From Methyloceanibacter caenitepidi (GTDB lineage Bacteria; Pseudomonadota; Alphaproteobacteria; Rhizobiales; Methyloligellaceae), in NCBI RefSeq assembly GCF_000828475.1, contig NZ_AP014648.1:2305400-2369399 (forward strand): 64,000 bases of DNA, in the 5' to 3' direction. Shown piece after piece: positions 1-64,000 of this stretch (positions within the stretch are counted from its first letter, which is position 1; each line of letters begins with the position of its first letter). The notes below the pieces were generated by a model that saw only the letters and a program-made list of their open reading frames with translations, searched no databases and was not told the origin of the DNA. A program made the position numbers and the translations under genes.

Positions 1-2
1 CT

Positions 3-812
3 TTCGTCGGCTGCTCGAACTATCCCGATTGCCGGTACACACGGCAGCTCGCCGAGACGGGCGAGAAGGCCGCTTTCGCCGATGGCAAGGTGCTCGGTCT
101 CGATCCTGATACGGAGTTGGAAGTCAGCATCCGCACCGGCCGGTTCGGCCCCTATATCCAGCTTGGCGAAGCGGCGGACGGCGAGAAGCCTAAGCGCGCC
201 TCTATCCCGAAAGGCACGGACCCGGACGCCATCGATTTGGACCGGGCGCTCGCCTTGCTGTCGCTCCCCCGCGAGGTCGGCATTCACCCCGAGTCCGGAA
301 AACCGATCACGGCCGGCTATGGCCGCTTCGGGCCCTACGTTCAGTGCGACGGCAAATATGCGAGCCTGTCCACCCCCGAGGAAGTTTTCGAGGTCGGCGC
401 GAACCGCGCCATCACGCTTCTGGCCGAGAAGGCCGCGAAAGGCGCGCAGCGCGGCGCCAGCGTCATCAAGGAGTTGGGCGAACACCCCGAAGGCGGCGGC
501 AAGGTGCAGGTGCTGAGCGGGCGCTACGGGCCTTACGTCAAGCACGAGAAGATCAACGCGACAATTCCACGGGATCGTGCGCCCGAAGACATCACCCTCG
601 AGGAAGCCGTCGAGTTGATCGCGGCGCGCGCGGCCAAGGCACCCGCGAAGAAAAAAACCGCGAAGAAGGCCCCGGCAAAGAAGAAGGCAGCCAAGAAGAC
701 TGCCGCGAAAAAGGCCCCGGCGAAAAAAGCTGCGGCCAAGAAGAGCGCCGCGAAGAAGACGGCGCAAAAGAGCACCTCGTCGAAGGAGGCCGCCGACGAG
801 GCGGCCAGCTAA
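3..812 (+). CDS. topA: DNA topoisomerase I, C-terminal part (cut by window edge)
   Basis: This is the last 269 residues of type IA topoisomerase I, which relaxes negatively supercoiled DNA in the nucleoid. The 5' part with the Toprim and active-site tyrosine domains lies outside the window. Visible first is half of a C-terminal zinc ribbon (FVGCSNYPDC). Three repeats of the topoisomerase C-terminal type follow, each with the core GRFGPY or GRYGPY. The last roughly 55 residues are an Ala/Lys/Pro tail built from AKK and PAKK units, like a histone H1 tail, probably aiding DNA binding. The stop lies 9 bp before rnr, so the two are probably co-transcribed. The topA-rnr order is common in this bacterial order. 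Confidence 0.93.
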   Translation, partial: FVGCSNYPDCRYTRQLAETGEKAAFADGKVLGLDPDTELEVSIRTGRFGPYIQLGEAADGEKPKRASIPKGTDPDAIDLDRALALLSLPREVGIHPESGKPITAGYGRFGPYVQCDGKYASLSTPEEVFEVGANRAITLLAEKAAKGAQRGASVIKELGEHPEGGGKVQVLSGRYGPYVKHEKINATIPRDRAPEDITLEEAVELIAARAAKAPAKKKTAKKAPAKKKAAKKTAAKKAPAKKAAAKKSAAKKTAQKSTSSKEAADEAAS

Positions 813-821
813 GCGGCAAAC

Positions 822-3191
822 GTGGCCCCACCCAAGAAGACGCCCTCAGCCAAGAAGACTGCATCTGCCGGAAGGGCCAAGCCGAAGCGCCCTGCGAAAA
901 CGAAGCCTGCGTCCAAGTCAAAGGCGGCTCCGAAGGGCGGGCTGCCCTCCAAGAAGGAGATCATCGAATTCTTGGCCGGCACGACGTCAAAGGCCGGGAA
1001 GCGGGAGATCGCGCGGGCCTTCAACATCAAAGGCTCGGACCGGATCGGATTGAAAGCGCTCCTGCGCGAGATGGCCGATGAAGGTCTGATCGCCGGGTCC
1101 CGGCGGAGGCTGTTGCGCCCTGGAGTCCTGCCGTCGGTGACGGTGCTGGAGATCGTTGCCCGCGACGAGGATGGGGAATTCATCGCCCGCCCCGCCGCCT
1201 GGGACGACGAGAGCGGGCCCATGCCGAAGATCCTCATGGTCGAAGGCCGCGGCAATCTCGTGCAGGTGCCAGGCATCGGCGATCGCGTTCTGGCGCGGCT
1301 CACGCCGCAAAAGCCGGACGCGGACTACCCCTATCACGCGCGCACCATCAAGAAGCTGCCGCGCACAACATCGCGGAGCCTCCTCGGCATCTTCCGGTCT
1401 CTGTCGGATGGGCGCGGCGTCATCGATCCCATCGACAAGAAACAGCTCAAGGAATGGACGGTACCGAAGGGCTCTACGGACGAGGCCGAAGACGGCGAGC
1501 TGGTCCGCTTCGAGATCGCCCGCTCGGCGCGCTACGGCGTTCCCACCGCCCGTGTGGTCGCTCGGCTCGGGAACCCGGAAGCCCAGCAGGCCATCAGCCT
1601 GATCGCGCTTCATGCGCACGGTATACCGGACGAGTTCCCGCCGGCCGCGATTGCCGAAGCCGATGCCGCGAAGGAAGTCGAACTCGGCTCCCGTTTGGAC
1701 CTTTGCGACGTCCCTCTCCTCACCATCGACCCTGTCGACGCCCGCGACCATGACGACGCGGTTTTCGCGGAAGCGGACACGGCCTCCGACAACGAAGGCG
1801 GCTGGATCGTCATTGTCGCCATCGCGGACGTGGCGCACTACGTCACGCCCGGCAGCGCGCTCGACAAGGAAGCCCGAAAGCGGGGCAACTCCGTGTACTT
1901 CCCCGACCGCGTCGTGCCCATGCTGCCGGAGCGTATCTCGAACGAGCTGTGCTCGTTGAAGGAAGGCGTCCCCCGCCCCTGCTTGGCCGTCCGCATGGTT
2001 TTCGACAAGAACGGCCGCAAGAAGAACCACCGCTTCTTCCGCGGGCTCATGCGATCGGCCGCGAGCCTGTCTTACGAACAGGCCCAAGCGGCAATCGACG
2101 GCCGCACGGACGAGGCTACGGCGCCGCTGCTGGAAACGGTGCTGCGGCCTCTCTGGGGCGCCTATGCGAGCCTGAGCAAGGCCCGCGATGCCCGCGGACC
2201 GCTCGAACTCGACCTGCCCGAACGGAAGATCCTGCTGGACGACAAGGGCCGCGTGCGCGGGATCGCGACGCCGCCGCGGCTCGATGCGCACCGGCTGATC
2301 GAGGAATTCATGATCCAGGCGAATGTCGCCGCCGCCGAGGCCCTGGAGACCAAGCGCTCGCCGCTCGTCTACCGCATCCACGACGCGCCTTCGAAGGAGA
2401 AGCTCATGGCGCTCGGCGAGTTTCTAGCGACGATCGAGATGAAGCTGCCGAAAGCCGGAGTACTCAAACCGGCGCAGTTCAACCGCATCCTCGCCGATAC
2501 GCGCAAATCACCGAACGCCGAACTCGTGGCGGAGGTGGTGCTGCGGAGCCAAAGCCAGGCCGAGTACAGCCCCCGCAATCTCGGGCATTTCGGCCTCAAC
2601 TTGCGCCGCTATGCGCACTTCACCTCCCCGATCCGGCGCTATGCCGACCTGATCGTGCACCGCGCCCTCATCCGGGCCTTCGGCCTCGGCGAAGGCGGCC
2701 TGACGGACAAAGAGATCGACGAACTGGAGGAGGTCTCGGGCGCCATTTCCGACACGGAACGGCGCGCCATGGCGGCCGAGCGGGACACGGTGGACCGGCT
2801 GATCGCGGCCTACCTCGCCGACCGCATTGGGGCGCAGTTCACCGCCAAGGTCTCGGGTCTCGTCCGGTCCGGGCTGTTCGTGCGGCTGACCGAGACGGGC
2901 GCCGACGGGTTCGTCCCGGCGTCCGCAATCGGGCATGAATACTTCTACCACGACGAGGTGCGGCAAGCCCTGGTGGGTGAAGATACGGGCCTTGCCTACC
3001 AACTCGGGGATCCGGTCGAGGTTCGCCTGGTCGAGGCCATCCCGACGGCCGGGGCGCTACGATTTGACATGTTGAGCGAAGGACGCAAGATCGCTAGCTC
3101 AAGAGGTCGGCAACGGTCCCATAGCGCGGATCGAAGTAAGCAGCGCCAGCGCGGGAAGCCGCGCGGCGGACGGCCGAGCAAGCGGCGGTGA
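822..3191 (+). CDS. rnr: Ribonuclease R, 3'-5' exoribonuclease
   Basis: Processive 3'-5' exoribonuclease of the RNase II/R superfamily, acting in the cytoplasm on structured RNA. The protein has 789 residues from a GTG start 9 bp after the topA stop. A Lys/Pro-rich stretch fills about the first 45 residues. It is followed by a winged-helix-like segment, cold-shock-type RNA-binding domains and a large RNB domain. The catalytic metal-binding motif DPVDARDHDDAV lies near residues 303-314. An S1 domain lies near residues 665-755, followed by a short basic tail rich in R, K and S, as is usual for RNase R rather than RNase II. The Lys-rich N terminus is unusual and resembles the tail of the upstream topoisomerase. 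Confidence 0.95.
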   Translation: MAPPKKTPSAKKTASAGRAKPKRPAKTKPASKSKAAPKGGLPSKKEIIEFLAGTTSKAGKREIARAFNIKGSDRIGLKALLREMADEGLIAGSRRRLLRPGVLPSVTVLEIVARDEDGEFIARPAAWDDESGPMPKILMVEGRGNLVQVPGIGDRVLARLTPQKPDADYPYHARTIKKLPRTTSRSLLGIFRSLSDGRGVIDPIDKKQLKEWTVPKGSTDEAEDGELVRFEIARSARYGVPTARVVARLGNPEAQQAISLIALHAHGIPDEFPPAAIAEADAAKEVELGSRLDLCDVPLLTIDPVDARDHDDAVFAEADTASDNEGGWIVIVAIADVAHYVTPGSALDKEARKRGNSVYFPDRVVPMLPERISNELCSLKEGVPRPCLAVRMVFDKNGRKKNHRFFRGLMRSAASLSYEQAQAAIDGRTDEATAPLLETVLRPLWGAYASLSKARDARGPLELDLPERKILLDDKGRVRGIATPPRLDAHRLIEEFMIQANVAAAEALETKRSPLVYRIHDAPSKEKLMALGEFLATIEMKLPKAGVLKPAQFNRILADTRKSPNAELVAEVVLRSQSQAEYSPRNLGHFGLNLRRYAHFTSPIRRYADLIVHRALIRAFGLGEGGLTDKEIDELEEVSGAISDTERRAMAAERDTVDRLIAAYLADRIGAQFTAKVSGLVRSGLFVRLTETGADGFVPASAIGHEYFYHDEVRQALVGEDTGLAYQLGDPVEVRLVEAIPTAGALRFDMLSEGRKIASSRGRQRSHSADRSKQRQRGKPRGGRPSKRR

Positions 3192-3245
3192 TCAAGCGCC
3201 AAGAATCAAGGGCCTCGGCCCAGCGAAAGTGAGAGGATAGCGAGA

Positions 3246-3677
3246 ATGTCACAGGAAGCAGGCCGGTCCACTGGCGAACGTCCCCTCCAGCAGTCACTTC
3301 TGCGGGGCGCGCTGCTGAAATGCCCAGCCTGTGGCGTCGGCTCGCTCTTCACACGCTATCTCAAGGTCGCCGACAACTGCGCCCACTGCGGCGAGGCCCT
3401 GCACCACCACCGGGCCGATGATGCGCCGGCCTATTTCACGATCGTTATCGTCGGCCACGTGATCGTCAGCCTCGTGCTGGCGGTTGAAATGGCCTACCAC
3501 CCGCCTCTTTGGGTTCACGCGGCCATTTGGCTGCCCATGACCATCCTGGTCGCGCTAGCCGCCCTCGCCCCCATCAAAGGCCTGCTGGTCTCGCTGCAGT
3601 GGGCGCTCCTGATGCACGGCTTCGATCCCAACCACGAAGAAGAGATCGGAGACCGGTTGGCGCCGCCGACCGCCTGA
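3246..3677 (+). CDS. DUF983 family membrane protein with zinc-ribbon-like N terminus
   Basis: Small inner-membrane protein of 143 residues. Two CxxC pairs (CPACG and CAHCG) near residues 26-47 form a zinc-ribbon-like knuckle, followed by two hydrophobic helices at about residues 60-80 and 90-115. This is the DUF983 arrangement. The biochemical role of the family is unknown. The gene follows rnr by 54 bp on the same strand, the usual place for it in Hyphomicrobiales, and may belong to the topA-rnr transcript. The ATG start has a purine-rich site (GAGAGGA) about 8 bp upstream. Confidence 0.85.
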   Translation: MSQEAGRSTGERPLQQSLLRGALLKCPACGVGSLFTRYLKVADNCAHCGEALHHHRADDAPAYFTIVIVGHVIVSLVLAVEMAYHPPLWVHAAIWLPMTILVALAALAPIKGLLVSLQWALLMHGFDPNHEEEIGDRLAPPTA

Positions 3678-3790
3678 GCCCCGCGGCTCAGCTTGACTTC
3701 CGCACGCGAAACAGTAGGTTGCGCGCAACTTGACGCTGGCCCGATTGGGCCGGCGCACCCTATCCCGACAGATTCCATCCGAGGACGACA

Positions 3791-3958
3791 ATGGCGAAGC
3801 CCGTCACCCAGAAGATCAAGCTCCTGAGCACCGCCGGCACCGGTTACTTCTACGTCACCAAGAAGAACCCGCGTAATCAGACCGAGAAGATGGTGTTCAA
3901 GAAGTACGACCCGGTCGTGCGCAAGCACGTCGAGTTCAAGGAAGCCAAAATCAAGTAG
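3791..3958 (+). CDS. rpmG: 50S ribosomal protein L33
   Basis: Small ribosomal protein of 55 residues, a component of the large subunit. It begins [20 protein letters not shown] and ends EAKIK, the typical alphaproteobacterial L33 form. It lacks the zinc-binding CxxC pairs found in some other L33 proteins, so it should function independently of zinc. It sits 113 bp after the DUF983 gene on the same strand and is followed by a long gene-free stretch. Confidence 0.95.
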
Positions 3959-4524
3959 CGCCGCGCCGGGTCGCCTAGCGGCCTAAACGGGCACCCGCCT
4001 GCATCGCGCGCTCATAGCGCGCCACCATTCAATCCAGCAAGATGTTGGGAAGGTTGGGCCGTCGTCGAGACGATCCGCCGAAAGTGGTGGCCGGTCGAAA
4101 CGCGGCGCTAACGAGGAGGCCACTCTACCGCGCTCCGACCGGCCAAACCCCACGGACGCAGGAGATGCGGCGGACCTGAGCATTCCGCAGGGTTGTTCTG
4201 TTCACTGGTGAAAGGACGAAGCGAAAGGCCACGTAGGCGGTTCAGCCTTGTGTCCCAATTCCGCTCGACGCCTTCCACACGGCGCATTTGGAACTAACTC
4301 AAAGCATAAAAACATCGGCAACGGGAACCAAATCAATCGTTGCCAATTGATTAATACGATAAAATCTCTGCTAGTGTAAAGCGTTAAGCTCAGACCCTCA
4401 GCCGAGGTGTCAAGACCGGCAATGGGCCGGGAGCGCCCTCCCGGCACTCCGGCCGGCCATTCCCCACGGAACCCAACTGATTCGGCCTGGTCTGCGGTCG
4501 TGATGGCCTTGCAGCGGCCATGCC
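3959..4524 (+). other. Gene-free stretch between rpmG and pleD
   Basis: No convincing coding frame or RNA gene is seen in these 566 bp, which separate two convergent transcripts. The first half is GC-rich. A short A/T-rich island lies at about 4295-4390 and contains promoter-like runs such as TTAATACGATAAAAT, but no recognisable product follows. No strong T-tailed hairpin was found for either flanking gene. Confidence 0.5.
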
Positions 4525-5898
4525 TCAAGCGGCGTCGCCGACCACCCTATTGCGCCCGTCTCGCTTGGCGCAGTACAGTGCTTGGTCCGCACGCTTCAGA
4601 ATGAGTTCGGGCGTGTCTTCCTCGTATTCGAGGGCCGCCACCCCCATGCTTGCCGTCACGCTGACCGCCTTGTTCTGCGCGCCAGCGATGAAGGGCGCCG
4701 CGGCAATGCACTGCCGCAAACGTTCGCCGACCAGATAGGCGCTTTCGAGCCCGGTGTCGGGCATGACGACCACAAACTCCTCCCCGCCCAGCCGGCAAGC
4801 AAGGTCGATACCCCGAATGTTGCGCCGTAACCGCAAGGCAAGTTCCCGCAGGACGTCGTCGCCCGCGTCATGCCCATGCGTGTCGTTGATGGCCTTGAAA
4901 TGATCCACGTCGATCACCAGCACCGATAGCGGCCGCCCGCGTTCGGCCGACTCCTCGAAGAGCGTCTCCAAGTGGCTACTCAGATAGCGGCGGTTGTGGA
5001 GGGCCGTGAGAGGATCCAGCACCGCCATCTCGACGGTCTGCTCCAGCCGCGACCGCAAATAGTCCGTATAGCGCTTTCGTTTCAACTGCGTCCGCACCCG
5101 CGCCAGGACCTCGCTCGGGTTGACGGGACGCATGACGTAGTCGTTGACCCCCATATCGAGACCGCGATGAAGACGCGCCTCCTCACCAGGCTCAACGATG
5201 ATCATGATCGGTAGGTGTCGCGTCCGATCCAGCGAGCGCAGCTGGGAGCAAAGACGCAGCCCATCGGCATTCTGCAGATTCAGACTGACAATCATCAGAT
5301 CGAAGTCGCCATTCGGCGCGACGAGTAGAGCATGCGCCGGATCCACCATGTGGACGACGTCGTTGTCGGTCTGCAGCGCGTCGACAATCCTCGTTGCGGC
5401 GCCTTCCCGGTCTTCGACCATGAGAATACGGCCGTCGCACCCCGTGATGACAACGTCGTCGCCCAGCATGGCCGGATAGCCCATCTGCTGCTCGGTCGTC
5501 GCCCTCATAAGCATCTCGTCGGTCAACAGCTTCAAACGCGCGAGATTCTTGACGCGGGTAATCAGAGCCAGGTCGTCGACCGGCTTCGTCAGAAAGTCGT
5601 CGGCGCCACATTCGAGCGCTTTCAACAAGTCGTTCGGGTGATCGAGCGCCGTCACCATTACGATGGGGATATGCTGGGTGCGAAAATCGGACTTGAGCCG
5701 GCTGCAGACCTCGAAGCCGTCCATGCCGGGCATCATGACATCGAGCAGAATGACGTCTGGCAGGTCCTGGCTGCAGATATCGAGGGCATCGGCGCCGCTC
5801 GATGCCGTCTGCACCGTGAAATACTCGGCCACGAGCCGCGCTTCGAGCAGCTTCAGATTGGCCAACATGTCGTCGACGATGAGGACACGCGCGGTCAT
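4525..5898 (-). CDS. pleD: PleD-type response regulator with diguanylate cyclase domain
   Basis: Cell-cycle regulator that makes cyclic di-GMP from two GTP when phosphorylated. The 457 residues contain a first receiver domain with acidic pocket D9/D10 and phospho-acceptor D53. A second, degenerate receiver domain covers about residues 155-270. A GGDEF domain follows with active-site GGEEF at 371-375 and the inhibitory-site RxxD motif (RGID, 362-365) just upstream. Domain order, length and D53 match Caulobacter PleD. The start lies 6 bp after the divK stop, so divK-pleD is a two-gene operon as in Caulobacter and relatives. In those species DivJ and PleC phosphorylate and dephosphorylate the product; the kinases are not in this window. 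Confidence 0.95.
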   Translation of the reverse strand: MTARVLIVDDMLANLKLLEARLVAEYFTVQTASSGADALDICSQDLPDVILLDVMMPGMDGFEVCSRLKSDFRTQHIPIVMVTALDHPNDLLKALECGADDFLTKPVDDLALITRVKNLARLKLLTDEMLMRATTEQQMGYPAMLGDDVVITGCDGRILMVEDREGAATRIVDALQTDNDVVHMVDPAHALLVAPNGDFDLMIVSLNLQNADGLRLCSQLRSLDRTRHLPIMIIVEPGEEARLHRGLDMGVNDYVMRPVNPSEVLARVRTQLKRKRYTDYLRSRLEQTVEMAVLDPLTALHNRRYLSSHLETLFEESAERGRPLSVLVIDVDHFKAINDTHGHDAGDDVLRELALRLRRNIRGIDLACRLGGEEFVVVMPDTGLESAYLVGERLRQCIAAAPFIAGAQNKAVSVTASMGVAALEYEEDTPELILKRADQALYCAKRDGRNRVVGDAA

Positions 5899-5904
5899 GG
5901 GACT

Positions 5905-6279
5905 CTAACGCGCCTCTCCGATGAACTGCTTGACCGTATCCAGAAACATCATCACGGAAATCGGTTTGGAGATGTATGCCTCGCAGCCCCCTTCCCTGAT
6001 CCGCTCCTCATCGCCCTTCATCGCAAAGGCGGTCACGGCAACCACGGGAATGGACCGCAGCTGGTCATCCTCCTTCAGCCATTTGGTGACCTCGAGACCG
6101 GAAACCTCGGGAAGCTGAATATCCATGAGAATGAGATCGGGATGGTGCTCCCGCGCCAGTTCCAGGGCCTCCACACCGTTGCGCGTCTGAAGCGTCTGAT
6201 AGCCATGTGCATCGAGGAGATCATGGAAGAGCTTCATGTTGAGCTCGTTGTCCTCGACAATCAGCACTGTCTTCGTCAT
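5905..6279 (-). CDS. divK: Cell-division response regulator DivK
   Basis: Single-domain response regulator of 124 residues controlling CtrA activity through the DivJ/PleC-DivL-CckA pathway. It starts [20 protein letters not shown], has phospho-acceptor D53 in [10 protein letters not shown], the switch residues in [10 protein letters not shown] and the conserved lysine in YISKPI. The frame stays open upstream to 6459, but those residues are unlike any DivK. The ATG at 6279 gives the family length, and an ATG two codons earlier is a possible alternative. First gene of the divK-pleD operon. Confidence 0.95.
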
Positions 6280-6623
6280 CGGCATCGGTCCCGGCGATTC
6301 TATTCCGTCTTGGTCGGCAACATAGCCACTATGCGCAGACGAGCTTCGTGCCGGCGGCGGCGCAGCGGGCGGGCGCATGAGAGACGCCATCGGCGCCTGC
6401 AGAAAACCACGGATCGGCGCAGCCGCTTCCACGGATGTAGATCGTGTCCTCCAAAACATGGTTCATCGCCCTTCTTGGTTTCGGGCAATATCCCATCGAA
6501 CCTGTAACTAAACTCTGAAGCGGAACCGGAAATCGTTACAGTTCTTGGCCTTTCCGACCTTTTGCCGAGGGTTTAACTACGGGTTTCCCCAGTCGCAACC
6601 GGACCTGACGTTCCGTGGGCGGA
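6280..6623 (-). other. Leader region of divK-pleD, no gene seen
   Basis: These 344 bp lie between the eipB stop and the divK start, both on the minus strand, and must hold the divK promoter. No separate gene, RNA structure or clear terminator for eipB is seen. A TTAA element with an incomplete partner occurs near 6572, but it does not meet the two-half-site CtrA consensus. Confidence 0.45.
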
Positions 6624-7469
6624 CTATTTACACTTCGTTTCCTTTAAATACTCAAGCGAGCTCAGCTTTCCCTCGACCGTGTATTCGCCATAGTCGATGA
6701 GCAGATCGCGGCTAACGCCGTTTTCATAGAGCCGGAAGTCGATCTGGTAGCTCGGGGTCAGGTCTCCGTCCGCCAGATCGAAATAGCCGATCGAGATGGG
6801 CCAAGAGGGCATGTCGCCAAGCTTCTGGTCCTCCGCAACCTTCTCGAGCCGGCCCGTGTCCTCGCCCGGTTTCACCATGCGTCCGATGAAAGCGGTCGTA
6901 TCGAAGACCCGCTGACCCTTCTCCGTGCCGTCGTAGACCTTCGCCTGAAACACGTTCTGGCCGCTGGCCGCGCGCTCGATCAACGCGATGCTGTGCTGGG
7001 TCGGGAACAGGACGGGCCCCGCGAGGCTGAACTCTTCGGACTCGGGCTGGGTGAGTCTGACGGTAATCGCCCCATCGGAGCGGCCGCGGCTGGCCCGACC
7101 GATGGTCGCCTCGTCGAGCCGGTGGTTCAACCGCTGCGAGGAGTGAAACCGGAAAGACTTCCCGTCGCCGGCCTCCCCGGTCGACGACCAGACGTCGGCA
7201 AGGATCGTCTCGCCTTGCGTGTCGGTTATCTGGCTGACCAACCGCGTGTTGAGCGAATAGCCGCGGCATGCGGACCCGGTGAATTCGAACACCATGCGGC
7301 CGTCATAGGCCGTGACGCCGGAGCCGGAGCGCGCCTCCCCAAGCGACATTTCGTAGACCGCCCGATGGGGCGCCAAATGGCTGGCCCCGATTGCCCAGGC
7401 CTGTTGGGACACCCCCAACGCGGCGCTAAATACCAGGAAAGACAGCCAATAACCTTTGGCGCGGTTCAT
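6624..7469 (-). CDS. eipB: EipB-family (DUF1849) periplasmic envelope-integrity protein
   Basis: Secreted protein of 281 residues. An N-terminal signal peptide ends near AWA (residues 24-26). The body fits DUF1849/EipB, a beta-spiral periplasmic protein needed for envelope integrity in Brucella. C68 (in GSACRG) and C280 (in the terminal TKCK) match the pair that forms the conserved EipB disulfide, and the total length is nearly identical. The start at 7469 is chosen because the signal peptide begins there; the frame is open further upstream without sensible sequence. It stands alone, divergent from the RidA gene. Confidence 0.88.
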   Translation of the reverse strand: MNRAKGYWLSFLVFSAALGVSQQAWAIGASHLAPHRAVYEMSLGEARSGSGVTAYDGRMVFEFTGSACRGYSLNTRLVSQITDTQGETILADVWSSTGEAGDGKSFRFHSSQRLNHRLDEATIGRASRGRSDGAITVRLTQPESEEFSLAGPVLFPTQHSIALIERAASGQNVFQAKVYDGTEKGQRVFDTTAFIGRMVKPGEDTGRLEKVAEDQKLGDMPSWPISIGYFDLADGDLTPSYQIDFRLYENGVSRDLLIDYGEYTVEGKLSSLEYLKETKCK

Positions 7470-7670
7470 CTGTTCGGCCTTCTCAAGCTTGCCCGGAGGT
7501 CTGCAGCCATTCTGGCCTATCCGAACCTTAATTTTTGTCACTATCGCTTCGGTCCGGCAAGGGCCGTGCAGGCGCTGCGAACGGACACTCGATACGAAAT
7601 TGCCGGGCAAGCCTTGCAGGCTAAGGCTTTTTGCTCAACTGTGACCGTAGCGTCGGGTAAGGGAGGAATC

Positions 7671-8135
7671 ATGGCAGGCACGATCGAAGCACGGCTCCAA
7701 GCCCTAGACATCGCGCTGCCCGAGGCGAAGCCACCGGTCGCCAGCTATGTGCCATTCATCCATATGAACGGACAGCTTCTGATCTCGGGGCAACTGCCCA
7801 TGCAGGACGGCGCAATTGCCGTCAAAGGTCAGCTCGGCGGCAACGTCACATTGGAGGACGGGCAGGCTGCAGCGCGCCTCTGTGCGCTGAACATCATGGC
7901 CCAGGCCAAGCTGGCCCTGGGCGATCTCGACCGCATCACACAGCTTCTGCGCCTGAACGGTTTTGTCTGCGCCGCGCCAGAGTTCGGCGACCATCCCAAG
8001 GTCATCAACGGCGCATCGGATATGTTCGTGGAGGTGTTCGGCGACAAGGGACGCCACACGCGCATTGCCGTCGGCTGCGCGAGCCTACCACTGAACGCAG
8101 CGGTCGAGATCGATGCGGTGTTTGCCATAGACTGA
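7671..8135 (+). CDS. RidA (YjgF/YER057c/UK114) family protein
   Basis: A protein of 154 residues from an ATG preceded by GGGAGGA at good spacing. It has the RidA fold signature: an FIHMNGQLLISGQLP segment near the start and a C-terminal NAAVEIDAVFAI segment. It belongs to the longer subgroup that carries an SLPLNAAVEID-type end instead of the catalytic arginine motif of archetypal RidA, so enamine/imine deaminase activity is not assured. It is the first gene of an apparent operon with a GDPD-type phosphodiesterase and a FemAB-like acyltransferase, with gaps of 22 and about 39 bp. Confidence 0.85.
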   Translation: MAGTIEARLQALDIALPEAKPPVASYVPFIHMNGQLLISGQLPMQDGAIAVKGQLGGNVTLEDGQAAARLCALNIMAQAKLALGDLDRITQLLRLNGFVCAAPEFGDHPKVINGASDMFVEVFGDKGRHTRIAVGCASLPLNAAVEIDAVFAID

Positions 8136-8157
8136 TCGCGTCGAAGAGAGGACGCAA

Positions 8158-8904
8158 ATGGGCGAACTCTACTGGCTGAAGCGGCCGATCGCCCATCGCG
8201 GGCTCCACGACGCAACGCGCGGGATCGTCGAGAACAGCGCTTCGGCGGTAAAGGCGGCCATGCGGAGAGGCATCGCCGTCGAAGTCGATCTGCAGCGCGC
8301 GGCCGGGGACATGCCCATTGTGTTTCACGACGCCACGCTCGATCGCCTCACGAACGAAAGCGGTCCTGTCGCTGCGCGCGACGTGGATGCCTTGCACGCG
8401 ATCCCCCTCAAAGACGGTGGCGGCGACCGGATCCTGTCCCTACCCGAACTCCTCGAACTCGTCGGCGACACCGTCCCGCTGGTGTTGGAGGTGAAGAACC
8501 ACGGACAGGGGGACGGCGCCTTCGAGGCCAACATCGCCAAGCTGCTCGCCGGCTATCGCGGTCCAGTGGCGGTGATGTCCTTCGATCCTCACGCGGTCGC
8601 CGCCTTTCGGCAGCACGCACCCACCCTGCCCCGGGGCCTCGTTTCCTGCCGCTTCAACGACGAGTTCTCCAAGACGCATCTTTCGTCGCTGCAACGTTTC
8701 GCCATGCGGCATCTCCTCACATCCACCTTCGCACGGCCCCATTTTGTCGCTTACGATATCCACGCGCTGCCGGCTGTCGCGCCGCTGCTTGCCAAATTCG
8801 TCGCCGGCCTGCCCTTGCTGGCCTGGACCGTTCGCACCGAGGCGGATCTGGCGCGCGCGCTGCGGTATGCCGATGCGCCGATCTTCGAAGAGATCGCGCC
8901 CTGA
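8158..8904 (+). CDS. Glycerophosphodiester phosphodiesterase family protein
   Basis: A TIM-barrel phosphodiesterase of 248 residues that hydrolyses glycerophosphodiesters to glycerol-3-phosphate and an alcohol. Active-site motifs are in place: HRG at 13-15, EN at 25-26, E42/D44 in VEVD for the metal, and HD at 57-58. No signal peptide is visible, so it is probably cytoplasmic, like UgpQ. It is co-directional with the RidA gene and the acyltransferase. The substrate cannot be read from sequence. Confidence 0.9.
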   Translation: MGELYWLKRPIAHRGLHDATRGIVENSASAVKAAMRRGIAVEVDLQRAAGDMPIVFHDATLDRLTNESGPVAARDVDALHAIPLKDGGGDRILSLPELLELVGDTVPLVLEVKNHGQGDGAFEANIAKLLAGYRGPVAVMSFDPHAVAAFRQHAPTLPRGLVSCRFNDEFSKTHLSSLQRFAMRHLLTSTFARPHFVAYDIHALPAVAPLLAKFVAGLPLLAWTVRTEADLARALRYADAPIFEEIAP

Positions 8905-8943
8905 CGGCCGACATTGGAAAGCCCGGGACGCGGGTCAAGGAGT

Positions 8944-10233
8944 ATGACCGGATCGCCGGACACGAAGCGCGGCATGGACACACCAACGGAACGGAACGAG
9001 CAAAACGCGCCAGATCACGGCGCCGAAACCCATCACGCTCCCGGGAAGAGCGCCCCGGAAGCGGTTGTGCGCATCGCGAGCCGGATCGCCGACGTACCGG
9101 CGGACCAGTGGGACGCGTGCGCGATTGGCGATAGCGTCTTAACAGCGCCCCCCAACCCTTTCGTCACCCATGCTTTTCTGAAAGCGCTCGAGGAGAGTGG
9201 TTCGGCCACACGAGAGACCGGCTGGCTGCCCCAGCATCTGCTCTACGAGGACGGCCAGGGTCACCTGCTCGGGTGCATGCCCTGCTACCTGAAGGGCCAT
9301 AGCCAGGGCGAGTACGTCTTCGACCACGGCTGGGCCGAAGCCTATATGCGGGCGGGCGGCGATTACTATCCGAAGCTCCAGGCGGCGGTGCCGTTCTCCC
9401 CCGTACCGGGGCCGCGGCTGCTCGTCCGGAACTCCGACACCCGCATGGAACGGCAGGCCCTGCTGTTGGAAGCGGGCCGGACGCTGACGAACAGGCTCGG
9501 CGTGTCTTCGCTGCACATCACCTTCATGACGCGTGATGAGTGGCGGCTCGCCGGCGAACTCGGCTATCTGCAGCGGACCGATCAGCAGTTCCACTGGCAC
9601 AATGACGGCTACGGCAGCTTCGACGACTTCTTGAGCGCCCTCGCCTCGCGCAAGCGCAAAGCCATCAAGCGCGAACGCCGCGATGCGCTCAGTAACGATA
9701 TCGAGATCGAATGGCTCACCGGATCCGCCCTGACCGAAGCGCATTGGGACGCATTCTTCGCCTTCTACATGGACACCGGCGCGCGCAAATGGGGCCGTCC
9801 CTACCTGACCCGCAAAGCGTTCAGCCTCTTCAGCGAGACCATGGCCGACCGGCTGCTGCTCGTCATGGCCAAGCGCGGCGCGGACTATATCGCGGGCGCG
9901 CTCAACGTGATCGGCGCGGACACGCTCTATGGCCGCTATTGGGGCGCGCTCGAGACCCACGACTTCTTGCATTTCGAGGTCTGCTATTACCAGGCCATCG
10001 ACTATGCGATCGCTCACGGTCTTGCCCGCGTCGAGGCCGGCGCCCAAGGGAGCCACAAGCTGGCGCGCGGCTATGTCCCAACCGAGACATACAGCGCGCA
10101 CTACATCGCCGACCCGCGGCTCAGAGCGCCCGTCGCCGAATATCTTCAGCGCGAGCGGCTAGCCGTGGCCGAGGAGAATGCGCTGCTCGCGGCGGAGTCG
10201 CCGTATCGGAAGGAAACGCCGCAGCGCGCCTAG
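8944..10233 (+). CDS. FemAB-like / DUF482 GNAT-fold acyltransferase
   Basis: About 429 residues. It matches the family annotated as 'peptidogalycan biosynthesis protein' or GNAT N-acetyltransferase (FemAB-like). Typical elements are LPQHLLYEDGQGHLLGCMPC, YVFDHGWAEA, the basic KRKAIKRERRDA segment, TGARKWGRPYLTR and GAQGSHKLARGY near the C terminus. The true substrate of the family is not established. The start is uncertain: ATG 8944 directly follows an AGGAG, but ATG 8974 or a TTG at 8914 are possible. Its stop overlaps the dodecin stop on the other strand within the tetranucleotide CTAG. Confidence 0.8.
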   Translation: MTGSPDTKRGMDTPTERNEQNAPDHGAETHHAPGKSAPEAVVRIASRIADVPADQWDACAIGDSVLTAPPNPFVTHAFLKALEESGSATRETGWLPQHLLYEDGQGHLLGCMPCYLKGHSQGEYVFDHGWAEAYMRAGGDYYPKLQAAVPFSPVPGPRLLVRNSDTRMERQALLLEAGRTLTNRLGVSSLHITFMTRDEWRLAGELGYLQRTDQQFHWHNDGYGSFDDFLSALASRKRKAIKRERRDALSNDIEIEWLTGSALTEAHWDAFFAFYMDTGARKWGRPYLTRKAFSLFSETMADRLLLVMAKRGADYIAGALNVIGADTLYGRYWGALETHDFLHFEVCYYQAIDYAIAHGLARVEAGAQGSHKLARGYVPTETYSAHYIADPRLRAPVAEYLQRERLAVAEENALLAAESPYRKETPQRA

Positions 10234-10430
10234 TCCAGTACGAACGAGATCTTGCCGTTGATACGGTATTTGGTGATCTTGCCGTTCTCGACCGACGCCT
10301 CGAAATTCTTGATGTAGATCGAGCGCACGTTGCGCACGCTCTTCTCGGCCGTCTTCAGGGCGGTCTGCGCGGCGTCCTCCCAGCTCTTGTTGGATTCGGC
10401 CAGAACTTCGATCACTTTGAGCATTGTCAT
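10230..10430 (-). CDS. Dodecin family flavin-binding protein
   Basis: A small protein of 66 residues with the dodecin signature: MLKVIEVLAESNKSWEDAAQ at the start, VRNVRSIYIKNFEA in the middle and ITKYRINGKISFVLD at the end. Dodecins form hollow 12-mers that bind and buffer flavins such as FMN or lumichrome in the cytoplasm. A strong site (GGAGGG) precedes the ATG; a second ATG two codons later is possible. It converges with the upstream acyltransferase and is divergent from the HIT gene across a region carrying a perfect inverted repeat. Confidence 0.92.
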   Translation of the reverse strand: MTMLKVIEVLAESNKSWEDAAQTALKTAEKSVRNVRSIYIKNFEASVENGKITKYRINGKISFVLD

Positions 10431-10503
10431 TGGACCCTCCCGAGATATGCACTTTCAAAAAATTTTTGTGTAACAATACGTTAGCAGAGCAGACGCAGAG
10501 CGC

Positions 10504-10522
10504 TTGACTCCAATAGAGTCAA
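10504..10522. promoter_or_regulatory. Inverted repeat between dodecin and HIT genes
   Basis: Perfect 7-bp arms TTGACTC (10504-10510) and GAGTCAA (10516-10522) separated by CAATA. They lie in the 224-bp divergent spacer, 74 bp before the dodecin start and 133 bp before the HIT start. This is a plausible operator for either promoter. No matching regulator gene is adjacent. Confidence 0.4.
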
Positions 10523-10654
10523 TGAACGGCGAGCGACAAAGTTCCATCCGCAGGCAAACCAGTTCACGAGCTGGTTGACCTCGGGGGCCTAAGGAATCGA
10601 AATGATTCAGCAAATTACCTGCGGCGGACAAACGACGAGAGGAGAGACGGACTG

Positions 10655-11095
10655 ATGGCAGAAAACGATGCGGCGGCCTACGACCCGGAGAACATCTTCG
10701 CCAAGATTCTCAAGGGCGAGATCCCCTGCCACAAGCTCTACGAGGACGACGACACCCTCGCCTTCCTCGACATCATGCCGCGTACGGAAGGCCACGCCCT
10801 CGTCATCACCAAGGAGCCAGCGGCGGACCTGTTCGGGATCACGCCCGAAGGGCTCGGGAAGCTCATGGCCGTCGTGCAGACGCTCGCGCCGAAGATCAAG
10901 CAGGCGGTCGGCGCCGACGGCGTCCTGATTCAGCAGTTCAACGGCGCGGCCGCGGGCCAGACCGTTTTCCACCTCCACGTCCACATCATCCCCCGCAAGG
11001 ACGGCTTCCCCATGCGGCCCGAGGGCGCCAAGATGGCCGACCCGGAAGACCTCAACGCCACCGCCGAGAAGATCAGGGCCGAGCTCGACGGCTAG
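10655..11095 (+). CDS. HIT family protein (histidine-triad nucleotide hydrolase)
   Basis: A protein of 146 residues with the histidine triad HLHVHIIPR near residues 108-116 and the upstream IFAKILKGEIPCHKLYEDD segment of the HinT/PKCI branch. Members hydrolyse nucleoside phosphoramidates such as AMP-lysine. The gene stands alone after a 224-bp spacer, and a purine-rich site (GAGGAGAGACGG) precedes the ATG. A stable hairpin follows the stop. Confidence 0.92.
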   Translation: MAENDAAAYDPENIFAKILKGEIPCHKLYEDDDTLAFLDIMPRTEGHALVITKEPAADLFGITPEGLGKLMAVVQTLAPKIKQAVGADGVLIQQFNGAAAGQTVFHLHVHIIPRKDGFPMRPEGAKMADPEDLNATAEKIRAELDG

Positions 11096-11103
11096 TCAAA
11101 ACA

Positions 11104-11140
11104 ATCATGGCCGGGGCTCGTATGAGCGCCCGGCCATGAT
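11104..11140. terminator. Hairpin between convergent HIT and clpA genes
   Basis: Perfect 12-bp arms ATCATGGCCGGG (11104-11115) and CCCGGCCATGAT (11129-11140) enclose a 13-nt loop, between two convergent stops. There is no T-run on either side, so it may end transcripts through RNA processing or assist a bidirectional stop rather than act as a classical intrinsic terminator. Confidence 0.6.
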
Positions 11141-11182
11141 GCAATGATCTCTAATTAAGACGCGAAGCGCAGGACGAAGTCC

Positions 11183-13624
11183 TCAGTCCTCGCCGAGGGG
11201 GACTTTGGGCACCGAGCCGGAGCCGCTCGCTTTCGTGCCGCCACGGGGCTTGCGGCTGCGCTTGGGTTTCGACTTCGACGCCTTCGCCTTGACCTTGGCC
11301 TCGGCTGCCTTCTCGTCGGCGTCGCGCGGCTTGATCGGGGCGTCGGCCGAGATGTAGTCGAAGTCGAGGCTCTTCTCGCCGCCTTCCTCCTTCACGACCA
11401 CGCGCACTGTGCCGCCATCCTTCAGCGCACCGAAGAGAATCTCCTCCGCCAGCGGCTTCTTGATGTTCTCCTGGATCACGCGCGCCAGCGGCCGCGCACC
11501 GAACTTCTCGTCGTAGCCGCGATCCGCCAGCCACGCGTTGGCTTCAGGGGTCAGCTCGATCGTGATGTTCCGGTCTCCAAGCTGGGCTTCGAGCTGGAAC
11601 ACGAACTTCTCGACGACCTGCGCGATGACGGACGGCGGCAGCGCGCCGAACGGGATGATCGCATCGAGGCGGTTGCGGAACTCCGGCGAGAACAGGCGGT
11701 TGATCGCCTCCTCGTCGTCGCCCTCGCGCTTGGTGCGATTGAACCCGATCGCCGCCTTGGCCATGTCGGCTGCGCCGGCATTCGTCGTCATGATCAGGAT
11801 GACGTTCTGGAAGTCCACGTGCTTGCCGTTGTGGTCGGTCAGCTTACCGTGGTCCATCACCTGCAGAAGGATGTTGAACAGGTCCGGGTGGGCTTTCTCG
11901 ACCTCGTCGAGCAGCAGCACGCAATGGGGATGCTGATCCACACCGTCGGTCAGGAGACCGCCCTGGTCGAAGCCCACATAGCCGGGAGGCGCACCAATCA
12001 GGCGCGACACGGTGTGGCGCTCCATGTACTCGCTCATGTCGAAGCGCAGCAACTCGACGCCAAGCAGCGTGGCGAGCTGGCGTGCGACTTCGGTCTTTCC
12101 GACGCCGGTGGGGCCGGAGAACATGTAGCAGCCGATGGGCTTGCCCGGCTCGCGCAGGCCCGCACGGCTCAACTTGATGGCCGCGCCCAGGGCCTCGATG
12201 GCCTTGTCCTGCCCGAACACGACGCGCTTCAGATCCTCGTCGATCCCGCGCAGCACCTCCGCGTCGGTCTTGGAGATGGTCTTCGGCGGAATCCGGGCCA
12301 TAGTGGCGATGGTGTTCTCCACCTCCTTGACGCCGATGGTCTTCCGCCGCTGCCTCTGGGGCACGAGCATCTGCGAGGCGCCCGTCTCGTCAATCACGTC
12401 GATCGCCTTATCGGGCAGCTTCCGGTCGTGAATGTATTTCGCCGACAGCTCCACCGCGGATTTGATCGCCTGGTTCGTGTAGCGAATGCGATGGAAGTCC
12501 TCGAAGTACGGCTTGAGGCCCTTCAGGATCTCGATCGTGTCGGGCACGGACGGCTCCTTCACGTCGATCTTCTGGAAGCGGCGCACCAAGGCCCGGTCCT
12601 TCTCGAAGTGCTGACGGTATTCCTTGTAGGTGGTCGAGCCGATGCAGCGCAGCGAGCCCGATTGCAGCGCCGGCTTCAACAGGTTCGAAGCGTCCATGGC
12701 GCCGCCCGAGGTCGCGCCCGCGCCGATCACCGTGTGGATCTCATCGATGAACATGATCGCGCCCGGGAAATTCTCGATCTCCCGCATCACGGCCTTGAGG
12801 CGCTCCTCGAAGTCGCCGCGATAGCGCGTGCCCGCCAGCAACGCACCCATATCCAGCTGGAAGATGGTGGCGTCGGACAGGACTTCCGGCACGTCGGCCA
12901 TGACGATGCGCCGCGCGAGGCCCTCGGCGATGGCGGTCTTGCCAACGCCCGGGTCGCCCACGAACAGGGGGTTGTTCTTCTGCCGGCGGCACAGGACCTG
13001 GATCGTGCGCTGGACCTCGGCCTCGCGGCCGATGAGCGGATCGATCCGGCCCGTGCGGGCCTTCTGGTTCAGGTTGATGCAATAGACCTCGAGCGCATCG
13101 GCGCCGCGTTTCTTGTCCTCGCCGCCTTCCACGGTCGCTGCGTCGTCATCGATGCCGCGCACAGGCCGTGCGTCGGACATGCCGCCGCGCTTGGCGATGC
13201 CATGGCTGATGTAGTTGACCGCATCGAACCGGGTCATGTGCTGCTCTTGCAGGAAGAACGCCGCATGGCTCTCCCGCTCGGCGAAGATCGCGACCAACAC
13301 GTTGGCGCCGGTCACCTCTTCCCGGCCGCTCGACTGCACGTGAGCAACGGCGCGATGGATCACGCGCTGGAAGCCGGCGGTCGGTTGCGCATCGCCGTGA
13401 TTGTCGAGGACGAGGCCCGACAGCTCATTGTCGATATAGCCGGTCAGTTTTTCCCGCAGCAAATCGAGATCGACATCGCAGGCACGCATGACGGCGGCCG
13501 CGTCGCGGTCGTCGAGGAGCGACAGGAGCAGGTGCTCCAGCGTCGCGTATTCGTGGCTGCGCTCGTTCGCATATTGAAGCGCGCGCCGCAGGGCCTGCTC
13601 TAAACTGGTCGAAAAAGAAGCCAC
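11183..13624 (-). CDS. clpA: ATP-dependent Clp protease ATP-binding subunit ClpA
   Basis: AAA+ unfoldase that feeds proteins to ClpP in the cytoplasm. The 813 residues hold a Clp N-domain, then two ATPase modules with Walker A sites GDPGVGKT and GPTGVGKT. Further motifs are [24 protein letters not shown] and the [11 protein letters not shown] segment typical of ClpA loops. The C terminus is a charged Lys/Ser/Pro-rich tail. The GTG start at 13624 ([16 protein letters not shown]) is preferred over the open frame further upstream. It matches family N termini and has AGGAA five bases ahead, within the clpS stop region. clpS-clpA is the standard adaptor-chaperone operon. Confidence 0.94.
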
Positions 13625-13631
13625 GGAATTC

Positions 13632-13961
13632 CTACTCTTTCTCCATCGTGCATTGAAGCGGATGCTCGTGCTGACGGGCAAAGCTGGTGACCTGAGCTAC
13701 CTTAGTCTCGGCAACTTCGTAAGTGTAGACCCCGCAGATGCCGACGCCCTTTTGGTGGACGTGCAGCATGATACGGGTGGCTTCCTCCGGAGCTTTGTTG
13801 AAAAACCGCTCGAGGATGTACACGACGAAATCCATCGGCGTGTAATCGTCGTTGAGGAGCAATACCTTGTAGAGGCTCGGCCGTTTTGTCTTGGGCCGTA
13901 CCTTCGTAACAATCTGGGTGCCGGAGTCGTCATCCCGGCGCGGGTCGCCATTGCGCGCCAT
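13632..13961 (-). CDS. clpS: ClpS, N-end rule adaptor of ClpAP
   Basis: Adaptor of 109 residues that delivers N-degron substrates to ClpA. After a flexible charged N terminus of about 30 residues come the substrate-binding elements [17 protein letters not shown] and [16 protein letters not shown]. The stop is 7 bp before the clpA start and its TAG forms part of the clpA ribosome-binding site (TAGGAA), suggesting translational coupling. Confidence 0.95.
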
Positions 13962-14167
13962 CGTTAGCCTTCATTCGTCGTCCCTTATGTGGGACCGCGC
14001 CGCGCCACTTCCAAGGCGGAGCGCCTTGCCAGGTCCGAAAACCCTCTCGAACGCATTCTAGCGTGATCGGACGGACGGCAGCAATTCGGCTCTAGGTGAA
14101 AATGCTAATGTGACGCGCTTTGCTGACAGAAATGGGACACGCCGCCGCCAAAGGCGGCACGTTGGCC

Positions 14168-14198
14168 AAAAAAAAGGCCCGGGGCAGCGCCCCGAGCC
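14168..14198 (-). terminator. Intrinsic terminator of the phasin gene
   Basis: Read on the minus strand, a GC-rich 10-bp stem (14176-14185 paired with 14189-14198, one mismatch) with a 3-nt loop is followed by eight T residues. It lies 30 bp after the phasin stop. Confidence 0.88.
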
Positions 14199-14228
14199 AT
14201 CCTTGGGAGGAAGATTAGGTGCTGTCGC

Positions 14229-14561
14229 TTACGCGGCCTTCTTCGCCATGGCGGCTTCCATCGGCTTGTACGCGTCTTTAGCCAGGCCGGCATACATCTC
14301 GCCGATCTTGGTCATCTCCGCCATGTAGCCGTCATAGGCCTTCTTGGCGAACTGCGACTGGATTTCGATAGCCTGCTCAATGGACTTGGCGCCGGCAAGC
14401 TGCTCGAAAGCCTTCGTGGAATCTTCAAACGCCTTCTTGGAATAGTCGGTGAACTCGGCGGCAATGGCCTGAAAGCCTTTGTTCATCTCGCCGAACGAGC
14501 GCACATAGGCGTCAAAACCGTCTTTGCCAACTTTCTGAAACTCTTCAAAACCTTTGATCAT
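14229..14561 (-). CDS. Phasin family protein
   Basis: A protein of 110 residues starting MIKGFEEFQKVGKDGFDAYV. It is mostly amphipathic helix with AAEFTDYSKKAFEDSTKAFE and SIEQAIEIQSQFAKKAYDGY, the Phasin_2 pattern. Phasins coat polyhydroxyalkanoate granules and control their number and size. The start is set at ATG 14561, behind AGAGGG; the upstream open frame is not phasin-like. It stands alone, has its own intrinsic terminator, and its upstream region holds two TGC-rich direct repeats that could be PhaR sites. Confidence 0.9.
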   Translation of the reverse strand: MIKGFEEFQKVGKDGFDAYVRSFGEMNKGFQAIAAEFTDYSKKAFEDSTKAFEQLAGAKSIEQAIEIQSQFAKKAYDGYMAEMTKIGEMYAGLAKDAYKPMEAAMAKKAA

Positions 14562-14618
14562 CGGGCCCTCTACACAGGTTGGGATCGGAAAAATGCTGCG
14601 AACGCGAACACAAATATA

Positions 14619-14661
14619 TGCATTGCACAAAAAACGTCAACCTTGATTTTGCAGTGCACAA
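14619..14661 (-). promoter_or_regulatory. Two TGC-rich direct repeats, candidate PhaR operators
   Basis: On the minus strand TTGTGCAATGCA (14619-14630) and TTGTGCACTGCA (14650-14661) repeat with a 31-bp period, about three helical turns, 58-100 bp upstream of the phasin start. PhaR-type repressors of polyhydroxyalkanoate genes bind TGC-rich repeated motifs and commonly control phasins. The assignment is an inference from sequence and position. The rest of the 14562-14912 spacer shows no gene. Confidence 0.45.
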
Positions 14662-14912
14662 CATTACGGCGTGTCGGACCCCAAACTGCCCTTAACGCTT
14701 TGGCAATCGACGACTTCTAGCCTGTCCGCTTGTCGGCGTTGCAACGCGGATTGACGGACCGCGACCGCCTCGGAGGGATGCGCTGAAGCGCTCGAGGGCG
14801 GCGTGACAAACGGGGAAAGGCGTAAGCCAAAGTGTTCGAACAGCTCAAATTTGACTCCGAGCCGCGCGGGTCGTGGATCCGCTCGTCCTGGATCAGCAAG
14901 TCTTCGGCCTCC

Positions 14913-16262
14913 ATGCGTCAGGTGACGAAGATCAGTCTGGTGCTCCTGCTGGCGCTCGGCGTGACGCTGACGCATGTCGGCGAGGCTTTTGCCGACAAGC
15001 GCGTGAAGGCCGCCATCATCGTCGATGCGAACACGAACAACGTGCTCTATTCCCAGTCCGCCGACGTCCTGCGTTCGCCGGCCTCGCTCACGAAGATCAT
15101 GACGCTCTACGTCCTGTTCGCCTACATGCGGGCAGGCCGATTCAGCCCCGACACCCAGCTGAAGGTCTCCAAGCACGCCGCCAGCCAGTCTCCGACCAAG
15201 CTCTACCTCAAGCCCGGTTCCACCATCGCCGTGAAGGACGCCATCAAGGCCCTGGTCACCAAGTCGGCCAACGACGCCGCCGCGGTCATCGCGGAAAATG
15301 TGGGCGGCTCGGAGGAGAATTTCGCGCGCATCATGACCCAGACGGCGCGCAATCTAGGCATGAAGAACACGACCTACCGTAACGCGTCGGGACTGCCAAA
15401 CAATGAGCAGCTGACCACGGCCCGGGACCAGGCGATCCTCGCCATGCACATCATGCAGGACTACCCGGAGTACTACAGCGTCTTCGAGACCAAGTACTTC
15501 GACTACAAGGGCAGAAAGTACCGGAACCACAATCGCCTGCTCTTCACCTACAAGGGCACCACAGGCATCAAGACCGGCTATACGCGTGCCAGCGGATTCA
15601 ACCTTACGGCTGCAGTGCAGCGCGGCGACAAGCACCTGGTGGGTGTCGTCCTTGGCGGCAGCACCAGCTCGCTGCGCAATGCTGCCATGACCTCGCTGCT
15701 CGACAAGCACTGGTCGAGAGCCTCGTCGAAGAAGTCGGGTGCCACGAACTTCATTGCATCGCTGCTCGGAACGCCAAATCCGCCGCGGCCCTCGCGCAAA
15801 CCGGTTGTCTCTGTGGCGAGCGCCGCCGTCCCTGTCGCGAGCCACACGCCGCCTGCTCAGCCTGCCGTCGCTCAGCCGGCTGTCGCCCAGGCCCCAGTCG
15901 TGCAGCCCGCCGTCGCACAACCGGCACAGCAGCGTCCTATCGTGCAGGCAAGCCTTGCCCCGAGCCTTGCGCCGAACCGACTGTCGGCGCCGAGCCCCGC
16001 TTCAACGAACCGCATGGGCGACTATCACGTCCAAGTCGGGTCCTATACCTCGCCAGCCGATGCCCAGAACCGGCTCGGCATGGTGCGCCAGCGCGCGCCG
16101 CAGCTGCTTGATGGGCACCTGCCCTTCACGGCGACGTTCGAGAAAGACAACAAGGAATGGTACCGGGCCCGGTTTGCCGGCTTCTCGAAAACCGACGCGC
16201 GCAGTACCTGCGAAGCGTTGAAGCGCATGCGGCTCGATTGCATCGCCCTCGCCGCCGAGTAG
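14913..16262 (+). CDS. D-alanyl-D-alanine carboxypeptidase (S11 family) with SPOR domain
   Basis: Penicillin-binding protein 5-type enzyme that trims the terminal D-Ala of peptidoglycan stem peptides in the periplasm. From this start it has 449 residues. A signal peptide ends near EAFA, the active-site SLTK is at 58-61, SAN at 118-120 and KTG at 220-222. A Pro/Ala/Val-rich linker (about 290-360, with repeated QPAVAQP units) leads to a C-terminal SPOR domain (368-449), which would target the enzyme to denuded septal glycan. A GTG at 14832 would add 27 residues before the signal peptide; the ATG at 14913 is preferred. Monocistronic, convergent with the J-domain gene. Confidence 0.9.
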   Translation: MRQVTKISLVLLLALGVTLTHVGEAFADKRVKAAIIVDANTNNVLYSQSADVLRSPASLTKIMTLYVLFAYMRAGRFSPDTQLKVSKHAASQSPTKLYLKPGSTIAVKDAIKALVTKSANDAAAVIAENVGGSEENFARIMTQTARNLGMKNTTYRNASGLPNNEQLTTARDQAILAMHIMQDYPEYYSVFETKYFDYKGRKYRNHNRLLFTYKGTTGIKTGYTRASGFNLTAAVQRGDKHLVGVVLGGSTSSLRNAAMTSLLDKHWSRASSKKSGATNFIASLLGTPNPPRPSRKPVVSVASAAVPVASHTPPAQPAVAQPAVAQAPVVQPAVAQPAQQRPIVQASLAPSLAPNRLSAPSPASTNRMGDYHVQVGSYTSPADAQNRLGMVRQRAPQLLDGHLPFTATFEKDNKEWYRARFAGFSKTDARSTCEALKRMRLDCIALAAE

Positions 16263-16278
16263 AGGCACCCGCTCCGGC

Positions 16279-16977
16279 CTAACGGCCGATCAGCACATCC
16301 TTCGCTTCGTTGATGCGGGCCGCCAGGTAGGTGGACCCGCCCTGATCAGGGTGCAGCTTCATCATCAGCCGGCGATGCGCCTGCCGAATGTCCTGATCCG
16401 AGGCGTCTGGCGCGACCTCGAGCACGGCGCGCGCTTCCTCGACACTCATGCGCCCCCTGGAGAACCCGCCTCTTCCGGCGCCGGCACTCGCCTCTTCGGC
16501 CTGCTGGCGCCAATCCGGCACACGCCAGTCGAGATAGGCCTCCATGAGGGCCGCTTCCTTCAGACCGTCTGCCTCGAAGGTGGCGTAGAGCTCGACGGCT
16601 TCGGCCTCGCTCAAGGACGAGAGCGTGCGCCCCGCAAACCGGCCCTTCAGGCATTTGCCGTCCATGTAGCCGGTATCGTGGTCGAGCTCCATTTCCAGCC
16701 GCTCGGTCTGCACATGGGACGCTTGGCCCTTGGACTTCTCGCCCGAGCCGAACCCGCCAACGCCGCTTCCGGCGATCAGGCTCAAGGCGAACGCGGCGAG
16801 CGGAATCGCGAGCGGCAAAGCCCCGCGCAGAGCCAAGAAGCCCGCCACGGCGAACAACGCAACCGCACCGATTTTGCGGAGACCGCCCGCGAGTTGTGTC
16901 GGGTTGGCCCGGACAATCACGCGTCCGAGCAATAGGAGGGCGACGAGCAGCGCGCATCCGAGGAAGAAATAGACCAT
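16279..16977 (-). CDS. Membrane-anchored J-domain protein
   Basis: A protein of 232 residues starting MVYFFLGCALLVALLLLGRV. Two to three N-terminal hydrophobic helices (to about residue 75) anchor it. A central region follows, with EMELDHDTGYMDGKCLKGRF. The C-terminal J-like domain runs from about residue 175 (MSVEEARAVLEVAPDASD) and carries RRLMMKLHPDQGG, whose HPD motif stimulates Hsp70 ATPase. It resembles the TIM14/DnaJ-like proteins of Hyphomicrobiales that sit next to a VWA-domain gene, as here (10-bp gap). Start chosen at ATG 16977 because the hydrophobic anchor begins there. Confidence 0.85.
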   Translation of the reverse strand: MVYFFLGCALLVALLLLGRVIVRANPTQLAGGLRKIGAVALFAVAGFLALRGALPLAIPLAAFALSLIAGSGVGGFGSGEKSKGQASHVQTERLEMELDHDTGYMDGKCLKGRFAGRTLSSLSEAEAVELYATFEADGLKEAALMEAYLDWRVPDWRQQAEEASAGAGRGGFSRGRMSVEEARAVLEVAPDASDQDIRQAHRRLMMKLHPDQGGSTYLAARINEAKDVLIGR

Positions 16978-16987
16978 CCGTGCCAGC

Positions 16988-17734
16988 CTACCGCAGCTGT
17001 TCGAGTAGGACCGTCGCAGCGCCGCTCTTGGCGTTCTCGAGCGCCTTGCGGCCACCCGAGGCATAGACCGCCACTGCCGTCAGCAGCGCGCGCAGTTGGG
17101 CCGCCGAGCCGGCATCAAAGCGGCAATAGGCGCCCCGTGACAGGCGCGCGATTTCCTTGAACGCCCGCTCGGCGCGCGCATCGTGTCCCTCCTGGAATAC
17201 GAACACGGGCACACCTATGAGACCGAGCTCGCCGGCGAGCTGGCACAACTCGTCGATGCTCTCCTCCATGCAGTCGCCCACATACACCAGCGCATTGACG
17301 GTCTGGCGGCCGGCCTCTCTCTTCGCGTGCGACAAGACTTTGCGGATCTGCGTATGGCCGCCTTCGCAATGGACCTGGCGCATCAGCCGCGCGAGCGCGT
17401 CCGGATCGCGCACCCATTTGCTCGACCTGCACTCGCCAAAGCCCCGGAAATACATGAGCTGCACGTCGAGGCCGCCGACCTGCTTGACCGCATCGAACAT
17501 CTCGCTCTGAAGACCGAGGGCGAGGTCCCAAGTCGGCTGACGGCTCATGGTGGCGTCCATGGCGAAGATCAGCCGTCCCGTCCCCGAGGTTGCCGGCTGC
17601 AGGCTCTGAACCTTGCTGAGAAACGCATCGAGTTCCGCCGAGGACGAGGCGCGGCGCGCAACATCCCCCGACGCGGATTTGGAAGGGGCCGTTTGCGAAG
17701 AGGTCTTGGATGCCGGAGTCTTTGGTTCGCTCAT
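16988..17734 (-). CDS. VWA-domain-like protein paired with a J-domain gene
   Basis: A protein of 248 residues without a signal peptide. After a Ser/Ala/Lys-rich N terminus comes a von Willebrand A-like fold: LIFAMDATMSRQPTWDLA at the metal-site position (DxTxS instead of the classical DxSxS), VQLMYFRGFGECRSSKW, and VNALVYVGDCMEESIDEL. The family is conserved beside a J-domain gene in this order, but its function is unknown. It is first of a two-gene operon. Confidence 0.8.
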   Translation of the reverse strand: MSEPKTPASKTSSQTAPSKSASGDVARRASSSAELDAFLSKVQSLQPATSGTGRLIFAMDATMSRQPTWDLALGLQSEMFDAVKQVGGLDVQLMYFRGFGECRSSKWVRDPDALARLMRQVHCEGGHTQIRKVLSHAKREAGRQTVNALVYVGDCMEESIDELCQLAGELGLIGVPVFVFQEGHDARAERAFKEIARLSRGAYCRFDAGSAAQLRALLTAVAVYASGGRKALENAKSGAATVLLEQLR

Positions 17735-17826
17735 CCACCCGCTCCGCGATGCGGTTCAAATTCTGAGAAAATGCACACGCTTATAAATGGTCATTTCTGG
17801 CCGCATTCTCAATCCCGAAGCGCCGC

Positions 17827-20800
17827 CTAGCTGTCGTCGCCCCCCGCGGCGAGCAGGCTCGCATTGCCGCCCGCCGCCGTCAGGTTCGTGGTTCGCACGC
17901 GCTCAACCGCGAAGGCATCCAGATAATGCGGCCCCCCGGCCTTGGGCCCAGTTCCCGAGAGACCCTCGCCGCCGAAGGGCTGCACACCCACCACGGCGCC
18001 AATCTGGTTCCGGTTGACGTAGATATTGCCCACCCGCACCCGCTCGGCCACGAAGTCCGCCGTCGCCTTGATGCGGCTATGGAGGCCGAGCGTGAGCCCG
18101 TACCCCGTGGCGTTGATCGCCTCACAAATTTCGCCGAGACGCTGCCCGTCATACCGCACTACATGGAGGATCGGTCCAAAGACTTCCCGCTCCAGGACAC
18201 CAATCTCGGGGATCTCGAAGATCGCGGGCGCAACGAACGTCCCGTGACTGAGCGCCGGATCTAACTTTGGGTCGAACAGGACGCGTGCTTCTCCACGCAT
18301 TGTCTCCTTGTGCGCCTCGAGCGCCGCCTTGGCTTCCGCATCGATCACGGGCCCGATGTCGGTCGCATAGTCCAGCGGATCGCCGAGCGTCAGCTCCTGC
18401 GCGGCCCCGACGAGCATGTCGATGACCGGGTCCGCGATGTCGGACTGGAGGAACAGGACGCGCAAGGCCGAGCACCGTTGCCCGGCGCTGTCGAAGGCCG
18501 AGCGCAGCACATCGTCCACCACCTGTTCGGGCAGCGCGGAGGAATCGACGATCATGGCATTGAGACCGCCGGTCTCGGCGATGAGCTTCGGGATGGGACC
18601 AGGCCGCGCTGCCAACGCCATGGCGATGGTCTTGCCTGTATCGGTCCCGCCCGTGAACACCACGCCGTCCACACGCTCATCAGAAACCAGCGCCTTGCCG
18701 ACGGTCTCCCCAGGGCCCGGCAGGAGATGCAATACATCGCCCGGCACGCCGGCCGCGTGCAGCAGACTAATGGCGGCGGCGGCAGTCAGCGGCGTCTGCT
18801 CGGCGGGCTTGGCCACGACCGCGTTGCCGGCGGCCAGCGCGCCGGCGACCTGGCCCGTGAAAATCGCGAGCGGGAAGTTCCACGGTGAGATTGCGGCAAA
18901 CACGCCACGCCCGTGCAGCGACATCTCATTGCTCTCACCGGTCGGACCAGGCAGCGTCACAGGCGTCTCGAACTTGGCGCGCGCTTCGGCTGCGTAATAG
19001 CGCAGGAAATCGACCGCCTCGCGCAGATCGCTCTGGGCGTTGGGGAGCGTCTTGCCGGCCTCGCGCACCAGGAGCGCCATCAGCCCTGGCCTTGCTGCCT
19101 CGAAAAGATCCGCGGCCCGTTCGAGGATTGCCGCACGGGCTGCGCCGCCCAGCTGATCCCAGCCTTGAGCCGCCGCTTTGGCGGCGTCGAGCGCTGCATC
19201 GACAGCCTTCTCGTCCGCTAAAGTACACGTGCCAACGACAACGCGGCGGTCATGGGGCGAGACGATAGACATCGTCCTTCCTGTGTCGATCGCACGTCCG
19301 CTAACGATCGGCGCCGCGGTTGCGGGCGCCCGCAAGGCATCTATCATCGCAGCCAGAAGCGGTGTCCGGGTGGCGTCGTCCCAAAGCGGCAGTCCGAGAC
19401 TGTTCCCCCGCTCGGCCCCATAGAGATCGGGTGGGATGGGAATCGCGGGATTGGCTTTCTCCGGCAGCCGTGCCGCCGTTTCGACCGGGTCGGCAATGAT
19501 CGCCGGGATCGGCGCCTCGTCGTCAGCCAGACGATGCACGAACGATGTATTGGCTCCGTTCTCGAGAAGCCGGCGCACCAGGTAGGCGAGCAGGTCACGG
19601 TGGCCGCCGACGGGCGCATAGATGCGGCAGGGCTTTTTCAGCCCCTCCACCACTTCACGATAAACTGGCGCGCCCATGCCGAAGAGACGCTGGAACTCGT
19701 AAGGCGCATCGCCGGCCAGGTCGGCGACGGCAGCGATGGTGTGGGCGTTGTGGGTCGCAAATTGCGGATAGAAGCAATCTGGCCGAGCAAGAAGCGCCCG
19801 GGCCGCGGCCAGATAGGCCACGTCCGTATTCACCTTGCGCGTGAACACCGGATAGCCTGCGAGCCCGGCTTCCTGGGCCCATTTGATTTCGCTGTCCCAA
19901 TAGGCGCCCTTTACGAGGCGCACCGGAATGCGCCGCCCGGTCTTCTCCGCAATGCGCGCAAGCCAGGCGATCAGCGGCAGGGCACGCTTCGAGTAGGCCT
20001 GGACCGCCAGGCCAAGCCCGTTCCAGTTCGAAAGCGCCGGGTCGGCGAAGAGCGGCTCCAACATCGAAAGCGACAGATCAAGCCGCTCCGCTTCCTCCGC
20101 ATCGACCGTAAGAGGAAGCCACACCTCGCGCATCTGCAGGGCAAGCGCGCGAACACGGGGGACAAGTTCCCGGTGCAGCCGCGCCTCTTGCGAGGCCACG
20201 TAACGCGGATGCAGCGCCGACAGTTTGACCGACAGGCCGGATCGCTCGTGCAGGATATCTTCCGTGCGCGCGGCCGGCGGACCAATCCGCGTCGCGATCG
20301 CCGATGCAGCCTCCGTGTAACGCCGGCCATACCGCTCGGCGTCTTCGGCTGTGCGGGCCCCCTCGCCCAGCATGTCGAACGAGAATCGGTAGCCGTCCCG
20401 CATGTCGGGCGCAGCGTTGTCCAAGGCGCCTTGGATCGTCTCGCCAAGCACGAATTGCTTGCCAAGAATGCGCATGGCGCGGCGCACCGCCTCGCGGATA
20501 ACCGGCTCACCGCTGCGGGCCACAAGCCGCTGGAGCCGCGCGCCGAGGTCGGCGCTCTTGTCCCCGCCCCAATCGAGCAGGTGCCCTGTCAGCATCAGCC
20601 CCCACGTCGAGGCGTTCACAAGCACCGAGTCCGAGTGGCCCAAATGCCTGGCCCAATCGCCCGAGCCGATAGTACCGGCGATCAGCCGGTCGGCGGTGGC
20701 TCCATCGGGGATGCGCAGCAAGGCTTCAGCCAAGCAAAGAAGGAGTACGCCCTCATCGCTGGAGAGACCGTATTCGGCAAGAAAAGAGTCGATGCCGCCC

Positions 20801-21012
20801 TGCGCATGCCGGCCTTCGCGCGCCGCCTCCACCAGCCTCGTGGCGATGCGCGCGATCCTGTGCCTGTCATCGCTATCGAACCGCGCGGCGTCGATCAGCG
20901 CCGTGACCAGCGCATCTTCATCGGCGAGCAGGGCCGCACTCAGGTCCTGCCGGCCAAGGCCGTCGCCCGTGTCCGGCACGCTTGAACCCACTGCGGCAGT
21001 TGGCGCATTCAT
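17827..21012 (-). CDS. putA: Bifunctional proline dehydrogenase / L-glutamate-gamma-semialdehyde dehydrogenase PutA
   Basis: Oxidises proline to glutamate in two steps, with FAD and then NAD. The 1061 residues contain the PutA helical arm, then a proline dehydrogenase barrel (about 150-470) with RLVKGAYWDSEIKWAQEAG. An aldehyde dehydrogenase domain (about 570-1030) has general-base glutamate in IAETGGLNAM and catalytic cysteine in SAGQRCSALRVL. There is no N-terminal ribbon-helix-helix domain, so it should not repress its own gene as E. coli PutA does. No Lrp/AsnC-type activator, frequent beside putA in alphaproteobacteria, is seen nearby. It is divergent from panC across 86 bp. Confidence 0.95.
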   Translation of the reverse strand: MNAPTAAVGSSVPDTGDGLGRQDLSAALLADEDALVTALIDAARFDSDDRHRIARIATRLVEAAREGRHAQGGIDSFLAEYGLSSDEGVLLLCLAEALLRIPDGATADRLIAGTIGSGDWARHLGHSDSVLVNASTWGLMLTGHLLDWGGDKSADLGARLQRLVARSGEPVIREAVRRAMRILGKQFVLGETIQGALDNAAPDMRDGYRFSFDMLGEGARTAEDAERYGRRYTEAASAIATRIGPPAARTEDILHERSGLSVKLSALHPRYVASQEARLHRELVPRVRALALQMREVWLPLTVDAEEAERLDLSLSMLEPLFADPALSNWNGLGLAVQAYSKRALPLIAWLARIAEKTGRRIPVRLVKGAYWDSEIKWAQEAGLAGYPVFTRKVNTDVAYLAAARALLARPDCFYPQFATHNAHTIAAVADLAGDAPYEFQRLFGMGAPVYREVVEGLKKPCRIYAPVGGHRDLLAYLVRRLLENGANTSFVHRLADDEAPIPAIIADPVETAARLPEKANPAIPIPPDLYGAERGNSLGLPLWDDATRTPLLAAMIDALRAPATAAPIVSGRAIDTGRTMSIVSPHDRRVVVGTCTLADEKAVDAALDAAKAAAQGWDQLGGAARAAILERAADLFEAARPGLMALLVREAGKTLPNAQSDLREAVDFLRYYAAEARAKFETPVTLPGPTGESNEMSLHGRGVFAAISPWNFPLAIFTGQVAGALAAGNAVVAKPAEQTPLTAAAAISLLHAAGVPGDVLHLLPGPGETVGKALVSDERVDGVVFTGGTDTGKTIAMALAARPGPIPKLIAETGGLNAMIVDSSALPEQVVDDVLRSAFDSAGQRCSALRVLFLQSDIADPVIDMLVGAAQELTLGDPLDYATDIGPVIDAEAKAALEAHKETMRGEARVLFDPKLDPALSHGTFVAPAIFEIPEIGVLEREVFGPILHVVRYDGQRLGEICEAINATGYGLTLGLHSRIKATADFVAERVRVGNIYVNRNQIGAVVGVQPFGGEGLSGTGPKAGGPHYLDAFAVERVRTTNLTAAGGNASLLAAGGDDS

Positions 21013-21098
21013 GCGCCCAATTTAGGGGTTTCGAGCCATCACGGCGAGGCGTTATGGTCGCGCCCCTTCAAGGCCCCGCCAACTCGTGAAAGGCCCCG

Positions 21099-21956
21099 AT
21101 GACCACCGAGATCGAGATCGTCAGAACCGTCGCGGACCTGCGGGCCAGGGTCGCCGCCTGGCGCGCCCTGGACGAGACGGTGGCCATGGTGCCCACCATG
21201 GGCGCGATCCACGAAGGCCACATGTCCCTGGTGCGGAAGGCCAAGACGCTGGCCGATCGCGTGGTGGCGTCGATCTTCGTCAACCCGCTGCAGTTCGGCC
21301 CCAGCGAAGATTTCGAGGCCTATCCGCGCGGCGAGGAGCGGGATGCCGAACTTCTGGCCGAAGCCGGCGCGGAACTTCTATACGCACCGAACGCGCGCGA
21401 GATGTATCCGGACGGCTTTGCGACCACCGTTCACGTATCCGGCCTCACCGAGGGCCTGTGCGGCGCAAGCCGGCCGGATCATTTCGACGGGGTCGCCACG
21501 GTGGTGGCCAAGCTCCTGCTGCAATGCGGGCCGGATATCGCGATTTTCGGCGAGAAGGACTATCAGCAGCTTCTCATCATCAAACGCCTCGTCCAGGACC
21601 TGAACATCCCGGTTGAGATCGTCGGCGGCGCCATCGTGCGCGAGAGCGACGGGCTCGCCCTGTCTTCCCGCAACGCCTATCTCTCGGATGCCGAACGCGC
21701 GATTGCGCCCCTGCTGCGGGCTGCGATCCATCAGGCTGCCCAGCAGATCGCAGGGGGCGGCAGCGCCAAAGCTGCGCTGGAAAGCGCCCGCGCCTCCCTC
21801 GAAGCGGCCGGATTCCGCGTCGATTACCTGGAAGCGCTCGATCCCCAAACACTGGCCCCGCTGCCGCGCTCCTTCTCCTCGGCGCGCGTCCTCGTCGCGG
21901 CATTTCTCGGCGAGACGCGCCTCATCGATAACGTGCCGGTCCCGCCGCCCGCCTAG
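21099..21956 (+). CDS. panC: Pantothenate synthetase
   Basis: Joins pantoate and beta-alanine using ATP, the last step to pantothenate and coenzyme A. The 285 residues show VPTMGAIHEGHMSLV (HIGH-like motif), FVNPLQFGPSEDFEAYPR, RPDHFDGVATVVAKLL, FGEKDYQQL and DGLALSSRNAYLS, all diagnostic. It stands alone and panB is not adjacent. It converges with the DUF1489 gene with only 5 bp between the two stops. Confidence 0.96.
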   Translation: MTTEIEIVRTVADLRARVAAWRALDETVAMVPTMGAIHEGHMSLVRKAKTLADRVVASIFVNPLQFGPSEDFEAYPRGEERDAELLAEAGAELLYAPNAREMYPDGFATTVHVSGLTEGLCGASRPDHFDGVATVVAKLLLQCGPDIAIFGEKDYQQLLIIKRLVQDLNIPVEIVGGAIVRESDGLALSSRNAYLSDAERAIAPLLRAAIHQAAQQIAGGGSAKAALESARASLEAAGFRVDYLEALDPQTLAPLPRSFSSARVLVAAFLGETRLIDNVPVPPPA

Positions 21957-21961
21957 CGGCT

Positions 21962-22402
21962 CTAGTCGATGAGTCTTAAGGAGCGGAGTTCTTCGCGCAT
22001 GCCGGGCGGCATATCGGCAATCGAGTCGTCCGACGCGGAGAGATCGGGCGGCGCCTCGCCGACCTCCAAATAGCGCCAGCCCTGGAACGGACGGCGCGGG
22101 TGGGGCCGCGTCTCGATGATCGCCGGGTCGAGCACGATGCCGCAACAGGGCGACCCGTCTTCGCGTACGGTCTCCTTCAAATCCACGATGCGCTGACGTG
22201 CTGAAACAAACCCCTTGATGACCCAGTAGAGCGAACCGCCGTCCAAGACCTCGTCTTTCCGGCGCGGCATCTGTTTGGTCTTGTGACACAACTCAGCGAC
22301 CTGTCCCGCGCGCGACAGATCGTCCAAACGTTTCGCCTGCCAAAGCCGCAAATCCGGGAGCCTGTCTATTCCGACGCAGAGCTTCACGAGGTGAACCGTC
22401 AT
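21962..22402 (-). CDS. DUF1489 family protein
   Basis: A protein of 146 residues with the conserved alphaproteobacterial DUF1489 pattern: MTVHLVKLCVGIDRLPDL at the start, VLDGGSLYWVIKGFVSARQR in the middle, and IVLDPAI with RPFQGWRYLE near the end. No signal peptide or membrane segment is seen. Function unknown. It lies 13 bp upstream of the end of panC on the other strand and is divergent in orientation from nothing immediate; the universal stress gene behind it reads the same way and ends 13 bp before this start, so the two may be co-transcribed. Confidence 0.82.
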   Translation of the reverse strand: MTVHLVKLCVGIDRLPDLRLWQAKRLDDLSRAGQVAELCHKTKQMPRRKDEVLDGGSLYWVIKGFVSARQRIVDLKETVREDGSPCCGIVLDPAIIETRPHPRRPFQGWRYLEVGEAPPDLSASDDSIADMPPGMREELRSLRLID

Positions 22403-22415
22403 GAGACCCGGCCCG

Positions 22416-23255
22416 CTAGTGCGACATGAAGAGGGGAATGGTCGCCTCTTCGAGCATGGTCAGCGTCACCCCGCCGAGAATGAACTCGCGCCAGCGCGAA
22501 TGATGGAACGCGCCCATGACGATCATGTCGGCGGACAGATTCTTCGCCCGGTTGAGCAAAAGCCGGCCGATATCGCCGCTGTCGTTCATGGGCACCGTTA
22601 CCGGCTCGGCATCGATGCCGTGGCGGGCCAAATGCGCGACCATGCCGTCCACCGGGAGGTGTTCATCACGGGCCTTGGCTTCGTTGAGGCCCGTCAGAAG
22701 CACGACCCTCTTCGCAGCTTTCAGAAACGTGCGGGCATCGCCGAACGCGCGCGCCGCCTCGGCGCTGCCGTCCCACGCTACGACCACCGTCTCGAGGCCA
22801 ACGGTCTCGCCTGGAGAAGCCGGAACGATGAGCACGGGCCGACCGGAGGCGAACAGGCATCGCTCGACCAGCGCATATTGACCGACCAGCGGATCCCCGT
22901 CCCGCGGTTGGCCAAGGATCGCCAGATCGGTAAGACGCGCCGCGGCCGCGAAGTCGTGGGGAAACTCGTCGCTGGTGCCATGCATAAGGCGAACGTCGTA
23001 CGAGACACCCGCCGCATCAGCCGCTGTGCGGAAGCGCGCCAGCGCCTCTTCGCCTTGGGCCTTAACGCCGTCGAGAACACCGCTCATGTCGGCAAAAGCG
23101 ACATCCGCGCCGTAGAGCGGCATCAAGGCCTGCGGCGCGAGGGCAACCGCTACAAGGTGCGCTCCTTGCACCTGGGCGAGGCCGATCGCCAACCGGTCGC
23201 GCGCTTTGGACGCCTCGGTCCCGTCGACATAGACAATGACATCCTTGAAGCCCAT
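22416..23255 (-). CDS. Tandem universal stress protein (two UspA domains)
   Basis: A protein of 279 residues starting MGFKDVIVYVDGTEASKARD. Two UspA-like halves are visible, about 1-145 and 155-279. The second ends with MIVMGAFHHSRWREFILGG followed by VTLTMLEEATIPLFMSH, the ATP-binding GxxxH-type loop and terminal helix. The first half is more degenerate. The start at 23255 is chosen because the frame upstream bears no family similarity. It is divergent from the bufferin-type operon across 220 bp. Confidence 0.88.
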   Translation of the reverse strand: MGFKDVIVYVDGTEASKARDRLAIGLAQVQGAHLVAVALAPQALMPLYGADVAFADMSGVLDGVKAQGEEALARFRTAADAAGVSYDVRLMHGTSDEFPHDFAAAARLTDLAILGQPRDGDPLVGQYALVERCLFASGRPVLIVPASPGETVGLETVVVAWDGSAEAARAFGDARTFLKAAKRVVLLTGLNEAKARDEHLPVDGMVAHLARHGIDAEPVTVPMNDSGDIGRLLLNRAKNLSADMIVMGAFHHSRWREFILGGVTLTMLEEATIPLFMSH

Positions 23256-23475
23256 GTGGCCCTCCCCGTGACGGCAGATGATACCGCTTAGGCGCGCGCG
23301 GCCAAGCATGCGCTTCATCTTGTCCGCGCTGAGTAGAGCTGAATTCACGCCAGCGTGAGGCAAGTCACAACGCTTTGAAGAGGTGTGACGCATCGGATTC
23401 GGGAATTGGGTCTACCGTCCTCTCATGGCGTTCGGCGTCAGAAATTGGGAACACCCACACACTAGGAGAGTATCG

Positions 23476-23733
23476 ATGAAGATGAACCAGAAGTCCGGCA
23501 CCAAGATTGCCCTTACGGCCGCTGCGCTTATCGTGTCCGGCACGCTGGCCACATCCGCCCTCGCCGCGGGCGGCGAAACCGGAAAGTGCTTCGGCGTGAA
23601 TGCCTGCAAGGGCCAGAGCGCCTGTAAGACCGCTTCGAACGCTTGCAAGGGCCACAACGCCTGCAAGGGCAAAGGCTTCGTCGTCACGACGGATACCGAG
23701 TGCGCCGAAAAGGGCGGCGAATTCAAGAGCTAG
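23476..23733 (+). CDS. bufA2: Bufferin-type Cys-rich secreted peptide precursor 1 (BufA2-like)
   Basis: Predicted ribosomally made, modified metal-binding peptide of 85 residues. A signal peptide ([10 protein letters not shown] then a hydrophobic run ending ALAAG) is followed by the cysteine core [18 protein letters not shown] and [14 protein letters not shown], then a final cysteine in [10 protein letters not shown]. Spacing is C-x5-C-x5-C-x6-C-x5-C-x12-C. Bufferins are exported peptides whose cysteines are altered by a DUF692 (MNIO) enzyme, generally to thiooxazoles, and which bind copper; that enzyme and its DUF2063 partner follow here. AGGAG precedes the ATG at 23476; an in-frame ATG at 23425 would put 17 unlikely residues before the signal peptide. 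A near-copy follows 48 bp downstream. Confidence 0.85.
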
Positions 23734-23781
23734 CGCTCGCGAGCAGACATCCCACCAGTAGACACTCATAGGAGCGTGGAT

Positions 23782-24033
23782 ATGAAACTCAACGCGAAAG
23801 CCGGCGCCACGATCGCCGCGACTGCCGCCGCACTGCTCGTCTCCGGCACACTTGTCACCGCGGCCGTCGCCGGCGAGCAGGGCAAGTGCTTCGGCGTCAA
23901 CGCCTGCAAGGGCAAGAGCGCCTGCAAGACCGCTGCGAACGCGTGCAAGGGCCATAATGCCTGCAAGGGACAAGGCTTCCTTGTGATGTCCGAGAAGAAG
24001 TGCGCCCGTAAGGGTGGCAGCTTCCAGGGCTAA
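23782..24033 (+). CDS. bufA2: Bufferin-type Cys-rich secreted peptide precursor 2 (BufA2-like)
   Basis: Second precursor, 83 residues, with a signal peptide ending TAAVAGE and the same cysteine frame as its neighbour: [32 protein letters not shown] and a last cysteine in KKCARKGGSF. Spacing is again x5, x5, x6, x5, x12. Differences lie mainly in the signal peptide and the stretch between the fifth and sixth cysteine (FLVMSEKK against FVVTTDTE), where this copy is basic and the other acidic. AGGAG lies 7 bp before ATG 23782. The pair looks like a tandem duplication that keeps the modified core and varies the charge of the tail. Confidence 0.85.
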   Translation: MKLNAKAGATIAATAAALLVSGTLVTAAVAGEQGKCFGVNACKGKSACKTAANACKGHNACKGQGFLVMSEKKCARKGGSFQG

Positions 24034-24047
24034 GGCCCGAGAAACAG

Positions 24048-24075
24048 GAAGCCGGTCGCGTTTGCGGCCGGCTTC
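24048..24075 (+). terminator. Strong hairpin between precursor and enzyme genes of the bufferin operon
   Basis: A 12-bp stem (24048-24059 with 24064-24075, one G-T wobble) has a 4-nt GTTT loop. It is followed by GCCTCTTCCC, pyrimidine-rich but without a T-run. It sits 14 bp after the second precursor stop and 41 bp before the enzyme gene. It probably acts as a leaky terminator or transcript stabiliser that gives more precursor than enzyme. Confidence 0.6.
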
Positions 24076-24116
24076 GCCTCTTCCCATATAACTTTTGGTG
24101 CTTCGCGCTTTTGGAG

Positions 24117-24977
24117 ATGGAATTGGCCGACCACAAACCACCCTATCTCGGCTTCGGCCTCGGGTTGCGTCCCGAGCACTACAACGAGATTCTGTCCGGC
24201 ACTCCCCATGTCGACTGGTTCGAGGTGATCTCCGAAAATTACATGATCCCCGGCGGAAAGCCGCTGCGGGTCCTGGACCAGATTCGCGAGCGCTATCCGG
24301 TCGTGATGCACGGCGTATCGCTGTCGATTGCTTCCACCGCGCCGCTCGACATGGAGTATCTGACGGAACTCAAAACGCTCGCCGACCGCGTCGAGCCGAA
24401 ATGGATTTCCGATCATCTGTGCTGGACCGGCGTGCATGGGGTCAACCTGCACGACCTCCTGCCGATTCCCTATACGCAGGAAGCCCTCGGTCATGTGGTC
24501 GATCGCGTTAGCCGGGTGCAAGACTTTTTGGGCCGCCGCCTTACACTGGAGAACGTCTCGAGCTACGTGACTTTCGCACAGTCCGAGATGAGCGAATGGG
24601 AGTTCGTGAGTGAGGTGGCCCGCCGGGCCGATTGTTGGCTGCTCTTCGACGTCAACAATGTCTATGTCAGCGCCTGCAATCACGGCTTCTCGACGCGCGA
24701 CTTCCTGCACGGCGTGCCGCGCGACCGCGTGGTGCAATTCCATCTCGCCGGCCATAGCCATGAAGGCGATCACATCGTGGACACGCACGACCATCCCGTC
24801 TGCGACGAAGTCTGGGACTTCTACCGCGAGACGGTCTCGCATTTCGGTCCGGTGTCGACCATGATCGAGCGGGACGACAACATTCCTCCCTTGGCGGAGG
24901 TGATTGCCGAACTCGACATCGCACGCAAGATCGCTCAGGAGGTCGCCGAGGCCAAAAAGGTGATCGCCGCGGAATGA
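24117..24977 (+). CDS. bufB: DUF692 multinuclear non-haem iron enzyme (MNIO), bufferin-modifying BufB-like
   Basis: TIM-barrel-type enzyme of the DUF692/MNIO family, 286 residues, predicted to modify cysteines of the two upstream precursors in the cytoplasm before export. It opens PPYLGFGLGLRPEHYNEIL, characteristic of the family. Likely iron ligands and neighbours are His in VVMHGVSLSI, Asp-His in WISDHLCW, Glu in LTLENVSSYV, Asp/Asn in FDVNNVYVSACNHG, His in FHLAGHSH, DTHDHP, and Glu in IERDDNIPP. Start is uncertain among ATG 24117, TTG 24111 and TTG 24123, because GGAG abuts the ATG. The DUF2063 partner follows after 24 bp. Confidence 0.9.
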   Translation: MELADHKPPYLGFGLGLRPEHYNEILSGTPHVDWFEVISENYMIPGGKPLRVLDQIRERYPVVMHGVSLSIASTAPLDMEYLTELKTLADRVEPKWISDHLCWTGVHGVNLHDLLPIPYTQEALGHVVDRVSRVQDFLGRRLTLENVSSYVTFAQSEMSEWEFVSEVARRADCWLLFDVNNVYVSACNHGFSTRDFLHGVPRDRVVQFHLAGHSHEGDHIVDTHDHPVCDEVWDFYRETVSHFGPVSTMIERDDNIPPLAEVIAELDIARKIAQEVAEAKKVIAAE

Positions 24978-25001
24978 CGGCATTTAGGTGACGGCATTGC
25001 C

Positions 25002-25820
25002 ATGACCAGTCTCAAAGATCTGCAAGCGCGCTTCCAGGCCGGCATTGTGGACGGCGACAACACAGCCCTGAACGATATCAACGACAGCGCGACCGAAGAT
25101 CGAAGCACGCTCTTCGGCGTCTATCGTAATGCCTACGGACTGCGGCTCGCCGAGATCCTCGGCAAAGACTACGAACTGACCCACACCTATCTCGGCGACG
25201 AAGCATTTTCGTGCCTCGCGCGGGCCTATATCGCCGCCCACCCGTCGGACAAGCGCAATGCGCGCTGGTTCGGCCGACACCTGCCCACGTTCGCGCGGCA
25301 GACGGCGCCCTTCTCGGAGCACAAGGAAGTCGGGGAGCTCGCCGCGCTCGAAAAGGCTCTCGCCGACGCCTTCGATGGTCCCGACGCTGCACCGGTCTCC
25401 ACCGAGGAACTGGCCGCGATCCCGCCCGAGGAGTGGGCGGAACTGGTCTTCACGCCCCACCCGACCGCGCAGCGGCTTCGCTTCAAGACGAATGCTGGCG
25501 CTATCTGGATGGCGCTCGACGGCGACGACACGCCGCCAGCGCCGGTGCAACTCGCCGAGCCTCAGAACATCCTCGTCTGGCGGCAGGATCTCAGTGCCCG
25601 TTTCCGGCCGCTGAGTGCCGAAGAGGCCATGATGTGGGCCGAGGCCACGAGAGGCGTGCGGTTTGGCGTTCTGTGCGAGATGGTCGCGACCTTCGCCGGA
25701 CCCGACGAGGCCGAATTGCGCGCGGCGACCTATCTCAAGACCTGGCTCGACACAGGCGCGCTAGCATGTGTCAGCCCCGACTGTCCTCAGTCGGATCTGG
25801 TGCTGGGAACAGCGCATTAG
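25002..25820 (+). CDS. bufC: DUF2063 (HvfC/BufC-like) partner protein of the MNIO enzyme
   Basis: A protein of 272 residues with the DUF2063 N-terminal domain: LKDLQARFQAGIVDG, then FGVYRNAYGLRLAEIL and LTHTYLGDEAFSCLARAYI. DUF2063 proteins partner MNIO enzymes and are thought to present the precursor peptide to them. The C-terminal half (from about residue 150) has a RFKTNAGAIWMAL and ILVWRQDLSARFRPLSAEEA pattern found in the same family. Last gene of the operon. A DoxX-type membrane gene, often next in such operons, is absent; instead the 3' end overlaps the convergent ydcF-like gene by 50 bp. Confidence 0.88.
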   Translation: MTSLKDLQARFQAGIVDGDNTALNDINDSATEDRSTLFGVYRNAYGLRLAEILGKDYELTHTYLGDEAFSCLARAYIAAHPSDKRNARWFGRHLPTFARQTAPFSEHKEVGELAALEKALADAFDGPDAAPVSTEELAAIPPEEWAELVFTPHPTAQRLRFKTNAGAIWMALDGDDTPPAPVQLAEPQNILVWRQDLSARFRPLSAEEAMMWAEATRGVRFGVLCEMVATFAGPDEAELRAATYLKTWLDTGALACVSPDCPQSDLVLGTAH

Positions 25821-26604
25821 TGCGCCCCGATAGCCAATAGGCCAGAAGTCCCACCCATTCGCGCGTCGCCGTGTCGACGCGCCGCAAGCCTTCGGAGACC
25901 TTGTCGAAGGGTTTGGTGAAGTCCTCAGGCCCGCGCGTCCGGTAATCGACCGGCCACGGCTCTACATCGAACCCGGCCTGGCGGAACGCCCCCATCGAAC
26001 GTGGCATGTGGTAGGCCGAGGTAATCAGGAGCCAGCGGGTCCCCTCGCTGAAAGCCCCACCTCTGTCTAGCTCCTTCTTCAGGAAAACCGCGTTCTCATA
26101 GGTGTCGCGCGCATTCGCTTCCAAAACGAGGCGTCCTCTTTCAACACCGAGATCAGTGAGGATATCCGCAGCGCCCTGCGCTTCGCTGTCGGACTTGTAC
26201 AGGATGCCCGCGTCTCCACCGGAGAAGGCGACTTTCGCATTCGGAAACCGAAGCGCCAGCATCGCTCCTTCCAGCAGCCGCTCTCCCGCCTCGTTCAAGG
26301 TCGGCGCCTTGCGCGCACTGCCGACCAGACGGTTTTCCGCACCACCCAGAATGATGAGCCCTGCGGGAGCCGGCTCTTGATCGAGATCGGCCCGTGGGAA
26401 GCGGTCTTCGAGCGGGAGGATCAACGCATTGCCCAGGGGCGACAAGCCGACTACCAGAAGCAGAATGGCCCCGATCGAGACGAAACGCCGGCCCCAGCGC
26501 GCCCAGCCCGTCCAGATCAGGATAGCGCCGTACCCGATTAGCAGCGCAATAAACGTCGACGGCTGCAGGACGAACCATACCGCCTTGGCCAAATAGAAGA
26601 ACAT
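25771..26604 (-). CDS. YdcF family (DUF218) membrane protein
   Basis: A protein of 277 residues. Two N-terminal membrane helices (about 3-30 and 38-60) are followed by a DUF218 domain with GLIILGGAENR, FSGGDAGI, LEANARDTYENAVFLKKEL and WLLITSAYHMPRSMGAFRQAG. This is the ElyC/SanA/YdcF fold, some members of which act in envelope polysaccharide metabolism; the actual reaction is unknown. Its last 50 bp overlap the end of the DUF2063 gene on the other strand. The mgtE gene ends 15 bp before... its neighbour in the same direction starts upstream, so a shared transcript with mgtE is possible. Confidence 0.87.
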   Translation of the reverse strand: MFFYLAKAVWFVLQPSTFIALLIGYGAILIWTGWARWGRRFVSIGAILLLVVGLSPLGNALILPLEDRFPRADLDQEPAPAGLIILGGAENRLVGSARKAPTLNEAGERLLEGAMLALRFPNAKVAFSGGDAGILYKSDSEAQGAADILTDLGVERGRLVLEANARDTYENAVFLKKELDRGGAFSEGTRWLLITSAYHMPRSMGAFRQAGFDVEPWPVDYRTRGPEDFTKPFDKVSEGLRRVDTATREWVGLLAYWLSGRTNALFPAPDPTEDSRG

Positions 26605-26619
26605 GAAGCCCCCTCGCCC

Positions 26620-27999
26620 CTAAGCTAACCACAAAGCCGCGAGGCCGAGGAAGGCGAAGAATCCGACAACGTCCGTGACCGTCGTCACGAACACGCCTGA
26701 CGCGATGGCGGGATCCATATCAAGAGCATCGAGCCCCAGGGGGATCAGGATGCCGGCGAGCGCGGCGGCGAAGAGATTGACGACCATTGCGACCCCGATG
26801 ACGAGCCCCAGGCCATCGCTCCCGAACCAGAAATAGGCGATTGCCGCCATGATGACGGCGAAGAGCAAGCCGTTGACCAAGCCCACCGCGCATTCGCGCC
26901 ATATGACACGCATGGCGTTGGCGGGACCCAGGTCTTGAGTTGCAAGCGCGCGAACCGCGACGGTCATCGTCTGCGTTCCCGCATTGCCGCCCATCGACGC
27001 GACGATGGGCATGAGTACGGCGAGCGCCACCATTTGCTCGATCGTCGCCTCGAAGAAACTGATCACAATGGAGGCGGCAATGGCGGTCATCAAGTTGGCT
27101 ACGAGCCAAGTGAACCGCAGCCGCGTCGTCTCCCAGACCGTGTCGACCACGGACTCGCCGCCGACGCCACCCATGGCCAGGATGTCTTCGGAGGCTTCTT
27201 CCTGAACCACCTCGACGATGTCGTCGGCGGTAATGACCCCAACGAGACGACCGTCGTCGTCAACCACGGGCGCCGAGTTCAAGTTGTAGCGCTCGAACTG
27301 CCGGGCCACCTCTTCCTGGTCGGCTTCGACGGGGATCGGGTGCATCTCTTCATCGATAATGGTCTCAACCTCGGTCGGGCGCTTGGACCGCAGGATCCTG
27401 TTGAGCGCCACACAACCGATCAGATGATAGGCCGGGTCGACCACGAAGATTTCGTAGAACCGCTCCGGCAAATCGTCTGCCTCGCGCATGTAATCGATGG
27501 TCTGACCGACGGACCAGAACGGCGGCACGGCGATCAGATCCGTCTGCATCATGCGGCCGGCGGAGTCTTCCGGGTATTCCAGGCTCCGCTGCAGAGCGAT
27601 GCGCTCGAAATAAGGAAGCTTGGAGAGGATATCTTCCCGATCCTTCCGATCGAGATCTTCCAGTAGGTAGACCGCTTCGTCGGAATCGAGCTCCTGCAGC
27701 GCCTCGGCCACCTGCTCCGGCGGCATCTCCTCGAGGACCTGGTCACGCACCGCCTCGTCCAGCTCCGGCAGCGTAGCGGCTTTGAAGTCTTGGCCGAGTG
27801 CTTCAATGAGCCGGGCGCGGTCGTCCTGACGCAGGATTTCAAGAAGATCGGCAAGGTCGGCTTCGTGTAGATCGAGCGTCAGCTCGCGCGCACGGGAAAC
27901 GTCTCCCTCTTCGAGCGCGTCGGCGACCGCATGGAGGAACTCGGGACGGACATCCCCTTCCTCGTCGCGTAACGGAAAATCGCTCAACGCGTCTTGCAT
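26620..27999 (-). CDS. mgtE: Magnesium transporter MgtE
   Basis: Mg2+ channel/transporter of the inner membrane, 459 residues. An acidic N-domain (about 20-130, with LPELDEAVRDQVLEEMPPEQ) senses magnesium. Two CBS domains follow (about 140-265), then five transmembrane helices carrying the pore signature MPIVASMGGNAGTQTMTVAVR. Length and order match the family. The YdcF-family gene starts 15 bp downstream on the same strand. No magnesium-responsive leader structure was recognised in the 235 bp upstream. Confidence 0.95.
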   Translation of the reverse strand: MQDALSDFPLRDEEGDVRPEFLHAVADALEEGDVSRARELTLDLHEADLADLLEILRQDDRARLIEALGQDFKAATLPELDEAVRDQVLEEMPPEQVAEALQELDSDEAVYLLEDLDRKDREDILSKLPYFERIALQRSLEYPEDSAGRMMQTDLIAVPPFWSVGQTIDYMREADDLPERFYEIFVVDPAYHLIGCVALNRILRSKRPTEVETIIDEEMHPIPVEADQEEVARQFERYNLNSAPVVDDDGRLVGVITADDIVEVVQEEASEDILAMGGVGGESVVDTVWETTRLRFTWLVANLMTAIAASIVISFFEATIEQMVALAVLMPIVASMGGNAGTQTMTVAVRALATQDLGPANAMRVIWRECAVGLVNGLLFAVIMAAIAYFWFGSDGLGLVIGVAMVVNLFAAALAGILIPLGLDALDMDPAIASGVFVTTVTDVVGFFAFLGLAALWLA

Positions 28000-28233
28000 A
28001 AACCGCCCAATCTCAGGAGTTTTTCGAGTTCGACCCGGCGAAGAACCGGCTGAAACGGGCTCTGCACCCCGCGGGGCCGATTCGACCGCTACCAGCCCGC
28101 TTGTGATATCAGCCCAACCGTCCGCTGCCTACGAAAGAGGGAAATTTCGACACGCCAAGAACACGCTGCACGTGCGCGACCTGAAAAGCCGGGACTTCGA
28201 TGCGCAAAACACCGAACCGCGGGCGCTGTGCTC

Positions 28234-29193
28234 TCAGTCGTTCCCGGGGCCGAGAACCGGCGCTGGCGCGGTGATCTCGAACGTAACGCCGCCCTCGCCG
28301 GCCACAACCATCTCGATGCAGTTGCCCGGGCCATCCGTGATCATCCAGGCATGACTCTCGAACGTGGGAACGACGACGGTCTCGCCGTGATTGATGCCGG
28401 TATGGTCAACCGGCGTGCCGTCGGTATCGATCCATATAAGGCCGCGATAGCCGTCTGACTTGTTGACGAACGTGATCTCCGCCGCATTCTCAGAGCTTTC
28501 GGATTTGATCGTGCCGAACTTGTCGCACGAGACCGCATCCATCTTAGGGCTCACGGGCCCACGAGGCGCCTGCGAAGCGATATCGTTCAACGCAGCGGCG
28601 ATGGAGGAGCCGGTCGCCTGCGCCATGGGATCCGCCGTCGCCCGATCCCGTGATGCCGCCTCGTCCTCAGTACCCGGCAGATCCCCGCCGCTGCAAGTGG
28701 CCCTGAACTTCGCAAGCGCGTTGGAGGCGCCGGTCAAATGTAGCTTCTGCTGCTCTCCACCGGGAATGCCATAGGTGAGAACGCCTTCTTTTGCCATGGC
28801 CTCCCAGAGGGGCGCCGCCGCACTGAGTACGGCCCGCAGCCCCGACACGCCGACTTCGGCGTCCTTGCCGTAAACCTTGGCGGGCACTTCTTCGGCGATC
28901 TCTCCAACCGAAAGCGACAGAACCACATCCTGGTCCTCGTCGAGGTCGACCGTGTCGTACCAGAAGATCGCGCGCGGCGTGTCACCGTCAGCCCCGCCGC
29001 ACATCGCCTCGAACGCAACCGCATCCGTCTCGGGGATGCCGTAGGTCAGGATCATGGTGTCTCCATGCTCGGGGACATCGCTATCGTATCTATCGACCGT
29101 CCACGTCATCCGCTCCTCCGCGCCGGCGCTTCCACACGCAACGGCGCCCAAGATCAGGGCGAACCCGATAGCGCAACACGATCGAAACTGCAT
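28234..29193 (-). CDS. Secreted protein with C-terminal von Hippel-Lindau beta-like domain
   Basis: A protein of 319 residues. A signal peptide (MQFRSCCAIGFALILGAVAC) precedes an N-terminal domain of about 130 residues, with GDTMILTYGIPETDAVAFEA and a second GVLTYGIPGGEQQ segment ending in an alpha-helical ASNALAKFRATC. After a linker, residues about 238-300 (28290-28482) read ITFVNKSD, GLIWIDTDGTPV, ESHAWMITDGPGNC. This follows the F.N.s / W.d.dG.p / H.W...D pattern of the VHL beta domain, a small beta sandwich for protein binding. GGAG lies nine bases before ATG 29193. Standing alone between mgtE and a BASS transporter, its role is unknown. Confidence 0.7.
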   Translation of the reverse strand: MQFRSCCAIGFALILGAVACGSAGAEERMTWTVDRYDSDVPEHGDTMILTYGIPETDAVAFEAMCGGADGDTPRAIFWYDTVDLDEDQDVVLSLSVGEIAEEVPAKVYGKDAEVGVSGLRAVLSAAAPLWEAMAKEGVLTYGIPGGEQQKLHLTGASNALAKFRATCSGGDLPGTEDEAASRDRATADPMAQATGSSIAAALNDIASQAPRGPVSPKMDAVSCDKFGTIKSESSENAAEITFVNKSDGYRGLIWIDTDGTPVDHTGINHGETVVVPTFESHAWMITDGPGNCIEMVVAGEGGVTFEITAPAPVLGPGND

Positions 29194-29294
29194 TCGATTG
29201 ATCTCCAGGGACAGGATCGCCATGAGCCTATCGCAAACGCCGTTGGCCGGCATCCGATCCATGACCGGAAAACACCGAAGCGGGGAGCCGAGGC

Positions 29295-30323
29295 CTACGC
29301 AAACGGCGCCTCGACTTGCCGCCCTCGCCGCTTGCGCCCTCGGAGCGAAGCCGACGACCCCGCAATCAACGCAAAGCCGCTAAAAAACAGAACGACGAAA
29401 ATACAGCCGTCATGTGCCGCAGCGATCGGATTGAAGGCTTGATTCGTGGCGGCTTGACCATTGACCCCGTGGCCCTCCCCGGCGGACAGCATCTCGTGCG
29501 GGAACATCGACGTCACGACCAGCAAGGCCAGCAAGCCGTTCTTCACGACGACTTCGATGACGATGGCGAGCGAGTCGCGCTCGGCCATGCCGCAGGCGTA
29601 AGCGCAGAGCCGCGTCAGGAACAGTGCGCCGACACCGAAGACCGCGACGATAGCCGGTCCCAACCAACCGTATGGGCCGAACTGCAGCCGACCAGCACCG
29701 AGCGACCCGATGATGATCAAGGCAAGCATAGCAAGGCTCGCCCGCACCATGACCTTCGTGAACAGGATCTGTTGCTTGGAATGGGTCATGCGCCGGATGA
29801 TCATGCCCACCAGCAAAGGCACGATCAGGAACAGACCGATGTCCAGCATGATCTGCAGCTTGTCGATGCTGAAATTGCCGGGCACTTGCACGTTCACAAG
29901 CGCCGCCAGAACGATCGGCGTGGCAAAGAGGCAGATGAGCGTCGTGATGGCCGTCAGCGAGACCGACAGCGCGACGTTGCCGTTGCCGATGAACGTGAGC
30001 AGGTTGGACAGCGAACCGCCGGGCATCGCCGCCATCAGCGCGATCCCCGTGGCAATCCCGATCGCGCCGGCCATCGACAAGCCGCCGAAGCCTTCCGGAA
30101 ACAGGCTGATAGCGTACATGGTCAGCCCGGCCCAGATTGGGACTAGGATCAGCTGCGCAATCAGCCCCACGGCGAGGCCGCGCCAGGCCGCAAGCGTGTT
30201 CGCGAAATCGCGGACTGTCAGCGTCGCCCCCATGCCGAGCATGGAAAAGGTGACCATTGTCGCCGAAAGGGCGCGTTCGTACTGTCCGAAATTTGCAAAG
30301 AAGGAAAGCGGTTGGTCGATCAT
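29295..30323 (-). CDS. BASS-family (bile acid:sodium symporter-like) transporter
   Basis: Integral membrane protein of 342 residues with about nine to ten hydrophobic helices. The family signature MAGAIGIATGIALMAAMPGG is followed by SNLLTFIGNGNVALSVSLTA, and VVKNGLLALLVVTS lies near the end, as in PF01758 transporters. Bacterial members move organic anions with sodium; the substrate here is unknown. The C-terminal region has a cytoplasmic Arg-rich end (GRKRRGRQ). It lies 101 bp upstream of the VHL-like gene on the same strand and is divergent from the large secreted protein gene. Confidence 0.85.
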   Translation of the reverse strand: MIDQPLSFFANFGQYERALSATMVTFSMLGMGATLTVRDFANTLAAWRGLAVGLIAQLILVPIWAGLTMYAISLFPEGFGGLSMAGAIGIATGIALMAAMPGGSLSNLLTFIGNGNVALSVSLTAITTLICLFATPIVLAALVNVQVPGNFSIDKLQIMLDIGLFLIVPLLVGMIIRRMTHSKQQILFTKVMVRASLAMLALIIIGSLGAGRLQFGPYGWLGPAIVAVFGVGALFLTRLCAYACGMAERDSLAIVIEVVVKNGLLALLVVTSMFPHEMLSAGEGHGVNGQAATNQAFNPIAAAHDGCIFVVLFFSGFALIAGSSASLRGRKRRGRQVEAPFA

Positions 30324-30639
30324 CTGGAGCGGAGCCTAGGCTAGTCCGGACGGGACCGGCAAGAACGGCAGGAGGAGCAAGGAGGCAGCGGAACGTTTGA
30401 TTTGATTCGGAAAGAAGCCGCAAGTGACCCCCGGATGTTGGCCGCCGCCGGCGCCCCGCCTCCGATTTCCCCGAAGTTCACATGGCCAATTTGTCGCCAA
30501 ATTGGGCCACATCACGGCGGGAAGGCCGAGGACTGAACGACCCTGGCTTTTGGCGCGCGGAATACGTGCATTTGTGGTTTTTCCACGCGCGATTTCGCGG
30601 TACCTTTAAGGACGGCTGGGGAGTCGTAACGGGGGTTCC
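30324..30639. other. Divergent promoter spacer, no gene seen
   Basis: This 316-bp spacer lies between the BASS transporter and a large secreted protein gene. It contains an inverted repeat CCAATTTG (30486-30493) / CAAATTGG (30498-30505) with a 4-bp TCGC centre, flanked by GG and GCC. No coding frame is convincing. Confidence 0.45.
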
Positions 30640-32598
30640 ATGCTGCCTGTACGCCAGTCCAGTGTACGCCCTGCGGTCACGTCGTTTCTGATCGCTCTCA
30701 CCCTGGTCGCTTTCCTGCGCCCGCAGGCGAGCGCCGAGGAAGTTGCTGCTGCCTGCGACGAATTCGGGCTCGCGTTCCTGTCATCGCCGATCTCGCCCTG
30801 GAAAGGTGCGCCGCTGCGGGTCATCGCCGCCGCCGAGAAGCCCCTCGCCGGCGAACTGACGATCATCGGACCTTCCGGAAAGATCGCCGCTCAATCGTCC
30901 GACATGCAGGTCGGACCGCCCTATTTCTGGACAGCCGAAGTCCCCTCTCCCGAGGCCGGTGCTTGGCAGGCTAAGCTCACGCGGCAAGACGCGGCCGCGA
31001 ACTGCCGCGATGTCACGCACGACATCACAGTCGCATCCGAACGGCCGCGCGGGGCAAGCGGCGGCAAGAACGTTTGGCCGATCCGCGACGCATGGGATCG
31101 CTCGACCGAGAACCTCTATTCGGCCTGGATCCAAAAGCTCTTTGACGCTCCGGTCGACGAAGAGCTGTCATGGAAAGCCATGGGCGACGTTCTGCACGAC
31201 GAGCAAAGGAACTTGCTGTTCAATCATCTCGGGTTGAACGAGGATCAGACACGCGCACGGATCCGGCCTGACTGCGCCGATCTCCCCTATTTCCTGCGCG
31301 CCTATTTCGCTTTCAAAATGGGGCTGCCCTTCGGTTATGCGCAGTGCACGCGTGGTGACGGCGGACGGCCGCCACGGTGTACGAAATGGTGGAACATCGC
31401 CAATGAACAGCCGTCGACCGTCGTCGTGAACCAAGGGAGCCGTAAGGCAAGGTCGAACGGTCTCTTCGGAGGCGGGTCGGCCTCCGCGTCGCAGGTGCGC
31501 TACACCGTACCGCAACGACCCAAAGGGCTTGTGCCCGGCTTCCAGCACTACCTCGTGAGATCGATTGCGGACGGCGTGCACTCGGGCAACGGCCGGACAG
31601 CCGCCGACGACGACAATACGGATTTCTACCCCGTGCCGCTGACCCGCGACGCCTTACGTCCGGGCACGATCTACGCCGATCCTTATGGGCACATCCTGAT
31701 GCTGGTGAAGCGCGTGCCGCAGACCGACGACAGCGCCGGCGTCTTCCTCGCCGTCGACGGTCAGCCCGACGGCACCGTCGCACGGAAACGTTTCTGGCGC
31801 GGCAACTTCCTTTTTGCGCAGGACCCCGCGCTCGGAGGCCCCGGCTTCAAACGCATCCGTCCCATCGAACGGACAAGCAACGGCTCATTGCGGCGGTTGA
31901 CCAACGCCGAAATCAAGGCCGACCCGGACTACGGCGACTTCTCGCTTCAGCAGTCGACGCTCGACGTCGAAGCCTTTTACGACCGCATGGACGACGTGAT
32001 GTCGCCCGCGCCGCTCGATCCGGTGAAGGCTATGACAGCGGCCGTCACCGCTCTCGAAGAACAAGTGAACGCACGGGTGAATTCGGTCGAGAACGGGCGC
32101 GAGTTTCTCGCCGGCAACCGCGGAACAGTGGCGATGCCCAACGGTCCGTCGATATTCGAAACCTCCGGCCCCTGGGAAAACTTCGCGACCCCATCGCGCG
32201 ACTTGCGGCTCTTGATCGCAATGGATGTCGTGCGGAAGTATCCGGAGCGCGTCGCCAGGCGCCCTGAGCGCTACGCCATGCCCCCTGGCAAGACACCCGA
32301 CGAGGTGAAGGCCGAGCTCGAGGAAAGGCTTCTGGCGGAGCTCAGCAAGCGCAAGTTTTCCTACAAGCGCAGTGACGGTTCATCGTGGACGCTCTCCCTC
32401 GACGATCTCCTCGTCCGCATCAACGACCTTGAGATGGCCTACAACATCAACGACTGCGCCGAAATGCGCTGGGGCGCACTCGAAGGCAGCGAGGAAGCAA
32501 AGACCTGTAAGCGACGCGCGCCCGCTTCACAGCGCCGCATCATGGCGACCGACTATCGGCCTTGGTTCAACGAACGCCGGCGTCCGCCGCGCGGCTGA
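30640..32598 (+). CDS. Large secreted protein, possible papain-like (NlpC/P60-type) fold
   Basis: A protein of 652 residues with an N-terminal signal peptide ending near ASAEE, thus periplasmic or secreted. The mid region resembles the layout of papain-like cell-wall enzymes. A cysteine at the head of a helix (RPDCADLPYFLRAYFAFKMG, about residues 210-229) is followed 130 residues later by PGTIYADPYGHILMLVKRV, like the His strand of NlpC/P60 or CHAP domains. A long helical, charged C-terminal part with several Cys follows. This functional reading is an inference; no named family was recognised. GGGGGTT precedes the ATG. The gene is alone, 109 bp before a HAD gene. Confidence 0.65.
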   Translation: MLPVRQSSVRPAVTSFLIALTLVAFLRPQASAEEVAAACDEFGLAFLSSPISPWKGAPLRVIAAAEKPLAGELTIIGPSGKIAAQSSDMQVGPPYFWTAEVPSPEAGAWQAKLTRQDAAANCRDVTHDITVASERPRGASGGKNVWPIRDAWDRSTENLYSAWIQKLFDAPVDEELSWKAMGDVLHDEQRNLLFNHLGLNEDQTRARIRPDCADLPYFLRAYFAFKMGLPFGYAQCTRGDGGRPPRCTKWWNIANEQPSTVVVNQGSRKARSNGLFGGGSASASQVRYTVPQRPKGLVPGFQHYLVRSIADGVHSGNGRTAADDDNTDFYPVPLTRDALRPGTIYADPYGHILMLVKRVPQTDDSAGVFLAVDGQPDGTVARKRFWRGNFLFAQDPALGGPGFKRIRPIERTSNGSLRRLTNAEIKADPDYGDFSLQQSTLDVEAFYDRMDDVMSPAPLDPVKAMTAAVTALEEQVNARVNSVENGREFLAGNRGTVAMPNGPSIFETSGPWENFATPSRDLRLLIAMDVVRKYPERVARRPERYAMPPGKTPDEVKAELEERLLAELSKRKFSYKRSDGSSWTLSLDDLLVRINDLEMAYNINDCAEMRWGALEGSEEAKTCKRRAPASQRRIMATDYRPWFNERRRPPRG

Positions 32599-32707
32599 GG
32601 CGCAGCCAAGGCAATCGGCCCTTCCCATAAAGTGACGCCCTCGTCCGCCGCATGGTGTAATGACACCGACGGAGAGACGATGAGCTTTTGCGCGCTGGAG
32701 GCCGCAC

Positions 32708-33391
32708 ATGGCACGCGACACCATCCTGTTCGACATCAACGAAACGGTTCTCGACCTTTCGCCTCTCAGGCCGAAATTCGAACGCGCGCTCGGAGACGAC
32801 GCCTTGGCCTCCACATGGTTTGCCATGTTGCTGCACGCGTCCATCGTCTGTGCCCTCACCGGCGTGAGGACAGGGTTCGCAGAGTTGGCTGGACTGATGC
32901 TGGACAGGCTTGCGTCGCTCCAGGGCCGCACGCTCTCGAGCGAAGACCGTTGCGATATCCTCGGCAGTTTCGCAAGCCTGGCCCCGCATGATGACGTTAG
33001 GCCCGCCTTAAACGTCTTGCGCGACCGCGGCTACCGCACCGTCGCGTTTTCGAACTCGTCGCTGGAACTGGTCACGCAGCAGATCGCCAATTCCGGCCTT
33101 GCCCCACACTTCGATCTTGTCGTCTCGGTCGAGGAGGAAGGCAGCTTTAAGCCGGACGCCAAGGTCTACGCATTCGCCGCCGAACGCGCCGGGCGGGCCA
33201 TCGGCGACCTACGCCTCGTCGCCGCGCACGACTGGGATACCCACGGCGCCCTGAGCGCAGGCATGCAGGCGGCCTATCTCGACCGCACCGGCGCCCCCTA
33301 CAATCCGCTGTACAGGCGTCCCGAGATCGCGGCTACGGACATGCGCCAGCTAGTCGACCTAGTCCTGTCCTCCGATATGGAGGACAGCTAG
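32708..33391 (+). CDS. HAD-superfamily hydrolase, haloacid dehalogenase type II-like
   Basis: A protein of 227 residues. The nucleophile Asp9 sits in ILFDINETVLDLSPL, motif II is FSNSS, the lysine is in GSFKPDAKVY and the acidic motif is AAHDWDTHGA. These match type II (L)-2-haloacid dehalogenases and relatives of the FDxNET subgroup. Whether halogenated acids are the substrate cannot be told. GGAGG lies 7 bp before the ATG. It converges with a membrane protein gene, 17 bp between stops. Confidence 0.85.
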   Translation: MARDTILFDINETVLDLSPLRPKFERALGDDALASTWFAMLLHASIVCALTGVRTGFAELAGLMLDRLASLQGRTLSSEDRCDILGSFASLAPHDDVRPALNVLRDRGYRTVAFSNSSLELVTQQIANSGLAPHFDLVVSVEEEGSFKPDAKVYAFAAERAGRAIGDLRLVAAHDWDTHGALSAGMQAAYLDRTGAPYNPLYRRPEIAATDMRQLVDLVLSSDMEDS

Positions 33392-33408
33392 GCTGATTGC
33401 CGAACGCG

Positions 33409-33951
33409 CTATTGCCGTTTTGCGACTTCGAATTGGAGCCGCTCGACAAAGATGGTTCGAAACAAGGCGTTTTGACCCATCACCTCGCTAAGGGCGCGAT
33501 AACCGAAGAGCGGCAGAAAGATCAGAAACATGATGATCGTTGTGGCGATCATCTCCTCGGTCGTGCCACCGCCAACCTCTGCCATCGATTCCGAGAAGGT
33601 CTTACCGTCGAAGAAGCCCACAGTCGCTTCTTCGATGACCGTAAAACCGGCGCAGAGAATGAGGAACGCGAGCGACTTGTGAACGATCTGCCAGATGAGC
33701 GGCTTCGTCCCGTGCCCCTCGCCCACGTGAAGCGCGTGACCGATCATGATGAACTTCGCCAGCACCAGCGACTTGATGACGGCGAACCCCCACGGCAGCC
33801 ATCGGACGCTGGCCGTTTCCAGAATGGCCGACTTGTAAAACGTCAGCGCACTGAAAACGATCAGCAAGTACGCGGAGATATAGAACAGCTCCTTGAACTC
33901 GGCTTTTACGCGGTCGCGGAGCGCAGGCTTGCCTGGTTGCGTCAAATCCAC
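33409..33951 (-). CDS. Membrane protein of unknown function, four predicted helices
   Basis: A protein of 180 residues. Hydrophobic segments lie at about 22-42, 55-72, 88-108 and 135-155. A short charged N terminus precedes the first helix. Notable are the KFIMIGHALHVGEG segment, with two His in or near a helix, and EATVGFFDGKTFSES in the loop. No family name was recognised. It is followed on the minus strand by the HAD gene's convergent end. Confidence 0.7.
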   Translation of the reverse strand: MDLTQPGKPALRDRVKAEFKELFYISAYLLIVFSALTFYKSAILETASVRWLPWGFAVIKSLVLAKFIMIGHALHVGEGHGTKPLIWQIVHKSLAFLILCAGFTVIEEATVGFFDGKTFSESMAEVGGGTTEEMIATTIIMFLIFLPLFGYRALSEVMGQNALFRTIFVERLQFEVAKRQ

Positions 33952-34278
33952 GGTTGTTCCCTTTTAGCAGAGACTCGCACGGTAGCCTCAGACCCAAAGT
34001 GGAACACTACGCCGATCGCGATCAATCGGGTGATAAATTCATTGCTGACCGTCTGCCGTCTCTTGTTGGCGATTGACGGGCCCCCTGCATCAGACGTCCC
34101 CTCGGGGCGTTGAGCGCCTCCCACTCGGGCCCCATCGGCTCACTGGCGTGAGGTCGTGCCGACGCGCCTCGGCGCCGGTTCCAGAACAGGAGGGATCAAG
34201 GTGAGCGGCGGCACTTCGGTGTCCGCTCACGTCAGCGAGCGGACACGCGCACCAGGTGCCGAGACTTCAGGACGTTCC
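33952..34278. other. Gene-free stretch after the TonB-dependent receptor
   Basis: These 327 bp hold the promoter side of the 33.4-kb membrane gene and the trailing side of the receptor gene. The only structure seen is the hairpin at 34219-34246. No coding frame is convincing. Confidence 0.45.
34219..34246 (-). terminator. Hairpin downstream of the TonB-dependent receptor
   Basis: Perfect 10-bp arms GTGTCCGCTC (34219-34228) and GAGCGGACAC (34237-34246) enclose an 8-nt loop, 32 bp past the receptor stop. No T-run follows on the minus strand, so it is either a weak terminator or a 3'-end stabiliser. Confidence 0.5.
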
Positions 34279-37026
34279 CTACCAGAACTTCACCTTCACG
34301 CCGCCATAGGCAACCGTCGGCGGCCCGGGCGTGATCGTGCGCGCGTTGGAGAAGAAGTCGTCGCCCAGTTGCGGATCGGCCGAAGCCGCGGAGTTGCCGG
34401 CCTCTAAATTGAAGAACGTGCCGAACACGCCGTACTCCTCATCGAACACATTGTTCACAAGGCCGAAAATCTGGACACGCGGCGTGATGTCGTAGCTGGT
34501 GTGGAGATTCACGGTCCAGTACCCGCCCAGCGGCTCGTTCAGGTTTGAGTCGTCCTGGTAGAAGTACTGATTGCTGACCGCCAGCAGGTCGCCGCCGAAC
34601 TTCCACTTCGGTGTAATCCAGTAGTCCGCGCCGGCCTTGAACCGGTGCTGCGGGATACCCGGAATGCGATCGCCGGGACGGACGTTGATGCAGCGGATTT
34701 CCTCTTCCTCGCCTTCTTCGCCATCTTCATCGTCGCCGCCACCGCCGCGCTCGACGCATTCACCGGCCCGTGGGTTGTCCGGCGCTGCGAGCTCCAGCGG
34801 GCTGTCGTAGGTGGCGTCGATGAACGCATAGTTCGCATAGGCGAACAGGCGCTCGTTCGTGTAGGCGACGCTGGCCTCAATGCCCTGGCGCAGCGTATCG
34901 CCGCCGTTCTCAAAGACGCCGCGGCCGGCGATCGGCGAGTACACGGTGATGATGTCATCGGTGTTGAGGGTCCTGAACAGGCCGGCGCTCCATTGCAGGG
35001 CCTCGCGGCCTCTCTTGTGCTCGCCACGGATGCCGAATTCCCAGGTGTGCGACACAACCTGGTCCAGAGGCGGGTCCGCGACCAGGAAGCTCTCGATCAG
35101 ACACGGGTTGTTCGGATCCGAGCACGCGAGCTCAGCCGCCACGGGCGCACGGTTGGCTTCCGAGTAGCCGCCGTAAAGCGAAAGATCGTCATTGATTTGA
35201 TAGGTGGCGCCGATAGCCGGGTTGAAACGGCTATACACGCTGGTTCCATTCAATTCGGGCGCAGTGCCGCTCAGATCCTGGATCTCGATCTTGGCGTAGT
35301 TCCAGCGGCCGCCGGCGGTGAGCGCCAGCTTCTCCGTGACGTTGAGAGTGTCGGAGAAATAGAGGCCCACATATTCATTCTCCGTGCCGAGATCCTTAGC
35401 CTCGACTTCGGTGGGGGCCGACAGAACGAGCCCGTTCCCCTTGACGACGAAGCGCGGCTTGAAGAAACCCAGCTCACTCGAAGCGCCGTAGGTGACATCG
35501 CCCTTGTCGTAGCTTGCGCCGATCAAGAACTGATTCTGACGGTCGAACAGGTCGTCGGTATTTACCATCTGAATCGAGCCACCCCAGCTGTCGGCTGTCT
35601 GACCGGTACGGTCGATGGACCCGATAGGCATGCGCAGATCGTCGAACACAATCGGATTGCCCGTCTGGTCGAGCGCCAGCTCGTCTTCGATACATAGGAA
35701 GCGCTCAATGGCCTCGTCGCCCTCGCACTCCGCAGCTTCCGAGATATTGCCGTCGTCGTGGCTCTGCTTGAAGTACCGGTAATACGCAACGCCGGCCAGC
35801 GTCGTCGTGTCGTTGAGCTTCGCCGTCGCGTTCAAGGCCGGCATCAGCATCTCGTTCTTCGTCGTTTGCGGCGACGTGAACGTCCGCGCGCGATCGAGGT
35901 CCAGAAGCTGTATCGGCACGGACGCGGTGACACCGACGAAGTTGTCGGCGCCGGTCAGGCTCGCATGCACATCGTAGACATCGTTGCGATAGCCAAGGTC
36001 AAGATACATGCGGCGGATCTCGGACTCGGAGAAGTCACGATAGCCGTTGTCGGTGATGCGCTCGCCGCCGAAATAAACGCCCCAGTTCCCGCTCTGCAGA
36101 CCGGCCTGAACATCGCCTTCCATACGGCCGAACGAGCCCGCCGAGAAGATCGCCTCGCCGCCCTGATAGGTAAAGCCGTTCTTCATGTTGACGACGATGG
36201 CGCCGCCGAGAGCGTTCAAACCGTACACCGGATTGCCGCTGACCACGGCGACATCCCCGATGGCGATTTCCGGAAGGAAGTCCCAGTTCACATTGTCGCC
36301 GAAGGATTCGTTGATGCGAACGCCGTTCTGGTACACCGCCAAGCCCTGGGGCACGCCGTTCACCGGTGAGACCTCGAAGCCCCGATATTGAATGTTGGTC
36401 TGGAATTCATTGCCCTGAACGTCGCCGATGATGACGCCGGGGACGCGCTGCTGAAGGATCTCCTGGAACGTGTCGACATATCCTTCTCGGGCGAAGTCGC
36501 CACCGGTCAAGATCGTGGCCGCGCCCGGCACTTTCGCGAGCGGCAGGTCGGCGCCAGGCACCGGCGAGATGGGAACGCCGGTCGTGGCTGTCATCACGCT
36601 GCCATCCGTCTCCGTGCCGATCGGCGCGATCCGATCGTCGAAGGTCTGCTCCACAGGCGCAGGAGGCGCACGGCGTACCGCGGCGGGCGGTGACGCGGGC
36701 GGTGGGGTGCGCCGTGCGACGGGCCGCGGCGTCGATTTCGGAATGGACTCGGGCTCCTCGACCGGCGTCGGCTTCGGCTGAACCACCTCGATGGCAGGCA
36801 CCTCTTCGCCGAAGTCTTCATCCGCTCCAGCGGCGCCGTCCACCGCGTCGACTTCGCCACCCTCGGGCGCCGTCGTGGACGTCCCCGTCGCATCGCCATC
36901 CGCCGGTGCGGTGGCTTCCGGGGACGAAGCGCTGTCGTCCACGCTCTCCGTCTGAGCGAATGCGGTACTCGCTCCCAAAATGACCGCAGCACCAGCGATC
37001 CCACTCAGCAAAATGCGAAGTGTCAT
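34279..37026 (-). CDS. TonB-dependent outer-membrane receptor with acidic Cys-flanked segment
   Basis: Outer-membrane beta-barrel importer of 915 residues. A signal peptide (ends about residue 24) is followed by an acidic Ala/Asp-rich stretch. A TonB-box-like IEVVQP lies near 79-84, then a Pro/Arg-rich linker (84-125), a plug from about 150 (QQRVPGVIIGDVQGNEFQTN, YGLNALGGAIVVNM) and a barrel ending in ...GGVKVKFW with terminal aromatic. Residues 761-776 are all G, D or E, flanked by Cys757 and Cys779, presumably in an outer loop. The substrate is unknown; iron chelates or other metals are likely for the family. GGGGGA precedes ATG 37026. A small secreted-protein frame lies directly upstream. 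Confidence 0.92.
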   Translation of the reverse strand: MTLRILLSGIAGAAVILGASTAFAQTESVDDSASSPEATAPADGDATGTSTTAPEGGEVDAVDGAAGADEDFGEEVPAIEVVQPKPTPVEEPESIPKSTPRPVARRTPPPASPPAAVRRAPPAPVEQTFDDRIAPIGTETDGSVMTATTGVPISPVPGADLPLAKVPGAATILTGGDFAREGYVDTFQEILQQRVPGVIIGDVQGNEFQTNIQYRGFEVSPVNGVPQGLAVYQNGVRINESFGDNVNWDFLPEIAIGDVAVVSGNPVYGLNALGGAIVVNMKNGFTYQGGEAIFSAGSFGRMEGDVQAGLQSGNWGVYFGGERITDNGYRDFSESEIRRMYLDLGYRNDVYDVHASLTGADNFVGVTASVPIQLLDLDRARTFTSPQTTKNEMLMPALNATAKLNDTTTLAGVAYYRYFKQSHDDGNISEAAECEGDEAIERFLCIEDELALDQTGNPIVFDDLRMPIGSIDRTGQTADSWGGSIQMVNTDDLFDRQNQFLIGASYDKGDVTYGASSELGFFKPRFVVKGNGLVLSAPTEVEAKDLGTENEYVGLYFSDTLNVTEKLALTAGGRWNYAKIEIQDLSGTAPELNGTSVYSRFNPAIGATYQINDDLSLYGGYSEANRAPVAAELACSDPNNPCLIESFLVADPPLDQVVSHTWEFGIRGEHKRGREALQWSAGLFRTLNTDDIITVYSPIAGRGVFENGGDTLRQGIEASVAYTNERLFAYANYAFIDATYDSPLELAAPDNPRAGECVERGGGGDDEDGEEGEEEEIRCINVRPGDRIPGIPQHRFKAGADYWITPKWKFGGDLLAVSNQYFYQDDSNLNEPLGGYWTVNLHTSYDITPRVQIFGLVNNVFDEEYGVFGTFFNLEAGNSAASADPQLGDDFFSNARTITPGPPTVAYGGVKVKFW

Positions 37027-37703
37027 GATGTCCCCCACCGTTTTATCGTCATTGATATTGGCGTGCTGACGCGCACGAAATCGGGTAGGCGCTCGGAAGC
37101 GCACGCTGAAGCGCGCGCGAGCGGCCGCGAAAAGCTTTCGGAACTGGAAAGGATTACGCGCCTGGCAGGGGACCGGCGCCGACTGAAGTCTCGGGTCCCC
37201 GCGTTCCGGATCGACGGAGCGCGTTCAAAAATGGAAGCGGCGAAATGTTCGCTGAATTGGAGCCTTGGCGTTGGCTTGGTGTTCGGCCCGATATCCGGGC
37301 CAGACGAACTGGCCCATGCGGCGAGGTCTGTGACCTCGGCCTTAGTCCATGAGATTTCAGCGGGACCTTGAGGAGGCGGGACAGGAGGTGCCCCCGCATT
37401 TTGCGGTTTCCATTGGTGCGGGAGCGTCCGTGCAGGACGGGCCTCCCGGACGAAGCACCGTGCGATGGTGGCGACGGCGCAAAGCTCTTCGGTCTCGTTG
37501 TCGGTATCTGGGGCCTGATGGGCGCTCGATAGCAGCGCGAGCGCGTCTTCGAGGGAATTCGCTTTGGGACTGGCCATTTCGGCCACGGCAAAGACGGCGG
37601 CTTCGGAAGCCGCTGGTCCGTCCGTACTGTCCGCGCGTGCGCCGCCCGTTCCCAGAAGGAACAAGGCAATCGCAAACGCGCTCATGATGACGCGAAAAGT
37701 CAC
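37023..37703 (-). CDS. Hypothetical secreted protein upstream of the receptor
   Basis: A frame of 226 residues from a GTG start behind a G-rich site. An N-terminal signal peptide (VTFRVIMSAFAIALFLLGTG, ends near ARA) looks genuine, as does the stretch to about residue 130, which contains HQWKPQNAGAPPVPPPQGP and ends PNTKPTPRLQF. The last 70 residues are Ser/Arg-rich and look less like a real protein. The stop overlaps the receptor start by 4 bp (ATGA-type), which favours a translated, coupled gene. No family recognised; similar small secreted proteins often precede TonB receptors. Confidence 0.5.
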   Translation of the reverse strand: MTFRVIMSAFAIALFLLGTGGARADSTDGPAASEAAVFAVAEMASPKANSLEDALALLSSAHQAPDTDNETEELCAVATIARCFVREARPARTLPHQWKPQNAGAPPVPPPQGPAEISWTKAEVTDLAAWASSSGPDIGPNTKPTPRLQFSEHFAASIFERAPSIRNAGTRDFSRRRSPARRVILSSSESFSRPLARASACASERLPDFVRVSTPISMTIKRWGTS

Positions 37704-37945
37704 GTCAGCGCCCCCCAACAGTCACCGGCCCGTTATTCGGACTCGATTAACCAATCCCTTGAGTCATCATAGGCTTGCCTGCGACAGAGTATCTACCCAA
37801 CGACTAGGGCGTGTGCGGCAAATCTGTTGTGAAGTTTTGGCATAGTGGATTGCCAAGTTAGCCCGGGCCCGAGCACGGTCCAGAGGCCATCTGGGACGCC
37901 GGCGCGGCGGGGCTGCGAACCGCCGCCACACCTACCGACTGCCAT

Positions 37946-39070
37946 CTAGGACGACAGCACGTCCTCCAGCGCGGCCCCGCGCCCAGCACCTGGCCGGGAC
38001 TCGTCGATGAGGGCCCGAACGCGCGGAAGCGCCTCCGGATACTCGGCGCGCAGCCACTCGAGCATTTGCTCGCGAATCTCGCAGCGGAGGTCCCAGGCCG
38101 TCGGCGAGTTCCGTGCGCTCATCAGGGCCCGAACGGTGATGGTCGCAACGCCGGAGTCGACGACCTGCAGGTTCGCCACCTTTCCGTCCCAAAGCTTGTT
38201 CGCATAGAGCAGCTCTTCGAGCTTCTTCCGCATTTCGGCAATGGGCGCGCGGTAGTCGAGATGCCAAAGCACGACGCCGAGGATGGCCGCGCTTTCCCGG
38301 GTCCAGTTCTCGAATGGCTTCTCGATGAAGTGGGACAGCGGCACGATCAGCCGGCGCTGGTCCCATATGCGGATGACCACATAGGTGGTGGTGATCTCCT
38401 CGACCCATCCCCACTCACCCTCGACGATGAGCACATCGTCGATACGGATCGGCTGGGTGAGCGCGATCTGCATCCCGGCGATCAGATTGGTTAGGATCGG
38501 CCGGGCGGCAAAGCCGAGCACGAGGCCCGCGACGCCCGCGGATGCGAACAGACTGACGCCGAACGAGCGCACGGCGGGGAAGATCATGAGGCTCGTGCCG
38601 AGCGTCAGCAGGAACACGCCGACAAGCGAAGTACGCCGCAGAATATTGATCTGCGTATGGATGCGCCGGGCCGTGAGATTGTCCTCGACCCCGATATCGT
38701 GACGGCGGGCGACACGGCGCGCCGTGGCATTGATGGCGATGGCCGCGCTCCAGCCAAGGAGGACCACAACCCCGACCTTCAAGAGCTGCCGCGTGACCTC
38801 CGCGAACTCGGCGTTGAACTCCGCCACCGGCAGCGCCAGGACGAGCGCCAAGAGCACCATCGCAAGGCGTGTGGGGCCGCCGATCCGTTTGAGAATTGAA
38901 CTCGCGATGCTGTCGCGCTTGATAAAACGGCGGAGCACCATCATCGCCACGGCATGCAGTGCGACGGCAATCACAACAGCGCCCGCGAGCAAGAGCAGGA
39001 TCGAAAGGTCCTCGTTTCCGGTAATGGAGCGCAGCCGCGCATAGGTGCCGATGGCTAGGTCATCGTTCAT
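37946..39070 (-). CDS. MscS-family mechanosensitive ion channel
   Basis: Inner-membrane channel of 374 residues opening under turgor stress. Three to four N-terminal helices precede the pore-lining helix, seen as LFASAGVAGLVLGFAARPIL, then TNLIAGMQIALTQPIRIDD and the MscS beta domain with EGEWGWVEEITTTYVVIRIWDQRRLIVPLS. The C-terminal region forms the cytoplasmic alpha/beta part. It stands alone, 228 bp downstream of the serine hydrolase end. A GC-rich hairpin (37904-37926) lies 20 bp past the stop. Confidence 0.92.
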   Translation of the reverse strand: MNDDLAIGTYARLRSITGNEDLSILLLLAGAVVIAVALHAVAMMVLRRFIKRDSIASSILKRIGGPTRLAMVLLALVLALPVAEFNAEFAEVTRQLLKVGVVVLLGWSAAIAINATARRVARRHDIGVEDNLTARRIHTQINILRRTSLVGVFLLTLGTSLMIFPAVRSFGVSLFASAGVAGLVLGFAARPILTNLIAGMQIALTQPIRIDDVLIVEGEWGWVEEITTTYVVIRIWDQRRLIVPLSHFIEKPFENWTRESAAILGVVLWHLDYRAPIAEMRKKLEELLYANKLWDGKVANLQVVDSGVATITVRALMSARNSPTAWDLRCEIREQMLEWLRAEYPEALPRVRALIDESRPGAGRGAALEDVLSS

Positions 39071-39298
39071 GCGGTACGCTCCTTACGTTGGCCAGTTCCT
39101 TTCAAGAGTCCCCTTTTGCTTGCGTCGTTTCGCTAACGTCGCAAACAGCTTAACGCATCCGGGGGGCTCTGCAGAACCGCCCCTGCGGTGATCCGCCGCG
39201 CCCGGTTTAGGCCGGGAAACGGGTGCGCGAACCGTTGGTTGAGTGTTCAGCGGCCCGAGAAGGGCTGGAGCCGGTCTCGTTGAGCCATGGCTTCCGCC

Positions 39299-40936
39299 TC
39301 ACTCCCGGACAAAGGTGCCAAGTCCGGTCCGGTCGTAGTAGTCGAGAACGACCTTGGACGCCTTGCCGTCCTCACCGACGGTGAAAATCGCGCCCGCGAG
39401 ACCGTTGGCGTTCTCGCCCACGGTCTCGAAGCTGAAGGTATCGCCGTCGAAATGGGACAGGGCGAACATTGTCGGCGCGCCCTCCGGTCCCATCGTCATC
39501 GACAGGCCTCCGTCCGCAAGGGAGACGTCCAGCGGACCGTAGTAACCGTTGCCGTAGCTGCCGGCATAGCTGGTGAGGTCGCGCGCGGGCGACGGGTTCG
39601 CCGGCACCTTGGTGTAGTCCACCTCCGGCGCTTCGGCCGCTGCCATCTGCTCGAAGACTTGTCCGAGAAAGCCGACCCAGTCGACGGTCTGGCGCCCGTT
39701 CGTCGCGACATCCAGCAACGATTCACCGATCGCCTCGGCAACGCCGATCGGTTGACCGTTGGTCAGAGTCACCACGCCGACGTCCTCGCCCGGCAGGAAA
39801 ACGATGTTGGTCGCAGTTCCGAGTTCGAAAGCGCCCGAGTGGCTGACGCGGACGCGGCCGTGATCGTCATAGCCCACGTTCCACCCGAAGCCGTAGAAGC
39901 CGGTGCGGCTGGCGACGGAGCGCGGAGACCCGGGAATGACCTGTGGCGCGCGCGGCGCTGCCAGGGCATCGGCATCGATGATCTCCTTGCCGTCCAGCGT
40001 GCCGTTGGCAAGTTGCAGACGCAGGAAACGCAGCACGTCGTTGAGCGAGGCACTGGCGCCGCCGGCAGGCGCCTGTGGGTCCGCGTTGCGATCATAGAGG
40101 GCGTCCCAGGTGCCGTCCGGGAGCCGCCTGTGGATATGCGCGCGGTCCGCGTGCGCGAGATAGTCCGCGTGACGATAGCTGGCGGTCGCCATGCCGGCCG
40201 GGACGAACAGCGCCTCGTCGGCAAGCTCTTCCCAGCTCTTACCCGCCGCGGCCGCAGCGGCGATGCCGCCCGACGTATATCCGAAATTGGAGTAGTGATA
40301 GCTCGTGCGGAACGGGTCGAGCGGTTGCTGGTCGATATGGGACAGGATGTAGGCCCGGTCGAAACCGAGATCCTCCAGAAGATCGCCTGCGCCCGTATGA
40401 AGGCCGCTCCGATGCGACAGGAGATCGGCGATCGTGGCGTGCTCGCTCACGTACGGGTCGTTCAGGGCGAAGGCGGGATTATGCGTCCTTGCAGGATCGT
40501 CCCACTTGACGACGCCATCCCCGACCAGCTTTGCGACGACCGTCGACGCGATCGGCTTCGACACCGAAGCCAGCAGAAACACCGTGTCCGGATCGATTTT
40601 GCCAGGCTTGCCGACTTCGCGAACGCCAAACCCTTTGGCGTAGATCACCTTGTCTTTGTAGACGACACCGACCGCCACTCCGGGGACTCCTGTTCTCTTC
40701 ATGGCGCTCTCGACAATGCCGTCGAGGGCCGCCGTGGCGTTGTCGATGTCGGCTTGGTCGAAGAGCGGCGGCACCGGTGACACGGGCGCGTTCAGCAACG
40801 GCTTTGCCGCCTCTTCCGCTGTGACAGGCCCGGCGGCCATGCTGCAAGCGAGGCAGGTGCCGCCCAAGGCGGTGAGGACCACGCGGCGAACACGATGCCG
40901 CGCGGCATTGAGGCATGATGTGGTGGGAACGGGCAT
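39299..40936 (-). CDS. Secreted serine hydrolase, class C beta-lactamase family
   Basis: A protein of 545 residues with an N-terminal export signal (hydrophobic VVLTALGGTCLACSMAAG; the cysteines make a lipoprotein possible but the lipobox is poor). The beta-lactamase/penicillin-binding fold carries the nucleophile in SVSK (124-127), the YSN-type triad in YHYSNFGY and HSG in VRVSHSGAF. The C-terminal roughly 120 residues resemble the DUF3471-type beta domain often attached to such esterases/peptidases (DLTSYAGSYGNGYYGPL). The substrate is unknown. Start set at ATG 40936, where the signal peptide begins; upstream frame runs into the tRNA region. Confidence 0.87.
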   Translation of the reverse strand: MPVPTTSCLNAARHRVRRVVLTALGGTCLACSMAAGPVTAEEAAKPLLNAPVSPVPPLFDQADIDNATAALDGIVESAMKRTGVPGVAVGVVYKDKVIYAKGFGVREVGKPGKIDPDTVFLLASVSKPIASTVVAKLVGDGVVKWDDPARTHNPAFALNDPYVSEHATIADLLSHRSGLHTGAGDLLEDLGFDRAYILSHIDQQPLDPFRTSYHYSNFGYTSGGIAAAAAAGKSWEELADEALFVPAGMATASYRHADYLAHADRAHIHRRLPDGTWDALYDRNADPQAPAGGASASLNDVLRFLRLQLANGTLDGKEIIDADALAAPRAPQVIPGSPRSVASRTGFYGFGWNVGYDDHGRVRVSHSGAFELGTATNIVFLPGEDVGVVTLTNGQPIGVAEAIGESLLDVATNGRQTVDWVGFLGQVFEQMAAAEAPEVDYTKVPANPSPARDLTSYAGSYGNGYYGPLDVSLADGGLSMTMGPEGAPTMFALSHFDGDTFSFETVGENANGLAGAIFTVGEDGKASKVVLDYYDRTGLGTFVRE

Positions 40937-41095
40937 ACGGCGTACTCCGGTACTATCGACGCCGGGCACTATATCAGGGCGGCGGGCGTTGGCAGCTTCG
41001 GTGGGTGGCTGCCTCGTAGGCGCACTCGACCGGACCAACCGCCGCCTAAGGCTCAGCCAGCCGCCAAAATCCGCAATGTTGCATGAGGGTGAGAG

Positions 41096-41182
41096 TGGTG
41101 CGGTCGAGAAGACTCGAACTTCCACGGGAGTTACCCCACAGCGACCTCAACGCTGCGCGTCTACCAATTCCGCCACGACCGC
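41096..41182 (-). tRNA. tRNA-Leu (anticodon GAG)
   Basis: On the minus strand the acceptor stem GCGGTCG pairs with CGACCGC, followed by discriminator A and an encoded CCA (41096-41098). The anticodon stem CAGCG/CGCTG encloses loop TTGAGGT, giving anticodon GAG. A long variable arm, as in class II leucine tRNAs, and a GTTCGAGTC T arm are visible. It decodes CUC and CUU. Confidence 0.95.
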
Positions 41183-41321
41183 AAGATACCCAGAAAGCTG
41201 CCCGGATATGGCTAGACGCCATCCAAAGCGAAGCATTTCGTTTCGGTGCGCTGCCTTAGCAAACATGCCCCTTTGGTGCAAGATGTGCCGCGCCGGACTT
41301 TGACTGAAGGATTGCGGGCTC

Positions 41322-41993
41322 ATGCCCCCTGCTCTCGAAACGCCCGCCGGGACCACGGACTCCGCGGCACGCCCCACCCCGCCCCTGGAGTGGATCGTGG
41401 CGCCCGCCCCCGTTCCTTACGAGGAGGCCCTGGCCTTCATGGAGGCGCGCGCCGCAGCAATAGCAGATGGCCGCGAGGCCGAATGCGTCTGGCTGCTCGA
41501 GCACCCGCCCCTCTATACGGCCGGCACCAGCGCCGACCCGGCCGAGTTGGTCGACTCGAACCGCTTCCCCATCTACGAAGCCGGTCGCGGCGGGCGCTAC
41601 ACCTATCACGGTCCAGGCCAGCGCGTGGCCTATGTCATGCTGGATCTCAAGCTGCGGGGCCGCGATGTACGCCGCCTCGTGACGGGCCTGGAGGACTGGC
41701 TGATCGCCACCCTTGCGGCATTCGGTGTCGCCGGGGAGCGGAGCGACAGCGGCATCGGCGTCTTTGTCGGAGAGGCAAAGATCGCCTCCATCGGCGTCCG
41801 CATCCGCCGCTGGGTCTCGTTTCATGGCGTCAGCCTGAACGTCTCCCCGAACCTCGAACACTTCTCAGGGATCGTACCCTGCGGCCTGCACGGAACGCCC
41901 GTGACGAGCCTCGAGGCACTCGGGGCTGAAACCGACATGGCCCGCGTCGATGCGGCCTTGCGAAAAAGCTTCGAGCAGGTCTTCGGTCGATAG
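41322..41993 (+). CDS. lipB: Octanoyl-[ACP]:protein N-octanoyltransferase
   Basis: Transfers octanoyl from acyl carrier protein to lipoyl domains, the first step of lipoate assembly. The 223 residues show [35 protein letters not shown], the catalytic lysine in [15 protein letters not shown] and the catalytic cysteine in FSGIVPCGL. It stands alone behind the divergent tRNA-Leu. Confidence 0.95.
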
Positions 41994-42014
41994 TCATTTC
42001 GGGTGACCGGCGGC

Positions 42015-42305
42015 CTAGTGCGTGGGCAGCACCTGGAAGCCCGAGGGCGGTGCGCCGCCCTCATCGGTGACAACGACCTTGGTGACGCGCGCGTCCGGGG
42101 GGCCATCCGCGCAGCGGCGCAGCATCTCATCCACCTGCAGCGCCTGGCCGGAAAATACCGCCTCGACACTGCCGTCGCGCCGATTGCGGACCCAACCTTC
42201 GAGATCGAGGCGGTTCGCCATCTGCTCCGTCCAAGCGCGGTAATAGACGCCCTGGACGCGGCCTTCGATCCGCACGGTGACCGTCTTGCGGGCCGGCGCC
42301 ACCAC
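42015..42305 (-). CDS. Acylphosphatase
   Basis: Small enzyme of 96 residues hydrolysing acyl phosphates. Signature VRIEGRVQGVYYRAW carries the phosphate-binding arginine, and GWVRNRRDGSVEAVFSG carries the catalytic asparagine. The frame is open far upstream into pccA, but GTG 42305 gives the family length, follows GCGGAAGAC, and lies 11 bp after the pccA stop. Probably translated from the pccA transcript. The usual GF/GY pair in the loop is YY here. Confidence 0.9.
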   Translation of the reverse strand: MVAPARKTVTVRIEGRVQGVYYRAWTEQMANRLDLEGWVRNRRDGSVEAVFSGQALQVDEMLRRCADGPPDARVTKVVVTDEGGAPPSGFQVLPTH

Positions 42306-42316
42306 GTCTTCCGCTT

Positions 42317-44338
42317 CTACTCGAACTCGAGGATGACAGCGTCCACGTTGAGGCTGTCGCCCGGCTCGGCATGAATCTTGGATACGACGCCGTCCACCTC
42401 GGACTTGAGCACGTTCTCCATCTTCATCGCCTCGACGACGCAGAGCGTCTCGCCTGCGGACACTTCCTGTCCTTCCTTGACGGCCAAGGAGACGACGAGG
42501 CCCGGCATCGGACACAGAAGGAACTTGGACATGTCCGGCTTTTCCTTCACCGGCATCAGTGCGAGGTAGTTCGCCTCACGCTCGGTGAAGACGCGGACAG
42601 GCACTTCCACGCCCTGATAGGTCAGGTGCACGCCATTCAGGATCGAGCGGACTTGCACGGCGACGGGCTCCCCGTCCACCGTACCTTCGAAGACAGGCTC
42701 TCCGAACCACCAGCTCGAATTCAGTTGAATCGTTCGCACCGGCTCGCCGGATTCCTCTTCGCCCAGCGTGGCGCGCAGCGGATAGTCGCGGCCCTCAACT
42801 TTGACACGGACGAGGTCTCCGTCGCCCAACTCGACCTGACGGACATCGGAGAAACAGACCGGCTCGCCGTGCATCTGCTGCGTGATCATCCGGCGGCGGT
42901 TATTGGAAAGGTGATCGATGCTTGCCGAAACGGCAGCGAGCACATCGCGAATGCGTCCCTCGGGCACTGGCGGCGTGAACCCGTCCGGAAATTCCTCGGC
43001 GATGAATTTCGTCGAGATGTCGCCCGAGCGCCAACGCTCGTTCCGCATAAGCACAGCGAGGAACGGGATGTTGTGCCGGAAGCCATCGATCGCGAAGGCG
43101 TCCAGCGCTCGCCCCATCGCGTCGATCGCCTCGATGCGTGTCGGCGCGTAGGTGATGAGCTTCGCGATCATCGGGTCGTAATAGACCGAGATCTCACCGC
43201 CCTCTTCCACACCGGTGTCCAGCCGCGTTGTGATGCCGTCCTCGGTGCCGAGAGCCGGCGGCCGGAACCGGACCAGCCGCCCCGTGGACGGCAGGAAGTT
43301 CCGCACCGGATCTTCCGCATAGATACGGGACTCGATGGCGGACCCGGTGAGGGTCACATCTTTCTGCTTGAGGCCAAGCTTCTCACCGCTGGCGACCTTC
43401 AGCATCTGCTCGACGAGGTCGAGACCCGTTACGAACTCCGTAACCGGGTGCTCCACCTGGAGCCGCGTGTTCATCTCCAGGAAGTAGAAGTTCTTGTCCT
43501 TGTCGACGATGAACTCGACGGTGCCGGCGGAGTCGTAGTCCACGGCCTTCGCGAGCGCGACGGCTTCGGCGCCCATGGCCGCCCGCGTCTTCTCGTCGAG
43601 GAAGGGGCTGGGCGCCTCTTCGAGGACTTTCTGATTGCGGCGCTGAATGGAGCATTCGCGCTCGCCGAGATGAATGACATTGCCGTGCTTGTCGCCCAGC
43701 ACCTGAATTTCGATGTGGCGGGGCTCTTCGATGAACTTCTCGATGAAGACGCGATCGTCGCCAAAGCTCGACTTTGCTTCCGATTGGGACGACGCAAAGC
43801 CTTCGGCCACCTCGTCGCTGCTATAGGCAATGCGCATGCCCTTGCCGCCACCGCCGGCAGACGCCTTGATCATCACGGGATAGCCGATGTCGTCGGCGAT
43901 CTTGACGGCCTCCTCCGGCGTCTCGATCACGCCGAGATAGCCCGGAACGGTCGAGACCTTGGCGTCGGCTGCGAGCTTCTTGGACTCGATCTTGTCGCCC
44001 ATGGCCTCGATGGCTTTGGGGTTCGGTCCGACGAAAATGATCCCCGCCTTCTTGAGTGCCTTGGCGAAGGCGGCATTCTCCGACAGGAAGCCGTAGCCCG
44101 GGTGGATCGCGTCCGCTCCCGTGTCCTTGGCGGCCTGGATGATCTTGTCCATCACGAGGTAGGACTGCGCCGCGGCCGCGGGCCCGATGGCTACGGCCTC
44201 GTCGGCCATATACACGTGCAGCGCATCGCGGTCGGCCTCCGAGTAGACGGCTACGGTCTCAATCCCGAGCCGCTTCGCCGTGCGGATGACCCGGCAGGCA
44301 ATTTCCCCACGATTGGCGATGAGTAGCTTTTTGATCAT
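42317..44338 (-). CDS. pccA: Propionyl-CoA carboxylase alpha subunit (biotin carboxylase and carrier)
   Basis: Carboxylates its own biotin with ATP and bicarbonate for transfer to propionyl-CoA, giving methylmalonyl-CoA. The 673 residues contain a biotin carboxylase N-domain (MIKKLLIANRGEIACRVIRT), ATP-grasp with KASAGGGGKGMRIA and EMNTRLQVEHPVTE, a BT linker region, and a C-terminal biotinyl domain with EAMKMEN (biotin lysine 639). Length and linker identify it as the acyl-CoA type rather than AccC. The beta subunit lies 12 kb away on the same strand. Confidence 0.95.
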   Translation of the reverse strand: MIKKLLIANRGEIACRVIRTAKRLGIETVAVYSEADRDALHVYMADEAVAIGPAAAAQSYLVMDKIIQAAKDTGADAIHPGYGFLSENAAFAKALKKAGIIFVGPNPKAIEAMGDKIESKKLAADAKVSTVPGYLGVIETPEEAVKIADDIGYPVMIKASAGGGGKGMRIAYSSDEVAEGFASSQSEAKSSFGDDRVFIEKFIEEPRHIEIQVLGDKHGNVIHLGERECSIQRRNQKVLEEAPSPFLDEKTRAAMGAEAVALAKAVDYDSAGTVEFIVDKDKNFYFLEMNTRLQVEHPVTEFVTGLDLVEQMLKVASGEKLGLKQKDVTLTGSAIESRIYAEDPVRNFLPSTGRLVRFRPPALGTEDGITTRLDTGVEEGGEISVYYDPMIAKLITYAPTRIEAIDAMGRALDAFAIDGFRHNIPFLAVLMRNERWRSGDISTKFIAEEFPDGFTPPVPEGRIRDVLAAVSASIDHLSNNRRRMITQQMHGEPVCFSDVRQVELGDGDLVRVKVEGRDYPLRATLGEEESGEPVRTIQLNSSWWFGEPVFEGTVDGEPVAVQVRSILNGVHLTYQGVEVPVRVFTEREANYLALMPVKEKPDMSKFLLCPMPGLVVSLAVKEGQEVSAGETLCVVEAMKMENVLKSEVDGVVSKIHAEPGDSLNVDAVILEFE

Positions 44339-44485
44339 CGGTCCCCAGTCCCAGTTTTTGTCCAGGCTTTCTAGAGGGAAGCACGGGACGAGTAAACTAG
44401 CCAGCGAGCCTATTGTGCAGCCGCGTTGAAAGAGGCAAAACCCGGCGAATCCCGCCTCTTACAACTCTCAATGGCCAGAGCACTA

Positions 44486-44519
44486 TTCAGTTTGTTCAGT
44501 CTTGACTGAACATACTGAA
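44486..44519. promoter_or_regulatory. Nested palindromic operator upstream of the MarR-RND operon
   Basis: Perfect inner arms GTTCAGTC (44494-44501) and GACTGAAC (44504-44511) around TT are flanked by a second symmetric pair, TTCAGT (44486-44491) and ACTGAA (44514-44519). The motif TTCAGT thus occurs four times in two inverted pairs. A -35-like TTGACT (44502-44507) lies inside it. The site begins 18 bp before the MarR-type gene, as expected for autorepression; it also faces pccA. Confidence 0.7.
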
Positions 44520-44536
44520 CGGCATAGCTATCGGGT

Positions 44537-45043
44537 ATGACAAGCAAAGCTGAAAACGCGATCGCAGCGTTCGTCGAGCAGATGGGTTTGATCCTCCAGG
44601 CGGAGGGCATGCCTCGCATCGCCGGCCACATTATGGGCCTCATGATTATGCATGAAGGGCCGTTCAGCCTGAGCCAATTGGCTGAACGGCTGAAGGTAAG
44701 CCGAGCAAGCATCAGTACGAACACGCGGCTGCTGGAGGACTTGGAGGTTATTGTCCGGACCGCCAAACCCGGCGACCGGCAGGTCTACTTCACGCTGAGT
44801 CCGCGGCCTTATGCGCGCATGCTGCGCGGCATGGTTCGGCGGATGCGCCGCGCGCGAGACGTCGTTCAGGGCACTCAGGACGGACTGCCGGAGGGAATGA
44901 CGGACACCCACGAGCGGCTTCAGGAGCTCGATGATTTCTACGAGGTCCTTATCGACACGTTCGTGGACCTTATCGACACCTGGGACGCCGAGCGCAAAGG
45001 GTTGGCGAGGCAGACGAGGAACGGCGATAGGCCATCCGCCTAG
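44537..45043 (+). CDS. MarR/GbsR-type transcriptional regulator
   Basis: Winged-helix regulator of 168 residues. Elements are MPRIAGHIMGLMIMHEGPFS, a recognition segment LAERLKVSRASISTNTRLLE, a wing with TAKPGDRQVYFTLSP, and a C-terminal helical dimer region. It resembles the GbsR/MarR subgroup. It is first in an operon with an RND pump and directly follows the nested palindrome, so it is the likely ligand-responsive repressor of the pump. The start codon is about 6 bp after a weak -10-like TAGCTA, so the transcript may be leaderless. Confidence 0.88.
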   Translation: MTSKAENAIAAFVEQMGLILQAEGMPRIAGHIMGLMIMHEGPFSLSQLAERLKVSRASISTNTRLLEDLEVIVRTAKPGDRQVYFTLSPRPYARMLRGMVRRMRRARDVVQGTQDGLPEGMTDTHERLQELDDFYEVLIDTFVDLIDTWDAERKGLARQTRNGDRPSA

Positions 45044-45088
45044 CCAAGAGCTGCGGGCTGCAAGTTTAACGAGTGGGACGATCAATCC

Positions 45089-46234
45089 TTGAAAAAGTCA
45101 TATGTCATCGCTGCGGTTCTGGCGTGCGCCCTCACTGCCTGGGTGCTGGGCGGCTATTATCTGCGCATTTCCGGCAAGGAGATTGCGGAGACGGCTGAGA
45201 ACACCAAGACGCTACCCGCAATGAAGGTCTCGGTCCGCACCCAAGAGGCCGAGCCCGTGTCGCAGGTCGTCGTCGCCCAAGGGCAGACGGAACCGAACCG
45301 GACGGTGACCGTCCGTGCCGAAACCATGGGACAGGTGTCCGAGATTCTCGCCGAAGAGGGCAGCACGGTAGAGGCGGGAGACATCATCGTCCGCCTGGAG
45401 GCCAATGACCGTGAGGCCCGGATCGCCCGCGCGAAGGCACACGTGCGCGAGCAGGAAAGCGCTTTCAAGGCGGCAGAGGCACTCGGCAAGAAGGGGTATC
45501 AGTCCCAGCGGCAAGCTGACCAAGTCTTTTCGTCGCTGCAAACGGCCAAGCACGAGCTGCAAGAGGCGCTCATCGAGCTCGAGCGCATAGAGATCAAGGC
45601 GCCCTTCGAAGGAGCGGTTCTGTCGCGCCCCGTCGAGCTCGGCGCTTATGTCGATACGAACGGCGAAGTGGCAACCATCGTCGACAACGACCCGCTCGTC
45701 GTCAGCGTTCAGATTCCCCAGCAGAAGGTCGCCAATCTTAAGAAGGGTCAGAGCGCGTCCGTACACTTCGCAACCGGTCAGGAGCGTGACGGCAAAATCC
45801 GCTATATCGCCGCGCGGGCCGACGAAGGAACCCGCACGTTTCGGGTCGAGATCGAATTGCCCAACGCGGATGGCTCAATACCGTCTGGCATCAGCGCCGA
45901 AGCGACGATCCCCACGGGATCGGTGCTGGCGCAGTTTCTTTCGCCGGCCGATCTGTCTCTGAACGAGGCCGGAGCGCTCGGGGTCAAGACGGTCAACGAC
46001 AAGGACGAGGTCGAGTTCCACGAGGCACAGATCGTCATGTCCGATGCCAACGGCGCCTGGGTCACCGGCCTTCCCAAGACGGCACGCATCATCACGCTGG
46101 GCCACGGCTACGTGCAGGTCGGCGAGAAGGTCCAGGTTGCCGAAGAAGAGAACAGCGACGGCGGCGCCGATATGCCGGAGGCATCCGCGCAGCTGGCAAC
46201 TGGAAGCGTGACCGAGCCGACGGCAGCACAATGA
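45089..46234 (+). CDS. RND efflux periplasmic adaptor (membrane fusion protein)
   Basis: Adaptor of 381 residues linking pump and outer-membrane channel. One N-terminal hydrophobic anchor (residues about 5-27) precedes a lipoyl-like half (VRAETMGQVSEILAEEGSTV), an alpha hairpin coil (about 105-160), the second lipoyl half (IEIKAPFEGAVLSRPVELGA) and beta-barrel domains. The start is a TTG at 45089; no better codon lies nearby. The 3' end overlaps the pump gene by 4 bp (ATGA), indicating coupling. No outer-membrane channel gene is present, so a shared TolC would be needed. Confidence 0.9.
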   Translation: MKKSYVIAAVLACALTAWVLGGYYLRISGKEIAETAENTKTLPAMKVSVRTQEAEPVSQVVVAQGQTEPNRTVTVRAETMGQVSEILAEEGSTVEAGDIIVRLEANDREARIARAKAHVREQESAFKAAEALGKKGYQSQRQADQVFSSLQTAKHELQEALIELERIEIKAPFEGAVLSRPVELGAYVDTNGEVATIVDNDPLVVSVQIPQQKVANLKKGQSASVHFATGQERDGKIRYIAARADEGTRTFRVEIELPNADGSIPSGISAEATIPTGSVLAQFLSPADLSLNEAGALGVKTVNDKDEVEFHEAQIVMSDANGAWVTGLPKTARIITLGHGYVQVGEKVQVAEEENSDGGADMPEASAQLATGSVTEPTAAQ

Positions 46235-49200
46235 ACGCGATCATAGACGCCGCCTTCGAGCGTACGCGAACGGTAGTGCTCGCTTTCGTCATGATCGTCG
46301 TCATGGGCGCCATCGCCTACTCGACGATCCCGAAAGAAGCCGATCCGGACATTCAGATCCCCATCATCTACGTCTCGATGACCTATGAGGGTATCTCGCC
46401 TGAGGATTCCGAGCGGCTTCTCGTGCGTCCCATGGAGAAGGAGCTCCAGTCCATCGAGGGCATCAAGGAGATGCGTTCGATGGCCGGCGAAGGCTATGGC
46501 TCCGTTACGCTCGAATTCTACGCCGGCTTCGATTCTAACAAGGCCCTGGCGGACGTGCGCGAGAAGGTCGACATCGCGCGGGCGGAATTGCCCGTTGAGA
46601 CCGACGAACCCCGCGTCAACGAGGTCAACATCGCCCTCTTCCCCGTGATCACGGTCGGGCTGTCGGGGAATGTGCCGGAACGCACGCTCGTGCGCATCGC
46701 CCGCGACCTCCGAGACAAGATCGAAGGATTGAGCGGCGTGCTCGACGTCGACATCGGCGGTGACCGGGAGGAGGTGCTCGAAGTCGTTGTCGATCCGATG
46801 ATGCTCGAAACCTACAACATCTCCTTCGCCGACATTTCGAACACCGTCGCGCGCAACAACCGGCTGGTGGCGGCAGGCGCGCTCGAGTCCGTCGCAGGGC
46901 GCACACTCCTCAAGGTACCCGGCGTTCTTGAAGACCTCCGGGATATCCTGGACCTGCCAGTGAAGGTCTCGGGCGACACCGTCGTCAAGTTCAGCGACGT
47001 CGCCTCAGTGCGGCGTACCTTCAAGGACCCGCAAGGCTTTGCGCGCGTCGGCGGCAATCCGGCCCTGGCGCTGGAGGTCAAGAAGCGCGTCGGCGCCAAT
47101 ATTGTCGAGACCATCGAAGACGTCCGCCGCATCGTTTCGGAGGAGAAGGCCAACTGGCCGCCCGGCGTCGAAGTCAGCTACATGCAGGATAAGTCGAAGC
47201 AGATTCGCGACATCCTGAGCGACCTCCAGAACAACGTACTGGCCGCGATCGCGCTCGTGATGATCGTGATCGTCGCCGCGATCGGCGTCCGGCCGGCCAT
47301 CCTCGTCGGCCTCGCCATTCCGGGATCGTTTCTGGCCGGCATCCTCGCCATCTCGTGGATCGGGCTGACGCTGAACATCGTCGTTCTGTTCAGCCTGATC
47401 TTGGTGGTCGGGATGCTCGTGGACGGCGCCATCGTCACGACGGAACTGGCCGACCGCAAGATGCTCGAGGGCCAGCCGCCCAAACAGGCCTACGCGGAAG
47501 CTGCAAAGCGCATGGCCTGGCCGATCACGGCCTCGACCGCCACGACGCTGGCCGTCTTCCTTCCTTTGCTTTTCTGGCCGGGCATCGTCGGCGAATTCAT
47601 GAAGTTCCTGCCGATCACCGTCCTTGTCACGCTCGCCGCCTCGTTGGCCATGGCGCTCGTCTTCATTCCCGTTCTGGGCGGCCTCATCGGATCGGCCGAC
47701 AAGAGCAACACACACCTGCTCGAAGCCATCCGTGCAGCCGAAGACGGCGATCTCAACAAGATCGGCGGTATGGCCGGCGGCTACCTGCGGATGCTGCGGG
47801 GACTGCTGGCGCATCCGGCCAAGGTCCTTGGCCTCGCGGTGGTGCTCCTCATCGGGACCTATGTCGCATTCGGCGTGCTAGGACGCGGCGTAGAGTTCTT
47901 CCCGGATGTCGATCAGGACATCGGTCAAGTCCAGGTCCGCGCACGCGGCGACCTGTCGGTCACGGAAATGGACGCCATCGTTCGCAAGGTCGAGGGTCGC
48001 CTGCTGACGATGCCTTATTTCGACGCCGTGTATGCGCGAACGATCGGCTCGGGCGCGGGACCCTCGCAAAACGAAATGGCCGAAGACGTCATCGGCGTCG
48101 TCCAGTTCGAAATGAAGAATTGGCGGACGCGCCCACCGGCGTCCCAGGTACTCCAGGAGGTCCGTAAGCGGACGGCCGACATTCCGGGCGTCATTCTGGA
48201 AGTACGCAAGCAGGAGGCGGGCCCCTCCGCCGGCAAGCCACTCGAACTCCTGGTCACATCGCGCGATCCGAAAAAGATGACCGGCGTCGTCGAACAAGTG
48301 CTCGCCGAGATGGACAAGATCGGGGGCTTCGTCGATGTCGAGGACAGCCGTCCCCTCCCCGGCATCGAGTGGCGCGTCAAAGTTGACCGCGAACGGGCGG
48401 CCCGCCAGGGCGCCGACGTCACCCTTGTCGGACAAGTCGTGAGCATGGTCACGAACGGCTTGTACGTGGCCGAGTACCGTCCGGACGATGCCGACGAGGA
48501 AGTTGAAATTCGTCTGCGCGTGCCGTTCGACAAACGCAATCTCGAACAGCTGAACCGCCTGCGCCTGACGACGGAGAAGGGCCAGGTCCCGATCGGCAAT
48601 TTCGTTCAATTCGTGCCCGCACAGAAGACGGGTTTTCTGAAGCGCACCGAGGCCCGGCGGATTCTCGAAATCAAGGCCGACGTTGCCGACGGGCTCCTCG
48701 TCGACGAGCAGGTGCGCAAGCTCAAGACCGCGATCGCAGCGATGGACCTCGACCCGGCCGTGAGCATCCGCTTCAAAGGACAGGACGAGGACCAGCAAGA
48801 GGCGGCCAACTTCCTCATAGCGGCCTTCTTCGTCGCCATCTTCATGATGGTCGCGATCCTGGTGACCCAGTTCAACAGTTTCTATCAGACGTTGCTGGTG
48901 CTGAGCGCCATCGTGTTCTCAACGGCCGGCGTGATGATTGGGCTGCTCGCAACCAATCAGCCGTTCGGCATCGTGATGTGCGGCATCGGTATCATCGCGC
49001 TCGCCGGCATCGTCGTGAACAACAACATCGTGCTGATCGATACGTATAACGACTTGCGGTCTCACGGCATGCCGGCGCAAGAGGCGATCCTGCGCACCGC
49101 CGCTCAACGTGTTCGCCCTGTGCTGCTGACATCGATCACGACCGTCTTGGGGCTCGTGCCCATGGTGTTCGCGATCAGCATCGACATCATCGGTCAGGAC

Positions 49201-49407
49201 GTCTCTATCGGCGCGCCCTCGACGCAATGGTGGACGCAGCTCTCGAGCGCCATCGCCGGCGGTTTGACCTTCGCGACGATTCTGACGCTCTTGCTGACGC
49301 CCTGCCTGCTCATGTTGGGGGACAACGTCACGGAGTGGTGGCGCCGCCGCGCAGCAAGACGCGCAGACCGCCTTAGCGATGCAAGCCCGCAGCAGGCCGC
49401 CGAGTAA
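46231..49407 (+). CDS. RND efflux pump, inner-membrane permease
   Basis: Proton-driven exporter of 1058 residues, with two repeats of six helices and two large periplasmic loops. First helix FAFERTRTVVLAFVMIVVMG-like segment, TM4 with FSLILVVGMLVDGAIVTTEL, and TM10 with GIIALAGIVVNNNIVLIDTY are seen. In TM4 the usual pair of aspartates of AcrB-type pumps (DD) is DG, as in several non-AcrB subfamilies. The drug or lipid substrate is unknown. It is last in the MarR-MFP-RND operon. Confidence 0.93.
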   Translation: MNAIIDAAFERTRTVVLAFVMIVVMGAIAYSTIPKEADPDIQIPIIYVSMTYEGISPEDSERLLVRPMEKELQSIEGIKEMRSMAGEGYGSVTLEFYAGFDSNKALADVREKVDIARAELPVETDEPRVNEVNIALFPVITVGLSGNVPERTLVRIARDLRDKIEGLSGVLDVDIGGDREEVLEVVVDPMMLETYNISFADISNTVARNNRLVAAGALESVAGRTLLKVPGVLEDLRDILDLPVKVSGDTVVKFSDVASVRRTFKDPQGFARVGGNPALALEVKKRVGANIVETIEDVRRIVSEEKANWPPGVEVSYMQDKSKQIRDILSDLQNNVLAAIALVMIVIVAAIGVRPAILVGLAIPGSFLAGILAISWIGLTLNIVVLFSLILVVGMLVDGAIVTTELADRKMLEGQPPKQAYAEAAKRMAWPITASTATTLAVFLPLLFWPGIVGEFMKFLPITVLVTLAASLAMALVFIPVLGGLIGSADKSNTHLLEAIRAAEDGDLNKIGGMAGGYLRMLRGLLAHPAKVLGLAVVLLIGTYVAFGVLGRGVEFFPDVDQDIGQVQVRARGDLSVTEMDAIVRKVEGRLLTMPYFDAVYARTIGSGAGPSQNEMAEDVIGVVQFEMKNWRTRPPASQVLQEVRKRTADIPGVILEVRKQEAGPSAGKPLELLVTSRDPKKMTGVVEQVLAEMDKIGGFVDVEDSRPLPGIEWRVKVDRERAARQGADVTLVGQVVSMVTNGLYVAEYRPDDADEEVEIRLRVPFDKRNLEQLNRLRLTTEKGQVPIGNFVQFVPAQKTGFLKRTEARRILEIKADVADGLLVDEQVRKLKTAIAAMDLDPAVSIRFKGQDEDQQEAANFLIAAFFVAIFMMVAILVTQFNSFYQTLLVLSAIVFSTAGVMIGLLATNQPFGIVMCGIGIIALAGIVVNNNIVLIDTYNDLRSHGMPAQEAILRTAAQRVRPVLLTSITTVLGLVPMVFAISIDIIGQDVSIGAPSTQWWTQLSSAIAGGLTFATILTLLLTPCLLMLGDNVTEWWRRRAARRADRLSDASPQQAAE

Positions 49408-49498
49408 CGGCGCGCAACGCCGCACTTTTGGAACTTGCCTCAATGTGTCGACTGGAGAAGCGGCATGAGCCGCCACTTGAAGCGGCGGCCTATGGCAC

Positions 49499-50209
49499 CT
49501 AACCGAATGCGGTCGGCTCGGCCTCTTTCGGCATGGCCTCTGCCCGGGACGGGCTCGTGTTCAGAATCGCCGCCAATTCGTCGAGCGAAACCAGGATGTC
49601 GTTGAGCGCCTCGACGACCTCCTCGGATGGAGCCGAAGCGGCCGTCTCGTCGGCAAACGAGTAGTCTTCGAGGAGCACCAGCGCCCGCTCGAGGTGCCCG
49701 ATCAGGCCCTCGTTCTTCTTGATCTGCCCCTGGATGGCAACCTCGTGCCAATCGAGCACCCGCGCCACCAGATCGCCCTCGCCGTCCTCCTTCCGCTTGG
49801 CCCGCGCGCGCAGCCGGGCGAGCCGTTCGCCGGCGCGCTGCTGGTGGGCAACGCTCGCCTTGCGGGCGGCGATGTCGTCCTTGATCGCTTGTTCGATCAG
49901 GGCGCCGACATCCAATGTGGCCAGGTCCTGCTCGGCGTGAATGATGAGCCCGAGCTTCTCGGCGATGATTTCGATAGCCCCGCCGTCGCGATTGTCAGGC
50001 TGCGCGAGTTCCACCTCGCCCGTCTTGTCGTAATGGGCCCGGCGGTCTTCGTCTGACAGCACGGAATAGGCCACGACTAGCTGGTTGAAGGCTTCGACCG
50101 AGCCGCCGACGTCCGGGTGTGCCGTCTTGGCTTTCTTTCGGTAGGCCTTGTGGATGTCCTTGCGCGGCGCGGTCCGCTTGATACCCAAGATTTTATACAG
50201 ATCGATCAC
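49499..50209 (-). CDS. J-domain protein (DnaJ-like co-chaperone)
   Basis: A protein of 236 residues. The N-terminal J domain (VIDLYKILGIKRTAPRKDIH, then AYRKKAKTAHPDVGG with HPD, and YDKTGE) covers about 1-65. The remainder is helical and charged (RLARLRARAKRKEDGEGD) with an ILVSLDELAAIL segment. No zinc-finger or C-terminal DnaJ domains, so it is a class C J protein. Start GTG 50209 has GGGGGA five bases ahead; the open frame upstream is not J-like. Convergent with the RND pump. Confidence 0.85.
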   Translation of the reverse strand: MIDLYKILGIKRTAPRKDIHKAYRKKAKTAHPDVGGSVEAFNQLVVAYSVLSDEDRRAHYDKTGEVELAQPDNRDGGAIEIIAEKLGLIIHAEQDLATLDVGALIEQAIKDDIAARKASVAHQQRAGERLARLRARAKRKEDGEGDLVARVLDWHEVAIQGQIKKNEGLIGHLERALVLLEDYSFADETAASAPSEEVVEALNDILVSLDELAAILNTSPSRAEAMPKEAEPTAFG

Positions 50210-50581
50210 CGTAAATCCCCCGGCGCCCCAGGAAAACTCCCAGGAAAAACCCAGTTCGCTCCGGCCCCCCAGAACGAACGCATCTCTAAAACGCAGCACT
50301 GAAACCTTAACGTCTCATGACGATGGTTTGTGTCTTGCTCATGGCACCCAACATAATGGGTGAGTCACGGTGGCACGAAAAGTGCCCATTTCTGGCGCTA
50401 GACCACAATCATAACGGCGTTGGGCCCGGCTGGTTCCAGTTTGGCAGCGCTTGAGCAAAAGTTGGTAAGGCACTATGCCAATGGTCACTTATGCCCAAGG
50501 GCCAAGAACGCATAACATCAAGGTCTAACATCCGGTGCCCGCAACCGGGTTCCACGAGATCAAACTAGGGAAGAAACACAC
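50210..50581. other. Divergent spacer, no gene seen
   Basis: A 372-bp region of comparatively low GC between the J-domain gene and a small secreted protein gene. It must hold both promoters. Only short imperfect hairpins are seen, such as GGCAC-GAAAA-GTGCC near 50372-50386. No coding frame or recognised operator. Confidence 0.45.
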
Positions 50582-51124
50582 ATGCTACGAGCACTTATCC
50601 TTGCCGCCTTTGCCCTATCCGTGGGTCAGACGGGCCTGACCACCGCGTCCCTTGCAGCCGAGACCGGAGGACAGGCCAAGATGATTCTCGACCCGGCGGT
50701 CCATGGCCTGACGCGTCTGGAACCGCTGCAGCTTGGTGTCGATGGCGACTCCAGCAAGATGACCCCGACCGAATACACGCTGAAGTCCGGTCAGGGCTAT
50801 CGCTGGAAGATCAAGGCCTCGGACCTGAACGAGTACGCACTGGTCATGCCCGAGTTCGTCCGGAACATCTGGATCCGGAAGATCGAAGTCGGCGAGCCCG
50901 AAGTAGAGATAAAGGCCGTGACCTTCGACGAGCTCGAATTCGAAGATGGCGGTGAGGTGGAACTGTTCTTCGTCGCAGTCCGTCCCGGCACCTACAATTT
51001 CGGGCCGCGCGGCCTGATGGAACGCGGCATGGTCGGCACGATCACCGTTGAAGGGCCAGACAAGCTCGATATCGCGCCCATACGGCGCGGCAAAGCGGCT
51101 GGGTACGACGACGACAACGAATAG
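50582..51124 (+). CDS. Secreted cupredoxin-like protein lacking copper ligands
   Basis: A protein of 180 residues with a signal peptide ending near SLAAE. The mature part resembles a cupredoxin beta barrel: YTLKSGQGYRWKI (strand pair), VRPGTYNF, and the end RGLMERGMVGTITVEG, which parallels the GHREAGMVGTLTV end of cupredoxins. The ligand Cys is absent and the two His are not in the usual places, so copper binding is unlikely. It ends with an acidic DDDNE tail. It is followed by an intrinsic terminator. Family unnamed; role unknown. Confidence 0.65.
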   Translation: MLRALILAAFALSVGQTGLTTASLAAETGGQAKMILDPAVHGLTRLEPLQLGVDGDSSKMTPTEYTLKSGQGYRWKIKASDLNEYALVMPEFVRNIWIRKIEVGEPEVEIKAVTFDELEFEDGGEVELFFVAVRPGTYNFGPRGLMERGMVGTITVEGPDKLDIAPIRRGKAAGYDDDNE

Positions 51125-51158
51125 TCGGCGCTAGCCCAACGCTCGATCGGACGTGACG

Positions 51159-51191
51159 ATGCCCGCCCAAGCAAAGAGGGCGGGCATTTTT
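51159..51191 (+). terminator. Intrinsic terminator of the cupredoxin-like gene
   Basis: Arms ATGCCCGCCC (51159-51168) and GGGCGGGCAT (51178-51187) are perfectly complementary with a 9-nt loop and are followed by a run of five T residues (51187-51191). It lies 34 bp after the stop. Confidence 0.9.
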
Positions 51192-51227
51192 CATTGTCTC
51201 TTGGATCGACAGGCCCTCAGCGTGCGG

Positions 51228-51500
51228 TTACTCGAACGAATGGCCCCAACGCTGGGTCGCACGGGTCTTGGTGACCTCGCCGGAATTGATCAAAGCGACC
51301 ACGCAGCTCCGCGATAGGCTTTTCCCGGCCTTGTCCATGCAAAAGCGCAAGCCCGGATCGTCGATGGCATGCGCGGAACAGAAACGCTTGTAGTCGTTTC
51401 GGCAGGCGCCCTGGACCGTGCTTGAATAGGCCATGGCCGATGAAGCGAACGCGGCAAGCGTTGCGCCAAACACAAGTGTAGGGAGAAGTCTCCCAGACAT
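51228..51500 (-). CDS. Small secreted protein with Golgi-type Cys-rich repeat
   Basis: A protein of 90 residues. A signal peptide (MSGRLLPTLVFGATLAAFAS, ends SAMA) precedes a mature domain with four cysteines: ACRNDYKRFC, then LRFCMDKAGKSLSRSCVVAL. The spacing C-x6-C ... C-x10-C with the hydrophobic L..C end follows the GLG1-type Cys-rich repeat, present in many small proteins of Hyphomicrobiales. Function unknown. AAGGAG lies 8 bp before ATG 51500. It converges with the cupredoxin-like gene. Confidence 0.72.
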   Translation of the reverse strand: MSGRLLPTLVFGATLAAFASSAMAYSSTVQGACRNDYKRFCSAHAIDDPGLRFCMDKAGKSLSRSCVVALINSGEVTKTRATQRWGHSFE

Positions 51501-51727
51501 AGGCAATACTCCTTTTTGCTCTGTACCCCTGCGATAATCGACGCCATCCTTCCATAGGCCGCATGAACCGCCGATGAATGGTGTTGCCGCTGACGTCGCG
51601 GGCGTTCCCTCAGCCTGCGACGGGCCAATACAAGCGGTTTTTTGCGGACAAGAGCGCCGAACTCGTGCCACGGTTCGCAACCATCATCGATTCCAAATCA
51701 CGAGCCCCTCACCGACCAGGACACAAG

Positions 51728-52795
51728 GTGTATCTCCTCCTTGCCGTCATCGTGCTTCTGCTTCTCTTCGCGGCCTCCTATGGCGGCCCCGGCACATGGG
51801 TCTCGCTGGCATCGTCGACCTTGTCTGTCCTGCTCGTCGCCGGCGTCGCCTTCATCGCCAATGCCGGAACCGCCGGCCCGTTTTTCAACGCGCTGGCCGC
51901 ACAATCGCCGGTGTTCTTCAAGGCCGGCATGCGGGATCTTGCTTTTGCCGCGACCAGCACCGCGGCGTCTTTCGCCGAGGGCCGGCAGCGCGCTGCCGCC
52001 GAAAGCACAGCCGCGCCATCCGCGCCGCCCACACCGCTTGCAGCGGACGCACGAAATCCGGATGACGGCAATTGGCTCGATCTGAGTTGGTTCGCTCCAA
52101 CCGATTGGGTCTTCGCGGCAGTGGACTGGCTCGATCCTGCAGGCTGGTTCGAGGCGCAAGATCAAAGAGCACCCGAAGTCCACATCCGGGTGGGCGAGGA
52201 CGCCGCTGGGACCGCACCGGCCACGCCTCAGACGCAGGCGCCGCAGACAGTACCGCAAGCCCCGATGCCCACGGTCCGTTCGATGATGCAGCCGCGCGAC
52301 GAAGCGGCGCAAACCCCTGCCGCCGACGCGCCCTCCTACCGCATCGTCACCGCGCCGTCAGACGACACCGCGCCCGTTACCGGATCGCTTCCCGACAATC
52401 CAAGCACCCCGGTGAAATGGCTCGCAGGCGCTCGCGCGCCCGCAGGCATGGAGGGTGTGCTTCTCACGGGTAGGAATGTCTCGACCCAACCGCTGGACGA
52501 TATTCAGGCGACGCTGAAGCCCGATTCGGCGGCAACACCCGCCGGTCTCAACGATGTCAGGCTGAGCCTGCGTGTCGAGGGGCCCGAGGGAATGGCCGTG
52601 TCCGGCACGTCCGTACCGCCCGGCGCGCGGTTTCACCTGCAAGCCGCAGGATTGTCGAACGATGCCGCACGCGAGCTGGGCGCAGCCATCGTGTCCTTTG
52701 CGTACTCGCAAGCCGGGCGGCGCCGCACTTCGATCATGTATCTGAAGCAGACCGCCCTTGGCGGAGATCTTGGCGGCGGCGCGGAACCGCAATAG
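51728..52795 (+). CDS. Membrane-anchored protein of unknown function
   Basis: From this GTG it has 355 residues. Two hydrophobic helices at the N terminus (VYLLLAVIVLLLLFAASYGG; STLSVLLVAGVAFIANAG) anchor it. A long Pro/Ala/Thr-rich region follows (about 90-210). A folded C-terminal domain of about 110 residues begins around WLAGARAPAGMEGVLLTGRN and ends YSQAGRRRTSIMYLKQ. No named family was recognised. An upstream ATG at 51578 would add 50 residues ending in RPGHK; the start remains uncertain. Its end is 7 bp from the convergent small secreted gene. Confidence 0.6.
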   Translation: MYLLLAVIVLLLLFAASYGGPGTWVSLASSTLSVLLVAGVAFIANAGTAGPFFNALAAQSPVFFKAGMRDLAFAATSTAASFAEGRQRAAAESTAAPSAPPTPLAADARNPDDGNWLDLSWFAPTDWVFAAVDWLDPAGWFEAQDQRAPEVHIRVGEDAAGTAPATPQTQAPQTVPQAPMPTVRSMMQPRDEAAQTPAADAPSYRIVTAPSDDTAPVTGSLPDNPSTPVKWLAGARAPAGMEGVLLTGRNVSTQPLDDIQATLKPDSAATPAGLNDVRLSLRVEGPEGMAVSGTSVPPGARFHLQAAGLSNDAARELGAAIVSFAYSQAGRRRTSIMYLKQTALGGDLGGGAEPQ

Positions 52796-52802
52796 GCGTG
52801 TG

Positions 52803-53204
52803 CTAATCGGCGCTCGCGGGCTCGCCGACTTCCTTGGCCTTCCGCACAAGCTCGTTCAGCGACATCTGGCAATAGGGGCGTACGCCCGACTCGCCGCTGC
52901 GTTCCAGGATCTTGAAGCTGTCGTTCTTGTCGGCGACCGCCTGCCGCCTGAGATGCGCCGTGTTGAGGTCGTGATCGCGGCCGAGATAGTATTTCTCGAT
53001 GGCCACCAGCGCGGTGCCGGCCGTGTCGACATCCTCTTTCGTCAATTGCGCGTGCCGCGCGCATTGCTCGACGATTTCGTACTCGGCGTAATAGTTCTTG
53101 AGCGCCACCGAAAGACTGATCGCCGCGCCGGCTGGAACCGCCAGCACCGCCGCGCCGGCCAAAAGCATCCCACACACGCCGACATGGCGAGCCAAAAGCC
53201 GCAT
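52803..53204 (-). CDS. Small secreted protein of unknown function
   Basis: A protein of 133 residues. The signal peptide (MRLLARHVGVCGMLLAGAAV, ends AGA) is followed by a mostly helical mature part with ALKNYYAEYEIVEQCARHAQ, AIEKYYLGRDHDLN and VRPYCQMSLNELVRKA; the two cysteines could pair. AGGGGA precedes ATG 53204. No family recognised. It is divergent from the SLC13-type permease. Confidence 0.7.
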   Translation of the reverse strand: MRLLARHVGVCGMLLAGAAVLAVPAGAAISLSVALKNYYAEYEIVEQCARHAQLTKEDVDTAGTALVAIEKYYLGRDHDLNTAHLRRQAVADKNDSFKILERSGESGVRPYCQMSLNELVRKAKEVGEPASAD

Positions 53205-53436
53205 CTTCGAATCCCCTGAAGCCATTCCCAAGTGGAGGGCCACTTGGTAACCGAGTTTCCGCGCCGCAACAATGGCCGGGACGCAACACTTGCGCGGAGA
53301 TTTGTTAAAGCGCCAGCGACGGCCGGTCCGAGTAACGCCTGGCGACAATCGATGCTAAACCTCGCAACGCCCCATCCCGGTGCCGGGCGCCGTCGTCTTC
53401 AAAAACGCGAAGTCAGGACCACGAAGACTAGAGGCC

Positions 53437-54687
53437 ATGATCACGACCAGCCTGATCGTCTCTTGCCTGATCTTCCTCCTCATCGCGGTTCGGCAATGGC
53501 TGCCGCCGTCCGTGCGCATCTGGCACATCATGGTCGCTGGCGCGAGCGTTCTACTCGTTCTGGGAGAGATATCTCCGGCCGAGGCCTGGACGGCGATCGA
53601 TTGGAACGTCATCGCCTACCTGTTCGGGGTCTTCGCCATCGGGGCCGCCCTTTATGACGCGGGCGTGTCCCATCTGATCGGACGGCGTATCGCCGCCATG
53701 ACGTCGCACGGCGCGGCGCTGGCCGTGGTGACCGTGGCAACGACGATCTGCTCGGCCGTGCTGACCAACGATGCGTCAGCTATCATCGGCACGCCCATCG
53801 TCCTGATGCTCGCACGGGCCTTACGCCTGCCCGCGGGGCCGCTTCTCATCGCCCTCTGCGCCACCGTGACGGTCGGCAGCATGTTCAGCCCCGTCGGCAA
53901 CCCGCAAAACATTTTGATCGCAACCCGCGGCGGTCTTGCCAATCCGGTGACGACGTTCCTGCTGTGGCTGACCGTGCCGACCGCGCTTTCGCTGGTCGTG
54001 GTCTATCTATGGTCGCGCTTTCTGATCTCGCGCGGAAACGACGGCACCAACTTCGACCTCCACGACCTGCCGGAGCCGTCCGACAACGGCAGCGCCTGGC
54101 CCGCTTATCTCGCCGTGGGGCTCCTAGTCGTGCTGATCGTGGCCGACAGCGTGATGCAAGGCTTGGGGCACACCCAGCGGATCCCCTTCGGAATCGCGAG
54201 CCTCGTCGCATGCGCACCCGTTTTTCTGTTCAGCCCCAATCGCCTGGCCGTCGTCAAGGAGCTGGACTGGGCCACCCTCGCCTTCTTCGTGGCCATGTTC
54301 ATCGTGACAGGCTCGCTGCTGCAATCCGGCTCGCTGCAAGCCATGCTCGGCGAACGGCAAGCCGACCTCGGCGAACTGCCTGTGATCGCGCTCGGGAGTT
54401 TCTGGGCCAGCCAGATCTTCTCCAACGTACCGGTCGTCGAGATATATCTGCATCTCGTGCACGACTGGGAGATCCCCGAACTGATGATGCTGGCCGGCAT
54501 TTCCACCCTTGCCGGCAACCTCTTCATCATCAGCGCGGCGAGCAACGTGATCGTCGTTCAGCAGGCGGAGCGCTTCGGCAAGACGCCTTTCACGTTCTGG
54601 CAGTTTACCTCCGGCGTGCTGCCGATCACCCTCGCGTCCGTCGTCATCACCTATGCCTGGATCGCATTCGTCTCGACGTTGAATTGA
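53437..54687 (+). CDS. SLC13 / ArsB-NhaD-type anion permease
   Basis: Integral membrane protein of 416 residues with about 10-11 helices. Features of the ion-transporter superfamily are ICSAVLTNDASAIIGTPIV and TVTVGSMFSPVGNPQNILIA (the SxxNPQN-type loop), and a second ASQIFSNVPVVEIYL loop. The substrate cannot be told from sequence: arsenite, dicarboxylate and sodium transport all occur in the superfamily. Start at ATG 53437, where the first helix begins. It converges with the XRE-cupin regulator across 45 bp. Confidence 0.83.
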   Translation: MITTSLIVSCLIFLLIAVRQWLPPSVRIWHIMVAGASVLLVLGEISPAEAWTAIDWNVIAYLFGVFAIGAALYDAGVSHLIGRRIAAMTSHGAALAVVTVATTICSAVLTNDASAIIGTPIVLMLARALRLPAGPLLIALCATVTVGSMFSPVGNPQNILIATRGGLANPVTTFLLWLTVPTALSLVVVYLWSRFLISRGNDGTNFDLHDLPEPSDNGSAWPAYLAVGLLVVLIVADSVMQGLGHTQRIPFGIASLVACAPVFLFSPNRLAVVKELDWATLAFFVAMFIVTGSLLQSGSLQAMLGERQADLGELPVIALGSFWASQIFSNVPVVEIYLHLVHDWEIPELMMLAGISTLAGNLFIISAASNVIVVQQAERFGKTPFTFWQFTSGVLPITLASVVITYAWIAFVSTLN

Positions 54688-54732
54688 GGGAATGAAACCG
54701 GCGCTAGTCGCAGCACTACGGACGCCGGATGG

Positions 54733-55323
54733 TCATTTCGGGCCGGTCACCACCACCACGGCGCGACAGGACAGCTTTCCCGTCTGGCTGTAGCTGTGCG
54801 GAAAGCTCGGATCGAAATAGGTCGAGTCGCCTTCGTGGAGTTCGACCGCCTCGTTCTCGAACGACAGCAGGAGCCTCCCTCGAACCACATAGATGAGCTC
54901 GCCGCCCGTATGCCGGTGCGGCGCCGTGGCTTCCGCGCCCGGCTCGAATGTCGCGAGATAGGCATCCATACGCCGGTCGGTGACCGGAAAGTCGAGGGAC
55001 TCGAACCAATAGGTCGGTGCCGCGCCGTCCGTACGATTCGGGAGCCGGAGCCGATCGGCGCGGCGGACGACGGTGGCCTTGGGGCGCTTTGCGTCATCCT
55101 CGAAGAAATGCTCCAGTCCCACCCCGAAAACGGTAGCAATCCGCATCAGCGTCGGCAGCGTTGGCACCAGTTGGCCGGTCTCGATCTTGGATATCAGGCC
55201 CGCCGACATGCCGGTGTGGTCGCCAAGGCGCACCAGGCTCAAGTCCTTCGACTTGCGCAGCCGACGGATCTTCGGACCGATCTTGTATCGCTCCAGACCG
55301 AGCGTTTCGGCGGCCGTTTCCAT
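54733..55323 (-). CDS. XRE-family regulator with C-terminal cupin domain
   Basis: A protein of 196 residues. The helix-turn-helix (about 15-70) reads IRRLRKSKDLSLVRLGDHTG and MSAGLISKIETGQLVPTLPT. The cupin (about 115-190) has PHRHTGGELIYVVRGRLLL and a terminal FDPSFPHSYSQTG with metal-type His. Such proteins sense small molecules and control amino-acid, polyamine or transport genes. Divergent from the LysR-HTH gene; the 154-bp spacer holds a perfect palindrome. Confidence 0.9.
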   Translation of the reverse strand: METAAETLGLERYKIGPKIRRLRKSKDLSLVRLGDHTGMSAGLISKIETGQLVPTLPTLMRIATVFGVGLEHFFEDDAKRPKATVVRRADRLRLPNRTDGAAPTYWFESLDFPVTDRRMDAYLATFEPGAEATAPHRHTGGELIYVVRGRLLLSFENEAVELHEGDSTYFDPSFPHSYSQTGKLSCRAVVVVTGPK

Positions 55324-55378
55324 CGCCTCGCCTCCAATTTCACCAGCGATAAAATGTCAGCTCCGTATTTTTAACGTA

Positions 55379-55396
55379 GTGCAAATTGTTTTGCAC
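55379..55396. promoter_or_regulatory. Palindrome between divergent regulators
   Basis: Perfect 7-bp arms GTGCAAA (55379-55385) and TTTGCAC (55390-55396) with a 4-bp TTGT centre, in the A/T-rich spacer 56 bp before the XRE-cupin gene and 82 bp before the LysR-HTH gene. A good operator candidate for either regulator. Confidence 0.55.
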
Positions 55397-55477
55397 ATCA
55401 CGAAATCTTGTGTGGCGTGAAGGCCGTCTCTGATTTTCAATTGCATCAGTCGAAAGTTGTGAGGACTTTGAAACACG

Positions 55478-55771
55478 ATGAATGAGTGGATCCCGAAAAG
55501 ATCGATCGGCGCGGTCCCCCTGAACGGCTTGCGGACCTTCGAGGTCGTGGCGCGGCACATGTCGCTGAAGAAGGCCGCCGAGGAACTGAACGTCACGCCC
55601 TCGGCCGTCAGTCATCGCCTCCGCGTGCTTGAACGCGTGCTGGGCTGCAAGCTGATGCATCGTCAGGGCGCGGAAATGCAACTCACCCACAACGGGCGTG
55701 TGCTCGCACCGGCCCTTTCGCATGGGTTCGAGATCATCGTCGACGCGGTCGGCAATCTGCAGCCGGACTAA
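55478..55771 (+). CDS. LysR-type helix-turn-helix protein without effector domain
   Basis: A protein of 97 residues. It consists only of the winged helix of LysR-type regulators: LNGLRTFEVVARHMSLKKAA, EELNVTPSAVSHRLRVLERV and LGCKLMHRQGAEMQLTHNGR. The roughly 200-residue sensor domain is absent, and no remnant is seen in any frame in the 39 bp before the next gene or inside it. Either a truncated regulator or a compact stand-alone DNA-binding protein. Most similar in style to the GcvA branch. Divergent from the XRE-cupin gene. Confidence 0.85.
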   Translation: MNEWIPKRSIGAVPLNGLRTFEVVARHMSLKKAAEELNVTPSAVSHRLRVLERVLGCKLMHRQGAEMQLTHNGRVLAPALSHGFEIIVDAVGNLQPD

Positions 55772-55810
55772 CGCGGGCCAGCGATCGAGGCAGGAAAGAA
55801 AGGACCGGCC

Positions 55811-56407
55811 ATGTATGGATCACTGATGGGAAATCTTCTCCGGGCTATCATCGCCGCGACGCTCACCGTCGCGGCCCTCGGCTTCAGCACGATGGCGGCC
55901 GCGGTCGAGATCGGGGCCGTAATGTCCGCGGCGCCGGTCGCCGGCACCGCTCCGGAGCAAACCGGCTGGTTCCACGAAACGGCGATGAGCGAACGGGGCG
56001 AACCCGAACCGCCATCGAAACTCGCCATCATAGCATGCCGCGTGGAGGCGCAGTCGCGCGACGCCAATCTGTCCGCGCCTGCAGTCACCGAGCCTGACTG
56101 GCTCCTGCCGATGGAGTGCATGCGGGTCGTGGAAACAGTGACTGACGCAGCAGCCATGACGAACCTTTGGCTGCGCCCGATGCAGCCGAACCTCGCCGAA
56201 CATGGCAGCTGTGCGGAAGTCGCTATGAACTACGCGCCGGAATGGGAGGCTTCTCACCGGAACTGGCTCATCGTCAAGATCGGCTGCCCCACGGCGATCG
56301 TCGATGCCGACGGCCGCACCATCGGCTGGCACATGCCCGAATGCCAAGGCACCCTGCCCGGCACCGCCTATCCGTTACGCTGCCGCTTCGACCCAAGCGA
56401 GATTTAG
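55811..56407 (+). CDS. Secreted protein of unknown function
   Basis: A protein of 198 residues. An N-terminal hydrophobic export signal (LLRAIIAATLTVAALGFSTM, ends AAAV) is followed by a mature part with seven to eight cysteines, among them ACRVEAQSRD, PMECMRVVE, GSCAEVAMNY, KIGCPTAIVD and PECQGTLPG...LRCRF. Trp residues are frequent. No family recognised. It lies 39 bp after the LysR-HTH gene on the same strand and converges with pccB. Confidence 0.65.
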   Translation: MYGSLMGNLLRAIIAATLTVAALGFSTMAAAVEIGAVMSAAPVAGTAPEQTGWFHETAMSERGEPEPPSKLAIIACRVEAQSRDANLSAPAVTEPDWLLPMECMRVVETVTDAAAMTNLWLRPMQPNLAEHGSCAEVAMNYAPEWEASHRNWLIVKIGCPTAIVDADGRTIGWHMPECQGTLPGTAYPLRCRFDPSEI

Positions 56408-56423
56408 GGAATGAGGAAAATCC

Positions 56424-57956
56424 CTAAAGCGGAATGTTGTCGTGCTTCTTCCAGGGGTTTTCGATGTGCTTGTTGCGCAGCATCTGCAGCCCCCGGCAGA
56501 TACGCATGCGCGTGCCCTGGGGCATGATCACCTCGTCGATATAGCCGCGCTCGGCGGCGACGAACGGATTGGCGAAACGCGCCTGATACTGGTCGATGCG
56601 CTTTTGGATTTTCTCAGGATCGCCGAGCTCTGACCGGTAGAGGATCTCCGCCGCGCCCTTGGCGCCCATCACGGCGATCTCGGCCGACGGCCAGGCATAG
56701 TTCAGATCGCCTCGGATGTGCTTGGAACTCATGACGTCGTAAGCGCCGCCATAGGCCTTGCGGGTGATGACGGTGATCTTCGGCACGGTCGCCTCGGTGA
56801 AGGCGAAGAGCAGCTTCGCGCCGTGCTTAATGAGGCCGCCATATTCCTGGTCGGTGCCCGGCAGGAAGCCCGGCACGTCCACGAAGGTCACGATCGGGAT
56901 CGAGAAGCAATCGCAGAAGCGGACGAAGCGCGCCGCCTTGCGGGAGGCGTCGCTGTCGAGCACGCCCGCCAGCACCATGGGCTGGTTGGCGACGATTCCG
57001 ACCGTGCGCCCTTCCATGCGGGCGAAGCCGATAACGATGTTCCGGGCGAAGGTCTCCTGGACCTCGAAGAAATCGCCCTCGTCCACGACTTTGTGGATCA
57101 GTTCCTTGATGTCGTAGGGCTTGTTCGGATTGTCGGGGATGAGCGTGTTGAGCGATGTGTCCTCGCGGTCCCACGGATCGCGGGTCGGGAGCTCCGGCAC
57201 GCCGGAAAGGTTCGACGTCGGCAGGAAGTCCATGAGCCGGCGCATCTGGAGCAGAGCCTCGACGTCGTTGTCGTAAGCCCCGTCGGCGATGGAGGACTTT
57301 GTGGTGTGAACGGAAGCGCCCCCAAGCTGCTCGGCGGTCACCTCTTCCTTGGTCACGGTCTTCACGACGTCGGGACCCGTGACGAACATGTAAGAGGTGT
57401 CGCGCACCATGAAGATGAAATCGGTCATGGCTGGCGAATAGACGTCGCCGCCCGCGCACGGCCCCATGATGACGCTGATCTGGGGAATAACGCCTGAGGC
57501 CTGGACGTTGCGCAGAAACACCTCGCCGTAGCCGCCGAGCGCCGCAACGCCTTCCTGAATGCGTGCGCCGCCGGCGTCGAACAGGCCGATGACCGGCGCA
57601 CGGTTGCGCAGCGCCATGTCCTGAACCTTGATCATCTTGTTCGCGTGGGCTTCGGACAGCGAGCCGCCGAACACAGTGAAATCCTTGGCAATCACATAGA
57701 CCACGCGGCCGTTGATCGTGCCCCAGCCGGTCACCACGCCGTCGCCCGGAACCTTCGTGTCCGCCATGCCGAAATCGGCACAGCGGTGCTCCACATACAT
57801 GTCGAACTCTTCGAAGGAGTTGTCGTCGAGAAGGAGTTGAAGCCGTTCCCGCGCGGTCAGCTTGCCGCGCTTGTGCTGGGCGTCGATACGCTTCTCGCCG
57901 CCGCCCATGCGAGCCTTGGCACGGCGAATTTCCAGCTCTTCGATGACTTCTTTCAT
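56424..57956 (-). CDS. pccB: Propionyl-CoA carboxylase beta subunit
   Basis: Carboxyltransferase moving the carboxyl group from biotin to propionyl-CoA. The 510 residues match PccB length and carry [37 protein letters not shown], and [13 protein letters not shown], with oxyanion-site glycines in both halves. The start at ATG 57956 is behind GGGGGAG; the frame upstream is not family-like. Together with pccA, 12 kb away, it forms the enzyme that feeds propionyl-CoA into the methylmalonyl-CoA route. Confidence 0.96.
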
Positions 57957-58145
57957 TTCGAGAACTCCCCCAGCGGCCGCTTCAGACCACAGCCGCACGT
58001 CAGCATGACACTTTTGCCAAGGTCCATAGCATGGCGGGAAAGCGAGGCAAATGGGGAAGGCCGCGCCCGCGTATCGAAAGTTCACCCGGTCTGGGAAGGT
58101 CCTGACTCTCTTTCGAAAGACCGTCCTCCAACCGATTCAAAGGAA

Positions 58146-58910
58146 TCAGGAAAGTGCCAGCACTCTGGCGGCCGCATCGAAGTCAGCCTTGCGGTTCTTG
58201 CGGCGCTGTTTGGCCTCCGCGTCCTCGCCCCACCGGCTGATCTGCCAGTCCTCGTCGACGTGCGCAGCGTCCCAGGCCGCGTCCGGCGAGAGTTCTCCCC
58301 GGGCCACCGCGAGAGGCAGGAGCGCCGACCCGGTCAGGGTCGTCATCACGTGCAGCGCGGCCAGCTTGAGGGCGTCCAGGGGCTCGATCTCGGCCCGCAG
58401 AGCCGCGAGCGAGGTCTCCGGCTGGGGCACATGTATGACGCCCTCGGCGAGGCTGAGCGGCGCGCCCAAGGCCCCAGCGGCCCAGGCGAGCACCGGGTCC
58501 CACGCCTCAGCTTGGAGGGCGAGAAGCCCCTCGGGCCCGCTCGCCCGGTAGCACAGCAAATCCGAGCCCGCATGGGCCACGATGTCGTCGACCACCGCCG
58601 CCTCCTGGCCGACGACCCCGTCGATGGCCGAGTTGACGAGCTTGGTCAGCGGCATCGTATGCGGATCGATCCTCTCCCCTTGCCCCCGCCATTCGTCCGC
58701 GATGGCCTCAGCCAAGGCGGCGCTCGGCACGGCCAGCGCAGCCTTGCCTGGGGTGCGCACAGGCCGACCGTCAAGGAAGATACCCGCGCGACCATCCTCC
58801 TCCGAAACCGTCACGTCTTTGTAGAAGCGTTTGGGGAGACTTGGGCGTTCGAAGCCGGCGGCAACGGTCTTGCCAGCGGTCTTATCTTTGTCGTTCTGCT
58901 GATTGCTCAC
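58146..58910 (-). CDS. ATP12 family F1-ATPase assembly chaperone
   Basis: A protein of 254 residues assisting assembly of the alpha subunit of F1-ATPase; members are typical of alphaproteobacteria and mitochondria. Signature segments are PKRFYKDVTVSEEDGRAGIF, LDGRPVRTPGKAALAVPSAA, DEWRGQGERIDPHTMPLTKL and LLCYRASGPEGL. GTG 58910 is chosen (VSNQQND); a more distal start would overlap the upstream gene. It lies 32 bp downstream of the rluC-like gene and ends the rarA-crcB-rluC string. Confidence 0.88.
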   Translation of the reverse strand: MSNQQNDKDKTAGKTVAAGFERPSLPKRFYKDVTVSEEDGRAGIFLDGRPVRTPGKAALAVPSAALAEAIADEWRGQGERIDPHTMPLTKLVNSAIDGVVGQEAAVVDDIVAHAGSDLLCYRASGPEGLLALQAEAWDPVLAWAAGALGAPLSLAEGVIHVPQPETSLAALRAEIEPLDALKLAALHVMTTLTGSALLPLAVARGELSPDAAWDAAHVDEDWQISRWGEDAEAKQRRKNRKADFDAAARVLALS

Positions 58911-58942
58911 ACTATCACCCAACGGTTCAGACAGAACCGCGC

Positions 58943-59947
58943 CTAGCCGCACGAGATGCCGCACATCTCGTCGTCCTCGTCCGTGTCGCCGCCCTTGGGC
59001 GAGAACCCGAAGGCGGCAAAAGCGGTCTCCATATGGGGTGGCAGCGGGGCGGTAACGTCGACGACGCCCTCGCCGCTCGGATGCGGAAAGCTGATCCGCC
59101 GCGCATGCAGATGCAAGCGCCGTTCGATGCCTTCGGGCAGTTCGATCTCGCTCGGATATTTTGTATCGCCCAGAATGGGATGGCCGAGGATGGCCATATG
59201 GGCGCGCAGCTGATGCTGGCGCCCCGTGACGGGCTTGAGCGACATGAGCGCCACCTGCCGCGCGGCGCGGTCGATCACCGCGTAATGGGTCACGGCGGAC
59301 TGGGCCTTATCCTGCTCGCCGGGGCGCGCCTTCCGCACCCGGTCGCCGTCCGGGGTCGTGGCTTTGACTAGCGCCGCGTCGATTTTTCCTTGTGGCGGCT
59401 TCGGTACGCCATGCACCAGGGCCCAATAGATCTTCCGCACGGAGCGGGTCTGAAAGGCCTTGCCGAGCTTGGCGGCGACGCTGCGCTTCTTGGCCACCAC
59501 CAAGACCCCGGAGGTGTCGCGATCGAGACGGTGTACGAGGCGCGGCCGCGTCTGCGGGCTGTCGCCCATCCCCTCGAGAAGGCGGTCGATGTGTTGTGCG
59601 GTCTTCGTGCCTCCCTGGACGGCGAGACCCGCCGGCTTGTTGAGGATTAGCAGGTCGTCGTCCTCGTAGAGCGTGATGGACTTCAGGAACGCTCGGTCCG
59701 ACTTGGAGAGAGGTTTCGCCGCCCCAGGCGGCGGCGGGGCGTCGGGCAGCGGCGGCACGCGCACGCTCTGGCCCGCCTCGAGACGTGTGTTCGCCTTGAC
59801 CCGGCCGCCGTCGACCCGCACCTGACCCGTCCGCAACAGCTTCTCGAGGCGTCCATGGGGAACTTGCGCGAAATGGGCCTTGAACCAGCGGTCCAGGCGC
59901 ATTCCGTCTTCCTCGTCCGTGACGTTACGTGTCTCGACAGGAGCCAT
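58943..59947 (-). CDS. RluA-family 23S rRNA pseudouridine synthase (RluC/D-like)
   Basis: Isomerises uridines in 23S rRNA. The 334 residues have an N-terminal S4 domain (MRLDRWFKAHFAQVPHGRLE with LLRTGQVRVDG), then the catalytic RluA domain with HRLDRDTSGVLVVAKK (active-site Asp) and SLKPVTGRQHQLRAHMAILG. A Cys/acid tail (DEDDEMCGISCG) ends the protein. ATG 59947 lies 2 bp after the crcB stop, so it belongs to the rarA-crcB string. Which uridines are modified cannot be told. Confidence 0.92.
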   Translation of the reverse strand: MAPVETRNVTDEEDGMRLDRWFKAHFAQVPHGRLEKLLRTGQVRVDGGRVKANTRLEAGQSVRVPPLPDAPPPPGAAKPLSKSDRAFLKSITLYEDDDLLILNKPAGLAVQGGTKTAQHIDRLLEGMGDSPQTRPRLVHRLDRDTSGVLVVAKKRSVAAKLGKAFQTRSVRKIYWALVHGVPKPPQGKIDAALVKATTPDGDRVRKARPGEQDKAQSAVTHYAVIDRAARQVALMSLKPVTGRQHQLRAHMAILGHPILGDTKYPSEIELPEGIERRLHLHARRISFPHPSGEGVVDVTAPLPPHMETAFAAFGFSPKGGDTDEDDEMCGISCG

Positions 59948-59949
59948 GG

Positions 59950-60324
59950 TCAGAGCGCACGCACGAGAGCCAGCCCCGCGAACAGCGCGGCGACGGAAAT
60001 GAAAACCGAAGCAAAGAAGTACAACCCCGCGTTCAGATAGTCGTGACGGACGACCAGATTGGCGAAATCCGCCGAGAAGGACGAGAAGGTCGTGAAACCG
60101 CCCAGAACGCCGAGCGCGAGGAACGCGCGGAGATCCTGGTGCACCGTCCAGCGGAGCGCCATGAGTTCGATCAGAACGCCCATCAAGAAGCATCCGAGGA
60201 CGTTGGCCATGAGCGTCCCCCAGGGAAAGCTGAAGCCCACGAGCCGCACCATGCCGAGGCCGAGTAGATAGCGTGCCGAAGCGCCGATCGCGCCGCCCGC
60301 GGCCACGCTCAAAAGTGTGCTCAC
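59950..60324 (-). CDS. crcB: Fluoride channel CrcB (Fluc)
   Basis: Small four-helix dual-topology channel of 124 residues that exports fluoride. Typical are GAIGASARYLLGLGMVRLVG, FPWGTLMANVLGCFLMGVLI with the pore Asn, and GVLGGFTTFSSFSADFANLV with the sodium/fluoride-track FTTFSSF. It starts with GTG immediately after the rarA stop (TAG-GTG) and stops 2 bp before the rluC-like start. No fluoride riboswitch is seen, because there is no untranslated space ahead of it. Confidence 0.95.
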   Translation of the reverse strand: MSTLLSVAAGGAIGASARYLLGLGMVRLVGFSFPWGTLMANVLGCFLMGVLIELMALRWTVHQDLRAFLALGVLGGFTTFSSFSADFANLVVRHDYLNAGLYFFASVFISVAALFAGLALVRAL

Positions 60325-61665
60325 CTAAGCCTCCCCGGCCCGTTTCGCCCGGATCTCCGCCCAGCGCTCCAGCCACGCCCTGACCTCGGCCTCATAGCCG
60401 CGGTCTGTCGGCGCGTAGAAGTGCTGCCGCTCCATCTGCTCCGGGAAATAGTCCTGCCCGGAAAAGCCTTCCGCCTCGTTATGATCGTAGGTGTAGCCCT
60501 CCCCATAGCCTTCCTGCTCCATGAGCTTGGTCGGGGCGTTAAGAATGTGCTTCGGCGGCAGCAGCGACCCGCTCTCCTGCGCCACGCGTGCCGAGGCCTT
60601 GAAGGCCATGTAGGCGGCGTTCGATTTCGGCGCGGTCGCAAGATAGACGGTCGCTTGTGCCAGAGCGAGTTCCCCCTCGGGAGATCCCAGGAAGTCATAG
60701 GCGTCCTTCGCCGCGTTCGCCTGCAGCAGCGCGGCAGGATCCGCCATGCCGATGTCTTCGACGGCCATGCGCACGAGACGCCGGGCGATATAGAGCGGAT
60801 CCTCGCCGCCGGCGAACATGCGCGCGAGCCAATACAGAGCTGCGTCCGGGTCGGAGCCACGCACCGATTTATGCAGCGCGCTGATGAGGTTGTAGTGGCC
60901 GTCTTGACCTTTGTCGTAGATCGGAGCGCGCCGCTGAACGAGCCGGCCGAGCCCCTCGGGGTCGACGACCGTCTTGGACCCCGGAGGAACGGATAGAAAG
61001 ACGTCCTCGACCAAGTTGATAAGCCCGCGCCCGTCGCCATCGGCCATGGAGATCAAGGTTGCCCGGGCCTCGTCGTCGAGCGGCAGCTTCCGCCCCTCAT
61101 GGGCCTCGGCCCGCTGTATCAAAGCCTCGAGCGCCGCCTCGTCCAGCCGCTTGAAGGTCAAGACGCTCGCCCGGGACAGGAGCGCCGAGTTCAGCTCGAA
61201 GGAAGGATTCTCCGTGGTCGCGCCGACCAGCACGATCGTGCCGTCCTCCATATGGGGCAGGAAGGCATCTTGCTGCGAGCGGTTGAAGCGATGAATCTCG
61301 TCGATGAAGAGCAGCGTGCCGCGCCCGGCCTCGCGTTTGGCCTTGGCCGCGTCGAAGACCTTGCGCAAATCCGCGACCCCGGATTGGATTGCCGAAAGTT
61401 GCTCGAAATGAAGGTCGGTCACTTCGGCGAGAAGCCGGGCGACGGTGGTCTTTCCGGTGCCTGGCGGACCCCAGAAGATCACCGAGGTCAGGCGCCCTGC
61501 CCCCACCATGCGGCCGAGGAGCCCCTCGCCCAGGAGATGATCCTGGCCAATGACTTCGTCCAGCGTCTGCGGGCGCAACCGGTCGGCCAGTGGGCGCGGC
61601 GCGGTGTCGGCGAGGCCCGCCGCCTCGAACAGAGTTGCCGCTCCCTTTCCCGTGCCCCTGGCCAT
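60325..61665 (-). CDS. rarA: Replication-associated recombination protein A (RarA/MgsA)
   Basis: AAA+ ATPase acting at stalled replication forks. The 446 residues show RLRPQTLDEVIGQDHLLGEG, Walker A GPPGTGKTTVARLLA, Walker B/sensor FIDEIHRFNRSQQDAFLPHM and sensor GATTENPSFELNSALLSRA. The C-terminal tetramerisation part contains FSGQDYFPEQMERQHFYAPT. It begins 3 bp after the stop of the Deg protease gene and abuts crcB, so four to five genes are probably co-transcribed. Confidence 0.95.
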   Translation of the reverse strand: MARGTGKGAATLFEAAGLADTAPRPLADRLRPQTLDEVIGQDHLLGEGLLGRMVGAGRLTSVIFWGPPGTGKTTVARLLAEVTDLHFEQLSAIQSGVADLRKVFDAAKAKREAGRGTLLFIDEIHRFNRSQQDAFLPHMEDGTIVLVGATTENPSFELNSALLSRASVLTFKRLDEAALEALIQRAEAHEGRKLPLDDEARATLISMADGDGRGLINLVEDVFLSVPPGSKTVVDPEGLGRLVQRRAPIYDKGQDGHYNLISALHKSVRGSDPDAALYWLARMFAGGEDPLYIARRLVRMAVEDIGMADPAALLQANAAKDAYDFLGSPEGELALAQATVYLATAPKSNAAYMAFKASARVAQESGSLLPPKHILNAPTKLMEQEGYGEGYTYDHNEAEGFSGQDYFPEQMERQHFYAPTDRGYEAEVRAWLERWAEIRAKRAGEA

Positions 61666-61668
61666 CGC

Positions 61669-63117
61669 TCAGCCCCGCACCGTGAGATCGAACACTTTGC
61701 CGCCGCGCTCGATGGCGAGCCTCCACCGATCCGTCCGGATCTGGAGGAGAACGCTCAGTTGCTTGACGGACTCGACCTCCTGCTCGTTCACACCGACGAT
61801 CATGTCGCCGGGCCGCAAACCCAGGCGCCCCGCATTCGACCGGCGCTCGACCTTCGTCACCACCACGCCCTTGTCGGCCACGTCGTCGAGCCCCAGCTCG
61901 GCGCTCACCGCCGGAGACAGATTGGCCACGCTACTGCCCGCGAACGGGTTCGCGCCAGTTACCTCGCGCTCGTCGCGCGGCGGGTCCTCGATGGGCGCGA
62001 CGGTCGCGATGGTCGTGCGGAAACGCTTGCCGTCACGATACAAACCAAGCTCGACGGTATTACCGACGCCCTTGGTGACGAAGCGGTACTGGAGCGCTTC
62101 CGGATCCTGAATGTCCCTGCCGTCGAAGCTCACGATCACGTCGCCGACCTGAAGCCCGGCGCTCTTGGCGGGCCCCTTCTCGTGCACCCGCGTGACCATG
62201 GCGCCCGCCGGGCGATCGAGACCGAGCGACTCTGCAAGGTCGGACGTGAGCGCCTGCAGAGAAGCGCCGAGCCAGGGCCGTTGCACCTTGCCGCCTTTGA
62301 GCGCCGATTGAACGACCACCCGCACCATGTTGGAAGGAATCGCGAATCCGATCCCGTGCGACCCGCCACTCTTCGAAAAGATGGCCGTGTTGATGCCGAC
62401 AAGGCGCCCGTCCATATCGACAAGCGCGCCGCCCGAATTACCGGGGTTGATGGCGGCATCCGTCTGGATGAAGAACTGATAGTCGGAAATGCCAACCTTG
62501 GTGCGCGCCAGCGCCGACACGATGCCGCTCGTCACAGTCTGGCCCACGCCGAAGGGATCGCCGATGGCGAGCACAAGGTCGCCCACCTCGAGACCGTCGG
62601 AGTTGGCGAACTGGACCGCCGGGAACTTGGCACCGTCGCCGTCCAGGCGCAGCACGGCCAAATCCGTCTGGTCGTCCTTGAGCAGGATCTTTGCTGGGAA
62701 CTCACGGCCATCGTTCAGGGCCACGGTGATCTCCGACTCCTCCCCGCCGCGGATGACGTGATAATTGGTCACCACCACACCATCGGTGCTGACCAAGACA
62801 CCCGACCCGAGCGAGTTTTGGATGCGCTCCTGCGGCGTCCCGAACTGCGGACCAAAGAAGCGCCGGAAGAACGGGTCGTTGAAAAGCGGGGAAACCGTTT
62901 GCTTGACCCTGTGGCGGACATAGACGTTGACAACGGCTGGCGCCGCCCGCTTCACCACGGGCGCAAAGGACTGCTGAACCGCTGCCGCGCTCTTGGGAAC
63001 GACCTTGGTCACCACCTCGTCCTGCGCGGAAGCCGTGCAGAGCGGCCCCACGCAAAGCATCGCGGTGACAAGGGCAAAATTGCCAATTCTTCGCAGCAAA
63101 AAGTCCAAACGTGTCAT
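61669..63117 (-). CDS. Deg/HtrA-type periplasmic serine protease
   Basis: Envelope protease/chaperone of the Do family, 482 residues. A signal peptide (to about TASAQ, residue 32) precedes a trypsin-like domain with His120 in TNYHVIRG, Asp152 in QTDLAVLRL and Ser229 in PGNSGGAL. Two PDZ domains follow, about 285-375 and 395-475. Start ATG 63117 is used because the signal peptide begins there. First gene of the string running deg-rarA-crcB-rluC-ATP12. Confidence 0.94.
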   Translation of the reverse strand: MTRLDFLLRRIGNFALVTAMLCVGPLCTASAQDEVVTKVVPKSAAAVQQSFAPVVKRAAPAVVNVYVRHRVKQTVSPLFNDPFFRRFFGPQFGTPQERIQNSLGSGVLVSTDGVVVTNYHVIRGGEESEITVALNDGREFPAKILLKDDQTDLAVLRLDGDGAKFPAVQFANSDGLEVGDLVLAIGDPFGVGQTVTSGIVSALARTKVGISDYQFFIQTDAAINPGNSGGALVDMDGRLVGINTAIFSKSGGSHGIGFAIPSNMVRVVVQSALKGGKVQRPWLGASLQALTSDLAESLGLDRPAGAMVTRVHEKGPAKSAGLQVGDVIVSFDGRDIQDPEALQYRFVTKGVGNTVELGLYRDGKRFRTTIATVAPIEDPPRDEREVTGANPFAGSSVANLSPAVSAELGLDDVADKGVVVTKVERRSNAGRLGLRPGDMIVGVNEQEVESVKQLSVLLQIRTDRWRLAIERGGKVFDLTVRG

Positions 63118-63364
63118 CTTTCGCTCTGCTAATGAATCTGAAGAAGATGGAACGCACACCTTAGCGAGTGCAAGACAGATCAACCGTCTTCCAAAGAAAA
63201 CGGGCGTTCTTGCGGCGACAAGGAGCGGAATTGCCCGCGAATTGGCTCAGCCAAATGCCGACCGCCACGCCTGCACGGCTCGGTTGCCGCCGGTCCTTTT
63301 TGAACTAAGATGCCGCGCTGGTGAAGGCCTTCACCGGCATAAACAAACGATTGGAGAGAAACGC

Positions 63365-63856
63365 ATGCGTATTGTCAGAATAGGTCTCGCCGCTTTGGCG
63401 GCCACGGTGGCCCTGAGCGCCGCAGCGCACGCCGCAGAGGTCAAGAAAAGCGGCCAAGCGACAGGGACGCCAGCCGACGTTTGGGCCGTGGTGGGCGATT
63501 TTTGCGCCATCAAGGATTGGCACCCCGCCGTCGTGGAATGCGACGAGATGGAAGAAGGCGGCGACACCTATCGCGTTCTGACTCTCGGCGATGGCGGCAA
63601 GATCAAGGAAAAGCTCACCAACAAGGGCGACACGACCTATAGCTACGAGATCATCGAGAGCCCCCTGCCCGTGCAGAACTACGCCGCCACGCTCACAGTG
63701 AGCGAGGACGATGGGGACGATATAGCCGAGGTCGTCTGGGTAGCCGAGTTTGATCCCGCCGACGGCGTGGAAGAGGCCAAGGCTGTCGAAGTCATCAGCG
63801 GAATTTTCGACGCGGGAATCGAGGGCATCGGAAAGAAAGCCGGCGCGGCGCAATAG
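63365..63856 (+). CDS. Secreted SRPBCC-family protein, MxaD-like
   Basis: A protein of 163 residues. A signal peptide ends in AHAAE. The mature part is an SRPBCC (polyketide cyclase-like) fold: GTPADVWAVVGDFCAIKDWH, then PAVVECDEMEEGGDTYRVLT, LGDGGKIKEKLTNKGDTTYS and YEIIESPLPVQNYAATLTVS. This matches MxaD of methylotrophs, a periplasmic protein stimulating electron transfer from methanol dehydrogenase to cytochrome cL. No other mxa gene is in the window, so the role is an inference. GGAGAG precedes the ATG, and a terminator lies 59 bp after the stop. Confidence 0.8.
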   Translation: MRIVRIGLAALAATVALSAAAHAAEVKKSGQATGTPADVWAVVGDFCAIKDWHPAVVECDEMEEGGDTYRVLTLGDGGKIKEKLTNKGDTTYSYEIIESPLPVQNYAATLTVSEDDGDDIAEVVWVAEFDPADGVEEAKAVEVISGIFDAGIEGIGKKAGAAQ

Positions 63857-63914
63857 CCCCGAGCAGATCATGCTGCCGCCCATGGCCCAGAACTATGAGC
63901 CATGGAAGAAACAG

Positions 63915-63950
63915 AAAAGGCGCACCGCCAAGCGGTGCGCCTTTTTCTTT
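63915..63950 (+). terminator. Intrinsic terminator of the MxaD-like gene
   Basis: A 14-bp perfect stem (63915-63928 with 63932-63945), 3-nt CAA loop, A-rich 5' side and T-rich 3' side (TTTTTCTTTT). A classical intrinsic terminator. The last 50 bp of the window show nothing further. Confidence 0.93.
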
Positions 63951-64000
63951 TGCGGCTAAAGCCGAAGATCGTGTGCGTGAAGCCTTGACCGGCTCTTATG

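Follow-up and report, generated by a model that had tools for sequence, protein, structure and literature searches.

The bufferins, copper-binding peptides described only recently, form a large class. Buf2 operons (precursor family Buf_6/12Cys; NF050166) combine a six-cysteine precursor that carries a signal-like N-terminus with a BufB maturase and a DUF2063-RRE partner, encoded in the order bufA-bufB-bufC, and a DoxX gene is a frequent, though not obligatory, member. The locus analysed here, which lies in a 64,000-nucleotide stretch of DNA (the window), has the precursor family, the cysteines, the N-terminus, the maturase, the partner and the gene order in common with Buf2 operons; it differs in having two precursor genes 5' of one hairpin, with a third, stand-alone bufA2 elsewhere in the genome, and no DoxX gene stands beside it. 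Judged from its nearest named relatives, the source genome is a Methyloceanibacter.

Two further groups of systems share parts of this architecture. Buf1 (DUF2282) operons also encode an MNIO enzyme, a DUF2063 partner and an exported Cys-rich precursor, but this precursor is of the four-cysteine DUF2282 type, whereas those of the window are of the six-cysteine BufA2 type. A DUF2282 precursor is missing from the window operon, and the sole DUF2282 match of the genome sits at another locus, a bufA1-MNIO-DUF2063-like operon (L003) at about C1:3152000. Passages of PMC12452194 place sigma-factor and NrsF genes in Buf1 clusters and not in Buf2 clusters. The oxazolin/fontiphorin systems (EGKCG, Lys-Cys captophorins; HvfABC, FonABC) likewise pair an MNIO with a DUF2063 partner, but their precursors have Lys-Cys repeats, whereas the window precursors are of the Cys-Lys type and both lack EGKCG; according to part of PMC13097082, the NACKG motif is not processed by FonBC. 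Tandem precursor genes and precursors located apart from MNIO genes are both reported in passages of PMC12452194, the Table 3 of which sets the maximum in any one genome at four Buf_6-12Cys genes. The operon of the window adds one more member to an existing group; it is an ordinary bufferin operon, the least expected part of which is the hairpin between the peptide and enzyme genes.

Operon layout and gene identity

Four open reading frames on the forward strand make up the operon: bufA2a (23476-23733, 85 aa) and bufA2b (23782-24033, 83 aa), which encode BufA2-type precursors scoring 87.2 and 86.1 bits with NF050166 (cut-off 60); bufB (24117-24977), encoding the MNIO (PF05114) bufferin maturase with 389.4 bits on NF050167 (cut-off 310); and bufC (25002-25820), encoding a DUF2063 plus RRE-type partner protein (PME type 1; PF09836). 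Their order matches that of Buf2 operons. A first-pass annotation, made from the sequence alone, had recognised two adjacent six-cysteine precursors ahead of an MNIO (DUF692) enzyme and a DUF2063 protein and had proposed a bufferin-type operon; the reading frames and the profiles agree with both statements. On the precursor scores, the likeness to the BufA2 family is not due to chance, and with three NCBIfam matches above their curated cut-offs, together with the homology of partner and enzyme, the bufferin naming stands. It is very probable that the locus is a Buf2-type (BufA2) operon with tandem precursors, both of which are matured by one BufB/BufC pair. The operon is flanked by a divergent gene that we take, from sequence likeness, to be of the universal-stress type and by a convergent one that resembles YdcF.

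BufB obtains 384 bits with PF05114 in a Pfam profile search, and its sequence homologues with a solved structure are 3bww, TglH (8hci) and MbnB (7dz9, 7tcr, 7fc0). The possibility, raised in the first pass, that the enzyme falls outside the bufferin-modifying clade is answered by the bufferin model NF050167, whose cut-off of 310 the enzyme passes with 389 bits and which places it inside. An HvfB-family MNIO, as in oxazolin systems, is not supported by the model PRK05409, on which BufB scores 283 bits, below the cut-off of 360. Ten residues of BufB (H65, D99, H100, E145, N146, D178, H209, D222, H224 and E251) are at least 98% conserved across 91 MNIO rows, the window being counted twice among them; these His, Asp, Glu and Asn residues presumably bind iron. 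The true start of bufB is probably the TTG at 24123 rather than the ATG at 24117, because a GGAG lies 6 nt 5' of the TTG and the codon is kept in a five-genome alignment (TTG in four, GTG in one), where G005 and G007 no longer have the ATG in front of it. Such a TTG or GTG start in the five aligned genomes would fit a low maturase output, although it proves nothing.

BufC scores 62.4 bits with PF09836/DUF2063 (Pfam cut-off 27.2) and has no PDB sequence match at E up to 1. The best Foldseek matches of its AlphaFold2 model (pLDDT 90.8) are 8hi7_A, TglI (TM 0.62), and 3dee, NGO1945 (TM 0.55), both by query length, with weaker matches to the RRE proteins TbiB1 and ThcOx; as modelled, BufC folds like TglI and NGO1945 and is a PME-type 1 partner with a DUF2063 and an RRE-type domain. 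TglI is part of the TglHI complex.

In Buf1, according to the Fig. 3 legend of PMC12452194, modification affects the central cysteines, and a disulfide joins the outer two; by analogy with this, and with the Cys-Lys group treated in part of PMC13097082, Cys2-Cys5, each of which precedes a Lys, are expected to be modified in the window precursors. BufB/BufC would oxidise these central Cys-Lys cysteines of both precursors to copper-binding thiooxazoles, Cys1 and Cys6 of each would form a disulfide, and the modified, exported peptides would bind excess copper in the periplasm. The thiooxazole chemistry proposed for the window peptides is that of Buf1 and its relatives, transferred by analogy. Since the proteins of a related EGKCG cluster were not detected under copper, in the part of PMC12538549 that bears on it, caution is due in assuming copper induction.

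Scans of the window operon for sigma-70 promoters and terminators gave nothing useful. A conserved upstream block with dyads, at 23345-23395 on the forward strand, may be the operator/promoter region of the operon and might serve the divergent universal-stress-type gene as well. It contains the dyads TCACGCCAGCGTGA (23345-23358) and GTCACA-N14-TGTGAC and is conserved, by alignment, in G008, G018, G005 and G007; the dyad followed by GTCAC within 12 nt occurs once in the whole genome, and the AGGTGTGAC part is also found 5' of bufA2 in G015, G016 and G017.

The lack of a DoxX gene, which the first pass had noted, is real in that all four DoxX matches (Pfam) in the genome lie away from the operon, but it is not peculiar: in 12/12 Methyloceanibacter relatives, several of them drafts of which only the bufA2-bearing contig was judged, the DoxX matches listed lie either on a different contig from bufA2 or over 200 kb away from it. 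We therefore rejected the missing gene as a distinguishing feature, its absence near bufA2 being ordinary in Methyloceanibacter. This Pfam search covered 16 genomes of our G series and 44 named loci, with 29/80 related loci outside any DoxX search. An additional DoxX match in G013 is on another contig than bufA2, four further family members (G002, G022, G028, G029) have a match ~2 kb from the bufA1 match, and some Bradyrhizobium loci have a DoxX-like ORF 5' of bufA2. Among the 83 loci with room 3' of bufC, nothing passed a strict hydrophobicity filter except a protein resembling b561 in three loci of Legionella.

Two precursors ahead of one maturase

Both precursors have six cysteines at exactly the spacing given by the first pass, C-x5-C-x5-C-x6-C-x5-C-x12-C (5-5-6-5-12), and by eye both N-termini show a basic start, a hydrophobic stretch and an Ala-x-Ala-like site. 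BufA2a and BufA2b are identical at 59/83 aligned residues, and their genes differ at 14/33 comparable fourfold sites, so that a recent duplication of bufA2a as the source of bufA2b is not favoured. Between the two genes dN/dS is 0.063 in the Cys1-Cys5 region and 0.53 after Cys5, rough values from short stretches. The nearest row to bufA2a in a 98-row tree set is G008, at 99% identity, and an alignment shows that bufA2b is missing in G008, G018, G005 and G007, the four relatives nearest by bufA2a, in all of which the hairpin lies directly 3' of bufA2a. No close relative of bufA2b is present in the tree (best identity 70%, to bufA2a), where few columns leave the bootstrap, and with it the place of bufA2b, not settled. 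It would be an additional precursor copy, with a strongly constrained Cys1-Cys5 core and a tail that has drifted; because the core is constrained while the tail has drifted, extra peptide dosage is likelier as its contribution than a second metal specificity.

The first pass proposed comparing tandem with single precursors in relatives. That comparison finds two precursors 5' of the enzyme in 17/80 related loci; with tandem precursors also already in print (in part of PMC12452194), the arrangement is nothing special. Two bufA2 genes within 1 kb occur in 3/19 genomes above the cut-off in the family (30 searched) and in 6/45 in the order (397 searched, a selection from a larger number). The window genome is the sole one of those 45 with three bufA2 genes above the cut-off, the third being the stand-alone bufA2c at C1:2673496-2673720. 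MNIO genes number just two in this genome, and neither falls in the 10.5 kb around bufA2c. In the 98-row tree the first and the second precursors of Bradyrhizobium form two separate supported clades, and the tandem precursors of two Methylotenera loci fall into position-specific clades across species. The Bradyrhizobium split, in a genus other than that of the window, would be easier to reconcile with functions that have stayed distinct than with dosage alone. Because of these Bradyrhizobium clades, and because the same tree does not place the G013 and G017 first precursors in the genus group, tandem pairs probably arose several times.

The segment between Cys5 and Cys6, acidic in one precursor (TTDTE) and basic in the other (MSEKK) in the words of the first-pass annotation, had been read as a sign that the two products differ in the metals or partners they bind. 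A charge difference exists, but at net charges of 0 and +2 the wording acidic versus basic overstates it, and the contrast lies inside the range of the family, where this segment spans -2 to +5 across relatives, single-precursor operons included. The charge argument is therefore unsupported, and a charge split was rejected as a two-product signal. The members of Bradyrhizobium tandem pairs are 1 or 2 charges apart with no acidic/basic split, which, alongside a window pair only 2 charges apart, also weighs against the proposal that the two products of one enzyme pair differ in function, their tail charge selecting metals or partners, as does the lack of conservation of the window pair, bufA2b being missing in 4/4 aligned relatives. 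The faster change of the tail relative to the core (dN/dS 0.53 against 0.06) and the position-specific clades of Bradyrhizobium and Methylotenera, to be expected of lasting separate roles, speak for this proposal, which we nevertheless regard as quite improbable. That bufA2b is instead a redundant or non-substrate copy being lost, without a role of its own, would agree with the same four absences, with its isolation in the tree and with the occurrence of cysteine-deficient precursors in relatives (the first copy of L082, and L070); the intact six cysteines and spacing of BufA2b, and the low core dN/dS despite the many fourfold differences from bufA2a, count against such decay, which appears unlikely. 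For the question of whether one enzyme pair makes two products, the tandem pairs of Bradyrhizobium, with their two clades, are a better site than the window.

A recurrent hairpin between bufA2 and bufB

The intercistronic hairpin of the window (24048-24075, forward strand) separates the two precursor genes from bufB, begins at the 15th nucleotide 3' of bufA2b and consists of a 12-bp perfect stem with a 4-nt loop and no T-tract. A 34-nt stretch containing it folds at -25.1 kcal/mol (z -5.2), and the whole 86-nt bufA2b-bufB gap reaches a moderate z of -2.1, with 6/200 shuffles equally good. The bufA2a-bufA2b gap of the window has no such stem.

Related operons were scored for a perfect stem of at least 8 bp with a loop of 3-9 nt. 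From 94 loci (the window and L039-L138 less seven duplicates) 83 gaps were obtained, leaving out L125, L128 and L131, which have no recognised MNIO start motif, and eight loci without an MNIO or without a same-strand upstream precursor. A stem is present in 66/83 bufA2-bufB gaps, several genera recurring among these so that they are not independent loci, compared with 26/83 control stretches 5' of the first precursor, 17/79 after bufC and 23/83 inside bufB. At a shuffling p of at most 0.01 the difference widens to 57/83 gaps against 3, 2 and 1 in the upstream, post-bufC and bufB stretches, respectively. When only the first 70 nt of each gap are considered, 63/83 have a stem, against 16/82 other co-directional gaps of the same loci, the control genes of which were called crudely by ORF length (Fisher 1.9e-13). 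The 66 stems have 60 distinct left arms. The stem also follows held-out bufA2 genes, with 26/36 having one in the 70 nt that follow the stop, compared with 1/36 in the 70 nt that precede the start; exact duplicates around the stop were set aside from this set, which retains relatives of the first one, including Bradyrhizobium, and does not include bufA2c of the window genome.

By this criterion the stem is missing in 17/83 gaps and 10/36 held-out genes. Gaps between tandem precursors, mostly of Bradyrhizobium, have it at p of at most 0.01 in 10/17 cases. A free-energy screen places 83/83 gaps below -15 kcal/mol and 79/83 below z -2, but it picks the best stretch with no positional control, and the stem-length tests and the held-out set are more trustworthy. 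Six aligned Methyloceanibacter hairpins show weak pairwise covariation, with one two-sided change and no excess over shuffles. In Buf1 operons of the same family the bufA1-bufB gap is short, and a stem of at least 8 bp occurs in 1/6 (one of seven loci, L030, could not be parsed), which agrees with a role of the stem at bufA2 without proving it. The words hairpin, terminator and stem-loop are absent from the main text of PMC12452194, and the literature matches listed include no account of a bufferin hairpin; the recurrent hairpin between bufA2 and bufB is what is new here.

Possible role of the hairpin

A stoichiometric metal binder and a catalyst expressed from one promoter would need unequal output. 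By protecting a 3' end or terminating some of the transcripts, the hairpin would allow precursor RNA to build up to higher levels than bufBC RNA, and the effect would be reinforced if bufB starts at a weak TTG. Termination is doubtful as the mechanism, because a T-rich tail follows only 24/66 stems and is lacking in the window. That the hairpin keeps the precursor transcript in excess over that of the maturase is a proposal we put forward tentatively, at somewhat short of even chances.

The rival explanation, in which the hairpin is a general intergenic feature or what is left of a terminator and leaves the precursor-to-enzyme ratio unchanged, seems possible though rather unlikely. It would account for the missing T-tract in the window and in 42/66 loci, and for stems at bufA2 genes that have no MNIO in their stretch (held-out loci L166 and L179, though not L157 and L178). 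It would also suit the long inverted repeat of the stand-alone bufA2c, whose 13-bp arms read as no stem in a scanner limited to loops of at most 9 nt; at such stand-alone genes the stem can only mark or protect the transcript end. A general intergenic feature, however, should not be so much rarer in the other co-directional gaps of the same loci and in bufA1-bufB gaps, and the diversity of the left arms also argues against an element without effect.

Returning to a hairpin that favours the precursor, we arrive at a joint reading of the locus, which remains equally tentative. BufA2 genes across the family would carry a 3' hairpin, free in sequence and kept as a stem, that splits the transcript into an abundant precursor and a scarce maturase portion; in the window genome a single BufB/BufC pair would modify all three BufA2 peptides, including one encoded in trans, and the second precursor, gained 5' of the hairpin, would raise dosage. 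The recurrent hairpin is the part of the window operon worth following: if functional, it would explain how a peptide needed in bulk and the enzyme that modifies it can be produced from one operon, by means of a simple and testable element.

Surroundings of the operon and other bufferin genes in the genome

Upstream of the bufA2a-bufA2b-bufB-bufC operon lies a block of GTGA/TCAC dyads (window 23345-23395) that is conserved in Methyloceanibacter, and its dyad-plus-GTCAC pattern occurs only once genome-wide. The same genome encodes a third, stand-alone bufA2 (L009:4976-5233; G000:C1, about 2673480), with cysteine spacing identical to that of the window precursors, an inverted repeat with 13-bp arms on its 3' side and no MNIO gene in the surrounding 10.5 kb. 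A distinct operon of this genome, consisting of bufA1 (DUF2282), MNIO and DUF2063-like genes, is found on the minus strand of locus L003 (5555-7520).

Gene arrangement in relatives

Downstream of bufC in the Legionella BufA2 operons L091, L092 and L095, and in the same orientation, lies a gene for a membrane protein that, by sequence likeness, we take to be cytochrome b561-like. At another related locus, a second MNIO gene and a weak DUF2063-like match (L114:7164-9087) lie ~0.6 kb after the first pair, and in L101 and L137 the BufA2-type precursors are encoded on the strand opposite the enzyme genes, not upstream of them.

Cysteine number in related precursors

Two Bradyrhizobium precursors have lost cysteines: four remain in the first copy of L082 (4089-4373), and Cys4 is missing in L070 (4321-4812); these are possibly decaying copies. 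Other BufA2-like precursors contain 7 (L106), 10 (L108), 8 (L118) and 12 (L123) cysteines. Since this series includes intermediate numbers beside 6 and 12, those stated for this precursor type in PMC12452194, it suggests that the precursors grew by C-x5/6 units.
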